Shown here one piece after another: positions 1 to 64,000 of a DNA stretch of 64,000 bases (position 1 is the stretch's first letter; every line of letters begins with the position of its first letter). Source of the stretch: Branchiostoma floridae (taxonomy: Eukaryota; Chordata; Leptocardii; Amphioxiformes; Branchiostomatidae); the NCBI RefSeq assembly GCF_000003815.2, contig NC_049997.1, forward strand, positions 9,511,060 to 9,575,059, in the 5' to 3' direction. The position numbers and the translations under genes were made by a program. The notes beneath the pieces are model-generated. The model saw nothing but the letters and a program-made list of their open reading frames with translations, had not been told where the DNA came from and made no database searches.

Positions 1-1980
1 TCATGCTAGATGCTAACTTGATGATGTCACATACACCCAAATAAGGATGCTATCGTAATGACATAAGTTGAATAGATGCTGATTGGTTCACACAATTCTG
101 ACGTCACGCATGCCCAAATAAAGGCAGGTGGTTGTTCTGTTTTTCTGTCGACAGTAAATGCAGTTGTTGAAGTTGTTTTAGTAAAATACAGCAGAACTAA
201 AGCGAATTTCCAACGAACTGGAGCGTTTTTTTCCAGTGCTTGGCCTCCAGATTGCAGCAGAGTTGTTTAGACAGCCTTGTTGGTGCCGAGAAGCTGCTTT
301 TTGTGACAAGTGGGACCAAGGTCGGTGGTCGTCACTGGTAAATGTTACGAGTCAAACTCTTTGCTAACAGTGGAATTGTGAACGCTACCTTCACGCAACT
401 TAAAACGGTAAAAGAAGTTTTATATCCAACTGTACATACATGTCTTAATCTGACAGATTCTTTGCCAGGACATTTTCACCCTTTTAAAGTTTTTTAGTGG
501 AAAGAGCTCTGTTCCGAAGCATCGCTAGCGCTGTAAACCAGAGGCCTCAACACAAGTTTCATAGCTGCAATACTACTCTTTGTCCCCTAAGGTCGCTTTT
601 AGACCGTCCAATGCTGCGGCGGGATGGTACAACTGTATTGGTAACGGCGAAATTTCCGAATTTGATCTTCAGTAGTGTTCATAGATAGCAATGAAATATT
701 AATTTTGCATTTAACGCTAGTTCACCTATATCCGTTGTGAGGGTTGAATAATTTTCCATCCCACTTTTTGTTTAATCATCATCCGGGCGTGCTGGTTGCA
801 CAGATGGACATGACTCTCTTCCTCCATCCTTTTGTTTAATAGTTGACATTTTATTTGATCTGGAATTGAACTTCTAACAAACTATCTGACCACCACTGAT
901 ATGATTTTGTATTATTGTGCAGTTGCATTGTTCCTTATTTTGCCAAGATAGACAAAATGCGAATGGGGGTTGAAAATAATTTTGCATACAACTGTATCAC
1001 AATCATCAGTGTGTGGTGAAAATGAAGTACTTTTAAATCGAGGGTATACAAGGTTCTTTTATCCATAGTTTTCTGTCAATTGAGTTTATTATTGAGTTTA
1101 TCAAGATGCCCTTTAGCCCCAAATGGAGCTAATCTTCCAGGGCTTAACTCATCAATGAACTGAATGTCTTTTTCGAGAGAAATGCAATGAATGAATGGAC
1201 AAATACAACAAATTCCCAACCTATATAGTATATAGACTTCTTCATCCACATATTTATTGAGACACGCACATCACTGTAACAGCACAAACCGAACACAACA
1301 CTGGAACTGGAATGCTTTGATTGCGATCTACAGTCACAGAGACAAGGTGATGATCAACTGCTCCACCTAGCGATAGATATCATGGCCAAAAAGCAGTTAC
1401 TCAAGCAACTGGATATGATTTTGGAAACGGTCAGACGTTCAACTAGCATTCACTAGTTTTCGTCAGTGACACACGATAGATATTATCATTGCAGGAAAAC
1501 TGATTTGGATGCATGAAGTTCCACTGTACTCAAAGCAAAGAAAAGAAGTCTAAAGGGAAAAAAGTCAGGACTTTGATCGCTCAAAGACATTTCAATCCTT
1601 ACTTCTTGCAACCATAATTTCCCTTTACATTCAGAGTAACTTCAAACCTCACCTCAGTCACAAGTCTTTCCAAACATATTACAAAAATTAATAATAGCAA
1701 TACTAGACTTAATAATTCTGGGACAATTGCGACAATTTTGCAGTAAGTGTACATCCTACAGTAACTACCCTTACTGAATTTGCTATGTGAGATAAGCAAG
1801 AGTCTAAAACATCCTGAGTTACAGTACAGCGACTACATGTACATCCTAAACCTGTATCAATAATATACTATTATGAAGGCATCACTTAACTTCCTTATAT
1901 CACGTCTGCCTATTATTTCCTGTGTACCACTAACAGCAGTGGAGGTAGGTGACAGTTAGTGTAAGTACGTGAAGCATTGA
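1..1980. other. No gene recognised; intergenic
   Basis: I see no convincing coding sequence. The open frames here are short and lack exon-like boundaries. Around 1395-1480 the sequence reads like the end of a dispersed repeat (phrases such as 'actcaagcaactggatatg' and 'tttcgtcagtgac') of the kind common in amphioxus introns. The 3' UTR of the minus-strand V-ATPase gene could extend in from the right but no clear end is visible. Confidence 0.4.
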
Positions 1981-3063
1981 TTACCTCCATGAAATGTCAT
2001 GGAGGTTATATTTTACCCCGCGTTTGTGTGTCTGTCTGTGTGTTTGTGTGTGTGTGTGTGTGTAAACAAAATAACTCAAGAACGGCTAGGTGGATTGGTT
2101 TCATACTTGGTGTGTTGGTAGTGTGTGATGAAAGCTGGAAATGATTAGATTTTGGGCCCCCTAGCGGCTCCCCTTGGTACTGCAGTGCAACTTCCGGTTT
2201 TGCTATCTCGGTGTTCTGAACAAGCTATGGCCACGATTTTTGAGTATTAGATAGCTCTTGTGCTCAGGAAGAAATGACATAAGTTTGGTCCCCCTAGCGT
2301 CTAATTTTGGGATAGCAGGGGCATTTTTGTCAAAAACTTCTGAAGACGATAACTCAAGAAGGGAACAACGAATTTTCATGATTTTTAGTATGTAGGTACC
2401 TTAGACAATGTTGTACAAGATAAGATACTAATTATGCAAAATTGGAGTACATTTGCATAATTAATGAGAATATTATATCATAGCAGTTTTTTCAATGTAT
2501 CTCTTGTTCCAGACATGCTATGGTCTTGACATTTAGGTGGTAGATAGCTTTTAGTGCCATGACCAAGTGGAGCAAGTTTCAGCCCCCTAACATTTAATTG
2601 TGGAACTGCAGGGGCGTTTTTGTCAAGACACTCCAAAGCGGATAACTGCAGAAAGGATTGACAGATTGGCATCATATTAGGCATGCGGGTACCTTAGACA
2701 AAGATGTTAATAATGATATACATGTTATGCAAATGAGGACTTAATTTGCATAATTAATGAGGAAATTGTATAATTCCATTGTTTTCAATAACTGGACTTC
2801 AATAAATGTAACACATGTTAATTATGATAGGTGGAGTATAAGCAGATACCAAATATGGGAATGAGGAGCTTATTTGCATAATTTATGTAAAAATTGCAAA
2901 ACCGCTTTATGATTGATAATGGGAATTTTATGATTGTGACATGTGTACGTTAGTCAATGATGAACAACACCATGCATAAATTATGTCTATGTGTTAGTCA
3001 ATTTCATTAAATTTAGGAAAGCTCTAAATTTTCATGGAGGTATGAGGTCGCCGAACTCTAGTT
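1981..3063. mobile_element. 1.1 kb non-autonomous element with ACCTCCATGAAA-type inverted ends
   Basis: The left end reads 'acctccatgaaatgtcatgg' and the right end 'ttttcatggaggtatgagg', giving inverted termini built on ACCTCCATGAAA. A TG-rich microsatellite sits at about 2022-2064. The interior has two or three diverged sub-repeats, each with a phrase like 'ataactcaagaa' or 'ataactgcagaa', then 'ggtaccttagacaa', then 'tttgcataattaatgag'. No transposase reading frame is present. A related fragment lies near 47530-47770. The superfamily is not clear. Confidence 0.65.
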
Positions 3064-3980
3064 CTGGATAAAACCTTTTGGGTGGGATACAGTATTTTTC
3101 CAGACAAACATTACTCCCACAAGTTTTTGTGGATTCAACCAAGGATGTTATAGAAATTGATTTTCCAAAGTGCTCCTTTCAAATTCAAGCTCACAGAGAA
3201 TTTTATATTTCTAAACTGAGTCACCCAGATAAATAGTTTTTCCTCTCCAAACTTTCTTTGACATTCTACAAACATCACAGCAAGGCTACAGCAACTGATA
3301 GAATTGGAAGTTAAATCTTTCAATATACCTGTCAACCTTTAATATCTGTTCCATCCTTTTCCTGACTACTACAATGTGCACAGTGGCTAAATTTCTGGTG
3401 ATTTTACACCACAATACATGAAACTGCTTCTACAGTGAGCCCTAATACATTGTACCTCACAGTGTAGTACTACACATAGACTGTCTTGCTTTCTTTCTTT
3501 ACAATATAATCTATCTAGACTTGTTCATAATTGTGCTTCAAGTGTATTCATTTCTACAGAGGTGAAGAAACATTTGTTGGAAACAAATTGTAGAATACTT
3601 CATCACTATCAACATGTTACTACATGTAATACATTCATTTGAATTTTGGAAGCAATTGTATTTCAATAGCAACTCATTTTTTCACCAGCAACTTTTGCAT
3701 ACAGTATATATTGTAGACTACAGTGACTTTTAATCACAATGACCTGGTATTTCCTAAATGTTTCCAAATTTTCCATCTCTACAATTCGGCTCTATTTACT
3801 AGCAATATCTATCCCACAATACATTATGACCATCCCCATTCTGATTAGTATGACCCAGCCAACACACATACAACTTGTCAGAAAAGGACCATTCTATTTA
3901 ATTAACAGGGGTGTTGATGATTATTTCTGTATTGCACAGCTGGACAAGACCATCAGCTAGAATAGGTGAATGCTATTTTC

Positions 3981-6900
3981 CTAGTCCATGAATTTTCTGT
4001 TGGGGTTGGATCCGAATAACGTTGTCCGGATTTCTGGCATCATCTGGAGAAATTGTGAAGAGAAAACACAAGGGAATACTTAGTAGAGTTCCTAGTAGTG
4101 TTCAGACAAAATATTTTTTGTGTATCATCAATATCAGTGTTAAAATTTGAAAGTAGTTTGAATGTAGAAACTTGTCTGTGGTTTCGGTAGACAGGTGCTA
4201 ACTATAGACAGCTATTATCCAGGTACGTCAAAAAGTGGATATAATAACGTGGTCTTTATGCATGCAGCAGTTGTCACTGGTACAGGTTTAACTGCATAAT
4301 CCATCATTGATACTGTTTCCATATCATCATTAATTCCTACTAGTGACTACAGTAATACAAAAATAGGCATCAATACCTGAAGAGGAAGCCATGAAAAAAG
4401 AGGTAAGGGTAACAAATAAACAAACAAATAAACAAACAAACCTGTGTACTCATCATCTCCAGTCGACTCTCCAGTGTGTTGGTCACCTTGATTCTGTTGT
4501 TGGGAGAGAGAAACTCGATTCCTCCAGACCTAAGGAAACCGAAAACAAATTTTGTTTATAATCAAAAGATAGGATTTCAGCTGTTTTCTATATTTATCTT
4601 TAGAGTCGAGTTTTACTCAAGACAACCAGTTAATCTTCCTGAAAGCTGATGCATGACAGGCATTGAAACGTCAGCAGGTGAGATTAACTGCTTGAGTAAA
4701 AGAGAACTCTACTCTACCTACCAACCTGATGAAATTATTTTTGAGAGTTTATCTCTTTCGTTGTATTAGCTACAAAGTTCAGTTCAGTTAGCAACAAAAC
4801 CTTAAGGGAAAAGCAAATAAACTGTAGAACTGCAAGACTACAGAAATCTACTCTCTTCAGATAAAGATTTCTCTTATTGTGTACATGTGAGTTATGTGTA
4901 GAAATCTTGACCTGCAAATATCTTAACAATTAAACTTGGAAAGTTAAAGCAATGTCAATCACAGGAAAAGCATAAGTCTACTCACACATCCGAGCCCAGG
5001 AAGTTCTGTTCATCTACGGTGATTTTGCAGTCCTTTTTGGTGAGCCCCTTGTAGGTAGTGATCACCTGAGGTGTCAAGTCCTGGAGAGGAATAGAGTACA
5101 GAGGAAATTTAGTTTTTGTTCAATTTGAATTTCATGTGGATAGAAGGTGAAGAAAAGAAATAGGGTAAGTGAGCTGAATACAGAAGATTAAAAAAAAAAG
5201 ATTTTATGATCTAAAAGTTCCAAGACAGAAACAAGAAAATGTAAAGAATGGAGGAGGCAGGGAAAGACCGATAAGAAAACAAGAAAAAGGAAACTGGCAT
5301 GTATATGGAAGAATGAGGGAGGGAAAGAGGCAAGTGAAAAGAAAAGTAGCTTCATGATACTCACCTTGACGAGTTTGACGTCCACCTGTCGACATCTGAG
5401 CGTGACGGCTGGCTCGAGCAGCTGACACAGGCTCTGCACCATCAGCCCCTCCATGACCTTGCGGTACTTCACGGGGTTCTTGGTGACCTCGCCCAGCCTC
5501 TGCCGACAATCCTCCAGGATGCTCTGCTGGGAGAAACGGACAGCAACACAGGCACCAAGGTTACACCATAGCTTGGACATGTACTACACTACAGTATGTA
5601 TCCTTATTCAGCAACACAGGCACCAAGGTTACACCATAGCTTGGACATATACTACACTACAGTATGTACCCTTATTCAGCAACACAGGCACCAAGGTTAC
5701 ACCATAGCTTGGACATATACTACACTACAGTATGTACCCTTATTCAGCAACACAGGCACCAAGATTACACCATAGCTTGGACATGTACTACACTACAGTA
5801 TGTACCCTTATTCAGCAACACAGGCACCAAGGTTACACCATAGCTTGGACATGTACTGCACTACAGTATGTACCCTTATTCAGCAACAACAGGCACCAAC
5901 AGACCAAGGTTACACCGCAGCTTGGAAATACATCACGGTGTACACGTATTGAACACTTATGTGCCCAAGGCAAGAATTTCTCCAATGTTTCAACATTTCA
6001 ATGTTGGGATGGAAAAATATTAGACAATTCTCTTTAGAGGAGAAAAATCACAATTTAGTGAGATTTTCATCAGGTCATCAAGAATGCATAGAAACTGATG
6101 AAGCCATCCATTCAAAATATGCTGCTGGTAATGCATGAAATTGTGTTTTAGGGCGTAAAGAAGTACAATATTTTCATTGGATGCCTGCATATTAAGGAAT
6201 GTGTAACTGATACCCATAAACCAACCAACCTTTATATGATCTTCTCTGGCCNNNNNNNNNNNNNNNNNNNNNNNNNNNNNNNNNNNNNNNNNNNNNNNNN
6301 NNNNNNNNNNNNNNNNNNNNNNNNNNNNNNNNNNNNNNNNNNNNNNNNNNNNNNNNNNNNNNNNNNNNNNNNNNNNNNNNNNNNNNNNNNNNNNNNNNNN
6401 NNNNNNNNNNNNNNNNNNNNNNNNNNNNNNNNNNNNNNNNNNNNNNNNNNNNNNNNNNNNNNNNNNNNNNNNNNNNNNNNNNNNNNNNNNNNNNNNNNNN
6501 NNNNNNNNNNNNNNNNNNNNNNNNNNNNNNNNNNNNNNNNNNNNNNNNNNNNNNNNNNNNNNNNNNNNNNNNNNNNNNNNNNNNNNNNNNNNNNNNNNNN
6601 NNNNNNNNNNNNNNNNNNNNNNNNNNNNNNNNNNNNNNNNNNNNNNNNNNNNNNNNNNNNNNNNNNNNNNNNNNNNNNNNNNNNNNNNNNNNNNNNNNNN
6701 NNNNNNNNNNNNNNNNNNNNNNNNNNNNNNNNNNNNNNNNNNNNNNNNNNNNNNNNNNNNNNNNNNNNNNNNNNNNNNNNNNNNNNNNNNNNNNNNNNNN
6801 NNNNNNNNNNNNNNNNNNNNNNNNNNNNNNNNNNNNNNNNNNNNNNNNNNNNNNNNNNNGGGGAGAAATGATGCAGCTGCGCTCCGTCTCCAGGCCTTTA

Positions 6901-8567
6901 CCGTTTACGTTTAAGTTTACGTGACTCTGAAGACCCAAACCGCAAGTTTCCCTAAATAATTACCAGAAAATCTCCTTTCAAATAAGCGAATTAGTTTTAT
7001 AACGTTGCCAATATTCTTGGTGTCCCTCAGAAGACCTCTAGTAGCCTGGGTTTATTTTGCCAATTTTTTTTTTTTTTGCCAGCTGAAGGGGGAGGCGCGC
7101 GCCTGGCGCGCCTCCCCCTGGATCCGCGCGTGCAGCCTGTGAACAAACTGAGACGTGGGAACAAACTTGAAAACGCATGAAGACAAGCAGACCACATATA
7201 ATTCCTCTATGTTTACTTAGGTAAGTTACATAATGAACACAACTAGAAATGTTGCTCTTACATCTTCTTCTGCTGCTCCACTTGTTTCTCCTTCTTCTCG
7301 TAGAACTCCATGATCTTGACCCGCTGCATCTGGACCAGACGACCCTTCTCTATGTTAAACTCCTCCTCGGCCTGGAGAAAAGGGGCACAAGTTTTGTTTG
7401 TTTGTTTAATTCAAATCTCCATTAGTTTGAATAATACATAATGCTGTTACACTATTCTTTCTGGAGTCCATCATGAACATCACATAATCCAAAAGTGACT
7501 CAAGCAATAGATTTTGTAAATGGTTAGATGTTTCATGTGACATTAGCATCAACAGTTCCTTTTCTCAGTGATTGAGCCAGAAAAGGAAGGATGCTACCTG
7601 AAACATCTGACCATTCACAATTCAATCCATCAAGTTGCTTTTGTCACTTTTAAACATTTACCTCATCACCTAGCTGTCTAGCCTTCATCAATGTATAAAC
7701 ATCTTCGTATTAAGAAACACATTCACATTTTAGATTACCAACTGGCTGAAGTCTAAATTTTGCTATTGGATCCAACTAAATTAGACATGAATGGACATAC
7801 TTCCATGAAATGCTATAGCTATGATATCAAATCATGCAAAAAAAACACTTTTTTCTTAAGTTTCATAAATTTTCCGACTCTTGTCTTACCTTTGCATCTA
7901 TCTCCTCTGCCTTCTCATTGGCCTCCTGCTCAATGAAGGCCATCATGTGTTTGATCTGAAAAATAATCAATCTATCAAAATTCTGCTACATTATCTTACA
8001 ATACCATGGGGATATTTAACCTCCTTGATCTTCTTTTTCTTCGTGTCCTTGATCTTACGCAGCTGATATACCAATGAAATTTATATCTATACCCCAAGGA
8101 CGTTACATGATGTAACGTCCTTGTATACCCTAAGAGGTGACCGTCAAAGCCTATGAAACTATAATTACCAAATCTATCACGCTCTTTGTGCCATTTATAA
8201 TATTGTGATAAACAACACGTTCTGTGAATGGAATAGACAATACATGTGGGCGTGAATACACGAATTGATTTGTCACCTGGACTCAAATTGAAAATCTATT
8301 TTCTACGCCAAAAACCATATTCGTTCTGATCATCTAGATATGTGGACATAGAAGATGATGTCTATATCCCAATCTTCACAACAGCTGAGCTAAATCGCGT
8401 CCAAAATCTACAAATCCTAAAAAGAACTCAGAAAAATTATTTCCTGACCGGTGAAAAGGACGACCCTGCCCACCCCACCTTGTACGGCCGCAAAATGTCA
8501 CGCCATGAAAAACGTCAAAAATCGGAAAAATTACCTGTTTCTGAACATCTGCGTCACTTAGCGCCAT
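3981..8567 (-). CDS. ATP6V1E: V-type proton ATPase subunit E (multi-exon, one exon lost in the gap)
   Basis: Subunit E is a peripheral-stalk protein of the V1 sector that couples ATP hydrolysis to proton pumping in endosomes, lysosomes and secretory vesicles. Seven exons are readable on the minus strand: 8535-8567 (starts [11 protein letters not shown]), 7890-7955 ([20 protein letters not shown]), 7262-7371 ([12 protein letters not shown], then the Lys/Gln-rich coiled region), 5365-5523 (CRQRLGEV to VKLVK), 4986-5079, 4442-4529 and 3981-4043 (ends NPNRKFMD, stop). All junctions have GT/AG and compatible phases. The conserved segment after QQKK that normally reads like 'NQARLKVLRARDD' is absent between 7262 and 5523. 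That interval contains the 608-base gap, so one exon of about 60 bases should lie there. Expected full length is about 226 residues, as in the family. Identity is very secure from the N- and C-terminal signatures. Confidence 0.95.
4600..4718. mobile_element. Short foldback MITE in ATP6V1E intron
   Basis: Left arm 'gagttttactcaagacaacc...gttaatct' is the imperfect inverse of the right arm 'agattaactgcttgagtaaa'. The whole thing could fold into one hairpin. There is no coding potential. It lies in the intron between the exons at 4442-4529 and 4986-5079. Confidence 0.55.
5541..5940. repeat. 68-bp minisatellite, about 5-6 copies, beside an ATP6V1E splice acceptor
   Basis: Copies start at 5541, 5609, 5677, 5745 and 5813 with an exact 68-base period and only a few substitutions; a diverged copy starts at 5881. 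Each unit begins 'cagcaacacaggcaccaa' and ends 'cagtatgtacccttatt'. The array starts only about 15-18 bases upstream (in gene orientation) of the acceptor of the exon at 5365-5523, so it occupies the polypyrimidine and branch-point zone. The homogeneity suggests recent expansion. Confidence 0.9.
6252..6859. other. Assembly gap (608 Ns)
   Basis: All bases are N. The gap falls in an ATP6V1E intron interval and probably hides one coding exon of that gene. Reading frames that appear to run through it are artefacts. Confidence 1.
7087..7119. repeat. Perfect GC-rich 14-bp stem hairpin
   Basis: AGGGGGAGGCGCGC at 7087-7100 is followed by the five-base loop GCCTG and its exact inverse at 7106-7119. 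A T-run lies at about 7064-7078 just upstream. It is in an ATP6V1E intron about 230 bases from the assembly gap, and is much more GC-rich than the AT-rich surroundings. Confidence 0.9.
7488..7654. mobile_element. Foldback MITE in ATP6V1E intron
   Basis: The left arm 'aaaagtgactcaagcaatag' followed by 'gttagatgtttcatgt' is mirrored by the right arm 'cctgaaacatctgaccattc' followed by 'aagttgcttttgtcactttt'. The arms are about 60 bases with a short centre. The 'gatgtttca' core recurs elsewhere in the window. Confidence 0.65.
8096..8122. repeat. Near-perfect 27-bp palindrome
   Basis: AAGGACGTTACAT at 8096-8108, one central base, then ATGTAACGTCCTT at 8110-8122. It lies in the first ATP6V1E intron. 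It could be the centre of a degraded foldback element or a binding site; the flanks 'tatacccc' and 'gtataccc' extend the symmetry a little. Confidence 0.85.
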
Positions 8568-9257
8568 CTTGACAAAGTCTTCTTGACTACGTTGTACTTA
8601 GAAAGTAAAAACAGTGGACTTAAAATTCTAAAAAATGACAGAAATGATGATTTTTCACTTTCCCCACGGAGATCTCTGCGATCATGTGATTTTGCAGTCA
8701 GGATCGCAATGAACTGTGGGTAAGGAATGTACCACTTGAGCAGAGGGATATTTGTACTGGTCGTGTTTATTTTTTCACTCAAAACTTAATGCAGTTAGGA
8801 TATCAAAAGCAATTACATATCATTGATAGTAGTTTTAATAATAATTTCTAGTATCTTTTATCACAGATGATGTCCAATATGCCTGATTTGAAGAAAAAGT
8901 GAATTATACTTTTCGCCTTCCTCTCCAGAAAAGTTTTGGGATAGTCCCAAAATTATTGTTGAAACTGACACATGTGATGTCCATATGATCCTGTGTTTTA
9001 CCTAGTTTTCAGGTGAGTATGATGCACGGGTAAAACTTTAACCAAGTCAGGGAAATGCTTAAGCAATGTAAGAACTCATGTAACAAATCTTGTCAACAGT
9101 TTGTTCATAGAATATTGAAATTTTCTTCATTGATTTCAAAACTTGTTTCAAACAATTGCAAAGAGACTGTTCTTTGTTATTTTACAGCAATAAAACTTGT
9201 GTATTACTTACTTATGCATTTATGCAGTCTATTGGTGACCATTCTGCCATCCTTGCG
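8568..9257. promoter_or_regulatory. Divergent promoter shared by ATP6V1E and METTL22
   Basis: The start codons of the minus-strand ATP6V1E (8567) and plus-strand METTL22 (9258) are only 690 bases apart and point away from each other. No TATA box is obvious. On the METTL22 side a good donor, CAG|GTGAGT, ends at 9012, and acceptor-like sites 'tttacag' (to 9187) and 'tatgcag' (to 9227) follow. A non-coding first exon with a short 5' UTR intron is therefore likely. Confidence 0.6.
8682..8689. promoter_or_regulatory. M-box / CLEAR-like E-box TCATGTGA
   Basis: TCATGTGA lies about 115 bases upstream of the ATP6V1E start codon, within 'gatcatgtgatt'. This octamer is the M-box bound by MITF/TFE family factors, which control V-ATPase and lysosomal genes in vertebrates. 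The match and position are seen; the function is inferred. Confidence 0.45.
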
Positions 9258-10379
9258 ATGGCCTCAGACTTGGAAGAGGGTGCAGTGTTGTCAGATGTTC
9301 ATATCGACGTCCATCTCTCCAATCAGAGGTCCCTCGGTGAGTTAGCCCTTACCATTTTCAACTTCACAGTTCCTCAGTCTGACCACAGCTCCAGCAATTC
9401 TGAAGATGGCTCAAACACGGAAGGAACACGTGAACCAAAGCAGAAACGTTTAAAAACTGTGGAAGACTCAGTAACTGTGGACGAAGATGGAGATCTTGTT
9501 TTAAGAAGACGTAAACCAAATAGTACAGAAATGGAAGTGCACATCCAGCATGCTATGGCCACTCCTTTAGATACAGTAGGACTACAGGTATGGCGAGGGG
9601 CACTGCTTATGTGTGACTTTATCCTACACAACCAAGACATCTTTAAATCTCACAGTGTCTTAGAGCTCGGAGGTGGCGTTGGTCTTGTGAGCATCATAGC
9701 TGGGGCAGTGGGGGCCTCCAAAGTGTACTGTACTGATGTCGGAGACAGACTTTTAGAACTCTGTAGGGATAATGTATTGAAAAATCAGCACTTGTGCGAG
9801 CCAACCAGTAAGGAGATAGTAAAAGTTAGAGAGTTGGATTGGTTGGGAGACGGTTTATCGGAAGTTTGCAAGACTGACAAAAATGTGAAGTCACCCTCGG
9901 AGTGGTCTACAACAGATATTGAGGATGTAGAGAACAATGTTGACATTTTACTTGCTGCAGATATTGCATATGATAGTGAACTGACAGATGGATTCTTCAA
10001 ATCAGTTTTTGATCTCATGACACGCGGACGTCCAAAGACTCTGTATGTGGCACTCGAGCGCAGGTATAACTTCACACTGGAGGATTTAGATGTCACTTGT
10101 AAATCGTACAATCATTTCAGAAAGTGCCTTTGTGATTTAGAGGGTGAGTACAAGTGTACAGAAGAGTTAGCAGTCAGTGGGTCAAGTTCTCAGGCAAAAA
10201 GTTTCCTGTGGTCAAAGGTTATAGAGGGTCAGTCAGAGGACAAAGGGCAGAGGTCAACACCCATAAAATGTCTGAAGGTCATGTCTGAACAAGTCTTGAC
10301 TGACTTTCCTTGTTACTCTGACTATACGAGGGTGAAAGAGCTGGAACTCTGGAAAGTCAGCTCCACATTTAATCCCTGA
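9258..10379 (+). CDS. METTL22: Methyltransferase-like protein 22 (METTL22), single coding exon
   Basis: The product is a class I SAM-dependent methyltransferase of the lysine methyltransferase group (family 16). The human enzyme methylates KIN17. The 373-residue frame starts at MASDLEEGAVLSDVH, which aligns with the TVLSDVHL region of vertebrate METTL22. The frame is open for 34 codons further upstream, but those look like 5' UTR or intron. Visible signatures: acidic 'DEDGDL' in the linker; 'ATPLDTVGLQVWRGALL' before the fold; motif I ELGGGVGL at about residue 136; 'VYCTDVGDRL'; 'VRELDWL'; and the family 16 DxxY motif as AADIAYD with D at about 235. The C-terminus ends LELWKVSSTFNP, like the vertebrate ELWKI end. 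Vertebrate METTL22 is split by several introns, while here the whole coding region is one exon. The polyadenylation signal is close behind the stop. Confidence 0.93.
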   Translation: MASDLEEGAVLSDVHIDVHLSNQRSLGELALTIFNFTVPQSDHSSSNSEDGSNTEGTREPKQKRLKTVEDSVTVDEDGDLVLRRRKPNSTEMEVHIQHAMATPLDTVGLQVWRGALLMCDFILHNQDIFKSHSVLELGGGVGLVSIIAGAVGASKVYCTDVGDRLLELCRDNVLKNQHLCEPTSKEIVKVRELDWLGDGLSEVCKTDKNVKSPSEWSTTDIEDVENNVDILLAADIAYDSELTDGFFKSVFDLMTRGRPKTLYVALERRYNFTLEDLDVTCKSYNHFRKCLCDLEGEYKCTEELAVSGSSSQAKSFLWSKVIEGQSEDKGQRSTPIKCLKVMSEQVLTDFPCYSDYTRVKELELWKVSSTFNP

Positions 10380-10462
10380 GATACTGATCATAGCTACTAG
10401 TAATGTGATTAGGTAACAGATTTTTAGTTTTATATTCTAATTTTGTGATTGGCATGATCCAG

Positions 10463-10468
10463 AATAAA
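10463..10468 (+). terminator. Polyadenylation signal of METTL22
   Basis: AATAAA lies 84 bases after the METTL22 stop codon, in an AT-rich stretch, and is the first canonical signal downstream. Confidence 0.6.
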
Positions 10469-10546
10469 AGAGCCAAATGACTTCAAAATATCCGACCAAT
10501 CACAAAGAGGCTGCTTTGTCAGTAGCTATAACTTGCAGCTTGTGAT

Positions 10547-10780
10547 TGCAACTTTTCCTCCAGACCTGCAAATGAATGAGGTTTGACCAATCAATCAAGT
10601 CAGCTAATGTGATCTAGAATTAAGGAATGATACGCGAATTGCCAAGTAACGCTCATATTCATTATGAATCTGTATCCAAAGAATCTCTAAGTTTAAAGAA
10701 CTCAAATCATGTATGATAAGGCCATAGTAGAGCTAATGTCTCCCCTCATCTGTTTTGCAGGTCTGGCGGAAAATGCAACT
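10547..10780. mobile_element. Inverted-repeat element between METTL22 and the coiled-coil gene
   Basis: The left arm 'ttcctccagacctgcaaa' (ending about 10580) is the inverse of the right arm 'tttgcaggtctggcggaaa' (from about 10752), and both are flanked by 'tgcaac'/'atgcaact'. Total length is about 235 bases with no coding potential, consistent with a MITE. Confidence 0.55.
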
Positions 10781-11007
10781 GTTAATTTCAACACACAAAA
10801 CTACTGTAACAGTTCAGAAGGATTTTTGAGTACCTATTGACTCAATGATAAGCATATAACACCAAGCTGACCAAGCAGCATACCTGATCTTATTTGAACT
10901 TTCTAGCACAGAGTCAAACAAGTATTGAATACAAAGGAAAACAATTTACAAATTTTCTGATATTAAAATTAGATATCTGCACTCTCCTATGCTAAAACAA
11001 TAACGCT

Positions 11008-14000
11008 ATGGAAGAGTTATCCAAAGAAAGAGAAGATACAGAAGTGCTGTGGTCCCTGTTGTCAAAGGAAGCAGAAAGACTAAACCAGATGAAACTTTGT
11101 GAAAAGTTTGAAGTGCAATATTATGAAAGACAAGCAAATTTGTCAGAAGCAACTCTTATTCAGGACATAGATGACAGCAATGTTGGGTTGAGTTATCCAG
11201 ATATGTTAGACATCAAAGATGACTTACAAGAAAAGGAAGACAAGACAACTTTATACCAGGCACTGTCAGAGGAAGCAGAGAGGTTGAGACAGTTGAAGAT
11301 CAGTGAAAAGTGTGAAACACAGCATTATGAAAGACAAGCAGCCAAAACTGCTAGCAGTGTTATTGAAAGTAACCAGAATGACTTTGACAGAGATCCTCAC
11401 AACAAACAAAAGGAAGAAGAAAGAATAGGACATAATGCAGTACTACAAGTTGAAGTTGAGATGGGACAGGAAGGCAAAGAAGAGGAGGAGCAGATGAATT
11501 GTTACCAAGAAGATGGGAAGGAAGGAACTGAAAAAGATGATGATGACCAAAATGGCAACAATACAAATGAACCACCTGTTAGTGTTACAGAAGTGACTGC
11601 TGAATTGCATTCTGGGATAGTTGATTCTTCAGTAGAAATAAAGGATGGTACTTTGGAAGAGCAAGATGAAAAGGAAGAAAAAAGTTTCCAGTCAGTTGGT
11701 ATCCAGACAGAGAACAGCAACAACACCTCTGAGGACGAACATTCTAAGAAAGTTGTGGAACATCTTAGAAAGGATGTCAAAGAAAATGAAACACAGACAG
11801 ACCCACCAACCATGGCTTCAACTGACAGAGACTTGACAAAAGTAGCAGCAAGTTTGGGTTTGGATTCAGAGCTGCTTAAGACGATGAGGGAGGAAAGGAG
11901 CAAGAGGCTGGTGATGGAGCAGATGGTGAAGATCGTTGAATCTGAGGCTAACGAACAAAGGTACCAGCTTCTGGCTGAGAAGAACAGAGCAGACAAGCTA
12001 GAGATGGACTTGATTGATACAAAGGTATGAAAGAACGATTGCCTGTCACAATTCATAGTAGGATCCTTCAAAAGAGAAAAGATATATGTAATGTAAGCTT
12101 CTCAAAAAAGTGCTTTTGCACAGGATTACGTAGCTGTAATCATCTATGATGTAGCTCTGTTACAATTACTATTGAAATTTAACTTGATATAAACTGAAGG
12201 CTTAGTAGAAAAGTCAGTTTTGATACAATGGTGAAGACTTTTTGTAATGCTTTCTTGCAGGCTGAGTTGTCACACACCACCAGTCTTGCCGTGGAGTACA
12301 AAACCAGAGTTTTCGATTTGGAGGACAGCCTGCAAGGAGCCAGGAAAATGGTATGGTGGTTAATTTTTTATTACTGTTAAGGTCATACAGAATTTATTCT
12401 ATAGATTACACATGCTAAGAAACTGATTAAGGCCTGATTCGTGAAACATTTTTTTTATTTGGGGTCTTAACTTGTATTAACTACACGTACATGTGCCTTT
12501 GCTTGCACCCATGAGTAACAAAATCTATTCAATCTGAAAGTTTCTTTGAAATTCCTTCTTTCTTTCAGATCACAAATCTGGAAGGGAAACTAACTGGCAC
12601 TGAGTATTTCAAAGGGTACTGCTATTTTTTTTTTCAATTTGTAATATAGTGAAATAATGGAAAATAATGTATCAATAGTAGTATTTCACAAAATACAGCT
12701 TTTGAAGGAAAATTGCTTTGTTACCAAAGAAAGAGAAAACAAATGTACCTTTGTACAATTTCAATAGAATAAAGAACATTGTTGAAAAGTGAGTAAATAC
12801 GAAATACAGAAGCATTAAGCTAGACAGGTAGAATTTAAGGAAAACTTCAAGATATATGCAACTATCTTGCATTTGATTGTTAACCAGTTTTTATCCAATA
12901 ATGTCTAATGTATGACACATTCACATTTTCCCATCTAGAGGAGTGGACTACATGTTGGAAAATAAGCTGGCACAGACCAGGACCACAGAGGCAGAGAAGA
13001 AATTGCATGGTGAGTTTTACAGCAAAATATTTCATGCCTTTTGCAGATTGAGACTCATCAAAATTATGTCACACAATGTCATAGATTATGAATAGTGTCT
13101 TTTTTACGCATTTGTAAAATATTGATATAAGCAACTTCCAAGAAACTTCTTGTTTTTCAGGTGTTCAGGAAGAACTCCTTCAAGCAAGGAACGAGATCAA
13201 CCGACTCCTAGAAAAACTGTCTGAAGTCAACAGAGAAAAGTAAGCAGTTTTTCAAACATTTTGGGGGAAGTACACAATACTCGTGATTCCAGATGTAAAG
13301 TCTCGCCCTGTCCTGCCCATTGAAACTCTCACTAGACTCGAGAAAACGAGACTAGCATGTCGGCTCAAAATAAATGCAGTTTATCATGTTGCAACATAAT
13401 GCAACGTCAAATAAAACCTCCCTTCATATTTGAACAATTGCTGTTTCAAGTTTTGGAGAAGAAATTAGAAATGGTCTATTTCTGTTTCACTTCTCATTTT
13501 CAGCATTTAAGCATTAGGTGTCCAACTGTGTCAATTTTACTGTCATTGTTGTTTTGTTACATAATACCAATTGACCTTTTCCATACCGACCTTTCTTCAA
13601 CTTCCTGTATTTTACAGAAGACCTTTTATTTTGCTAGACCACATGAATTGTTGAAAAAAATAATAAACAATTGACTTGTTCATCAGTTCCTCTCTAAAGT
13701 TGTGCTCATTCTGATCAATATCACTTGCGCTGTGTTAGTGTTATCTACATTTTGGTGTTTTAAAACATTTTTCTGTGACTCCAATGTAGGTCCGAGATGG
13801 TGTCCAGTACTGTTCACCTGGAGTTACTGAGGATAGCAGACGAAAGGGCAGCACAAGCCGAGAAAAAAGCCTTGGAGCTTGAAAAACAGGTACAGAAATT
13901 GTTTACATATTTCATGGGATTTTCAGACCAAAATGTGCTTTCTAGTATGATTCTCATTATTATCATGGTCCTTTTTTGCTTGAGAAACAATAGCATCATA

Positions 14001-17000
14001 TTGTAACAGTGCTTGCAACACAACCATTGTCATGTTTATGTCAAGTTAGCCTGGATACCATACCCCAACCCCAACGATAGATACTTGAGATCGGGCTGGG
14101 GTTTGGTAACCAGGCTAATGTCAAGTTTGCCATTTTTGTATGATGTTACAATAGACTAACCAAAATGAAAGGCTATACTCAATTTTTTTTTATACATGTA
14201 CTTTCCTTTTCAGCTACATGACACAAAGAAAACTCCACAACAAACAGTACCCAGCAGTCCAATTCAGTCTCCTGTAAAAGTAAGTCTTTTGTTGTTTTCT
14301 TCAATACATAAAAACTTTCATGTTATTTTTCCATTTCTTTCATTTGTTGCATTGAAGTTGTGGCCTATGTGTTAACGTTTAAGAATCAATTTTTAATCCA
14401 TTAAACACAATCAAAGATCACTGATCTAGAAAGTTTGTCCATGTGTACATATATAGGCAGTGATGTTCATGTCTAGTCACTGTGACTAAAACAGTGCGGG
14501 GGGCGTTCTTATTTAGGCCACCTTTCCTGGATGTCAGTCAGACAATTGTGTGAGGGCTTGTCCACTGGAAAAAATTTTAAACTATCCTTTTTAAAGTAAA
14601 ATGTGACTATTCAAGCCAGAATATCTTACCTTTAATAGTAATTTCAATAGGATGTGGTGTAGAAATCTTGCTGAGACCCCCTAAATCTTTTGAAATGGAC
14701 TATCCCAAATTAAATCTGGCCAAGGCCATTGTCTTATCTAGATCTACAGGTGATCTTTTTCCTCTGAGGTCACTTCCTCTAAACAACAATCAGTGAGAGT
14801 ATCAATTACTTTACTTATTTATCAGTCACTACAAACATCTTGTTCACAATTTATGTCTTATTCAGAGAAAGTGCCACTCTACAACTGAAAGATTGTTGTT
14901 AAAAGTTCCCAAATTTATTCATTTCTGAAGTTACTTTGTTTGTTTTGTTGACAAAGTTGCCAGAGATAGTGCCAAGGCCCTCCAGGGCACATACCGTCAG
15001 CGGCCTGATGAGTATCCCAGAACTGCCGGATTTCTCGGCCACAAAACCAGACGTCACCAGAGTGTTGCCCTCTCTGCCACAGACAACAGGGAGACAAGTC
15101 ACTCCTCTACTAGGTAGGTAGAAATAGCACATTTCAACTGGATGTAGGTCCCTCTGCATCTAGAATGCTAGCTTCTTTTGTAAGAAAATTCCTTTTCATT
15201 AACTGTCTTCAGGTTTTGGTCTCTGACATTCAGAGACAAAATAATACTTTTCAAAACATGCGAGACAGTTCAGGTCTGTTTATTTTATGACAGAATTTTC
15301 CTAATTTCTATGGTTTTCATTGATAACTTAATTCAATACAAGATGTGCATAGAGAGTGTCAGAATTTTGTGAAGTATGTTCATTGCTCAAATACAAGCTG
15401 TTGCAAGATTTGTTCATGCAACTCAAATCATACATTTCTCACTATAGATTATATAGATTGGTGATTTCTGCTCTTTTTTTTCAAATGAAATGACACTCTA
15501 CCTTTATGCTTATGTAATTCACAAAAAAAGTCCTTTTAATGACAAATAACTGTGAATAGTACCAACTAATTGTCACGTAGTGTTATATCAACAGTTGTCA
15601 ATACACTTGTAAACATGAGAGTGAACGTTGACGTAAAACAAATACTTTGTGAGTCACAGTAACTAAAAACAGCCTAGACGCCCTGGTCACAAGTCTGGTT
15701 GGTGTGTTTCCCCCAGCCAATGAAAACAGTGACTCAGAGGGGTGGTCATCAGACGAGGAAACTCCGAAGCCAGTCAGAGCCTGGGACAGTCCAAAATCCA
15801 CATCCAAGGGGCCACTGCACACAAGGATCGGGGTGAAACTTCCTGTTCCAGCATTTCTCCAGAACAGACAAGGTTCAAGGATACCGGGGAGCCCTGATAA
15901 AGCAATTGGAAAAGAAAGGTAAGTTTTGCTACCATTGCATAAACGTTCAACCCTTCAGTTATTTAAACTTTTTGTTTAACATCTTTTGTTTTGTAAAAAG
16001 CCTGAAAAACTGCCCACCTTTTTTTCTGATTATTCATATTCTGGAGATGGACCAGTCCCATGTTCTACTTCAGGGTTCTTTGTTCTATTCCTTGATTCTG
16101 AAGAACAGGATAGTGTTCCATGTTTGTTCTATAGAGCTATTTGTTCCATACACTGAGGGTTCTGTGTGTTCTGTCAACTGTTGAGTGTTATTCAAAGTTC
16201 CTGTTTCTACTTATGGATATGACAAGCACACCCGTGATACTAGCCTTCCTCTGCTTCATCCCACTTTTGTTAAAACTTGCTTCAGTACTTTATAAGAAAA
16301 TGTAAGTAATGCTGTTATATTTGTTTACCTTTTTGAAGATGATGTTGTAAGAAATGAGTGTTTTTTGTTGTTGTTGTATTGTACAGCTCACTCCTTGCTG
16401 TCATGCAAGGTTTCAAAGTGATGTACAAGTCAAATGTTTCGGGGTTGTACAGCTTTGGTGTACTCACTCATGTTCATATACCTGATGTCTGAATACTATG
16501 TAGTTGCAAAATCTTCTTTGTGTTTCAATGAACCCCAACTCACACAGTTGGGGGTCCAAAAATTATTTTTCATGAATATTCGTTTTGATAGTGAAGGTAG
16601 CTTCAAGTGTGAACTAGAATTTAGAGTGGTCAATTTCATTTGTGGCGTTTAAGATTAAATGGATGTAGATGGATATACCAAATAACATAAAGGTTACGTA
16701 TGCTGCTATGTTGTATTTGTTAACTGTTATAGTATAGTTTCTAGCCATCTGGAATTGAATTTGTGGTGTGATACAGCAAATGAGTAAGCAGTTTGCTTAG
16801 ACACATAAATTATGTTAATGAGGCACTACCTTAACGTATATACATGTGCCATTTCATATGTGAAATGCAGGGCCACACTGCAAAGCAGCGATATTATAAA
16901 GCTGGGCTGATTTTTGTTGTATTTCATCCCCGGTCCTCGAAAAATGTGAGTCTGGGATGTTCAAAAATTAGAAATAAAAGTTTGATTACAGTACAACTCA

Positions 17001-20000
17001 GAGCTTATCTACAATCTGGATTCTTTCTGATATAAATGCATATATATGTGGGTGTATAATTGCTATATGAAGCAAATGAATAACTTAAACCCCGTTTCAG
17101 ACATTATGTTCAAAAGAATTTATTACACCTCAACAGTGACATACAATGTTTCACTTAAAAAGGACTCATTGTGTAATTAATTCATGAAATCTAGCATTAT
17201 TGGCCAGGCACATAAATTATGTTAATGACAACATGGTCATAAACAATCAGTTTCCGGCAATATCAGTGCCCCAATATGTAAATTTAAAGTGTTTGTAGCG
17301 CAGTAGTGACCATAATTTATCAATGAATAATTCTATCACCTTGGGACAACATCAATTTCATTCCTATAAGCAGTGTTGCTGATTCCTGTCTAAAAAATGC
17401 GGACCCCTATACCGTCAGTTTGAACAATCATCAACTTCTAATTTTCTAATTACAATCAAACACAAATTGTTCGTTCTATTTAACTAATTTTTATTATTAA
17501 AGTTCACCCCACCTCTAAAAATATGAGTATGGGATGGCCAAAAATTCTTTAAAGTATTTTTGAACTGGTGAACTTCAACTCCAATTCTCAATCTGACTAT
17601 TTCTTGATAGTAATGCCTATATATGTGGGTGCATGATTTCTCTTTGAAGTAAATGAATAATGTAAACCATGTTTCAGACATTCTGTGTAGAGTATTTACT
17701 TAAGAGTCAACAGTGACATACATTGTGTCACTTTAAACTGGACTTAAAGTGTAATAAATACATGACATCCAGCATTTTTGGCTAGCCACATGAATTATGT
17801 TAATGACCACAGTGAACCATCAGTTTTCCCTCAAGCTGTAAAACGTTTGCAGTGCAATTTTTGTATGATATATATGACATACATGTATGATAGCATTCAT
17901 GTATGAACTATTCTGTTGACAACTTGGGGGGACAACATGTTTTTCTGCCCTGTAGCTAGATAATGTTACTGATTTTCATTGTATTTCATCCCACCTCGAA
18001 AAATGTGAGTCTGGGATGACAAAAACTTATTTTTTGTTATTTTGGAATATTCAAGCACAATACAGTTTTACGATCTTATACATTTGTACTTCTAGATAGG
18101 AATACCTTTATAATTGATTACATATTTGCTATATCAAGCAGAATTGCTTGAATAACTATGTTTCCGACGATCTGTTTAGATAAAATGGTTTAGAGTCAAC
18201 AGTGACATACATGTGCTAGTACAATATTTCATGACTTACAATTTAAACAAGGAGCTTCGATAAAAGCTCCTTGATGTAAATGATCCATGAAATCAAGAAT
18301 TTCTGGCAAGCCCCATAAGTTATGGTTAATTACTGTTTGGTCATTGGGCCTAATGAAAACTCCTTCAAGACAAGATTGAAAACTGTTTTCAGTGCATTAA
18401 CAATTTGACTCATTGTTGAAATGCTTCCTCATGAACCTGGTGGGTGCTCATTAACATAATTTATGCAGGTGTTTGGAAACCTTCCATGTATGAAGTAATT
18501 AGGTGTCGTATGTCCTAATGAAGACTAGAATGCAATTGCAATGTCTAATTCCACATAAAACTGTGCAAAAAGAAGGGTTTTAAAGTGTGCCATAGAGGAT
18601 TTATTACCCCCTTGAATTACATTGTCACAAATAGATTATGGCTCGTACATGAAGTGAGCCAAACATGCAGTTTGTGACATTGTCTATCTTATCCTTATAT
18701 AGGAAATTTTTGTACATCCCATTCTCGCGCTATGAGGTGGGGTGAAATGTAATAAAGTCAGTTAGATAGACTAGCTACCACTAGTAAGTACAAAATGTAC
18801 ATGCTTCTTCATGAACAAGGCCGATGCTCATTAACATAATTTATGTGCATGTGTGGAAAACCATCCATTCACAAAGTAATGACATTATATATCATAATGA
18901 AGGGTAATAATGCAATTGCAATGTCTAATTCCATGGCAAAACTGCACAAAAAGAAGAGGTTTTAAAGTTTTATGTGACTTTTTATTACCTTCTGGAATTA
19001 CATGGCCACAAATAAATTCTATCATGACTTGTTCATGAATTGAGCCAAACAGCTGTTGTGTTGCGATGTGGTTTTTAGCCATATAAAACAAATTTTTGTA
19101 CATCCCATTCTCGCGCTAAGAGGTGGGGTGGAATGTAATAAAGTCATGTACTAGCCTGCTTGCGAGGCTGTCTCATCCAACGAAGATCGCTAGCAAGGAG
19201 GCTTCTATATTCTTGCTAGTACATGTACTCAGATGCATGAATTTACAGCTATTTACTGAATAGAGTCCATTCCAAGACACCGTGCGGATGTTTGTTGCCA
19301 TTGTTTAGAATTGATTTTAAAGTTTTGTAATTATATGTCTAGGACATTTGATACTTCAGAAATATTTCTAACACTGTTTCAACTTAATAAATATTTGCCA
19401 GGTCCAGTAAAACTTTAGAAATATTCATGGTGTGGCGTTGGATACTTCTAATTGTTTCTAAATAATGATAACAGCATTCTACCATTATTTACTATTTTCT
19501 ACCATTTTCTACCATTTTTTGTAAATGGTTCGGTGGGCTGGGAAGATAGCAATTCACACATCCTTGCAAAGTATGGTACGGTGCCATGCAACAATGGCCC
19601 ACCACAAAGGATCCACCAGTGCCCAGCAGTGAAATCTAAAAATATACAGATGCAACAATAGGGCTTACTTTTATGGGGGCAATAAACTAATTTTACCATT
19701 TTACCAGGTTTACCATTTTTTGTAAATACTTGTAAATGTGAAATAATCACAGAGAGGTTTCACAATTATTCTAAATAAAGTTATTTATGTACAGTTACTT
19801 TCAAAATGTTTCTAAAATATTCAAAGAAATTCAAATAAATGAGTATTTTCTTGGTCAATTTTTTGAAAATAATTTAATTATTGTGGCTCAGATATTCTTT
19901 TATTCAAAATAATTCAGACTAATTATAAATATCGCCTAAAACCCCTCATGGTGTCTTGGAATGGACTCTAATGCATGTAGAATACAACTGCTCAAGTCTC

Positions 20001-23000
20001 AAATTTGTAGCTGCCATGCACCTGACTGAGATGATGCCTGCAAACCACTGATTGTTGAAATGCTTCTTCATGAACAAGGCTCATTAACATAATTTATGTA
20101 CGTGCATGGAAAACCTTGCATTTACAAAGAAATGACATTATATATCATAATGAAGAATCATAATGTAGTTGTGATGTCTAATTCCATATAAAATCTGTGA
20201 AAAAAAAGAGATATTTGAGTGTTATGCGACTTTTTATTACCTTCTGGAATTTTATGGCCACAAATAAATTCTATCATGACTTGCTCATGAATTGAGGCAA
20301 ACATTTGTTAGGTAGTCAATTTTCGCCTTATATAGTAAATTTTTGTACATCCCATTCTCGCGCTTAGAGGTGGGGTGAAATGTAATGAACAGCAGTTAGA
20401 CCAGCACTGATGGCTAAGCAATGAGGTTATAAAACCTCATTGAACGAGGTAACAGTCATGTACTAGTAATTAGTACTATGATACTCTCCAAGCAGACTTC
20501 AGGCTCCAGCTGTGTTTGACATTTCTTCAGGCGTTTTTATCTGGCTTTGTACCGTTTTCTTTTCAGAGTTTTTTTGTACCATTAAATTTTGCTTTTCAGA
20601 GACACAAAGAAAACGGTACAAAATAGAAAGCCAGAGTAGTACTACAAGACTAGTACATGTACATGAACTACCCTGTCCTGCCTCATTAACATAATTTATG
20701 TACCTAGCCACATGTTCCTTGTATTTGAGAAGAAATGCACCACAGGCCTTATTAAAGAGAACTGTAAATGTGTAATTACTATAACTTCTGATAATTACTG
20801 CATTAAATGTTATACTTGGGTATTACTGAACCCATTTACTTCCAACAAAAATTTCAGAGCCACAACTATGTCCAATAAATACATGTAAATATTATAAAAC
20901 AGAACAAAAGGTAGCTGTGATTCTATAAGAATGGGGTGAAAAAACCCTTATTATTTTTGGACACACCATCTCGCGCTCTGAGGTGGGGTCATGTAAAACA
21001 AAAAGAGACTGCTAGCATGTTCGCTTTATCATATATATGGCCTCCTTCCGTCAATAAGGACCATCATGGTAAAATCGTTTTATCAACAGCTCTGTTATCC
21101 CCCTCATTAACATAATTTATGTGCCTAGTTACAAAACCTTTTATTCTACAGTAAATTGCACCAAAAGCCTTATTCACCATAAAGATCAACAAAGTGATAA
21201 TTAATTCTGACCCATACTACATAACAAAAAGTTATGTATGTGTCTTAATTGATCAGTCTACTTTGCAAAAGAATGTAACAGCCACAGCTACTGTATGTTC
21301 AGACGTACTAAAATATGCAACACAACCATCATCTTGCTATACGCCTCAGGGCTAAGAGCCATTCTTATATAACTTAAGTTTTTGGATGCCCCAATCTCTC
21401 GCTCAGAGGTGGGGTTATATGAAAGGAAAAAAGGATGTAAAATTTGAGGTCTACAGTGGTCATTGATTGTTACATGCATTGCAACATTCTCAGCTTAAGT
21501 TTTTGTTTAGTTGTCTTTTTTCACTTGCCTTGCTGCTGTCTTAATTGCTTCACAGGCTTAAAAATATGTTCTTTGTTTCGGATGTTTTAGGTATGATTCT
21601 AGCTGGGCAAAATTTTGGCAAACCACTGTGTCCATTGTTTTTCGTACCTGTCCTGTGGTACCCTTGCAGAGTATGAAATTTGTGATAGATAGAAGATTTG
21701 TTTTATGTGAATGTGAAAGGCTTGATTATGTGAAAAAGGGGTTGCCCCACCCACAAGGGGGTTCCTTTAACACCCGAGGGGAAGATAAGACAGGAGTTGG
21801 GACAGAGAGAATTGTCTTCCTTGTCTTTGGTATCATCCCATGGCACCCCTGCAGAGCATGAGGTTGGGATATCAAAAATTGTCTACCAAAAACTCAATTC
21901 CGGTAGGGAATGCATGTAACTATCAAGTATGTAGGTGTAGTCTATACCCAGGTCACCTATATGTATATCTGTGGGCATATAAGTTGTTGCTAAGATCAAA
22001 ATGGACATAGAATGCATATGAGAATGATTATGCTTTACTTGTTTGAATTTGGGAAAACGTAGTTCATGGGCTTTTCTAACTGGGACTTGTGGCGGTTGTT
22101 TGTTGGAAAAATGAAAGGTTTTTACTTTGGCACATAAATTATGTTAATGAGGTGTTGGGTTCTGGTTCTGGAGAATTACTGGGCAACACCTCTCTTGTTG
22201 GGGTAAAATGTTGAAGTTTTTCGGTACTTCCTATGATAACTGCTAGGATGAGAACATGTTCATGTTATTTTGTATGTTTGCAATCAGGTTGTTCTGATAT
22301 TCTACTTTATTTCATGTGGTGCACCCATAAATTTTTTCTTACTCCCAATTTTTTAGGTTGGCTGCACCAGTGAACCAATCCCTAAATGAATTTAGAGCCC
22401 TTCTAGATCAACTCAGCCACATCCAAACTAGTCAGAATGCTAGCTTTTCAAAAACAAGTTCCTTTTTAATACATATTACCCCACCTCTTAGCGCGAGATT
22501 GGGATGTCAAAATTCACCAACCATATATTGGTTGGTAGTTTCACCCGATTCATATAGGATCAACATTTGAACTGTTGTTTGCATGTCTTTTTTATATCTG
22601 AATTTACAGCTGTTGTGGCTATAAAGTCCTTGTTGGAAGTAAACTGACCAAGTAACACTCAATCTTAACATGGTTTTTTGCATTACTGGTGTGAATTTAG
22701 GACTGCACATGTATTTTATTCGTAACTGGGAATGGTAGTGCAATTTACCCAAGAATTGAAGATTTTGTGGATAAGGGCATGAATTATGTTAATGAGGTGG
22801 GGCAAGTCTATACCTCCATAATTTAAGATTTACTATTATTAAGGCACATAGATTATGTTAATGATGTGGGTAACATCCATTGGCATAATACCGGTCGGTT
22901 TACTGCAATTTCGCAAGCAATGCTAATTTGGCAAATGATCAACGCGTCATTTTCTCCAGTTACATGTTGCTGTTACAGCTTACCTTTGCCACTTCTTCTG

Positions 23001-26000
23001 TGTAAATTATTTTGTCTCTCTGGTCCTGCTAAAAACATAATATCGTAATTGGAACACACCGCGGAATTGCACGGAGAACGGGCGCGTGGTTGGAAGGGGG
23101 TGCACTATACCGGCCGAACGAAACACGGCACAATTAACTGCCGCTATGTACCTTTATACATCCTCTGTTGTTCCTTTCTTTCCTGTTAGTAGTTGCACAA
23201 AACAAAAATCTGCATGAGCATACAAAAAGTCATGAGAAAATGGGCGTATACTGACAAGAATTTTCATTTAATTTTGGTCCGTCACAACCGCTATGACGTA
23301 AAACTTTACTGCTGGCCGTAGCATTAAAAATGGCGGGAAAATGGCAGCGTACGTTCAATTTGACCCATTCAGCCGTAGATCCGGGCGATAATGCAACGGT
23401 TCCTCATACTTTTACACGAGTTGTAGGTCACCAAAACAAATTCAAGATTGCTGTTGAATCATGCTCGTCTTGTGCCGTGAGCACATGTAATTATTATCTA
23501 CAAATCTGGCGATGAACGTGACAGTGTGTTCGTCCCACGACGAGCTCGCCTGCCCCGAAAATGACCTGAAAACTTTTGGCCTTGTTGTCTTCGAATGCAT
23601 TGTTATCGATGCTTTGTAAATTATGTATTGGACACCTAGATGTCTGAAGTGTGCATACCTCAGAAATAACTATTGTTGCATGTGTAGATCTCTTTAAGTT
23701 CCACTATTTTTAATCGACCGGTATAAGGCTTATGACCGGTATTATGCCAATGCATGTTAAGTGCAAAGTCACCCTTTGATGAACGTTACAGAATGATGGC
23801 AATGGGTGCATAACACCATACCACATAGAGGAAAGCAGCCTATGCAACCAAGAAACCAAGTTTAGGAGGGTCTTAAGTAGGGATGCGTACGTAAACCCAC
23901 GTTTAGGTACAGGTCCGGATTCGAATCCAGAGGTTTAGGTACAGGTACGGACCTAATGAGTCCGGACCTAAATGCATGGCATTGAATATTATATCATGAT
24001 ATTATATTATGATATGTTATAACAGCAAAGCAATGTATTAAAAAGGGTAGAAGCATGTTTGAACCAATAAAAACGTGTGTCAAAGTGGCCATCTCCTGAC
24101 CTGTTATCCTGCCTGGCTTGCACTAATTAGATACAGGTCCAGTACTGGTACACCAGGGTTCTGGTATTTTTGTATCTGCACCTAATTGATTGTACCGGTG
24201 CTGTATCGGTACACTGTAGAAGAATTTGCAGGCAATGTTGGTCTAACTGATGTTTGTTAGATTTCACCCCGTCACCTCTCAGCGCGAGATTGGGGGTATC
24301 CAAAAATTAACCATATAAGTATAACGGGAGTGATCCCGCGACGAAAATTACTGATGTATACATGGATCCTGTCATGTACATTCAAGTCTTGATAAAATGT
24401 TTCTGTGGCCTTACAATTTCAATAGGTGGGAAATGGTTAAAATAATACTTAAATATCTATCTGATTTGTGCAGAATTTGTAGACTGGGACAATTTGAATG
24501 CATTTTAGTCTTCATTATGATACTTAGTGTCATTCCTTCATAATTTGAAGGTTTTCCTGCTAAGCACATAAATTATGTTAATGAGGTATTGGACTGGTGG
24601 ATAGGAGAAGCTCTTACATTGTAGCAAGATGCACATGCGGTTCTCTTCCAAATTGTTATATCTTGCATCAACATAATCAGAATTGCAGTGTCTAAACCCG
24701 CTTTACATTGTGTGTTTTTTTAGCCCTAGTCATTATAGCCACACACAGTAGGATCAGGCAGCTTGATGAAACATGGCTTTTTGTGGACAGGTTACTTTTG
24801 TTTCATTCACCCCAGAGCCTCAGGTTTGGCGAGGTTAGGATGTTTAAAAATTTGGTAAGTGTAACTCTTACCAGTTTACGTCTGAGCATTTGAAGTCATG
24901 TTCATGTCTTGTTTATGTTTGAAATTACAGTAGCTGTGGCTGTAAATTTCTTATACAAAGTAAGTTAACCTATTAACACAATTAATTAACTTCTTTTTGT
25001 GTAATATGGGCTAGAATCAAGGGATTGTTTGTGGATCTTTTTGTGTAAATTGGACTTCTTGTGGAAATTACCCACAAATTGAAGGTTTTGTATGTTTGTA
25101 GATAAATTATGTTAATGATGTAGGGGCCATCACATCATCATTATCTTAATAGTTATTGGTTGATAGAAAAGGCTTTCCTTGAGTAAAGTAGATCCCACTG
25201 TTTTTGTGGATCCTGCAATTCCTGGAAAGAGAGCTCTGCATAAATGTGCCCTATGTGGTAGAGACTCATTTTGGTATAAGACTGTTTAGCCACAGCAGAC
25301 ACTGGTCAATATTGACCAAAGGAGACCATAGTTCTTTTTTGTTTCATGTTACCCCATCTCAGAGCGCGAGATGGGTGTCCAAAAAGTATTTTTTGGGTTT
25401 TTACACCCCATACACTTAGCGTTAGCAGGAGAACAATTTGTGTTAGACTATGAATAAGATAATACTTTAGTATAGCTGTGGCTCTTACATTTTTGTCGCA
25501 ATTAAGTAAGTTTTGTAACAATCAAGCAGGACTTCTTCTTTGTAGAATTTATTAAGATATATATATATTTCAATTTTGTAAATACTCTTTGATAAGATTG
25601 GCACTGTATTTCCCAAATAGAAAGGTTTTGTGGCTGTGTACATAAATTATGATAATGAGAGAATATAGGGTGAATTATATTCTTGTAAGTGGCGAGGTGT
25701 CATGTAGCATATGCAGTTGTAGCATAGCCATACTTAGGTGAGGTCTTTGTACATATGATCAGTCATTAATAGAGAAGGGGCTGAAAAATTTCCTCAAGTT
25801 ATATAGTTTAACCTCCTTGCTTTTAGTATCTTGCTGTCTTGAAGTCATGATCAGGTGTGACATTAGCTCGGATTCCAAACTTCCATCCTCCATAGTAACT
25901 GCTGGTTAGCAAGTGAAAAGATAGCGCAAATGTTTTTTATGGAGGATGGCACCATTAATCTCCAAGCAGATCCTACATTAGCATAAGATAGTATTAAATT

Positions 26001-28149
26001 TGCAATAAAGATTATTAAAAGCTGGCAAAAGAGTAGCAGGCCTAGGGGTACAGGTGCGCTACTGTACCTCAGGTAGCCAATGCACACCCATGGGCCGGCT
26101 ACACTCCTTATGCTGCTATAGGATCTGCTTGGAGATTAGTTGGACCCTAGCTACTGTTATTTTGTGAATTAGGTGAAATGATAAGAAAAACCAAATGTTA
26201 ACCAGTACTGGTCTCAAGCTGTATTCTCCAAGTTTATCTTTTTGAGGCACAGGCAGCACTAGTATCCAAAGGTCAATCAGATACTGTTTAGCCCTTTGGA
26301 TACTAGTACTTTGGCACAACAAGATCTGCTTGGAGATAAGTCAAGTGTGAGGCAGGGATGTTCAAAAATTTGAACAAATATATCACAGTAGAAGCTACTT
26401 AATTGCACACCTGATTTGCCAGTGCATTTCGTGCAATTATACGAATGTTGCAACAAAGCAAAGTTATGAAGCTGAACCGCACCACCATGGGATTTGGGGA
26501 TTTCGTGCATTTAGTTGACAGATGTGTGTGATCATCCGCTGTGCAATTAACTGGCTTCTACTTTGTGTATACATGTATATAGAATGCAACATGGTGTATT
26601 CTGTTTCACCCGAGGTTCCAGCACGACCGCAGGTAGGATCACCTGATGGTCGGAGGCAATCCAACCCGTGGGAGGGCCGGGACCAAGGGTGACGCAGAAT
26701 ACACCATGATGTATTCTATATGTAGGCTGCTCTTTATTAGATTCCACCCCATGTCACTGAGGCGTGAGGTAGGGATGTTCAAAAATTTAAAACATAGATT
26801 ATTTGGCGAAGTTGGGAGCATTTTACTACTCTCCTTGTATCAAATTCAAGTTGAAATCTTTTATGGCTGTACAGTTCCAGGATGTAGTAAGAAAACTACA
26901 TATCACCCAGATATCCATTTTTCTGTGTATTTTGTGAAGAGTTAGGCATTACAAATGCATTCTTTTCTTCATTATGATATATTTAGTATCATTATAATAT
27001 AATTAGAAGGTTTACTTGCCCTGGGCATAAATTATGTTAATGAGGTACCGGCCTGGTTTGTTAGGGAAAGCTCTTACAGTGTGGCAAGGTGCAACTGCAG
27101 TTTTATTTTGCTTATATTTCACTTTAAGGTCACAAATTAATGTTATCTTTTGATTTTGTAAAAGTTAAAAGTATTGCTATGTATTTTTAGGTCTAAAAAA
27201 CCCCCTGTCCCAGCAAAGCCAATGGTTGCGCCCAAGCCCACCAAGATGACATCACCATCCCCCCAGCAACAGAAAGCGGTTGCCCCCTCTCCAAAGACCA
27301 AACAAGAGCAACAAGTGGAACCCCCCTCATCATTTGAAAAGGTACTGTATCGATAATATACCTTTATACAATGCCATGCAGATATAACGTCCTTAGTTCT
27401 AGGTGAAGTTCTGTAGGGCTATTCCATTTTCTTTTTAACTCAAGGGAGCCTGCAACAAATGGCATATTATACCATAAGCACCTTGGTTATTACTTCAGGT
27501 TGATTTGATTTTTTTTATATCCGTCAGGCAAAAACCTGCCTTATTGACGTTATTATTGCAAATTCTTGCCCAAGGGCTAATTGCACGTAACATAAAATGG
27601 TGTAGAATAGTATGTACATGTATGTCTAGTCTAAAAGATAACTAAAAACTGTAACTTGTTGGCTTCAACTTCTTTCCCTGAAGTTATAAGCCAGATCATT
27701 TCATTTCCTTCATTTATTTTCATTTGGCCAGGTATACACTCTCAGGACAAAAGGCGTTTTTCAGGAGAACCTGATCACCAAACTTCACAACTATTCAATC
27801 CGACAAACTAGCATAATTACAAAAATAGAACAACAGTGCATGATTACATAGATTCCTATGTATCTATGGGTAAGATTTGCTAGTATTAAAATCAGTCCTT
27901 GTTTGAAATCAGTCCACGTTTGAATTTCTTTACGTACTGGAACGCCTCTGTTCTATGGTAAGTTTATTCCAAAGTGTCAGTCCATAGTGTTGTATGCTGC
28001 CTTTTAATGACTGCACATTACTCGTTGACCTTCCACTCCTGCAGGCAGCAGAGAAGCCCCAGACCCAGCTGCACAGACGAGTCCAGGGGCCCAGCGGCCG
28101 CAGGCTGCCCCAGAGACACAGCAAACAAGCTGCCGCGGGGAAGTCATAG
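11008..28149 (+). CDS. Unrecognised coiled-coil protein gene, about 12 coding exons
   Basis: I do not recognise this protein. Exons with matching GT/AG sites and phases: 11008-12024, 12261-12350, 12569-12615, 12939-13009, 13161-13239, 13790-13889, 14214-14279, 14957-15113, 15717-15918, 22357 to about 22430 (end uncertain), 27191-27341, and 28045-28149 with stop TAG. The first exon encodes 339 residues rich in Glu/Lys, with a duplicated module: AERLNQMKLCEKFEVQYYER and AERLRQLKISEKCETQHYER. Exons 1-6 then form a long heptad-like coiled coil (RSKRLVMEQMVKIVESEANE through AAQAEKKALELEKQ). The C-terminal half is low-complexity and Ser/Pro-rich, with 'SDSEGWSSDEE' and a Pro/Lys-rich segment 'KKPPVPAKPMVAPKPTK', ending in a basic tail. 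No catalytic domain or membrane segment is seen. It could be a cytoskeletal or centrosomal scaffold, but that is only inference. The donor of the exon at 22357 does not match the phase of the 27191 exon, so at least one junction or small exon is unresolved. Confidence 0.72.
14047..14117. mobile_element. Tiny foldback element 'tagcctggatacca'
   Basis: Ends 'tagcctggataccataccc' and 'ggtttggtaaccaggcta' are inverse to each other, and the element is about 71 bases long. The same family is seen at 40936-41081 and, with variant ends, at 56107-56221. Confidence 0.6.
19263..19968. mobile_element. 706-bp Tc1/mariner-type MITE with 25-bp inverted ends and TA flanks
   Basis: The left end GAGTCCATTCCAAGACACC (continuing GTGCGG) and the inverse of the right end GAGTCCATTCCAAGACACC (continuing ATGAGG) match at 23 of 25 bases. 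TA flanks both sides (19261-19262 and 19969-19970), which fits a TA target duplication. The interior is AT-rich with repeated 'ttctaccattt' phrases and no transposase. It sits inside the intronic array and lengthens one unit spacing. Confidence 0.85.
22880..23750. mobile_element. 871-bp element with perfect 17-bp inverted ends
   Basis: TTGGCATAATACCGGTC at 22880 is matched exactly by its inverse ending at 23750. The interior is more GC-rich than its surroundings, with a 61-codon frame from 23330 that resembles nothing I know. It interrupts the B-to-A spacing of the intronic array, so it inserted after the array formed. Confidence 0.8.
23880..24215. repeat. Degenerate inverted-repeat sequence rich in 'taggtacaggtccgg'
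   Basis: Short phrases 'tttaggtacaggtccgg', 'ggtttaggtacaggtacgg' and 'gtccggacctaaatgc' repeat in both orientations, and a second cluster at about 24125-24210 has 'atacaggtccagtactggta'. This looks like a decayed foldback element. Confidence 0.45.
25954..26139. mobile_element. MITE with 'attaatctccaagcagatcc' ends
   Basis: The left end 'attaatctccaagcagatcc' and right end 'ggatctgcttggagattagt' are inverse. A second copy of the same family is at 41807-42066, and an isolated end-like 'gatctgcttggagataa' occurs near 26325. No coding capacity. Confidence 0.8.
26579..26721. mobile_element. Foldback element with 'atagaatgcaacatggtg' ends
   Basis: The left arm, 'atagaatgcaacatggtgta' then 'ttctg', pairs with the right arm 'cagaatacaccatgatgtat' then 'tctat'. 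Another short hairpin, 'actagtatccaaagg' with 'cctttggatactagt', lies just upstream at about 26253-26309. Both help explain the longer unit spacing in this part of the array. Confidence 0.6.
27700..28020 (-). mobile_element. Probable non-LTR retrotransposon 3' remnant
   Basis: On the minus strand the frame contains 'YGLTLWNKLTIEQRRSST', which resembles the WNxL...FK region that ends many CR1/Jockey-like ORF2 proteins. It is broken and short. It lies in the last intron of the coiled-coil gene and runs up to the final acceptor at 28044. Confidence 0.35.
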
Positions 28150-30666
28150 CAATGGGCAGCTCATTCCAATCACTTTAAAGTTTTTGATATGGTAAAAAAA
28201 ATGTAGAATTATGAAAAGTGGATACATTGCCAAATTTCTGTGCAATTGATGACTTCTTTACTTTGTCTTTCAACTTTTTAAATACATGTAGACTAGTTTA
28301 TGGTCAACATGTATATCAGAGTCCCTGTTCTTAAGTTTGTTGTAAGCAATGCATTCCAGTGATTCGATGTTTCCATTTTGTTGTAATGACCTGCATGCAA
28401 TGTATATTTTGCACAATATCAGGGAAAATGTGTAATATTCTGTATTATGGTTGACTGGGAGCAACTCAAATATGTTGTATCAGTGTCCAAGATGAGATTC
28501 ACTACTTTGAGAAAATTGTTCATACTTTGTACTAGACTTGTGAACCAATTATCTGATAAAAAGGGTGAAGTACAGTTTGTATGCTTCTGCATATTATGCC
28601 ATATGTAACAAGTACAGTGATACATTTACTAATCTCCATCAGACTGAGTGTAGGGTCAAAGACTATAGTAAGATATGTGTGTACATGTATGTTGAAGTAA
28701 CAGCAATGAATCCAAACAAGTAAGTAGTATTTTCAGTATATTTTTACAACCACTGTGACTGTGACAGCCGTAAGTGGACTAAACTTTCAGGTATGGGAAT
28801 CCATACATACATGTACATGTATATTCTAATTTCATGTTGCAACTGACACACCGTATTGATAAGAAACAAAAACGGTTAGATGTACATTTCTAAGTTACAA
28901 TGTATGTGATATCCTATTGCAGCAAATATTACTGAAATCAGCATTTTAAATTCCAGTACCCTAACAACCTGATGAAACTATTCATGCACTGGATCAGAGT
29001 TCTCTGGTAGACAACGAAGTACTTCTTATCTACCTACATTTTGGCAGCCTGCCTGCTAATTTCCTCAGAAGAAACTACAATCAATACAGCAAAATGTAGG
29101 CAGGTAAATGTAAGGTACAACTTGGTTGTGTAAAAGAAAACTGCAATATCCTTAAAAACAATTCTATGTTAGAAAGGACATGTTGCTGTCACACAGATTG
29201 TCTTGAGTTTCTTCAAAAATTGCACAACATCCTGTATATGTGGCAAAATCAAGAACTCAGGTTTAAAATTATTAAAGAAAGTCATGAGATATTGTATGTT
29301 GATTTGTTTTTCACTTTTTTTAAGAATAGATTAAGTTCACCATAGTAATGCTGTTAAAGTGACAAAATTGGATAGCTATGTTTACAGTATAGCATCTCAT
29401 ATCTGTTACAACAACCTCCAGGTATCATATGGCTTTGAAAGCTTACGAATACACCAACCTTTAGTTGCCTAAGGGTAATTACATATACAATATACATACA
29501 GTAGTGTATTGTATATAGGCCTATGCAAATGAACAATGACTAAAGAAACACACTCCTCAAGTGATTGTTACTTTTGTTTGAGCCAATTTTTCATCACTTC
29601 AAGTTGTACTTTTCCTGCAAAGTGCCCTGCAGCTGATGAGTATGAGATAAGAAATAAATTACTATTTGAAAGAATCTGTCTGTCATTCTTTACATTTGAT
29701 GTTCAGAATCTGTCCAATGGCAAGCTTGTGCAGAAGTCAGTCTGAATTTCATCATCACCATCTGTAACAATGATCATGACCTTACAGTAGCTGCAAAATA
29801 TTAACTTTGACAACAGGAAAGATTTCTAACAAAGTCAGGGCTTGTGACCTTTCCATCATATATAATTTATAGCAATATACAGTATGCATGTTTCATAATC
29901 AGACCTACATGTGTGTATGTTTGTTCATGCCGGCCTCGGGCAAACGCTCCAACCTCAAAAACAGTGCCTAGAAAATTTATGTGAACAATAAAGAATCATA
30001 GAATTCCCTTGAATCTCAATTCCACCACTAGTACGTTCATCACACACACAACACCCCCACCCCGAATACATGTCAGTGATGCTACTGTACAATGCAAAAT
30101 GCACTTGCAGGTTTTATGGAACTACTATATACAGCAAAGCCCGAACGTACAAGTACGTGTATGTCATTGAAAACTAGCTAGCTGTAATACAGAAGCACTT
30201 ATGGCTACAATGTTAACATCTATACACATAAGGCAGACATCAGACACACATACTGGTCCACTTGAGTATTACTAATCAGCTTTATATTGTACAAGTCCAC
30301 AGTTAATTATCATAACAAGTCACTGGTCTACAGTTACAGTTTAATACACCCCATCCAATCACACATCATTTACATGTACATGTACCTTTACAAAGCAGTT
30401 TAGTACTGCTACACTTTTCTTTCTTAAGACTAAGATTTCCAAATATCAGAAATCTCAACAAGTCAAAATATAACTATGTATAAATAAGCATTTGACATTT
30501 CATTTTTAAGTGCAATGAAGGTTTACTTAGCTAGTACAAATATTAGAAGCATTTTTAAGCTTCTTGGATGGTTAAATAGCAACAGAATGTCTCTGACCAG
30601 ACTCAAGGTGAAAAAATTGTTGAAATTAGCCAAATAGACAGTTTTAAAACGGTACTCCTCTGGCCA
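28150..30666. other. 3' UTR and intergenic sequence; no gene seen
   Basis: After the coiled-coil stop at 28149 the sequence is AT-rich with no convincing coding frame on either strand. Candidate AATAAA signals occur near 29654 and 29986. I cannot say where the 3' UTR ends. Confidence 0.4.
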
Positions 30667-30689
30667 GTTAACTATCTTTCCTGCGCTGT

Positions 30690-30760
30690 GATTGGCGATG
30701 CCTATATTAGGCGAAGACCCAATCCCATATAAAGGCAGGATAGACTATTCACATGCAGTT
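30690..30760 (+). promoter_or_regulatory. Core-promoter-like terminus: CCAAT boxes plus TATA box
   Basis: Within the conserved left end, ATTGG and CCAAT flank a small palindrome GCCTATATTAGGC. TATAAAG follows at 30728-30734, about 25-30 bases before 'ttcacatgcag'. The same block is preserved in the miniature copy at 37121. The arrangement predicts rightward RNA polymerase II transcription into the element. Confidence 0.5.
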
Positions 30761-32357
30761 TGACGGACTCCTCCCCACAGCCGGTTCGTCGACGCCATGG
30801 CTACGGAAACACAGAAGATCCACAGAAAGACCGCCAGCAGGTTTTCGGGGTGTAGAAGAGAGACCGAGTATTTACCTCGTTTGCGTTTACAGGGAGTATA
30901 AAATTCGAAGATTGCCCTTTTAGTGTCATGAAGATTTCGTATTTTATTTTGCTTTGTGAAACTGCGAGAAGTTGTTGCTGCGTAGGGACGAATGTGAGTT
31001 GTCTGCGTTTTTGCACGTGTATCGCTCTTTGTCATGCTGAGGTCCGTTCTTCTCGCAGACACTGGCGTGCCGGGCATTGTGTATGGGTTATGGAAGAAAG
31101 CATGCCTCACTGCGAGAATAGACGCTTATTTTGGGCGTTTGTTAGACATCACAGGTATATGCAGTACTGTCTGGCAGAACGTCGACGGAGAAGGCAAGTC
31201 ACACCGCCGGCACGGCCGACCCCAGCATGACTGACGCAGCAGCCTTGTGAATGAGCCGCACGTTCCATAGCAGAGCACCAGTAACACTGTTTTTGACAGT
31301 GAGACTCACCAGGGCAAGTCTGCGATATCTACAACCTTCTGAGAACGGGTAGGGAAACTTGCCGACAACAGAGAAGATAGAGTAGTTTCCTACGGGCGTA
31401 GGATAATTTTACAAGCCAAGCAGGTACGCAAGGTTTTGAGCTCGCCGCCATTTTTGGCGTCTTGTGGAATTTTCCATTTTGATTTGTCTTCCTACGCTGG
31501 CTGTTTTTCTAGTGGTCCCTCGGCTGTTTTCTTTCTTGTTCCTTCATGATTTTATTTTCCTGTTTTCCCCTTTTGTATGATTTTGGTGTGTTTTGTTGGT
31601 CAGCAACTATTCTGTCGTTCATTTCGTTTAGCGACTCAATTTGCATATGTTTGCGCATCGCACATGTTTCGCGTGCGCAGGTGTGAGTGATTCTATTTGG
31701 TAAAATAGGCTTGGTATAATTAATTTTGTGTTGTCTCATTTGAGTTAGGTATGTTGATACAGCTGAGCTACCGCTAGGGCTGCCGTTTACCCCGTCTTTT
31801 CGCCATAGGAGCCTTTGGGAAGCGGTACAACGTTGTTCCAGTTTCCGCACGCTCGGAGCAGAGACCGACCTTTTTTATCAAGAAAGAGTCGGAGGCTTCA
31901 ACTTATCACTGGTAGCTCTATGGGTGAGTTACGTTCTTTGAAAGGCTTTAGACAGTAATTGGTATAGTTTTTTGTCTGCCTATCACGTTTGTTGTTGTTG
32001 TTGTGGAAGGAGTTGAACGTATTGCCTTATTTTACGTATTTTCCTTTTGTTTGTTTTTTCTGTATATTTGCTTTGTTTAATTTTGAAGTTAGGTTCGGCG
32101 ATTCTGGGCATTGCATTTCGTGGACCAGCCAGCATTCAGCAACCCGAAAAGCTGAGGGACCAGGCCTCAAGACGCTCGGACAGCTGTCAACCACTGCCGC
32201 AGTTTTCCTAAGGTGTGTCCTATATCTCAGCTAGAGGTTGTTATCTTGTTGCTCGTCAGGTCGGCAGACAGCCTCGAGTTTGTAGCGAGATTTCAGGTGA
32301 TTTGATTTTTTTTTTTTTTTTTATGAGCCGATTTGCTTTTTGTTGGGTTTCTCGCTT

Positions 32358-34480
32358 GACAGGTTCTTGGACAACCCTAGGTAGAAAAAAAAAAAGTGTT
32401 TGCAGTTTTTTGTCTGGTTGGTGTCATGCAATAGTTTGTTGGACAATTGAACTGTTGGACAGTTTTTGTGTGCTGTTGTCGTACGGCATGCTGTAAACAA
32501 CCCCAGAGAGATAACAAGACTGCTGGAAAGTTTTGTTGTTGTTGTCATGCGACAGGTTGTTGGACAACCCCAGGTAAGTAACAAGACTGTTGGACAGTTT
32601 TGTTTGTAGTTGTCATGCGACAGGTTGTTGGACAACCCCAGGTAAGTAACAAGACTGTTGGACAGTTTTGTTTGTAGTTGTCATGCGACAGGTTGTTGGA
32701 CAACCCCAGGTAAGTAACAAGACTATTGGATAGTTTTGTTTGTGGATGGACGACGGGTTGTGGGATAGCACCAGGCAGGTAACAGGACTGTTGGACAGTT
32801 TTGTTTGTTGAGGTACGACAGGTTGTGGGACAACACCAGGCAAGTAACAAGACTGTTGGACAGTTTGATTTGTTAATGTACGACAGGCTGTAGGACGGCA
32901 CCAGGCAAGTAACAGGACTGTTGGACAGTTTGGTTTGTTGATGTATACGATAGGCTGTGGGACAGCACCAGGCAAGTAACAGGACTGTTGGACAGTTTTG
33001 TTTGTTGATGTGCGACAGGCTGTGGGACAGCACCAGGCAGGTAACAAGACTGTTGGACAGTTTTGTTTGTTGACGTACGACAGGCTGTGGGACAGCACCA
33101 GGCAGGTAACAAGACTGTTGGACAGTTTTGTTTGTTGATGTACGACAGGCTATGGGACGGCACCAGGCAAGTAACAGGACTGTCGGACAGTTTGTTTGTT
33201 GATGTACGACAGGTTGTGGGACAATACCAGGCAAGTAACAGGACTGTTGGACAGTTTGATTTGTTAATGTACGACAAGCTGTGGGACAGCACCAGGCAAG
33301 TAACAGGACTGTTGGACAGTTTGGTTCGTTGATGTACGACAGGCTGTGGGACAGCACCGGGCAAGTAACAGGACTGTTGGACAGTTTGGTTCGTTGATGT
33401 ACGACAAGCTGTGGGACAGCACCAGGCAAGTAACAGGACTGTTGGACAGTTTGGTTCGTTGATGTACGACAGGCTGTGGGACAGCACTAGGCAAGTAACA
33501 AGACTGTTGGACAGTTTGGTTTGTTGTCGTGCGACAGGCTGTGGGACAGCACCAGGCAGGTAACATGACTGTTGGACAGTTTGGTTTGTTGTCGTGCGAC
33601 AGGCAGTGAGACAACGCCAAGTAGAGTAACAACAGAGTTTTTTGTTTGCTGTTGTCGTATGACAGGTTGTTGGACAACCCCGGGTAGGTAACAAGACTGT
33701 TGGACAGTTTTGTTTGTTGTTGTCGTGCGACAGGTTGGTTAGACAACCCCAGAGAAGTAAAAAGGCTGCTCGACAGTTTTGTGACGCTGTGCTGTAGTAC
33801 GACAGATTGTTAAGCAACTCCAGGAAGCCAACAAGACTGTTGGACATTTTTTGTTTGTTGTTGTCGTGCGACAGGTTGTTAGACAACCCCAGAGAAGTAA
33901 AAAGGCTGTTAGACAGTTTTGTGGGTTGTCGTACGATAGATTGTTTAGCAACCCCAGGTAAGCAGCAAAACTGTTGGACATTTTTGTTTGTTGTTGTCGT
34001 GTGACAGGTTGTTAGACAACATCAGAGAATTAAAAAGGCTGTTAGATAGTTTTGTGTGTTGTTGTACGACAGATTGTTGAGTAACCCCAGGTAAGCAGCA
34101 AGACTGTTGGAAAGTTTTTGGACTAGAGAAGTAAAGAGACTGTTAGACAGTTTTCTGTTATCGCACGATACGTTGTTACAAATTTGTTACCCAGGTGTTA
34201 GTGGTTGGTCGCACGACAGGTTGTTTAGACAAGCCTAGGTAGGTAACATGGCTGGCGGACAGTTTTTTATTTTGTTTGTTATGCGACAAGTTGTGAGACA
34301 ACCACAGGTGGAGTTTAAGACTGAAGGACAATTTTTGTGTGATATGGAGCCGTACTATTAGTTATTGGACAGCTTCAGGCTGATAACAGGACTTGGTTTT
34401 CGTTCAGTTTGTTACTTGACAAGTCGAGGGACAACTCTAGGCTGATATAGTTGGTCGTGCGACAGGGCAGCCACATGTAG
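32358..34480. repeat. 65-68-bp hairpin minisatellite, about 30 copies
   Basis: Units begin 'gcgacaggttgttggacaac', then 'cccaggtaagtaacaagac', then 'tgttggacag' and a T/G-rich stretch. Starts are at 32551, 32619, 32687, 32752, 32817, 32882, 32949, 33014, 33079, 33144, 33208, 33273, 33338, 33403, 33468, 33533, 33598, 33661, 33729 and onwards. Periods are 68 at the left edge, mostly 65 in the homogeneous core, and irregular to the right. Each unit has two three-base-loop hairpins, GTTGT/ACAAC and CTGT/ACAG. The copies decay towards both ends. The long minus-strand Cys/Pro-rich frames across it are a by-product of missing stop codons. Confidence 0.9.
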
Positions 34481-37120
34481 GAAATGAGAATAGTACAGTT
34501 TGGCTGGCTGACTACGACAGGTTTTGGTTAACTTCGTGATGGTACATACCGAGACTGTCCGATACTTTGGTGAGATTTGTGGCATTGCAGATTGTTGATG
34601 GACCCTGTGTAGATAACGAGAACGGCAAGCAGTTTTTAACGCGAGTGAGAAAATATCTACAGAAGCACTGAAGTCGAGGCCGACAATTGTGAAGATTACG
34701 GTGTGCAATGTAGAGAATAGTACGTCGTGGATAGTTTTAGGACGGACAGCACAAGATTAAAAGTTGGCACTTATATACGTATAACTGCAAGGAGTTTGAA
34801 CTAATTACGAGTATCATTCGTTCGTTTTTCAACACGCTATTGTATCGCTATGATTCTTGGTACACGTACGTTTTCTTTGAAGTACAAGACACAGAGCAAC
34901 ATTGTCGTAGAACATTCGTAACCAAAGACGTATTCGTTAGGTGGTACAGGTTTTCAAGAGAAAGGATAGCTTCATCCTGAAGGACATGCAATATGATAAA
35001 TATGTTACAGGAAGCATTCAGTACAACGCGCGTGGGTGTGATGCGAGGACGTCTGAAAATACCACCTCAAGTTCAGCAACTTAGACCCACCAGCCAGCTG
35101 AGAAGTACACGCAGCAAACCATATGGGAGGACGGCGTACAGGCAGGGATGGTGGCCAAGCAAAGGGATCAAGAAGTTTAAAACTAGACTTAAAATTCAGA
35201 AACAGAGAGACAACAGCCCCAGAATTTTTTACTCTCTCGTACGTTCGAATTGTGACCTGAAGTTCCATTTTGCCTTAAAGTAACAGAAGATGTTAGAGGG
35301 CGTCTGTTAAACGCTTTCTTCGTAAAAAAAAAAAGAACATCTATACTGTCTTAAAGTTCACTGTAGGGATGACCACTGTATTTGCTTGTTTTTAATTAGA
35401 ACACATCAACGTCAGAAGTTGTCCAGGAAGTGACATGTTTTTCGTTGTAATGTTGAGAAACAACTAGTTATTAAATCGGTTTGCTGTTTTCGTCTGTCTC
35501 CATTTTCTTTACTTGGTAGTACGTTCCAGCGCTTATGGTTTATAAGTAATTTGAAAAGGAGCATGTTTAATATAAAGTGCCATGGATAAATACAGGTTCG
35601 TGTATCTTGGGTAGTAATTTGTTGATAACTTGACGAGGCACGAAAGTTAAAAGGCAGCAGTTATTTTGTCGTTTTATCGAAACATTTAGGCCAAAGTCTA
35701 ATTTTGCTTCGTAGGTAGATCTGACATGTTTAGCTGTAATGAGTCCAAAGATGACGCTATAAAAGTTTCAGGTTAATATAGCCAGTATTAAAAGGTCACT
35801 GCTTACTTTCTGTCAGCCTTTATTGGCACACACAGGGTTAAGGCTTATTTATAGAAGACATTAAGGTTTTGCTGCACATAAAATAAAATGTCTTCAATTT
35901 ATCACATATGCTTTCCAAGCTAGACCTAGTAATATAGGGTTGGCTACCCAGCGCAAAACGGCATTGGCCAAAACTGGTTTCGTCAAGTATGTATCAATTC
36001 AAGGGTTAGTGGATTTTCCAGAGAGGTTGTTATCAGTGAAAAGCTAGAACAGTAGTGAGGAGGACTCTAACACTTCAATACAGATTTCTTGTTTAGATAC
36101 AATTATCCCAATGTATGTGACGTAGCTTGGTTTGCTAAACGGCAGTTAAAACAAATATTTGAAACCGAATGTCGACATTTTTTTTGTTTATACCCGAGTT
36201 CTGATAGGGAGAAATGGGATTATATTGGGTATTTATTCTTGCAATATGTCTGGGCCATTTGTGTACGTCGAATTTGGAGAGATCCGTTATACGAAAGTTA
36301 CATCTGCTGCGATAATAGACCATGGTTACATACCGTGTCTATTCTTTTTATGGGGTTGGAAGTATGTTTGGAGTTTGCAACATCTGACAGAGGACATTTC
36401 TAGTAGTTTTTAGAAGAGGACCGCCGGCGATGCAAGAAATAAAAAGTATTAGACTGCACATTAGTTTTATTGTAGTTGATTCACTTCCAATAAGCAGGAC
36501 ACGAATAAAAGAATAATGAATGGAGGTTGGGGTAGAAAGGAATAGAGAATGATGGTGTGAAGAACTTGGCGGATGAGAGTGGGAGAAGTAAGGATGAGAG
36601 TGGGAGAGAACGATAGAGTCAAGGAAGGTTAAGATGAGATTGGGGATAGTAGGAGGTATGGATATTTAAGAACGATGGAGTGAAGGAAAGTTAGGATGAG
36701 ATTAGGAATAGTAGGAGGTATGCATATGTAAGAAGGAAGTATAGTAGCGCCAATATTGTATAGTGATTGTTATGGTAGGTCTGGACCACCACCCATATAA
36801 GTGGTAGAGTCCGCTAGTGGTTACGTCACGCACTGTGTGGTGCTGGTTGTTTACCATCATGGAACGGTTCCATAAGAAGTTGTCAATAGACTATGTTGAG
36901 TATGTTGAATATGCGTCCACTGTCGTCCTTGAGTATACACCGCACGCGTTCCCTATTAGCGTGGAGTCAGCGGTTGGTCTCCTAGAACCCACACACGCAC
37001 CAAGAAGCTTGGATGCCACGCAACTCAGGTAATGATACTAAAAAGAAGAGGCGCGACGGAAGGCACCACCCCATAGCTTCATATGGATGAGTCAATCACT
37101 GCGCAGAAAGAATAGGTAAC

Positions 37121-37437
37121 TATCTTTCCTGCGCTGTGATTGGCGATGCCTATATTAGGCGAAGACCCAATCCCATATAAAGGCAGGATAGACTATTCAC
37201 ATGCAGTTTGACGGACTCATCCGCACAGCCTGGAATCCGTCGAAGACGTGAACATGGGATAGAAGGAGTGGGACAAGGGAAAAGAGGTAGGCACGATGGA
37301 GCGCAGTTTTCTTTTTCGCCCGCCCACCCACCCACCCACTCAGTCTGGGGAATGTTATATGTATCACATCTTCGCGCGACTCCAGGCACCACCCCATAGC
37401 TTCATATGGATGAGTCAATCACTGCGCAGAAAGAATA
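37121..37437. mobile_element. 317-bp miniature derivative of the 6.4-kb element
   Basis: It keeps the 110-base left end and the 54-base right end of the larger element and replaces the interior with about 150 bases including a C-rich run of 'ccca' repeats. It is flanked on both sides by GGTAAC (37115-37120 and 37438-37443), which may be a 6-bp target duplication or part of the ends. It lies only about 50 bases beyond the polyadenylation signal of TBC1D15. Confidence 0.8.
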
Positions 37438-37487
37438 GGTAACAATTTTGACTATTTTCACACCATCCTATGCAGTCTGGTAGAGAC

Positions 37488-37493
37488 TTTATT
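37488..37493 (-). terminator. Polyadenylation signal of the TBC1D15-like gene
   Basis: Read on the minus strand, AATAAA occurs 105 bases after the stop codon at 37598-37600, giving a short 3' UTR that ends before the transposon at 37437. Confidence 0.6.
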
Positions 37494-37597
37494 CCACAAG
37501 CAGCTTGGTAAATACTTCCCAAACAGCTAACAAAATAAGCACAGGGCAAAACATCTATTTTACTATCAGTTGCCAGCACTTTTCGGAAACCCCCCAT

Positions 37598-40500
37598 CTA
37601 GAAAGTGGTTTCTTCCTGATCAGGCACTATCTCTATGCTACTGTCAGCAGATCTAGCGGAACCGCCAGAATCCGCTGATTCCGTTGTCGACGTTCCGTTG
37701 TCGGCGTCACGTTCCGACTTGATGGCAAGGATGTCTCTGATTGGTTTAGGAATGTCCCTGCATTCCGCGATCTGTATGTAGATGCCTTCTGCTTTCTTCA
37801 TGATGTCCTCTACGTCTATGTGCAGGGATAGGTCATTTATGTGCTGCAAAGGAATGGAAAAAAACAAGGTAATGTTTCATGTAAAAATGTACCATTGCAA
37901 GGTCAAATCAGTTAAGGATGTTTCCAAGCAACTGCTTGTCATACACTCACAAGCTGGTATGAGAGCACAGATGCTATTATAAAATGTGTAAAAAAGTTCA
38001 TGTGCCAAGACATGAAACCCTTCAAAATAGTTTTTTTTTTTTTTTAAGGTGAACCAAAAGTAATTTCTAAATGCTGCTATGACAAGTGTGGAAAAAATGT
38101 ACATTTTTTTTTTGTAAGCATCTGCCATAATCTAAAGATGACATCAATGATCCATGAGATGTTTGATTGTTCTAATCATACTTTCATTTCATTCCAACCA
38201 AAAATGACCCACCCTTATAACTAGAACAAGTTTATGTATATTAAGTCTTGTATTGTATTGTCTTAATCAACAGGGCGACATTTGTAGCTCTTAGTAATAG
38301 CCATTGGATTGCAAGCCAGTTGGAAAGCCTTAAGCTTGAATGCATTTTTCACACTAAATGATGATAAAAATAAAAATAAAAGTGAAACAGAGAAATGCTT
38401 GATGTTCTATTGAGTTTAAGCTACCTTGAGGATCTCGTTAAAGCCGAGGTAGTTGTCCATCATGGCTGACTTCTCGGTGTCCAGGATGGCCATACACAGC
38501 AGCAGGTGGAAGTTCTGACACAGGTAGTCTGTCCAATGGACCTGCAAGAAAAGGGAACAGTTCAGTCGTGCCTCCTTGTGGACAACAAATGAACTGCAGG
38601 GCTCTTACTACAGCATTCAACTTTGAAACTTAATTCAGAAGATACCTTGCAGCCAGTGGATGAATTTTGTATGACAAAAAAATTATTCAAGACATACTGA
38701 GAGCTTGGTATTATGTGGAACATTGTGGTGGAAAGATAATGTAGGACTGAATTTAGAAAAGGTAATGCTAGATGATGAAATGTAAACAAAATGTTGCTAC
38801 GAGTTTGGTGCAGAATTGGCTAGTGTGTGGCTGTATTGTTGAAGGCAGTGAAGTAGGTATTGAGAGATGGTATACTGTGGAGAATTGTGGAAGTAAGGCA
38901 AGGTAGGACTGAATAAAGAAAGGTGATGCAAGAAATGTAGACAAAGTGTTGCCCTGACCTCCCAGAGTCTCATGATGTCTGGGAAGGAGAATTCTCTCTT
39001 AAACTGGATCAGCAGCCAGCGGAAACAGAAGTACATGTTGGCGGACTCCTTCGATTCTGGAAGAAGAGAAAATGTGACACTTGTATACACAGAGGAAGAA
39101 AACCTAGAACATTTTTGCTTCAATTCATAATCAGTCAGTCAGTCTGTCAGACGTTTTTCTTACAGGAAACTTTGGAAACTATTCAGCCCATTAGCTACCT
39201 ACAGGTTAGCACAAATGCTTGCGCTCCAATCAATACACATCTGTGATGCTATCTACATGTAAAGAAACAAGCCCTATGAACAATCCAGTTTCAGATAAAA
39301 CTTGCTTGATGATTCACAGTAGGCCTTGTTCCTCCAGAAATCCCACCGAAACTCCCATTCTAGATTTGGAGTCTGGTCTGGCTCCAGAAACAGTTCTTAA
39401 ACTATGTCCAAACAGTTTAATTAACCTTTGTACTGATTTCTACGCTCAAAGCCACCGATCTATCGACGATTGTCCCTACCTAGATAGGTGTACATCTGTG
39501 GGTCCAGGAAGTGCACCAGAGTCTGGAGCTGGATCAGCTGTGTCTTCATCCCCTGCTGGTCTGTCTCAAAGTTGTGGTGCTGGACAAGGAGAGGTGTATC
39601 TTTAACATAGAACTAGCAAACTACCAAATCACTTATGGCTATGTACACTGCACATGTGTTATGTGTAGATGTGAGGAACCTGTGTAAAGCCCATCATGAT
39701 CATACAGTCAATGGCCATTTTCGCATTGATCACCAGGTCTCTACACCTCAAAACTGCCCAACAGTCAAGTATAATTTTTCCTTATAAATCTATCATATCA
39801 CATTGAATGGGTCTCAATGACCTGCCAACATCAACTGGTTCCTAAAAATTTTGCCATGATCAAGACAACAACAGGTGTATTATTGCCAAAGAATAACATT
39901 TACAGCTCTTAGACTCATCTTCTGATCAATTTTCCTTCTGTCTGACTGTGCATTGAAACACTAGTTGCTTCTTCCACAATCCTCAGTAAATATACAGTGA
40001 ACATCCAACATTTTTTTTTTAAATCTTTAAAAAAGAGTTGGAGCTCACCACTCTATCCATGAATCCCACCAGGCACCAGAAGGCGTCCACTTCATTCTCC
40101 ATCACCATCAGGATAGGGGACAGCAGGTCACTCATGCCCTGTACATAACCTGGGGGATACAGTAGGGAGGAGTTTGTGTATATATAAGAACACGTAAGAA
40201 TCACAAGTCAGAGGTGGATAGTGATTCACGTAATTTTATACAGACTAAAAAGTAGACTAAGTGCAATGGCCGAGTGGGTAGAGTGTTTGCCTTGCATTTG
40301 GTAGGTTGTGAGTTTATTCCTCGGCAGAGTCAAAGACTTTAAAAATGGTACATGGCCATCAACATTTCCACATTAAGTACATGATTTCAAGAAAAAAGCA
40401 TCCTTTTCATTCATTCCATCATTTATTTCGCTTCTTCTGTACTCTTCAGGAAGCTCAATTGGCTGAAGATCTGTATAAGAAGTGTTCAATAAGCCTGATG

Positions 40501-43500
40501 TTTCAGCAACTGTCACCTTTATAGGGCATCAATGAATGGTTCTACTCCTTAACACAGAATCACTCTCAGAGAGGTTGAAAACGGTCACCTAGTACCTAAA
40601 TGTTATCAAGTGACTTATCAACTTGATGAAACTAATCAAGGGTTGCTTGAGATCTCCTTGACTTACCCAGGTCAAAGTTGTACATGCAGTAGGTCATGAG
40701 GATGTCGTACAGCAGGGTCAGACTGGGGTTCTGTTCTCCCTCGAAGAACGGGTGTGTTCTGTCTGTTCTGTTTACGTCTTTCTCTGTACAGGACAAAGAA
40801 GGAAAATCAGCTGATGCAGAACAAGCTCCTACTACAGTAACTGTTAAAAATCTTCCAGTTTCAAGGCATTGTGTAGGTACATTTGTAGCCTACCAAGAAT
40901 GAGTAGTTGCAGCTGAACTTTAAGCTGGAACATTTCTAGCCTGGATACCAGACCCCAGCCTGATCTCAAAAATATCTATCGTGTAGGGGCCTGGCCTGAC
41001 CTGATAGGTCTTTCTCTCAGTTTGCCCACATGACAGATATAGTTTTTAGATCAGGCTGGGATCTGGTATATCCATGCTAGAATATTTCAGACAATGGTAG
41101 AACTAGGAATAGATACAAGGCCCTGCTACAGTGTGCATATTCATCAATTAGTCAAAACAAAAGGCCACACATTTCTATCTGTTTCAATCACAAGGTAAAT
41201 GCACATTGTGAAGCAAGATTAGGATGAATCGCATAATTATATAGTAAGACATAGAAGAAGTTGGCGTGGCGGAGGCGGGGTCTCTCTCCCAGTTCAAAAC
41301 TGAACTGGGGAGGGCCCTGCTGCATTGAGTCGCCCCTACACGTCCTTGTATATATGTAAATAACACTAACCCACCACATTCACTTGTCTTGTCTTTTGCA
41401 CCCACAGATCAGTTGTTTATGTTCCGTTGTGTGCTTTTTTTGTGCCTTTGTTTTCCCTATGTTTGTATGGCACTAGCACCTGTTACTAACAAACATGCGC
41501 ACTGCTATTAATCCCCGTAAGGGGGCTAAGCAGTAGAAAAGAAGAAGAAGAAAAGAAGAAGAAGATGTCTGACCAATGAGACTCCTCCTGTCCCTGAGCT
41601 CAGTAAACCTGCTCTCCTGGTCCTCTGTGATGGACTTCCACTGCAGCTTCATACGGAAGTAGTCATCTCTGCAACACATAAACCGGATTGTCATTAAACA
41701 TACTACATGTAAAAAGGTAAGTGTAAAGTAAAAAGTAAGGGTACTACGGTAATCCTGTAGCCTTTTAAAGCGATAAGGGTGGTGCGTTGTTATGCACTGT
41801 GTCAAGGTTAATCTCCAAGAAGATCCTACGGTAGCAAAAGATAGTATCAAAAGCTGGCAGAGGAGTGAAGCCAGCTTAGGATTGTGTTAAGCACCAAACA
41901 GGAAGGAGGGCAATTAGCACCTATACTGCAAGCACAGTTTGATTGGGAAACAATTGGATGTTAATGGCCTTTGTTCTAGCCGACTGGAGGCAGATTCTAC
42001 ATGGCAAATGGACACCTCTTGGCTGACTACACTCCTTTGCCATTGTAGGATCTGCTTAGAGATTATATCACGGTATATTGGGAGGCAGAGCCCAACCCTT
42101 TCGTCAGGTACCCAGTTTTACAGTGGATGGAGTGAGGAAAGTCATGTAAAGTGTCTTTCCCAAGGGCACAAGATCAGTAGCATGACAGGACTTGAAGTTG
42201 AACTTACTCTTTTCTTTTCCTGAGCTCCAGCCTGTCCTTGTGTGTAGAGTCCCACTTGTAATACTCTAACAGGAATGGCCACACCTCTTTTCTCAGGGAT
42301 GGGTGAATACCCTGCAACAAAATGACAAACAATGAAACAATTACACTGCAACTAGATGTCAGCATCATATTCAGTTAACTACAGCAGTACTGTGCCATAT
42401 TTAATATCAGTTCTAAGTTTGGACTTTTTACATACAAGCTGGCAATGTAACAATTTATTTTGAGCAATCACATACCAGTGTATGCCTACCATAATCAATA
42501 CAAAAAACTTTTAAAAAAGGAAGCGTGGTGGGTTCTATAACATGCTCAAAATATGTGTGGCTGTCTTCACATGCACAGCAACGTTTAGAATACTGATTTG
42601 AACCCTTGCAATCCTAGGACATCACTGCTAACCATTAGAGCACAGAATAAAACACTATGCGTGGCTGTTTTCAGATAAAGGAGATACGTCCACTTGATGG
42701 TGTGAATGTTACAATGTCACCCGTACCCCTCTGAAGATTGCCTCTAGCAGCAGTGGAATGCTGGTGATTCTGCCCTCCCCATCCTGGTGGTTCTTCCACT
42801 GGTCAGGACTGACGGGCTGTCGTCGTTCCACATCGGGTCTGGGGCCAAGACTGGCCTGGATATAGCAAAGGGCAGAAACTGTTAGCAGAGGAAATCTAAC
42901 AATGGTAAAGCATTCTACACAGTCACTCCTTGTAAAAGGCCATTTATTTCCTATATGAAACATTGCACAATACGTGTAACCTTTATCTGTTGGGTAACCT
43001 ATATCTGTTGCTTTTAAAAACTAACTAACTATTTGGGGATATCACGTTGACGGACGTTGTTTTAAAATTTCAATATTTTCAGTACATTGAAGGTTAAAAC
43101 TACCACCCGTAGAATTGATGTGCCTAAATACACTGTTTTGACAAACAACGGATATAGGTTACCCTGCGGATAAAGGTGAACTAGCGTTAATGTTTAAATA
43201 TGTAGATTATGATCAACCAAAACCAAGTTCTCAAACTTTTTTGCATTGAGCTTATTCATGACTGTCAAAGACTGTAAACTCATTACATAATGTAAGTCTG
43301 TGTCTTCATCCCAACATTAACACTAAGTCTTGTCAAACTAACTTTTCTGCTTAACTCTTTGAATTGTTTGATTTATACATCTGCCTAACTCTGTATCATT
43401 GCCATTTCCTTACATTTCAGCCTGTAGAAATATGTAGAAGTATCAAGCAATGACACAACGCAATATTTCTATGCATCAATAGAATTTTTTAAAAATCAAA

Positions 43501-43813
43501 AAATATCTTGTGAAGATGGATTAAAAACGCTTCAATTGCAAATTGTAAATCATGTAATATATGCAGTCAATGAGTGTATTCTCTCTTTCACTTTACACAA
43601 GGATCACTTGCTCCTCACCCTTGTGATCAGGTCAAACTCGTTCTCCGTCGGCTGGATGTCCAGACCGGGCAGTTCTTCGCTAAGCAGGTCTGCCATCTCG
43701 TCGGGCGGTCTCTGCGTAGGATGGCCATTGGGCGCGATGAGCGTGTCGCGTAGGAAGTTCGTGACCTTGGAGAAGCCTCCTAGTGTTGTAGTGTACGGGT
43801 CTCGGAAGAACTT
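37598..43813 (-). CDS. TBC1D15: TBC1 domain family member 15-like Rab GTPase-activating protein (5' end not found)
   Basis: TBC1D15 stimulates GTP hydrolysis by Rab7 and works at late endosomes, lysosomes and mitochondria. Ten minus-strand exons join in phase: 43619-43813 (FFRDPYTTTLGGFSKVTNF), 42727-42855 (ERRQPVSPDQW...IFRG), 42208-42311 (GIHPSLRKEVWPFLLEYYKW), 41574-41668 (YFRMKLQWKSI), 40677-40783, 40049-40149, 39480-39579, 38959-39056, 38425-38541 and 37598-37843. The TBC catalytic residues are present: the arginine finger in EKDVNRTDR and the glutamine finger in GYVQGMSDL. The order of segments follows vertebrate TBC1D15/TBC1D17 throughout. The C-terminal tail is short and acidic/Ser-rich, ending IEIVPDQEETTF. 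The N-terminal third (about 270 residues in human, before the DPYT segment) was not found on this strand up to 52 kb. The gene is therefore incomplete in my reading. Confidence 0.93.
40261..40335 (+). mobile_element. tRNA-derived SINE head
   Basis: 'atggccgagtgggtagag' matches an RNA polymerase III A box, and 'ggttgtgagtttattcc' about 30 bases later matches a degenerate B box. The spacing is that of a tRNA gene, but no acceptor stem or cloverleaf closes, so this is a SINE rather than a tRNA. It lies in a TBC1D15 intron; its 3' extent is unclear, perhaps to about 40480. Confidence 0.6.
40936..41081. mobile_element. Foldback MITE 'ctagcctggataccagaccc'
   Basis: The left end 'ctagcctggataccagaccc' then 'cagcctgatct' is inverse to the right end 'agatcaggctgggatctggt' then 'atatccatgctag'. 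It is in a TBC1D15 intron and belongs to the same family as 14047-14117. Confidence 0.65.
41180..41566 (+). mobile_element. Retroelement-like insert with A/G-rich (GAA)n tail touching a TBC1D15 donor
   Basis: The insert ends in 'ccccgtaagggggctaagca', then 'gtagaaaagaagaagaagaa' and further GAA triplets up to about 41566. A simple-sequence tail of this sort is typical of LINE/SINE 3' ends. A hairpin CCCAGTTC/GAACTGGG lies at about 41288-41310. The tail stops about 6 bases from the exon donor at 41573. Confidence 0.5.
41807..42066. mobile_element. MITE with 'gttaatctccaagaagatcc' ends
   Basis: Inverse ends 'gttaatctccaagaagatcc' and 'ggatctgcttagagattata' identify a second, longer copy of the family at 25954-26139. 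Shared internal words include 'agatagtat' and 'aaaagctggca'. It lies in a TBC1D15 intron. Confidence 0.75.
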
Positions 43814-44618
43814 CTGCAAGGGAATGACAAGGAATGGGTTAAAAGGACATTCTCATTTCTACTCGTTTTCTCCTTGCATCCAGAATTTTCTATAGAACAG
43901 CACTTACTGACACTGATTAAGTCCATTCATTCAGTTGTTCATTAATCCATTTGTTTGTACATTCTTTGTTAATCATTCATAATATTTGATAAATACTCTG
44001 TAACCTCTTTTGTTTCCTATCCCACAGAGTAAGAGACTAAGACTGCCAATGTCCAGAGACATGGTAGACTTATCTGCCACATGATATACGGCAATTAAGT
44101 ATTAAATGTCATGAAGTTTGCTATATGTTTTTGTTTTTTTTTAAATGTGGAAAATAAAATCAATCACGTGCAATGCTTCCATCATATCAATAAAACAAAA
44201 AGGAACAACACTTGATACAAAACAACTCATCTTTAATCTTGACATTGTTGCAGCAGTTAATTTTTTAACTTTGTTAGTTGGTTTGTTCCAGTATGGAGAG
44301 TATCATTGAATGATATCATTAAAGTTACCTACATGTAGATCTGGCCAAAATATACTTGGGCACATTGTGACTAGCCTGATTAAATCTTGCCTATAGCAGC
44401 CCACCCAACATCTGTGGGGAGGGGCGAGTTAAAGCCACGGACAGCAGAGTTACACAGTGTTACGTAGACTACACTGTGGCCAGGGTCAGATTCTGGCCAG
44501 TTCCATAAAATTGATATCTCAAATGACTAAATTATCCATACAATAAGCCACCAAAATCACAAGTGCTCGGCTATAGAATGTATTGACACATACCATACAC
44601 ACAGCACAATTATTATTC

Positions 44619-46700
44619 CAGGGCTCGAAATCCTTTTTTCGCTCGAATACCTGCACAGCTGCATTTTACCTGCACTAACATGCATATGCAGGTATTTCGA
44701 GCCTTGAAAATGAATATAATCATTATGTCAATCATGAGAACGAAGGAAGGAGGTGTCTCTCTTTGTTCTAAGAAAGTTGAAGGAAGTGACAGGTCACCAG
44801 AGAGCATTGCCCTTGGCAGCCCCTGCAGTGCCTGTGTTGTGTCTCCCTGTAAGTCATCTCAACATGCTTACACTGGCATTGCTCCAACACAACTTTAGCT
44901 GTAAACAAGATTCCTTTACTGAGACAGATTCTTTTTTTTTTGTACACAGAAGCAGGTCAGAGAATACTACAATGTCCTTGGCCAAAAGCACAAAAAGTTT
45001 GTTTTGTTTTAAATTAAGACACTTGCTATCTGGTGCTCCACGTTATATGTTTTGTTCAAATTCAAATTAAGTCTGTGGGAGGATGAACAAAAACGAGTAA
45101 AAAATTTTTTGGTCATCCTATCTCTCGTCATATCTAGAATTAGAGCTAAGTATAGTGACTCAATCAAAAGGGCTGTCTCCAGGACCCATTCCTCCATCCC
45201 AGGACAGAGATTATCTTTGGATGAACAAACATTTCACTCCAGTACATGTATTGAGACTTTGTGACATGAAATTCATGAACATGTTTTATAAATCTACTGT
45301 GACAAATTCAACAATAAAGATCAACAAGATTGGTTTGCAAACAACGAGTGGGACAGAAAAAAAATTAAAGCAGGAGACTGCCCTGATTCTTCCTACGAAG
45401 TTCAAAGACACTCAATTTGCCTTCTTTCATGATCAACCTCTGGTAACTTCTCTGACTTTACTTGTGTGTTGTGGTTGTTTGAGTTCTCCAGCTATGGCAA
45501 CAGAGTCTTTTTTGTGGTGTTCCTTTCCTCTTACCCAGATCTTAATCAATGATCTCCTACATAAAAACAAAATGCCTGATACCAAAGTCCAAAAGCAGAG
45601 AAACTGCTGAGTTTACACAACAGGAGGAAACTATAATACCAGGGGAAGGGAAATCGGGGACGAACCATTTCACTTTACATTATGTAAGGGTTGTCTACAC
45701 ATATGATGGGATGTCTGCCGTGTATGTGTACAAGGATATAATTTCATGGATATGCAGGCCTTGAAATGAACTTTTTCCCCTACTGTCCCAGAAGTGTTCC
45801 CAAAAATAAATTCCAATCGTCCCAAAGTGAGGATGGATGGTCCCAAGTAGGAAGTATGTATTACATCAATAAATATAATGTTGAGTCAGACTCAGAGTAC
45901 AAAATTTATGTATAACTAATTGTCAATTACATGTATACAATTAACTCAAAATCAATGCAGATTCAAACGTGTCTTGTCCAGAAATTTGAGACAAACCAAA
46001 CATAACAAGTTGAGGTTGGGAAGAAAAACCTTTTAACTGGTGATTTTGGGCCATCAGAAGGAGAATCATCATCTTCTGACATTAAAGATGTACACAGCTA
46101 TTTGTGTAGAACTTTAAGACTTACATGTCGAATTTCCTTCTGAAGTTTTTACTCCATGTAAATAAACGCTGTGGCGCACAGCCGGGAATATCCTTTTTTT
46201 AACCTCCTTGGGAGAATCGAGCAGATCATCAATAAATAAGCTGCCACCAAGCTCCCGTAACCCCAGTTAACTTCTTAATAAAAACAGTATATGACATATT
46301 ACAGAGTCTTAAAACGTTTCCAAAAATTTTTCTCCGATAAGATGGCATTGTTTTCACTTTGTTTTATGAGGTTCATGTGCCAGGATTTCCACGCACAATG
46401 CGCTGCAATACACTGGACTTGGGGAGCACGGATCTAATTTGGGGGGCTTTTGAGAGTCGAAAACTGATTTTTTTCATTCTGCAAATTTGCAGATTGATTT
46501 ATTTTTCTTCTGTAGTCTTGAAAATCTATCTGTAAATTGCAGATTGCAGACGGGTATTTCGAGCACTGATGGGGTTTACATTCTGATGTTGATTATTTTT
46601 CTATCGTCCAAAAAAAGGTCCCAAAGTGATTTTCTAGTGTTCCCGGCCTAAATTTTTGGTGCCCCGGGCCTATGGGACTATGTTAATTTCGAGCCCTGAT
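44619..46700. mobile_element. Nested elements with 'cagggctcgaaat' ends
   Basis: An end 'cagggctcgaaatcc' at 44619 is mirrored by 'ttaatttcgagccctga' at about 46683-46700. A small complete foldback copy lies at 44619-44706 ('ctcgaatacctgca' with 'tgcaggtatttcgag'). Further end-like sequences are at about 45750 ('caggccttgaaatga') and 46555 ('gggtatttcgagcactga'). This implies several related insertions nested in or beside each other. The segment 45775-46690 has phrases such as 'gtcccagaagtgttccc' and 'ggtcccaaagtg' repeated. Confidence 0.6.
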
Positions 46701-47529
46701 ATGGATATAAAATATTACTTAAGTATATGTTAATGGATTTATCATATCTTAACATTACTTAAATCATGTAACCTGAGTAGTCTGGCCAATAGGCTAACTT
46801 GAGTTTATCTTGAATGAAAAAAAGGCTCAAACAAACAAGCAAATAAACATACAAAGTTTAGATCCAATTGTTATGGGAAGGTGAGTAGTGTGCCATATTG
46901 ATGCAAGTGGAGTGTATGTTGTTGAGTTAGCAAGGCTAGCCCATAGTAATAGCCACTGTCTAGTTACATGGCAGTTCTGACTAGTTAAGTTATTGTATGA
47001 CCAAACAAATACATCAAATCAAATCTAATTATGACCAAAAGGCAGGCTGGAAAATTTCTGGATCTCCCCTTGTCATTTAGGTTTATATACCATCTCTTCA
47101 TGCAACAAATCTCTGGTAGTGCATTGTAGCCTTCTTGAGTGTTGAACAACTAGTCCCTAAAACCACATGTGGCCATTAAGTTAATCAATGAGAAGATGTG
47201 ATAACATAAGTACATCTTGTGCATAAACTGAAAAAAAAAGAAGGGAAAAAAAGAAGTGCACAACACCATACGCAAATAGGGAAATTGTGCACCTTCTTTG
47301 TCTGACCCGCCGCCCTCAGAAATCGTGTGGCCTTCCCCTTAACATTGGTGTTCTGGATGGCAAGAAAACACGCAACTTAATGTGGAAGGGTATGATGGGG
47401 GTTTGGAGCAACATATGGAAGCATAATCCTGAAGAGGGGGTTAACCTGAATGCAATATACTTTGCTGACATGAAAAATCACATTAGTCATGAAATGGTCA
47501 TACAAAGATGCATAATAAGCAATGCGCTG

Positions 47530-47770
47530 AAATTTTGCTGGACAAAATGAGGAGCGCCATGGGATAACACAGAGGATGGTGCTGGGTTTATATGATAGCC
47601 AGGTATGCAAATGTGGACCTAATTTGCATAATTTATGGTAAAATACTACCAAACCATATTGTTAAATGATGAAGCTTTCATGATTATGATCATGATATGC
47701 AGGCAATAACTGGCTCAATGGTCAATGATGGATGATTTTAGTTTGATAATTGTGACTTCTTCAAGTTGTT
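47530..47770. repeat. Fragment related to the element at 1981-3063
   Basis: 'ggataacacagaggatggtg' followed by 'ggtatgcaaatgtggaccta' and 'atttgcataatttatgg' parallels the internal sub-repeats of the left-end element. No clear termini are seen. Confidence 0.45.
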
Positions 47771-49436
47771 GAAATTTAACCAAATTCAACAAAAAGTTAC
47801 CACTGCTTTATCAAACTTCAATTATCAATGCATTTCACGAAAGTATGGGTTCTACAAACTCTTGTTTCTGTAGGTTGCTTCTCAATAGAAATGTTTATAG
47901 TGCCAATACAACGCCGAAAAGCGAAATATAAGACAGTTAAGATAATGATTTCTGCTTCAACCTATACTGTGAACAAGAGGATATGGCTCCACATTCTCAT
48001 GGAGGTAGTTGAGGTACACATCATGTAACTTCAGGCTCATAACATGCAAGAATTGAAATATGGGAAAAAACAGTAATTAACCTCCTTAAACAACTTGAAT
48101 GGAGTGTAGTTTTCTATCAGAACTGAATCTTTTGGCATAACATTCATTTCATAGCATTGCAAGCTTGCTTATCATTTTGCTCATCACTCACAACTACATA
48201 TCTTGGATATCTGTACTGGCCAAACTGGTGCAAAAGGTTACATCCATAGTAACTGTTGCTAACAGTCCAGCTTTGCAGTCCTATGTTGGCAGCTGGTTGT
48301 ACTACATGTATACATGTACTTTGAAAGGACTTGTCACACCTACACCCTGGAAACTTAGTATCTAATTCCAAGACCTGTGTAGCTCTGTCTAATGAATCCT
48401 CTACTGTTCATGACCATGACAAGTTCCATTCAGCTCTTGGGCTCAAAAACAACCCAATAACTCTAAAAGATGTAGTTTTAACCCATTTTTAAGACTAACG
48501 ACGAGTCTACGAGTAGGAAACAGGTGGTTTTCATATGACTTGTACAGCAAAAAAGGTTGGAGATTTTATCTGTTTCCATGGCAACATAACAGCTGAAGCA
48601 TCGCTGACATCTAGACTGATTAACCTTCACCACTGTGCAGGTGTCAAAGGGCATGACCTTGGAGGCATGCTGGGAAAACAGTACCGAAGGTCAGGCATTA
48701 CAAACTTGATTCTATGGATAATATCCTCCCAAGAGTTTGAGGGGTTAAAAAGGAGACCTGCCTTAAAAAATTACAGGGATAGATAGATTTTGAAAAGAAG
48801 AGATAGCAGATGTTGCATGAAAGATGAAAGGACAAAACATATCTAAGCATAGTCCACTGTTTTCATTTATTGTTTATTGTTTTATGAACTCCTGAACTTA
48901 GCTGTTACATGTGACTGCAACTACTTACTGCTACTCTTCCAAGAGTAACAAAATAACACAGAAAACATGGACACTGGGCATATAAACATAGCATACAACA
49001 GCATCCCACAACTACTGCACTTGCGAAAGGAAGAAAACATCTCCAAGTTCCTAAAGTCATATATTACTTGTCACGTCCTTTGAACATACTTTACCCACAG
49101 CATCTATACCGGAACTTGTTACCAAGATGCAAGTAACATTGCCAAATCTGTCAAGAAAGAATCCCCTTGTTTTCCTTGGGCAAAGCAGGCCAAAGTAGGT
49201 ATGCATGCACATGTCGTCCCAAGAATTAAGTTCTTTGGCCTGATACGAGATTCAAGTATCAGAGGAACTCCTCAACTTGGAGAGAATAATCACTAAGGGA
49301 TTCACTGACATTCTCGGGCGCCATTGCCAATTCGTCAGAAGTAGAAAACATCTTGTTTTTCTCACAACAAGCAGGCGACTGACTGTATGCAGATATATGT
49401 GGTCCATAAAATCTAGTATGAACGGCCTAAAGATAA

Positions 49437-49600
49437 GGTAGAGAGCTGCGGGCCGACCTGCTGATAGATCAAGGAACTGATCATCTGCCTAAGATCATTA
49501 CCATTCTCTGGGGCACCAAGTTCAAGGAGGCAAACTTCAATCTCTTCCAAGTTGTTTTCCAGTTCTTAAGCAACAAGACTTTGGCAAGGTCTGGCACTTG
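49437..49600 (+). other. Orphan exon-like frame ending at a strong donor
   Basis: The frame reads ELRADLLIDQGTDHLPKI then ITILWGTKFKEANFNLF and continues to a consensus donor 'cacttg|gtgagtaat' at about 49600. The stretch GTD...ITI.GT resembles the consensus of an annexin repeat, but only weakly. No partner exons were found on either side. It may be an exon of an unrecognised gene, a gene relic, or chance. Confidence 0.25.
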
Positions 49601-51965
49601 GTGAGTAATATCTTTTTGATATCGTCTACTGGTAAGAAACATTGCTGCATTATTAAAAACAAGAACTGCACTGAAATTTTATTAACCTTACGCCCCACGG
49701 ATCTCTGTTTATCTGATTAAGGGGTCGACCGAGGTGTTTTTAAAACTTTCCTCTTGTTATCATGTTTTAAGCGTGTCCTTTTTACAGTGTTTTTCTGTGA
49801 GAAATAAAGATGATGTTGTACACAAAAGTCACAAGTGTCAGGTTGGACTGAAGGTATCATGTTGAGAAAATATCACAGAAGATGTAAATGACATTAACAT
49901 ACATCTAAGTTGACCAGCAAAGGTCTGTTTAAATGTTTTTTTAGAGAAATCTCAGCTTAAGAGGAAAAACAAACCTTTTGTTAATCGAAAACACAAAACA
50001 GAAACCGATGCAAGTCTCTATCTTGAGGACCCATCATTGGTGATAAGTATGGTGATAGTTACTGATTGGAGTGGCCGAGTTTGCGGAGACTAGAAATCCC
50101 AGAGGTGGCGAGACTGGTGCTATAGACAGAAATCGAGGCCTAACCTAGCGGTTCACTAACTTTGGCATACTTCCCGTTTATGAGATTTGTGGATTGTTAC
50201 GTTATTTTGTCCTGAATCTAGAAGTAAGGGAAAGCCCAGAGGTAATTCATCTTCCCACAACTTGCCATACCATCTGCCAAGAATGATGAAGTTGACCCAA
50301 GGACCACTAGACCAGACCAGACCTCACTAGAACGAAATGGCGGAACATTTCAATACAAGTACAGCTAACTAGAAAAAACTGGTTGAACATGTTGTAAGGG
50401 TTTCCTTTCCTCTTTCCAAAGGGACGTAAAACGAGAGTCCCAGCCTAAAATGGATTACTACATTGTTCCTACCTGGCCTGATGAACTCTAAAAGTTCCTC
50501 TATGCTACCATAGGTATGCAAACATGATTATTTTACAGTAACTGTTGAGTGACAATTTCATGTATTACAATCCTTATGAGTTGTTAATGAATTGACATGT
50601 TCCACCAGTTTTTCTTGTTCTTGTATTGAATCGTTTAGTCAGTTCATTCTAGTGATACTGAAGAAGAGTGATGGATGTCACTTGAAACGTAGTAAATCTC
50701 CATTTTTAATCCAGTTGTAGAGATTGAATTGTATTTGAATATTGTTTACCTGGATGTCAAACTTCATAAACATCTAGATAACACCCCACTTTGGCTTGAT
50801 ATCACCACACTTTTATCCATTTGTCTCATTTGCATGAAATAGCCTCACACTTTTTTATAGTCCTACGCAACATGGATATACACAATGTATCCACAAAAAA
50901 TGGGAGCTTCTCATTGACTGAGGGGACGTAGCCTTGGAATAACTCTTTAACAACACAAAGCCTTGATGTAGACCCAAACCACCTGTATTAGTCAATATTC
51001 ATTTTATTGTTTGGCTGTCACTTAGCTAAAGGTGGTATCTCACAGCACTTGGGGCACCGGTGCAGCACTGCAGGGTGCATTCACTGCGCCACTGTTGTCT
51101 TATTTTCGCCGATTTATTTACAAATTACATACTGCATAATAAGTAAAAGTATGACTTAGAAGACAAGTAAATGCAAAAAACGTAAGAAAATTTGTTCTTT
51201 ATCTCTGAAGTTTGTTGACAAAATTCTTAAAATTACTTCAAAACAGGCTAAAGCCGCAACCTAACTTCTGCTTGGAGAGTAGTTAAGAGGAAGATATCAG
51301 ATAGATACACAACTGTAGCTGTCCTTCTCTATTTGTTTAACATCAACACAACCATGTACATTGTACTAGCCCCTGAAGTGAATGCACTTTTCCTGGCTGT
51401 CTATCTATATCATCAGTTCAAACCAATAAGAGAGTAGCTGCACAAAGTTCAACTTTCTGCATTTCTGTGTTTCTGTTTCGTAATTCTGTGTTTTGACCGA
51501 GGCAGGTTGGGCCTATGGGATCAGTCTATACCATCTGGCATTGGTAAAAACTCATGCACTTGACTGTGCCAGTAGTATATATCCAGAGGGTAAAATTTTC
51601 TCCCGCCCCCAAGTTTTGACCCTTCGTTACGTACACCGCTTCGGGTCCCTTGCGATGCCACCTTCTTGATAATAAGAGATGCGTCTTCCCAAATCGTCTT
51701 TGATGCACGAAATTTCCGTAACAAGGCAGCTTTAAGGCTTCAGTGGAAAACTCATACCAAAACCCTACACCTGCATTCCAGCTCACTGAAGAGGCACTGG
51801 TAAGCTGTTCTAGCGTTAACAAATATACTGTATGAAAGACTTTGACTTCAAAGCAAAGTTATTGAGGTCGAGGTATAAGGTTGAAAAATCAAATGTTTGC
51901 ATTCTCCTTGTGTAATGGGTCTTTACAATACTATGAATGTACATTTGAGACAACATACATTTTGT

Positions 51966-52078
51966 AGCCTGGGTACCATCCTCTGTAGTTACCTCTGGCT
52001 GCCTTTTAGCTTGCTCACTGTGTCGAGCAAGCGAAAAGATTGAGCCAGTGGAAACGGAGGAGGATGGTGACAAGGATA
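51966..52078. mobile_element. Foldback element just upstream of the first LRR-Ig gene
   Basis: 'gcctgggtaccatcctc' and 'gaggaggatggtgacaagg' are inverse ends. A related copy lies at about 25862-25950 ('ccatcctccatagtaactgc', 'ggaggatggcacc'). Confidence 0.5.
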
Positions 52079-52216
52079 ACAACAACAATCTTTGTCGATG
52101 ATGTCATCTCTTGAAAGGCTCCAATAATACTTGTTTATTGTATTTTACTAATCAGGAATTTTTCCTCAATTTCTTATAGGTAAGGCCGGCTGTTACAGAC
52201 AGGAAAGGATATCGGA

Positions 52217-55200
52217 ATGACAGCAAAGATGTGGTTGATCACAGGGCTTTCGCTGCTAGTACTACTGAAGGTGGGACCGGCGTCAACACAGATGTCCCTC
52301 TATCCTCCGGAGAAGGCAAACTCCTTCTCCCGAGTGTGCCCTCAAGATTGCTTCTGCACGAACACACCCAAGCGACAGACCTTCTGTTATAACATGGAGT
52401 ACATGCCCATGGGCCTCAACCCACACACAACAGGACTCCTCATTTCTGACAGTTCCTTCACAACGATTCAAAACAATGCCTTCAAGGGTGTTCCCTACCT
52501 TGTTGAGATGAACATCACGGATAATCAAATTACAACCATTTATCCCGGTGCCTTCAATTTCCTAGAAATGCTTGAGAAGTTGGACCTATCGAACAACAAA
52601 CTTACAACATTTCCCCAAGAAGCTATAGCCGAGGTTGGCCAACAGCTCAAGTCTTTAAATGTAGGTGGTAACCCGATTGCAGAAAGTCTTACAGTTGGGT
52701 CCTTTAACAACATGGAAGCTCTTGAGGAACTCTATCTGTACAACATGAATCTAAGCATCATTGAAAATGGACTTCTTCAAAGACTGAAATCCTTAAAGGT
52801 CCTGGATCTCTCCAAGAACAACTTCAAATCTCTTCCAGAGGAAGCAATTAAAGGACTTGAGAATCTAACTGAGATCGTGATGTTTGGAAACCCTTTCGTC
52901 TGCGACAAAGCTGCATTGTGGCTCAAGGAATGGTTCGAGAAGGACCCACCAAAGATTGGACCTGGTCCCACCTGTATGGATCCTCCACGTTTGGCTGGAT
53001 ATGCTGCAGTTTCCCTTCCAACTGCAGTACTTTTGGAGGAGTACGAGATGGTGATAGCAGACTACACCACTCAGCCCGCTACAATAACTCCTCTACCAGA
53101 ATCATATACAGTCAGAGGTGTCATATGGAGGTGTCCAAGCACCACTGTCCTCACAGCAGAACAGTTTAGAGAGTGCGTTGAAATTGAGGAGCTTGACATC
53201 AGTGAAAACAACATTATTGACATTGAGCCTGGAGCATTCAGTACCCTCAGCAAGCTCAGAGTCCTCTACCTAAGAGATAACAAGCTAACGAAAATCAGGG
53301 AGTCGGTCCTGGAGGGTCTGACGAATCTTGAGGTTCTGGATGTATCTGGCAATCAGATCACTTCCCTGCCTACAAATATCAAAACGCTATTGCCAAAGTT
53401 AAAGTACATCGTGGGGTACGATAATCCGTGGTCCTGTGATTGCAACCTGGCTGTCAATTGGGACCTGTTGGCACACTTCTTCCACGAGAAACCTGCCGTC
53501 TGCTCTTCCCCACCAGAGTTGGCGGGTAAGTTGGTGAGGGAGGTTCCTAAAGAGTCGATGATCTGCACCCCTCCAGTCATCCTCTTTCTCAACGAATACA
53601 TAACCGTGAGGGAAGGCGGGGATGCTTTCCTGAACTGTAGAATATCTGGCCTTCCTGTTCCAACTGTCTGGTGGCAAACGCCTGATGGCGAGGTGGTTAC
53701 CACTGAGGAACCAGTTGGAAATAAGGAGGTCCTCGACAACGGGACCCTTTGGGTACACGGTGCCACAGGGAACGACGGTGGGAACTATGTCCCCATTGCA
53801 GACAATGGTGGTGGAAGGGCAAGAGGAAATACCACACTACGCGTCTGTCCTGAACATTGTCGCTGCCTGGATATTTTGTCCGTCCACTGCTTTCACGCTA
53901 ATATTTCTAAGATTCCATCGGACACGCGTCTCTTCTTGATGCTGGGCACTGACCTAAAAGAGGTACGCAAAGACCTATTCAAAGATTTGACGAACTTGGA
54001 AGAACTTGATCTCGACAATAATCAAATTACTGACATCGAAGTTGGAGCATTCGAGGACCTTTCCAAATTACGACTGCTGTTCTTGTATCGTAATGCATTA
54101 GAAAAGCTTCAGCCAGGCGTATTCAAGGGCATGATCAACCTCCAAATGATTTATTTGTCTTCCAACAACATCACAACAATAGAAGATGGAGCATTTGAAG
54201 GCCTACCGAAACTACTGTTAATCCAGCTTCATGAGAATCAAATTGAAGAGATTGGTGATGGTGCCTTGAAGGGACTTCCAACTCTCATCGACTTGGACCT
54301 CCACTTTAACAAACTCACAACCATCCCAGGGAAAGCGATCTCTTTGTTGTCAAACCTAACGCGGGTGCAACTCTTTGAAAACAGGATCATAATGGTCAAG
54401 GAACATGATTTTAAGGACTTGGAAAGACTGCAGATAATTTACTTACAAAACAATGACATCCAGGTGATTGAAAATGGTGCCTTTGCCAACCTTCCTGTCT
54501 TGCAGTGGTTGGATCTTTCTAATAACAAACTTGTAGTCATCCCTGCAGGTGTTTTCAAAGGACTTGATGCGCTGCAACACCTGGACTTGAGTAACAATGT
54601 CCTTATAACATTGCCTGCGTCCCTTAGGACAGAGCTACCATCCCTCAAGTTCGTAATCGGAGCCGGAAACCCCTGGCACTGTGACTGTAACATGATTCTT
54701 CTTCGCGGGTGGTTCGGTTACTCGGATATCCCACCACCTAAAATACCATTCGAGATTATATGTGACCCCCCCTATAGGCCTTATTATGAGCCTGACCCTA
54801 TCCTTGATGAGGAGTTCCTTCAGCATGCTGGTCGCCCACCATTCCGACCTGTATCGTACTATGGAGGGGGTGGCTCCCCATACAAAGAGAACAATGAGAT
54901 CAGTGTTCAAGATGATAGTTATGGCTATAGTCAACAATACCAGTATGGTAGTTATGACTACAATAATCTTTATCATAGTGCTGCGTACAGTGTTTATGGG
55001 CAAAAAAGGAAGAGGCGACAAGCACAAAGTAGACTCGCTACCTGTAAGACTCCTATGGAATTTGACAATCAAAACATCAATACCCTCCCCATCTCAAGTA
55101 TGGTCTGTGAGGCCATCCTCTTTGTCAAAAATAAGGTAGACGTCGTTATTGGGGATACTGCTGAACTCCCATGCGTTATTACCGAGGAGGTCGGTATTGG

Positions 55201-55417
55201 CAAGTTCTGGGTGACACCCCAAGGAGTCATGGTCAAGTTCGGTGACAGTGAGGGTAATGTAAGGGTTTCTGATGATGGAAGGCTTATAATCTACAGGGTG
55301 GCAGAAGAGGATGCAGGTGCATATGTATGCCTGGGAGGCACAGAACCTGTTATACACTTGCTATACTATGTGAGGCAAGGTCCTATACTACCACCTCCTC
55401 CTTCAGTCATTCCATAG
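52217..55417 (+). CDS. Secreted LRR-Ig protein A, intronless coding region
   Basis: The protein has 1066 residues with a signal peptide (WLITGLSLLVLLKVGPAS) and no transmembrane segment. Order: LRRNT (CPQDCFC, Cys41), about five LRRs, LRRCT (NPFVCDK, Cys229), a spacer, about three LRRs, LRRCT (NPWSCDCN, Cys407), an Ig domain (about 450-540), LRRNT (CPEHCRC, Cys544), about nine LRRs, an LRRCT-like cap (NPWHCDCN, Cys822), a Tyr/Gln/Asn-rich linker (about 880-930), a furin-like site KRKRR (to residue 934), a second Ig domain (about 990-1050) and a short Pro tail. The start at 52217 gives four extra residues; the second Met at 52229 (MWLITG) aligns with the paralogue start and may be used. An acceptor 'tttcttatag' at about 52179 suggests a 5' UTR intron. 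In the first Ig domain the F-strand cysteine is Pro526 (NYVPIADN), where the paralogue has NYVCIADN. The role is unknown; extracellular recognition or adhesion is inferred. Confidence 0.9.
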   Translation: MTAKMWLITGLSLLVLLKVGPASTQMSLYPPEKANSFSRVCPQDCFCTNTPKRQTFCYNMEYMPMGLNPHTTGLLISDSSFTTIQNNAFKGVPYLVEMNITDNQITTIYPGAFNFLEMLEKLDLSNNKLTTFPQEAIAEVGQQLKSLNVGGNPIAESLTVGSFNNMEALEELYLYNMNLSIIENGLLQRLKSLKVLDLSKNNFKSLPEEAIKGLENLTEIVMFGNPFVCDKAALWLKEWFEKDPPKIGPGPTCMDPPRLAGYAAVSLPTAVLLEEYEMVIADYTTQPATITPLPESYTVRGVIWRCPSTTVLTAEQFRECVEIEELDISENNIIDIEPGAFSTLSKLRVLYLRDNKLTKIRESVLEGLTNLEVLDVSGNQITSLPTNIKTLLPKLKYIVGYDNPWSCDCNLAVNWDLLAHFFHEKPAVCSSPPELAGKLVREVPKESMICTPPVILFLNEYITVREGGDAFLNCRISGLPVPTVWWQTPDGEVVTTEEPVGNKEVLDNGTLWVHGATGNDGGNYVPIADNGGGRARGNTTLRVCPEHCRCLDILSVHCFHANISKIPSDTRLFLMLGTDLKEVRKDLFKDLTNLEELDLDNNQITDIEVGAFEDLSKLRLLFLYRNALEKLQPGVFKGMINLQMIYLSSNNITTIEDGAFEGLPKLLLIQLHENQIEEIGDGALKGLPTLIDLDLHFNKLTTIPGKAISLLSNLTRVQLFENRIIMVKEHDFKDLERLQIIYLQNNDIQVIENGAFANLPVLQWLDLSNNKLVVIPAGVFKGLDALQHLDLSNNVLITLPASLRTELPSLKFVIGAGNPWHCDCNMILLRGWFGYSDIPPPKIPFEIICDPPYRPYYEPDPILDEEFLQHAGRPPFRPVSYYGGGGSPYKENNEISVQDDSYGYSQQYQYGSYDYNNLYHSAAYSVYGQKRKRRQAQSRLATCKTPMEFDNQNINTLPISSMVCEAILFVKNKVDVVIGDTAELPCVITEEVGIGKFWVTPQGVMVKFGDSEGNVRVSDDGRLIIYRVAEEDAGAYVCLGGTEPVIHLLYYVRQGPILPPPPSVIP

Positions 55418-58400
55418 ATGAAGAGGTAGACAGATAAAGGCTGAAAAAGTTTCTAGCATTCCATTTAATAGGAGAAGAAAATGATTTCTATAATACGTGC
55501 GCTAAATGCTAGCGAAGACTTTTTGTCTGCAACCACAGGAACTTTACGAACTCATAATGGCAACTCATTGTATCTACAGCAATACAAAATGAACCTGCAC
55601 CAAAAAAAATGTACTTGATGGATACAAGCATAACTATTTGTTTCCAATGTACACTGTAGAGGTGGTCATTTGTAGAGATTTGACTGTGTTACATGTTTTG
55701 TACATTTGCCATGCAAGCTCATATCCCAATGTTCTCTGACTTGACCTTTACGATGTATTATATTTGAATGTGCTGGGATCCATATGTCCTTCCATGTGGA
55801 CTACAACACAACCTCTTCAACTGATTTAATCTGCTCCACCGCAGCACCGCATGTACAATGTACATGTACCATAGGCACACCCCTTTAAGTTAAGAACGAC
55901 AATTTATTTTACTGTCTCTTAAGCTCACAATGTTACACTTACGTGTAGATATTTCTCAACAATTCATGTGAAATAAAATTAAATGAACAGTACAGTGTTG
56001 TTGGACAATCCATCATTTTTAAATGGAAGATTTCAGGTGGCAAGATTGATTTTTGCCATTACAATAAGGCAATGCCTGACTCTAGTGTTATACAAAACCC
56101 CTCTTAAACTAAGCCTGGTATCCAGCCATATCATAGCTCCCAAGTCTCTTCTGTCCTCTCCGTAAATAGGGGAGGACAGAAGAAACTCGGGAACTATCAT
56201 ACACCTGGATACAAGGCTACCCAAAAAATTCTTTCACAAAGTACATCCAAAACGTTTTTATGTTCAACGTTTTGGTGAAATTTTACCACAAACTCATTAA
56301 AACACGAACATTTCTTTTTTTATGCATAAGCCCTAGACCTCAGCTTAGTGGATGGGCTGGGCTGGGTAGGATGCTATCGTACAGCCCATAATGGTCTGTG
56401 TCATAGGGTTGGCCAACTTAACTAGGCAATAGGGCTGAATACCAAGGGTCTGGAGGCTGTCATTCAGTGCCGGATGACTCAATACGACAATTGCCCCAGG
56501 TGAGGCCATTGGACTGCAGGTTTAAGAAACACTCACACCAGGATAAACTCCTACTTTTTTCAACAAGTGATGTAGGATATTTGAGTTGGACTTGTTCTAA
56601 CTGATATACGTCTGTGTTGTTTCAACCAAAAACTTAAAGCCAGTGCCAACTGCGGGCTCAAAAAAACAATTTATCGACATGAGAAGTTCTTCCAAAACAG
56701 CAGCACGCCCATGTGGTTCTTATACACATTTTTGTAGCTGAGCCCTTAAGCAAGTTGGAGAACATCCAATGTCCATGACAACAGGCCCAAAACAGTCGCC
56801 CCTGAAAAGTTCAGAACTAATCGAATAAGAAGCATTGAGGCAGCCAAGTATTAGAGCCAAAAGCAATTGTCTGCTAAGACTAAGAGTTGCTTCCAGTCCG
56901 TGGGCTTGCGAGTTTAACGGACGGGAACAAACGTTGCGTCTTCAGAGCAGATCCCCGAAACCATCATTGTGAGGTTCATTTTACAAGTGCTGTACATTTG
57001 GTAAGTGACATTTTTCTACATTCTTATGATACTACCTTATAGTTATACAATGTATAATCCAAGGTTACCCAATTAACAAAAGGCTTTTTGTTTAGTGTGG
57101 TGGGTTCATGCTCATGGTGCCTCTTTTTTACAGCACGGGACAATTTTGTTTGAGGGGAACATTATCAATTGCAATATTATGATTTGCTAGAGGATGTTGT
57201 TAAATTCCCCCATCATCTATGTATTGAGGATGGAGATGAGATGAGATGAGGAAGGGTCTTACAGATGAAGTTGGGTCTTCACTGGTAGCATTTGTAGCCT
57301 GTGGTAGCGTTTTGGGATTTCCTTCATTTTGTGATAGACAGGTTCAATTTTGCGCAGAGACGTCCCAATATTTTTGACCCAGAACAGTGTGACCAAGTTA
57401 AAAACAAACAATGTCCATTGTGCGTGTTTCCATAAATGTAGCATTGAGTGGAAATTTTCCTCCCAAAATGTGGGTAATAAGAGATTCGGAGGGTTACAAA
57501 TTCCAAATTGAGTCTTCATCGGCCCTACTGAATGCTCCACAACATTAAACATGGCAAATTGATGAAAGTTGACTATAGGCATTCAGTGTGAAGGGAGGAA
57601 ACCAAAGTAAGAAGCGCTAATTTAGGCAAGAAAAATCTTGGGAGTACCAGAAAACTTTAAATTTCTTACTAATCCTCTGAAACTGACTTTTTCCAGGCTG
57701 GGGTGTCATTCTATATATATATATTACTGGGGTTCCCATACTAAGGTCTTGAGTAAGGAAACCTTAATAGTAACTTGGATGGCACACGGGCTATCTTTTT
57801 CCTGCGTTTTGTGATGCAAATTTCAACCCCAAAAATATGTAAGAAATACACCCTGTCCTTTTTATGCAACTTATGCACATTTTTCGGATGTTTTGAGACA
57901 ATGTTGGCATTCTGACAAAAATACTGGAGACCCCAACAGACACTTGAAAGCATCCGAAAAAACAGCTAAATAAAAGACTTTAAAAACGCACATGTACATG
58001 TATCACGAATTGCCAAGTTTTAAACATAAAACCATTAGCGATCTAGGTACTGGATCTCAAAGTTGGTGTTCAAGCCCACCAGACTGAATCTGGAAACTTT
58101 TCATGCAGCACTTCCAAGGAGATCATATAACCTGTTTGGCTTAAGCTCCTGTGTTAAGGGCGTTTAACACCTTTAGTTCATTAAGAGTGCCCTGGTACGT
58201 GACGGCTCAAATCTACAAGTTTCCAGTCAATCTCAATTTTGGAGCCCATGATTTTCATTGTTTAATGTCATTTTTAGCTTACGAAAATATGCTTCACTCA
58301 TTTCAAAAAATGTATTTCCTATCACAAAAATCATAATTTTTTTTCCACTCCAATAAGCAAGTTTGCATCCTGGGGTTGGAGGGAATTGTTCTTGAAGCCG

Positions 58401-58750
58401 TCTTTGAACTTGTGTTTTGCTTGTGAGCTTGAGTGATACTCAATGTTTCAATTGATACTGACGTTGCAATGTTCAACCAAAGATTTGTTACACAGGATAT
58501 CAAATACAACAAACAAGTTTGGAGTTCAACACATCAAATAATGTAAAAAAAAAAAACGAAATGGACACAAAGCTGCCAAATGGTCACAGTCTTCACAATT
58601 AAACTTTCTTAAGCTCAAGCAAAACCGGGAAGATTGCCCAGTGATCTTAAACCTGACCATCTCTTGGTAACTGTTATCTTTACCATCACCATCTGTTATA
58701 CTTGGCACTGATCTGTGGCAATGGGCCTGGAAGGGGTTTAACAGATTAAA
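55418..58750. other. Spacer between the two LRR-Ig genes; no gene seen
   Basis: It contains a probable polyadenylation signal AATAAA for gene A near 55973 and one foldback element (56107-56221). An AT-rich dinucleotide run lies at about 57711-57724 and 'gagat' repeats at about 57232-57250. Open frames here are short and unsupported. Confidence 0.4.
56107..56221. mobile_element. Foldback MITE 'aagcctggtatccag'
   Basis: The left end 'aagcctggtatccag' pairs with the right end 'cctggatacaaggcta', and an inner arm 'cttctgtcctctcc' pairs with 'gggaggacagaag'. Variant of the 14047 and 40936 family. Confidence 0.6.
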
Positions 58751-58970
58751 CAAGGATTACTGCCTTTTTTTTGTGACCTATCAGTCAATGATCCTTATCT
58801 TTCCTCACTATAAATCAGAACTTTATATTAAGTACAGTTAAATCTGCTCAAGTTACCTCCTTTAGAATGATAAAAACAAGGCTTTCTGCCTTTTTTCTGT
58901 GACCTATCAGTCAATGATCCTTATCTTTCCTCACTTTAGATTAGAACTTTATAAGTACAGTCAAACCTGA
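58751..58970. repeat. Direct duplication, two copies 128 bases apart
   Basis: The words 'gtgacctatcagtcaatgat' then 'ccttatctttcctcact' occur at about 58770 and again at about 58898. Both are followed by 'agaactttat' and 'agtacagt(t/c)aaa'. The duplication ends at the left terminus of the element at 58954. Confidence 0.8.
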
Positions 58971-59441
58971 GTGAGTGATCATGTTTATATAAGGACCACC
59001 TGGCCAATGTGACCACTTTTTGATGGTCTCTTCCAATTTCCCCATTCACACCAGAATTAAGAATATTGTCTACAGTGACCACTACCAGTCATGCCTTCAA
59101 ATACCAGAGTTACCAACCTAGGATTGATGTGTTCAAAAATTCGTACTTTCCAGAACTGTCGTAGAGTGGAATTTGTTATCACCAAGTACAGTAGGGTCAT
59201 CTTCTCTGGGTAGTTTTAAAGAACGCTTGCTGATAGATGTGCAAAAGTTAGGGGTAACAAGTCGTTCAGTGTAATATAACCAGCTGCTGCCGCACCGCGT
59301 GCCTGCGAAGCTGGTGTGTTACGCCGAACGGCGGTTATACCGGCTATATAGATACAGACAGACAGACACCTGTCCACAAAGACCAGAAGATTTTATGGAC
59401 CTCGAGTGGTCTTCTTGGACAGGTTTAGATTTGACGGTACT
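58954..59441. mobile_element. Element with 'agtacagtcaaacctg' ends containing a LINE 3' remnant
   Basis: The left end 'agtacagtcaaacctg' is inverse to the right end 'cagatttgac'-like 'ggtttagatttgacggtact'. Inside, 59143-59274 (plus) keeps an open frame with VVEWNLLS and SLGSFKERL before a stop. That is the usual C-terminal signature of CR1/Jockey-like ORF2 proteins. An ACAG microsatellite follows at about 59356-59368. Either a LINE end was captured by a DNA element, or the two are simply adjacent. Confidence 0.6.
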
Positions 59442-59665
59442 GTAAATTAGTTATATTTCTTAGTGCTTGATTTCAGGATTTGTCTTTAGTTTTGTTCTTT
59501 TATTGTAACAAATCAAATTTTCAATATGCTATGCATCTTTATCACTCTAATTTGACAGTTTTAATCAAACTTGGCATTGGAATGTGAACTTTAATCATGC
59601 TTTTCTCACTCTATAGGGTGTGCAGACACAAGCAAAGGAAGGCCTGAAAACTCACAACTGCAACA

Positions 59666-62600
59666 ATGTGGATTGCAAAGTTTGTCCTGCTTGTCACCAT
59701 ACAGGTGGGCGTGACACAGGGTCAACCAGGGTGCCCTCAAAATTGCTTCTGCTACCCTAATAATGTTGCCTACTGTCGTAACTTGGACTCCATGCCTGTA
59801 CTTGGCCTGAGCCCTCGTACTAAAGGACTACTCGTCGCAGACAGTTCCTTCACGACTATTCCAAAGAATGCCTTCATGGGTCTTCCATATCTTGTAGAGT
59901 TGAACATCACAGAGACCCTTCTCACAAGTATTCACCCAGATGCCTTCAATGGGTTAAAGAAACTTCAACTGCTGGACCTGTCAAACAACAAACTCAAGGC
60001 CTTTCCTAAAGGAGCCATGGATAAAGTTGGGGCAAAGCTTAAGTCTCTAAACCTCGGTGGTAACTGGCTCGCAGGAAGTCTTACAGCAGAGTCCTTTAAA
60101 GGTATGGAGGCTCTTGAGGGACTCTATCTGTATAATACAAATTTTACAACAATCGAAGATGGGCTCTTTGCCAGTCTGAAGAAACTTTCAGTACTGGATC
60201 TCTCCAAAAACAACTTTGAATCTCTTCCTGAGGGAGCAATCAAGGGACTTGACAACTTGAAGGAAATTGTCATGTTTGGAAACCCTTTCACTTGTGACAA
60301 AGATGCATCCTGGCTTAGTGGTTGGATTGAGAAGAACCCGCCTGAGATCGGTGCTGGTCCCACCTGTATGGATCCTCCACGTTTTGCTGGGTATGCAGCA
60401 GCCGGACTTTCAAGTGAAGTACTTTCAGCTGAGTATAACCAGACAACCATTGACTGCACTGTTAAACCAACACCACCTCCAGATACCCTGAATGGGGAGG
60501 ATGATGGACGCCCTCCTCCTGTCAAAATCATCAAAGGTCTCATCTGGAAGTGTCCAAGCACTTACGTCCTCAAAGCAGGGCAGTTTGAGGAGTACACTGA
60601 CCTTGAGGAGCTGGACATCAGTGGCAATGGCATTATTGACATTGAACCTGGAGCATTCAGTTCCCTCAACAAGCTGAAGGTTCTCTACCTGAGCGAAAAC
60701 TCCATCAAGCGCATCAAACCATCAGTTATGAATGACCTGAAGAGTGTTGAGGTACTGGATGTGTCAGACAACAAGATGACATACCTTCCAGCTGATATCA
60801 AAGAGCGACTGCCAAAGATCAAGTTCATCGTAGGCTACAATAATCCATGGTCCTGTGACTGCAACCTGGCTGCCAACATGGACTTGATTGCACACTACTT
60901 CCATGAAATTCCTGCCATCTGTGCTGCTCCCCAAGAGTTGGAAGGTCGGGAAGTGCGAGAAGTTCCTGAAGAGGCAATGATCTGCACCCCTCCAGTCATC
61001 ACCTTCATTGATGAATATGTGACTGTGAAAGAAGGTGGTGATGCTTTCCTGAACTGTGAGATAACTGGCCTTCCCATTCCACCTGCACGGTGGAAAACAC
61101 CTGATGGCAAGGTTGTCACCATTGACGAACCAGTTGGAAATAAGGAAGTTCTGGACAATGGGACCCTTTGGATCAAGAATGCCGTAGCTGATGACGGTGG
61201 TAACTACGTGTGCATTGCTGACAATGGTGGTGGCGTAGATATGAGAAATGCCACACTGCGCGTTTGTCCCAGAGTTTGTCGATGTCTGGACATCTTGACA
61301 GTCCACTGCTTCGAAGCTGATATTTCAAAGATTCCAGCTGATACTCGTTTATTCCTAATGCTGGGTACTGACCTAGCTGAGGTAAAGAAGGACCTGTTCA
61401 AAGATTTGAAGGACTTGGAAGAGCTGGATCTGGACAATAATCAAATCACGGACATTGAAGTTGGATCATTTGACAGTCTGGAAAACTTACGTTTGCTGTT
61501 CCTGTACAGGAATGCTATAGAAAAACTATCATCTGGCTTATTCAAGGGCATGACTAATCTCCTACAGATCTATCTGTCCTCTAACAATATTACAACGATA
61601 GAGGATGGAGCATTTGAGGGACTTGAAAATCTACAGTTGATCCAGCTTCACGAGAATCATATTGAAGAGATTGGTGATGGTGCCTTCAAGGGACTTCCAA
61701 CTCTCATTGACTTGGACCTTCACCTTAACAACCTCACAGCCATCCCTGGGAAGGCCATCACATCGCTCAAAAACCTCAGGCGTGTGCAGCTTTTCGACAA
61801 CAAAATCAAGATGGTCAAGGAAGATGACTTCAAGGATTTGGAAAGCCTTCAGATGATCTATCTTCAGGACAATGAAATCCAGGTGGTTGAAAATGGTGCC
61901 TTTGCAAATCTGCCAGACTTGCAATGGTTGGACCTTTCAAACAATAAGATAGTAGTCATTCCTGCAGGTGTGTTCAAAGGACTTGATGCGCTGCAACGCC
62001 TGGACTTGAGCAACAATGCCCTCGTGACCTTACCTGCATCCCTCAGGACAGAGCTGCCATCCCTCAGGTTTGTAATTGCAGCTGGGAACCCCTGGCACTG
62101 CGACTGTAACATGATTCCTCTCCGAGGATGGTTCGGTTACTCACCCGATCAACCGCCTCCCCCGGGAGCAGGACCTGCCCAGGGGGACCCCCCTTTCCGG
62201 CCTTATTATGAGCCCGACCCCCTCCTCCTCTCCGAGTTCCTTGAGCACACTGGCCAGACACCCTTTCACCCTGTTGGGTACTACGCAGCCAGGAGAAGAC
62301 GCCAAGCGCCGGGCGGGTTTGCAACTTGCGCGACTCCGATAGCGTACGCCAACCAAGACACCAACACTATTCCCATCTCCAGCCTCATCTGCGAGGCCAT
62401 CCTCTTTGTCGAAAATGGGGCCGCTGTCCTCATCGGGGAGTCGGCGGAACTGCCTTGCAACATCTCCAAGGAGACCAGCATTGGCAAGTTCTGGGCAACA
62501 CCACAAGGAGCAGTGGTGAAGTTCGGAGGCAGCGTGAACAAGACGAAAGTGGCCGATGATGGCACCCTCACCATCGAGAAGGTGTCAGAGGATGACGCCG

Positions 62601-62920
62601 GGCCGTACGTGTGCGTGGGAGCAGAAGAACCCACCATATACTTCCTGAACTATGTAAGGGAAGTCACCACTCCACCACCTCCTCCTACCGAGCCACCAAA
62701 AGTAGAAGAAGAAGAAGAACCTGAACTGCCAGAAGAAGAAGAAGAACCCGGACCACCAGAAGAAGTGGAACCACCGCCGCGATTCCCACCACGAGGAGTC
62801 GACGAACCACTACCAACATTTCCCGATGGCGGACTACTGCCAGCACCCCCGGTTGGGATCCCGGACTTCCCAGATTTGCCCAGACCTCCACAACGACCAC
62901 CTTTCCGACCACGACCATAG
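59666..62920 (+). CDS. Secreted LRR-Ig protein B, intronless coding region
   Basis: The protein has 1084 residues and is a tandem paralogue of the gene at 52217 with the same domain order. Order: signal peptide (AKFVLLVTIQVGVTQG), LRRNT (CPQNCFC, Cys23), LRRs, LRRCT (Cys210), LRRs, LRRCT (NPWSCDCN, Cys397), Ig with both cysteines (Cys464 and Cys516), LRRNT (CPRVCRC, Cys534), about nine LRRs, LRRCT-like cap (Cys812), furin-like RRRR (to residue 879), second Ig, and a long C-terminal tail rich in Pro and Glu from about residue 1005. Gene A lacks that tail. The Tyr-rich linker of gene A is absent here. An acceptor 'cactctatag' at about 59617 suggests a 5' UTR intron. GC content rises clearly in the 3' third (about 62130-62900). 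No transmembrane segment was seen. Confidence 0.9.
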   Translation: MWIAKFVLLVTIQVGVTQGQPGCPQNCFCYPNNVAYCRNLDSMPVLGLSPRTKGLLVADSSFTTIPKNAFMGLPYLVELNITETLLTSIHPDAFNGLKKLQLLDLSNNKLKAFPKGAMDKVGAKLKSLNLGGNWLAGSLTAESFKGMEALEGLYLYNTNFTTIEDGLFASLKKLSVLDLSKNNFESLPEGAIKGLDNLKEIVMFGNPFTCDKDASWLSGWIEKNPPEIGAGPTCMDPPRFAGYAAAGLSSEVLSAEYNQTTIDCTVKPTPPPDTLNGEDDGRPPPVKIIKGLIWKCPSTYVLKAGQFEEYTDLEELDISGNGIIDIEPGAFSSLNKLKVLYLSENSIKRIKPSVMNDLKSVEVLDVSDNKMTYLPADIKERLPKIKFIVGYNNPWSCDCNLAANMDLIAHYFHEIPAICAAPQELEGREVREVPEEAMICTPPVITFIDEYVTVKEGGDAFLNCEITGLPIPPARWKTPDGKVVTIDEPVGNKEVLDNGTLWIKNAVADDGGNYVCIADNGGGVDMRNATLRVCPRVCRCLDILTVHCFEADISKIPADTRLFLMLGTDLAEVKKDLFKDLKDLEELDLDNNQITDIEVGSFDSLENLRLLFLYRNAIEKLSSGLFKGMTNLLQIYLSSNNITTIEDGAFEGLENLQLIQLHENHIEEIGDGAFKGLPTLIDLDLHLNNLTAIPGKAITSLKNLRRVQLFDNKIKMVKEDDFKDLESLQMIYLQDNEIQVVENGAFANLPDLQWLDLSNNKIVVIPAGVFKGLDALQRLDLSNNALVTLPASLRTELPSLRFVIAAGNPWHCDCNMIPLRGWFGYSPDQPPPPGAGPAQGDPPFRPYYEPDPLLLSEFLEHTGQTPFHPVGYYAARRRRQAPGGFATCATPIAYANQDTNTIPISSLICEAILFVENGAAVLIGESAELPCNISKETSIGKFWATPQGAVVKFGGSVNKTKVADDGTLTIEKVSEDDAGPYVCVGAEEPTIYFLNYVREVTTPPPPPTEPPKVEEEEEPELPEEEEEPGPPEEVEPPPRFPPRGVDEPLPTFPDGGLLPAPPVGIPDFPDLPRPPQRPPFRPRP

Positions 62921-63175
62921 CCAAGCAGAGGTAGTATAGTAGCTACATGTCTGACAACTGTCCTGACAAACTGTGAGTAACCACCAACCACAAAATCAAC
63001 ACTGTCGACAAGATTCTAGTATTCATTTGGCTGATTAGCATGTGACAATCACTTATTAATATTTGACTCAAACAGTTCTAAAAGTGCAGAAAGTCTTACA
63101 TGTACATGTAATTACTATTTCCTTGTTAACGCATATACTTTTTAAACTTTTCCAATCTATAAAATAGAAGTTCCT

Positions 63176-63531
63176 AAGGCCACACCAATTTAATTTCTTG
63201 GTTCACGGATTTTTTCATAAAAATGATGGAGCGAGAGGGCGAAATAAAAATAAAAATTGTAAAATGGTTGGGGTTAAGGTAAAGGCTAATCCAAAACATA
63301 AGGAAAAAAAAGTTTTCAGCTTGAAAAAGTACAAAAACACTATTATTGTACAGTAACAGCACCTGTACCCACACTTTAAGGAGCTTATAATATAAAGGCC
63401 AATTTACTACACCAGAAAGTTGATGAATGGTTTCATTAATGGTGAAAATTTGCTGAGTGGTAATTTTTATTTTTATTTTTTTTCCCAAAAAATAGGAGTG
63501 AGCGAATCCGTGAACCAAGTTGGTGTGACTT
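63176..63531. mobile_element. MITE with 'ggttcacggatt' inverted ends
   Basis: The left end 'aaggccacaccaattt' then 'cttggttcacggatt' is inverse to the right end 'aatccgtgaaccaag' then 'ttggtgtgactt'. Total about 356 bases, AT-rich centre with 'ataaaaataaaaatt' and its inverse. It lies in the 3' flank of LRR-Ig gene B. Confidence 0.8.
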
Positions 63532-63683
63532 AAAGGCGCTTTATTTTATTCTTCCAGTACCCATCAAAACAACGGCCATCAAAACATGAAAGCTACCATA
63601 GAAGTACAATGTACATGCAGTGCCTAGGCAGCAAAAACAAAGCGATTTTGAGACACTGGCTTTGGCATGGGTTTACTTACATG

Positions 63684-63919
63684 TACCCTGGGGGCCAGCC
63701 AGGATGGGCAGCTAGGACAGTTTATTCGGTGGCCCAAGACAGTCAGCCCATAAATTTCCTCTGGGAGTTTAAGCCCGAAGGAGGTCCACCTGCCCTAGGG
63801 ATAACTCCTTTGGGCTTAAACAACTCCCCTGGAGTGCCAATGTGATATCCACCGGCTGTTTGCCTTGGAAACCCCAACAAAACTTGCTAGCTACCCGATC
63901 CTGTCTGGCCCCCAGGGTA
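63684..63919. mobile_element. GC-richer MITE with 'taccctgggggccag' ends
   Basis: The left end, 'taccctgggggccagccagg' continuing 'atgggcagctag', matches the inverse of the right end at about 28 of 32 bases. A second nested hairpin sits inside ('gggagtttaagcccgaagga' with 'tcctttgggcttaaacaact'). Confidence 0.85.
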
Positions 63920-63929
63920 GAGTTTACTC

Positions 63930-64000
63930 TCATTGTGGTATAATATATCTCTTTCCTCCTCCCCCAGACATCTTAATTAATGATCTCCCACATGAAAACA
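63930..64000 (+). other. Window-edge copy of a sequence also seen at 45525-45570
   Basis: 'cccagacatcttaattaatg' then 'atctcccacatgaaaaca' resembles 'cccagatcttaatcaatgat' then 'ctcctacataaaaacaaa' near 45534. Both follow a C/T-rich tract and could be exon starts or a dispersed repeat. The window ends before this can be decided. Confidence 0.35.

Follow-up and report, generated by a model that had tools for sequence, protein, structure and literature searches.

A mobile element of 6,771 bp occupies positions 30673–37443 (forward strand) of the window, the 64,000-nucleotide stretch of Branchiostoma floridae DNA analysed here. It is very likely a non-autonomous, non-coding split-direct-repeat retrotransposon moved by the proteins of ALOG-type tyrosine-recombinase retrotransposons. 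A first-pass annotation had read 30673..37437 as two units, a large one and, next to it, a miniature derived from it by internal deletion. Instead, the two are one element ending at 37443, with the layout A1–interior–B1–A2–x–B2 and the 323-bp part (A2–x–B2) as its 3′ terminus, because 18 of the 20 copies fetched from the genome contain both parts, in an unchanged order; the other two (L015 and L019) are incomplete within the fetched stretch. The same split-repeat order is found in two further families.

The left repeats A1 (30673–30770) and A2 (37121–37218) agree over all 98 nt, within a 117-nt match at 97% identity (30666 versus 37114). The right repeats B1 (37061–37120) and B2 (37384–37443) share 60 identical nucleotides, within a 76-nt match at 93%, so the common ends reported earlier are real. 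Both right repeats terminate in GTAAC, with host DNA directly after B2; the preceding bases differ (ACGGA before B1, ACTCC before B2). The segment x (37219–37383; tested as 37225–37386) is 96.9–99.4% identical in the 18 complete fetched copies. At the B1–A2 junction (37093–37142), where GAATAGGTAAC meets TATC, the imperfect inverted arms TTTCCTGCGCTGTGATTG and CTTTCTGCGCAGTGATTG face each other across GTAAC, making this a putative copy of a circle junction and a predicted tyrosine-recombinase site. Such arms, with up to three mismatches, match four times in the window versus 0.15 expected, and four or more matches occurred in none of 100 shuffles. YACTGTW, a plant ALOG motif, was not found as such in the literature searched (most subscription journals lie outside its coverage); its link to the CACTGCGC arm is at most a lead. 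The CCAAT/TATA-like sequence noticed at the element's end is present inside A1 at 30719–30733, as read from the sequence, with the TATA-like box at 30728–30733. Variant copies retain a TATA-like string (TATATAAGG, TAAATAAGG, TTTATAAGG), and transcription is predicted to start around 30755–30760, about 85 nt into the element.

The ends are not limited to one locus. Genome searches turned up long copies of the left end on many contigs (at least 31), at least 37 B1–A2 junctions (42 rows read by eye), at least 33 of them of the window element's family, and at least 84 right-end sites with up to three mismatches, at least 65 of them exact, against none for the reversed-pattern control; all these genome counts of copies, junctions and right ends are lower bounds. 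The 20 whole copies are the top rows of the left-end search, so that A1 conservation is partly by choice, and B1–A2 and B2 are unselected. L051 was left out of the copy comparisons, and L010, which carries an insert, out of the right-arm diversity count. The element's flanks in the window (472 and 456 nt) match those of none of the 20 fetched copies. The copies are nearly identical, which argues for recent movement, in agreement with the mobility proposed at first.

The right junction reads GTAAC in all 19 complete copies, the window's included, and the left flanks vary. The flank comparison suggested for defining a target-site duplication revealed none in the junction letters of these 19 copies, and a fixed-length duplication of the terminal-inverted-repeat type is likewise absent there. 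Some standalone or older copies carry other termini (GTTAA, GTGAC, ATAAC or GTAAA), and two sites on C11 bear a B-like end with the different terminus GACGGGCATGA. Miniatures consisting of A2–x–B2 alone do exist elsewhere (seven read: L035, L038–L041, L047 and L049), so the idea of a miniature form holds for the family, but the 323-bp part in the window is no separate copy.

In several copies, private variants occur in the two A repeats alike or in the two B repeats alike, so the ends seem to be copied afresh from one another. In C19:16185530, A1 and A2 each differ from the window at five positions and from each other at none; in C6:25288200 there are six differences from the window and one between A1 and A2. 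Further private variants are shared by A1 and A2 in L029 and L030 and by B1 and B2 in L042 and L043. The A tracts are identical in 22 of 26 copies, with one difference each in L029, L030 and L060/L032 and two in L057/L066 (pairs L058/L036 and L055/L064, with runs of N, are omitted). The two L057/L066 differences, in A1 without counterpart in A2 (1 of 26 copies), are read as later mutation. B1 and B2 show zero or one difference wherever compared. The distance between A1 and A2 of the same copy totals 5 over 26 copies versus a permutation mean of 140 (as low in 0 of 10,000), and 3 versus 21.9 over the 24 family-1 copies (16 of 10,000 permutations). Identity ends at the first base past the tract in 23 of 26 copies and four bases further in L025, L029 and L030. 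Gene conversion within a copy could also equalise A1 and A2, but not obviously with limits common to families.

The interior contains a minisatellite of about 24 65-nt units (32512–34118), confirming the structured array seen at first. Its units carry two short hairpin motifs, CTGT-TGG-ACAG and GTTGT-TGG-ACAAC or GCTGT-GGG-ACAGC, with 12–23 exact motifs per hairpin type in each of the 18 complete copies. The unit analysis covered 22 of 26 segments, leaving out the badly aligned 33764 and the irregular 33567, 34102 and 34138. A second non-coding family has about 25–30 units with a possible hairpin ATGGG-ACAGG-CCCAT, seen by eye. Minus-strand frames of 178–382 aa lie within the array and are taken as a by-product of the stop-poor unit. 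A purine-rich tract (36451–36750; 69–74% purine) precedes B1, as it does in L029, L030 and, by eye, L072. The AATAAA string flagged earlier is present near 36438; if the split-repeat model is right, it cannot be the 3′ end of the mobile transcript, because B1–A2–x–B2 lies downstream.

The large part is apparently non-coding, as first described: of 25 reading frames tested, not one is preserved throughout the 18 copies, and two short ones (79 and 52 aa) are each intact in all copies but one (17 of 18). No conserved coding for reverse transcriptase, RNase H or tyrosine recombinase was found in the window element, which makes it non-autonomous; ten window frames scanned gave no match to the ALOG domain, and Rfam and tRNA scans of the window gave no matches. 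Hidden coding capacity was rejected on the domain scan of window frames and the frame-integrity comparison across copies.

A broken coding locus, L069, resembles the element in its ends and 5′ leader and shares its layout and both hairpin motifs, with about 5 array units, bearing two TTGGACA hairpins, versus about 24 units in the window element. A1 and the leader of the window element (30673–31157) align to it at 67% over 504 nt (E 2e-51, permissive settings) or 67% over 509 nt (E 6e-27, default). L069 encodes an ALOG domain (PF04852; E 3.6e-23, 82.5 bits versus a cut-off of 26.6) and a tyrosine-recombinase fragment (Phage_integrase PF00589; E 2.3e-6, 27.9 bits versus 27.1). Below cut-off are a zinc knuckle (E 0.0022, 18.4 bits versus 20.8) and a zinc ribbon recognised by eye (DZR, E 0.0072); a Ty3 reverse transcriptase gives a weak PDB match (E 0.011) and no Pfam match, and RNase H is seen by eye only. 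The catalytic fragment of the recombinase and the ALOG domain lie in different frames, so that the locus is disrupted. Among 36 genome loci with an ALOG domain, coordinate comparison shows a family-like right end closer than 10 kb for L069 only, and the genome yielded no intact partner whose ends match. A second B1–A2 junction of L069's family, L070 (C18:18091786), has nothing similar to the coding sequence of L069 over 9.9 kb. Junction counts are at least 33 for the non-coding family versus at least 2 for the coding family with like ends. Another ALOG locus, L072, has a B–spacer–B block of the same shape with different letters. As the ALOG domain is matched in L069 and at the 36 loci but in none of the ten window frames scanned, the window element is a derivative of an ALOG-type retroposon and not a coding member, and we assign its family to the non-coding derivatives of ALOG-type tyrosine-recombinase retrotransposons.

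ALOG-type retroposons of the DIRS1 class have been reported in B. floridae (Iyer and Aravind 2012, PMC3537659). They resemble L069 in its Gag-like zinc knuckle, reverse-transcriptase match, zinc ribbon and ALOG domain preceding a tyrosine-recombinase fragment. The window element differs in encoding none of these domains and in ends that are split direct repeats with the spacer x; moreover, the L069 frames scanned gave no match to a methyltransferase or inactive adenine methylase domain, which may have been deleted. The order A1–interior–B1–A2–B2, the A1/A2 and B1/B2 similarity and the lack of a visible target duplication are as described for Ngaro, PAT and VIPER (PMC4157794, PMC6681497, PMC8547959, PMC9210276, PMC3266345); unlike those, the element has no coding sequence, carries about 165 bp of x between A2 and B2, and has an ALOG-type nearest recombinase. 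The family's standalone A2–B2 miniature recalls SIRE of Trypanosoma cruzi, which is a short, non-autonomous VIPER derivative (PMC6681497). Host and recombinase class differ, however, and here a long non-coding form with the full layout coexists (at least 33 junctions; seven miniatures read). Split-direct-repeat tyrosine-recombinase retrotransposons are known in amphioxus, where a Ngaro-like element adjoins the VCBP2/5 cluster; that element is coding, unlike ours, and the likeness is one of class (PMC2632668). Literature searches for array-bearing, non-autonomous members of this class turned up only the 2012 paper, in a collection that excludes most subscription journals.

The element probably borrows the proteins of a tyrosine-recombinase retrotransposon. 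RNA polymerase II would start in A1, some 85 nt in from the left terminus, giving an RNA that spans the hairpin array, B1, A2 and x. This RNA would be packaged and copied by Gag and reverse transcriptase taken from the helper, with B1–A2, as an internal copy of the end-to-end junction, serving as the template that restores the missing A (left) and B (right) termini and yields a circle. The tyrosine recombinase would bind the inverted arms flanking GTAAC, and the circle would be inserted, without target duplication, where the host sequence matches loosely, roughly AC|TRT. The longer hairpin array is perhaps an amplified packaging or template signal. Tentatively, and with the odds somewhat against it, the array may even be a parasite's weapon, a multiplied signal for recruiting Gag and reverse transcriptase that out-competes the helper, making the element a hyperparasite of tyrosine-recombinase retrotransposons in a chordate.

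Among other explanations, a Crypton-like tyrosine-recombinase DNA element, moving as a DNA circle without reverse transcription and keeping A1 and A2 alike by gene conversion, fares best and is still improbable. It would account for the invisible target duplication, the inverted arms around a short core and the resemblance of target to core. However, a circle excised from a donor might carry donor letters (coupling sequences), and the right-end GTAAC is constant in 19 of 19 copies; in two families the homogenised tracts stop at almost the same point, a little past the predicted transcription start, and L069 combines a match to reverse transcriptase with a Gag-like zinc knuckle. Less likely again is a class II transposon with terminal inverted repeats and an adjacent MITE derivative inserted in its target site. 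The ends are imperfectly inverted, a miniature with the same ends exists, and GTAAC at both right ends resembles a target duplication at first sight. But GTAAC stays constant over the 19 copies as left flanks vary; it therefore belongs to the element and is no target duplication, on which ground we rejected this explanation. The joint occurrence of large and small parts in 18 of 20 copies, the concerted change of A1/A2 and B1/B2 and the tyrosine-recombinase fragment of L069 also speak against it.

A non-autonomous LTR retrotransposon (LARD-like) with degenerate LTRs is very unlikely: the long non-coding interior, the purine-rich tract 5′ of the 3′ repeat block and the TATA within the repeat would suit it, but it was rejected since the 5′ end is A alone, without A–x–B, so that the two ends do not carry the same LTR, and no target duplication is visible. 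A tandemly duplicated, immobile host lncRNA gene, despite the promoter-like start and an interior similar across complete copies, has a negligible chance and was rejected, being contradicted by the at least 31 long left-end copies dispersed over many contigs with flanks unlike the window's, and by CpG observed/expected ratios of 0.95 and 0.90 in two interior parts versus 0.40 and 0.41 in flanking window DNA.

Understanding of tyrosine-recombinase retrotransposons is poor, and the scheme for their replication is largely model-based. The split-repeat family offers natural evidence for that scheme, in the near-fixed limits of the re-copied tract and the copy-specific changes present in both repeats. 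All metazoan ALOG-type copies have been inferred to be inactive (PMC3537659); the present copies argue that such elements worked recently in the B. floridae genome. The B1–A2 junction points to a predicted DNA site for the ALOG-type recombinase, which may bear on DNA binding by the ALOG transcription factors of plants, which derive from the same domain. Finally, the long hairpin array would make template competition by a non-coding parasite directly testable.

The repeated left end noted by the first-pass annotation is present in the sequence, positions 30666 and 37114 matching over 117 nt at 97%, and the identical right ends it described are borne out by 60 identical nt, whose last base is 37443, with host DNA next, or 37120, with the second left end next; the whole element spans 30673–37443. 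Left and right ends form imperfect inverted repeats, a motif with four occurrences in the window where 0.15 would be expected. As expected for a young insertion, CpG observed/expected in two interior parts of the element (0.95 and 0.90) and toward its right end (0.80 and 0.77) exceeds that of the flanking window DNA (0.40 and 0.41); the minisatellite, a 65-nt tandem repeat at 32512–34118, has 0.52. Elsewhere in the window lie a 68-nt tandem repeat (5541–5899; 5.3 copies, 97% matches) and, in tandem on the + strand, two long unbroken frames of 1,077 and 1,090 aa (52184–55417 and 59648–62920), by eye of similar leucine-rich-repeat type.

Searches of the 513-Mb genome holding the window returned at least 31 long matches to the left 228 bases, 14 of them full-length at 100% (40 scored of 76 candidates). 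Nine 110-base matches stood among the scored left-end rows: seven sit 6.2–6.7 kb downstream of a long match, one is about 17 kb off and one is without a scored partner. Twenty copies were taken whole, and 18 show the complete order A1–interior–B1–A2–x–B2, where A and B are the left and right repeats and x a spacer; the other two (L015 and L019) are incomplete within the stretch examined. Element length ranges from 6.5 to 8.1 kb. The window flanks match none of the 20 copies, whose left flanks differ from one another by eye. Genome-wide, the right-end pattern yielded 84 sites at three or fewer mismatches, 65 of them exact (reversed control, 0), and the B1–A2 junction pattern 42 rows (control, 0); reading identified 37 true junctions, 33 from the window element's family (family 1) and two each from a second and a third family. 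The reported repeats are thus one element in many copies. Left and right ends of one family copy lie about 19 kb apart at L015 (C11:10156150) and C11:10137261, perhaps split by another insertion.

All 19 complete copies share the right junction GAATAG-GTAAC followed by host DNA, with no target duplication visible at their junctions. Upstream of TATC the left flanks differ between copies (C at −1 in 16 of 21), and since GTAAC is constant, it belongs to the element. In host DNA on the right, T stands directly after GTAAC in 14 of the 19 copies and at the third position in 15, preferences that make the target a loose match to the junction of the element itself, GTAAC/TAT. The arms flanking this junction are inverted, an arrangement typical of tyrosine-recombinase sites. 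Other termini (GTTAA, GTGAC, ATAAC or GTAAA) in some standalone or older copies (L039, L040, L041, L048, L049) are read as decay. Two B-like right ends 10.5 kb apart (L045 and L046; C11:18322339 and C11:18332863) finish differently, in GACGGGCATGA, and run on into the same sequence; they may be a relic that was duplicated, or represent a further end type.

Frames were checked across copies for 25 of the 67 listed, all outside the array, and none is intact in all 18 copies: seven of at least 100 aa are intact in 0–14, and each of two short frames, 79 and 52 aa long, survives in 17. Pfam searches with 10 window-element frames gave nothing above cut-off, the best match being zf-His_Me_endon (E 0.026, below cut-off).

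A coding relative (L069, C19:5437300–5447200) carries A1, B1, A2 and B2, with ends close to those of the window element, and its first 500 nt match that element at 67%. It contains an ALOG domain (E 3.6e-23), a Phage_integrase fragment above cut-off in another frame (E 2.3e-6), a zinc knuckle under its cut-off (E 0.0022), a weak match to the Ty3 reverse transcriptase (E 0.011; no Pfam reverse-transcriptase match) and, from inspection by eye alone, RNase H and a zinc ribbon. The L069 copy is broken, and its frames were read as they stand. None of 14 control genomes has an ALOG domain; this genome has them at 36 loci. An intact-gene partner with matching ends was not found among them; by coordinates, one of the 36 lies within 10 kb of a family-like right end, and it is broken. 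Locus L072 starts about 0.8 kb downstream of an ALOG domain with an open frame. It has two 88-nt repeats (99%) 434 nt apart, with an inverted arm of 26 nt (88%) immediately downstream of the first and a TATA-like string beyond that arm; we read the block as a putative B1–A2–x–B2, a reading that covers the 3′ block alone. ALOG loci at C16:4869816 and C17:12510753 have equal scores (97.5 bits) and equal open frames (531 aa), as might result from the recent duplication of a coding element.

The repeated ends change in concert. Over the tract, A1 and A2 are identical in 22 of 26 comparable copies, and the summed own-copy distance is 5, where permutations average 140 and none of 10,000 comes out as low; restricting the comparison to the 24 family-1 copies gives 3, with a permutation mean of 21.9 and 16 of 10,000 permutations as low. 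Private variants occur in both A1 and A2 at C19:16185530 (five differences from the window, none internal), at C6:25288200 (six, one internal) and in L029 and L030 of the second family, and in both B1 and B2 of L042 and L043; L057/L066 is a counter-case, with two differences in A1 only. Tract limits hardly vary: in family 1, CTCCCC comes after A1 (ATCCCC in L025) and ATCCGC after A2, the second family has ATCCCC and ATCCGC, and family-1 B1 and B2 are preceded by ACGGA and ACTCC. The A tract ends about 10–15 nt beyond the transcription start predicted from the TATA box, as would be required by a replication cycle that uses A2 to rebuild the untranscribed left end.

Seven standalone A2–x–B2 copies with their own flanks were read, five family 1-like (L035, L038, L039, L040, L041) and two of family 2 (L047, L049). 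L035 and L038 have private variants in common, so miniatures may move as a lineage. They resemble SIRE of T. cruzi, the A2–B2 of VIPER (PMC6681497); isolated AB repeats are also on record for Ngaro (PMC8547959). Ngaro-like elements are reported from amphioxus (PMC2632668), and DIRS1-like (PMC3266345) and ALOG-type elements from B. floridae, every metazoan copy of the latter being inferred inactive (PMC3537659). In the open-access literature searched we found no published non-coding family of this class.

The copies are young. Mean interior-arm divergence is 1.6% on the left (19 copies) and 1.4% on the right (18 copies, L010 left out), and most biallelic sites are singletons (71 of 83 and 229 of 256, respectively). 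Four-gamete violations appear in 33 of 66 and 84 of 351 pairs of shared sites, which may reflect recombination among lineages or repeated change at single sites. The ends look constrained, with no variable site at 37100–37199 (100 gap-free columns) or 37400–37445 (46 columns) against about 4–15 per 100 in most interior blocks.

Hairpin pairing in the array was scored over 22 related window units, 21 of them distinct. Across these units 95.7% of cells in the two hairpins are paired, a level that none of 500 shuffles reaches (mean 93.4), and at one pair 10 units have C-G and nine have U-A. Changes on both sides affect just two of 10 pairs, equalled by 80 of 500 shuffles, and for further pair types 84 of 500 shuffles score as well. 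Relative to shuffles, folding is more stable for array segments (z −5.0 and −2.4) and for the L069 repeat (z −2.8). The latter has about five units in which CTGTTGGACAG- and GGTTGTTGGACAAC-like motifs, some of them degenerate, take turns, an arrangement shared with the window 65-nt repeat; measured against a single unit of the window array, its letters match at 115 of 145 hairpin positions and at 108 of 195 others. Family 2, also non-coding (L029, L030; 5.3–5.4 kb), resembles the window element only in its ends and 3′ block, and its array consists of about 25–30 units of a different 42-nt repeat; frames inside one such element at L029:7442–8527, by eye like a non-LTR reverse transcriptase, are probably a nested insertion. 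Long arrays in two unrelated interiors suggest a selected role, which would most simply be the recruitment of Gag or reverse transcriptase.
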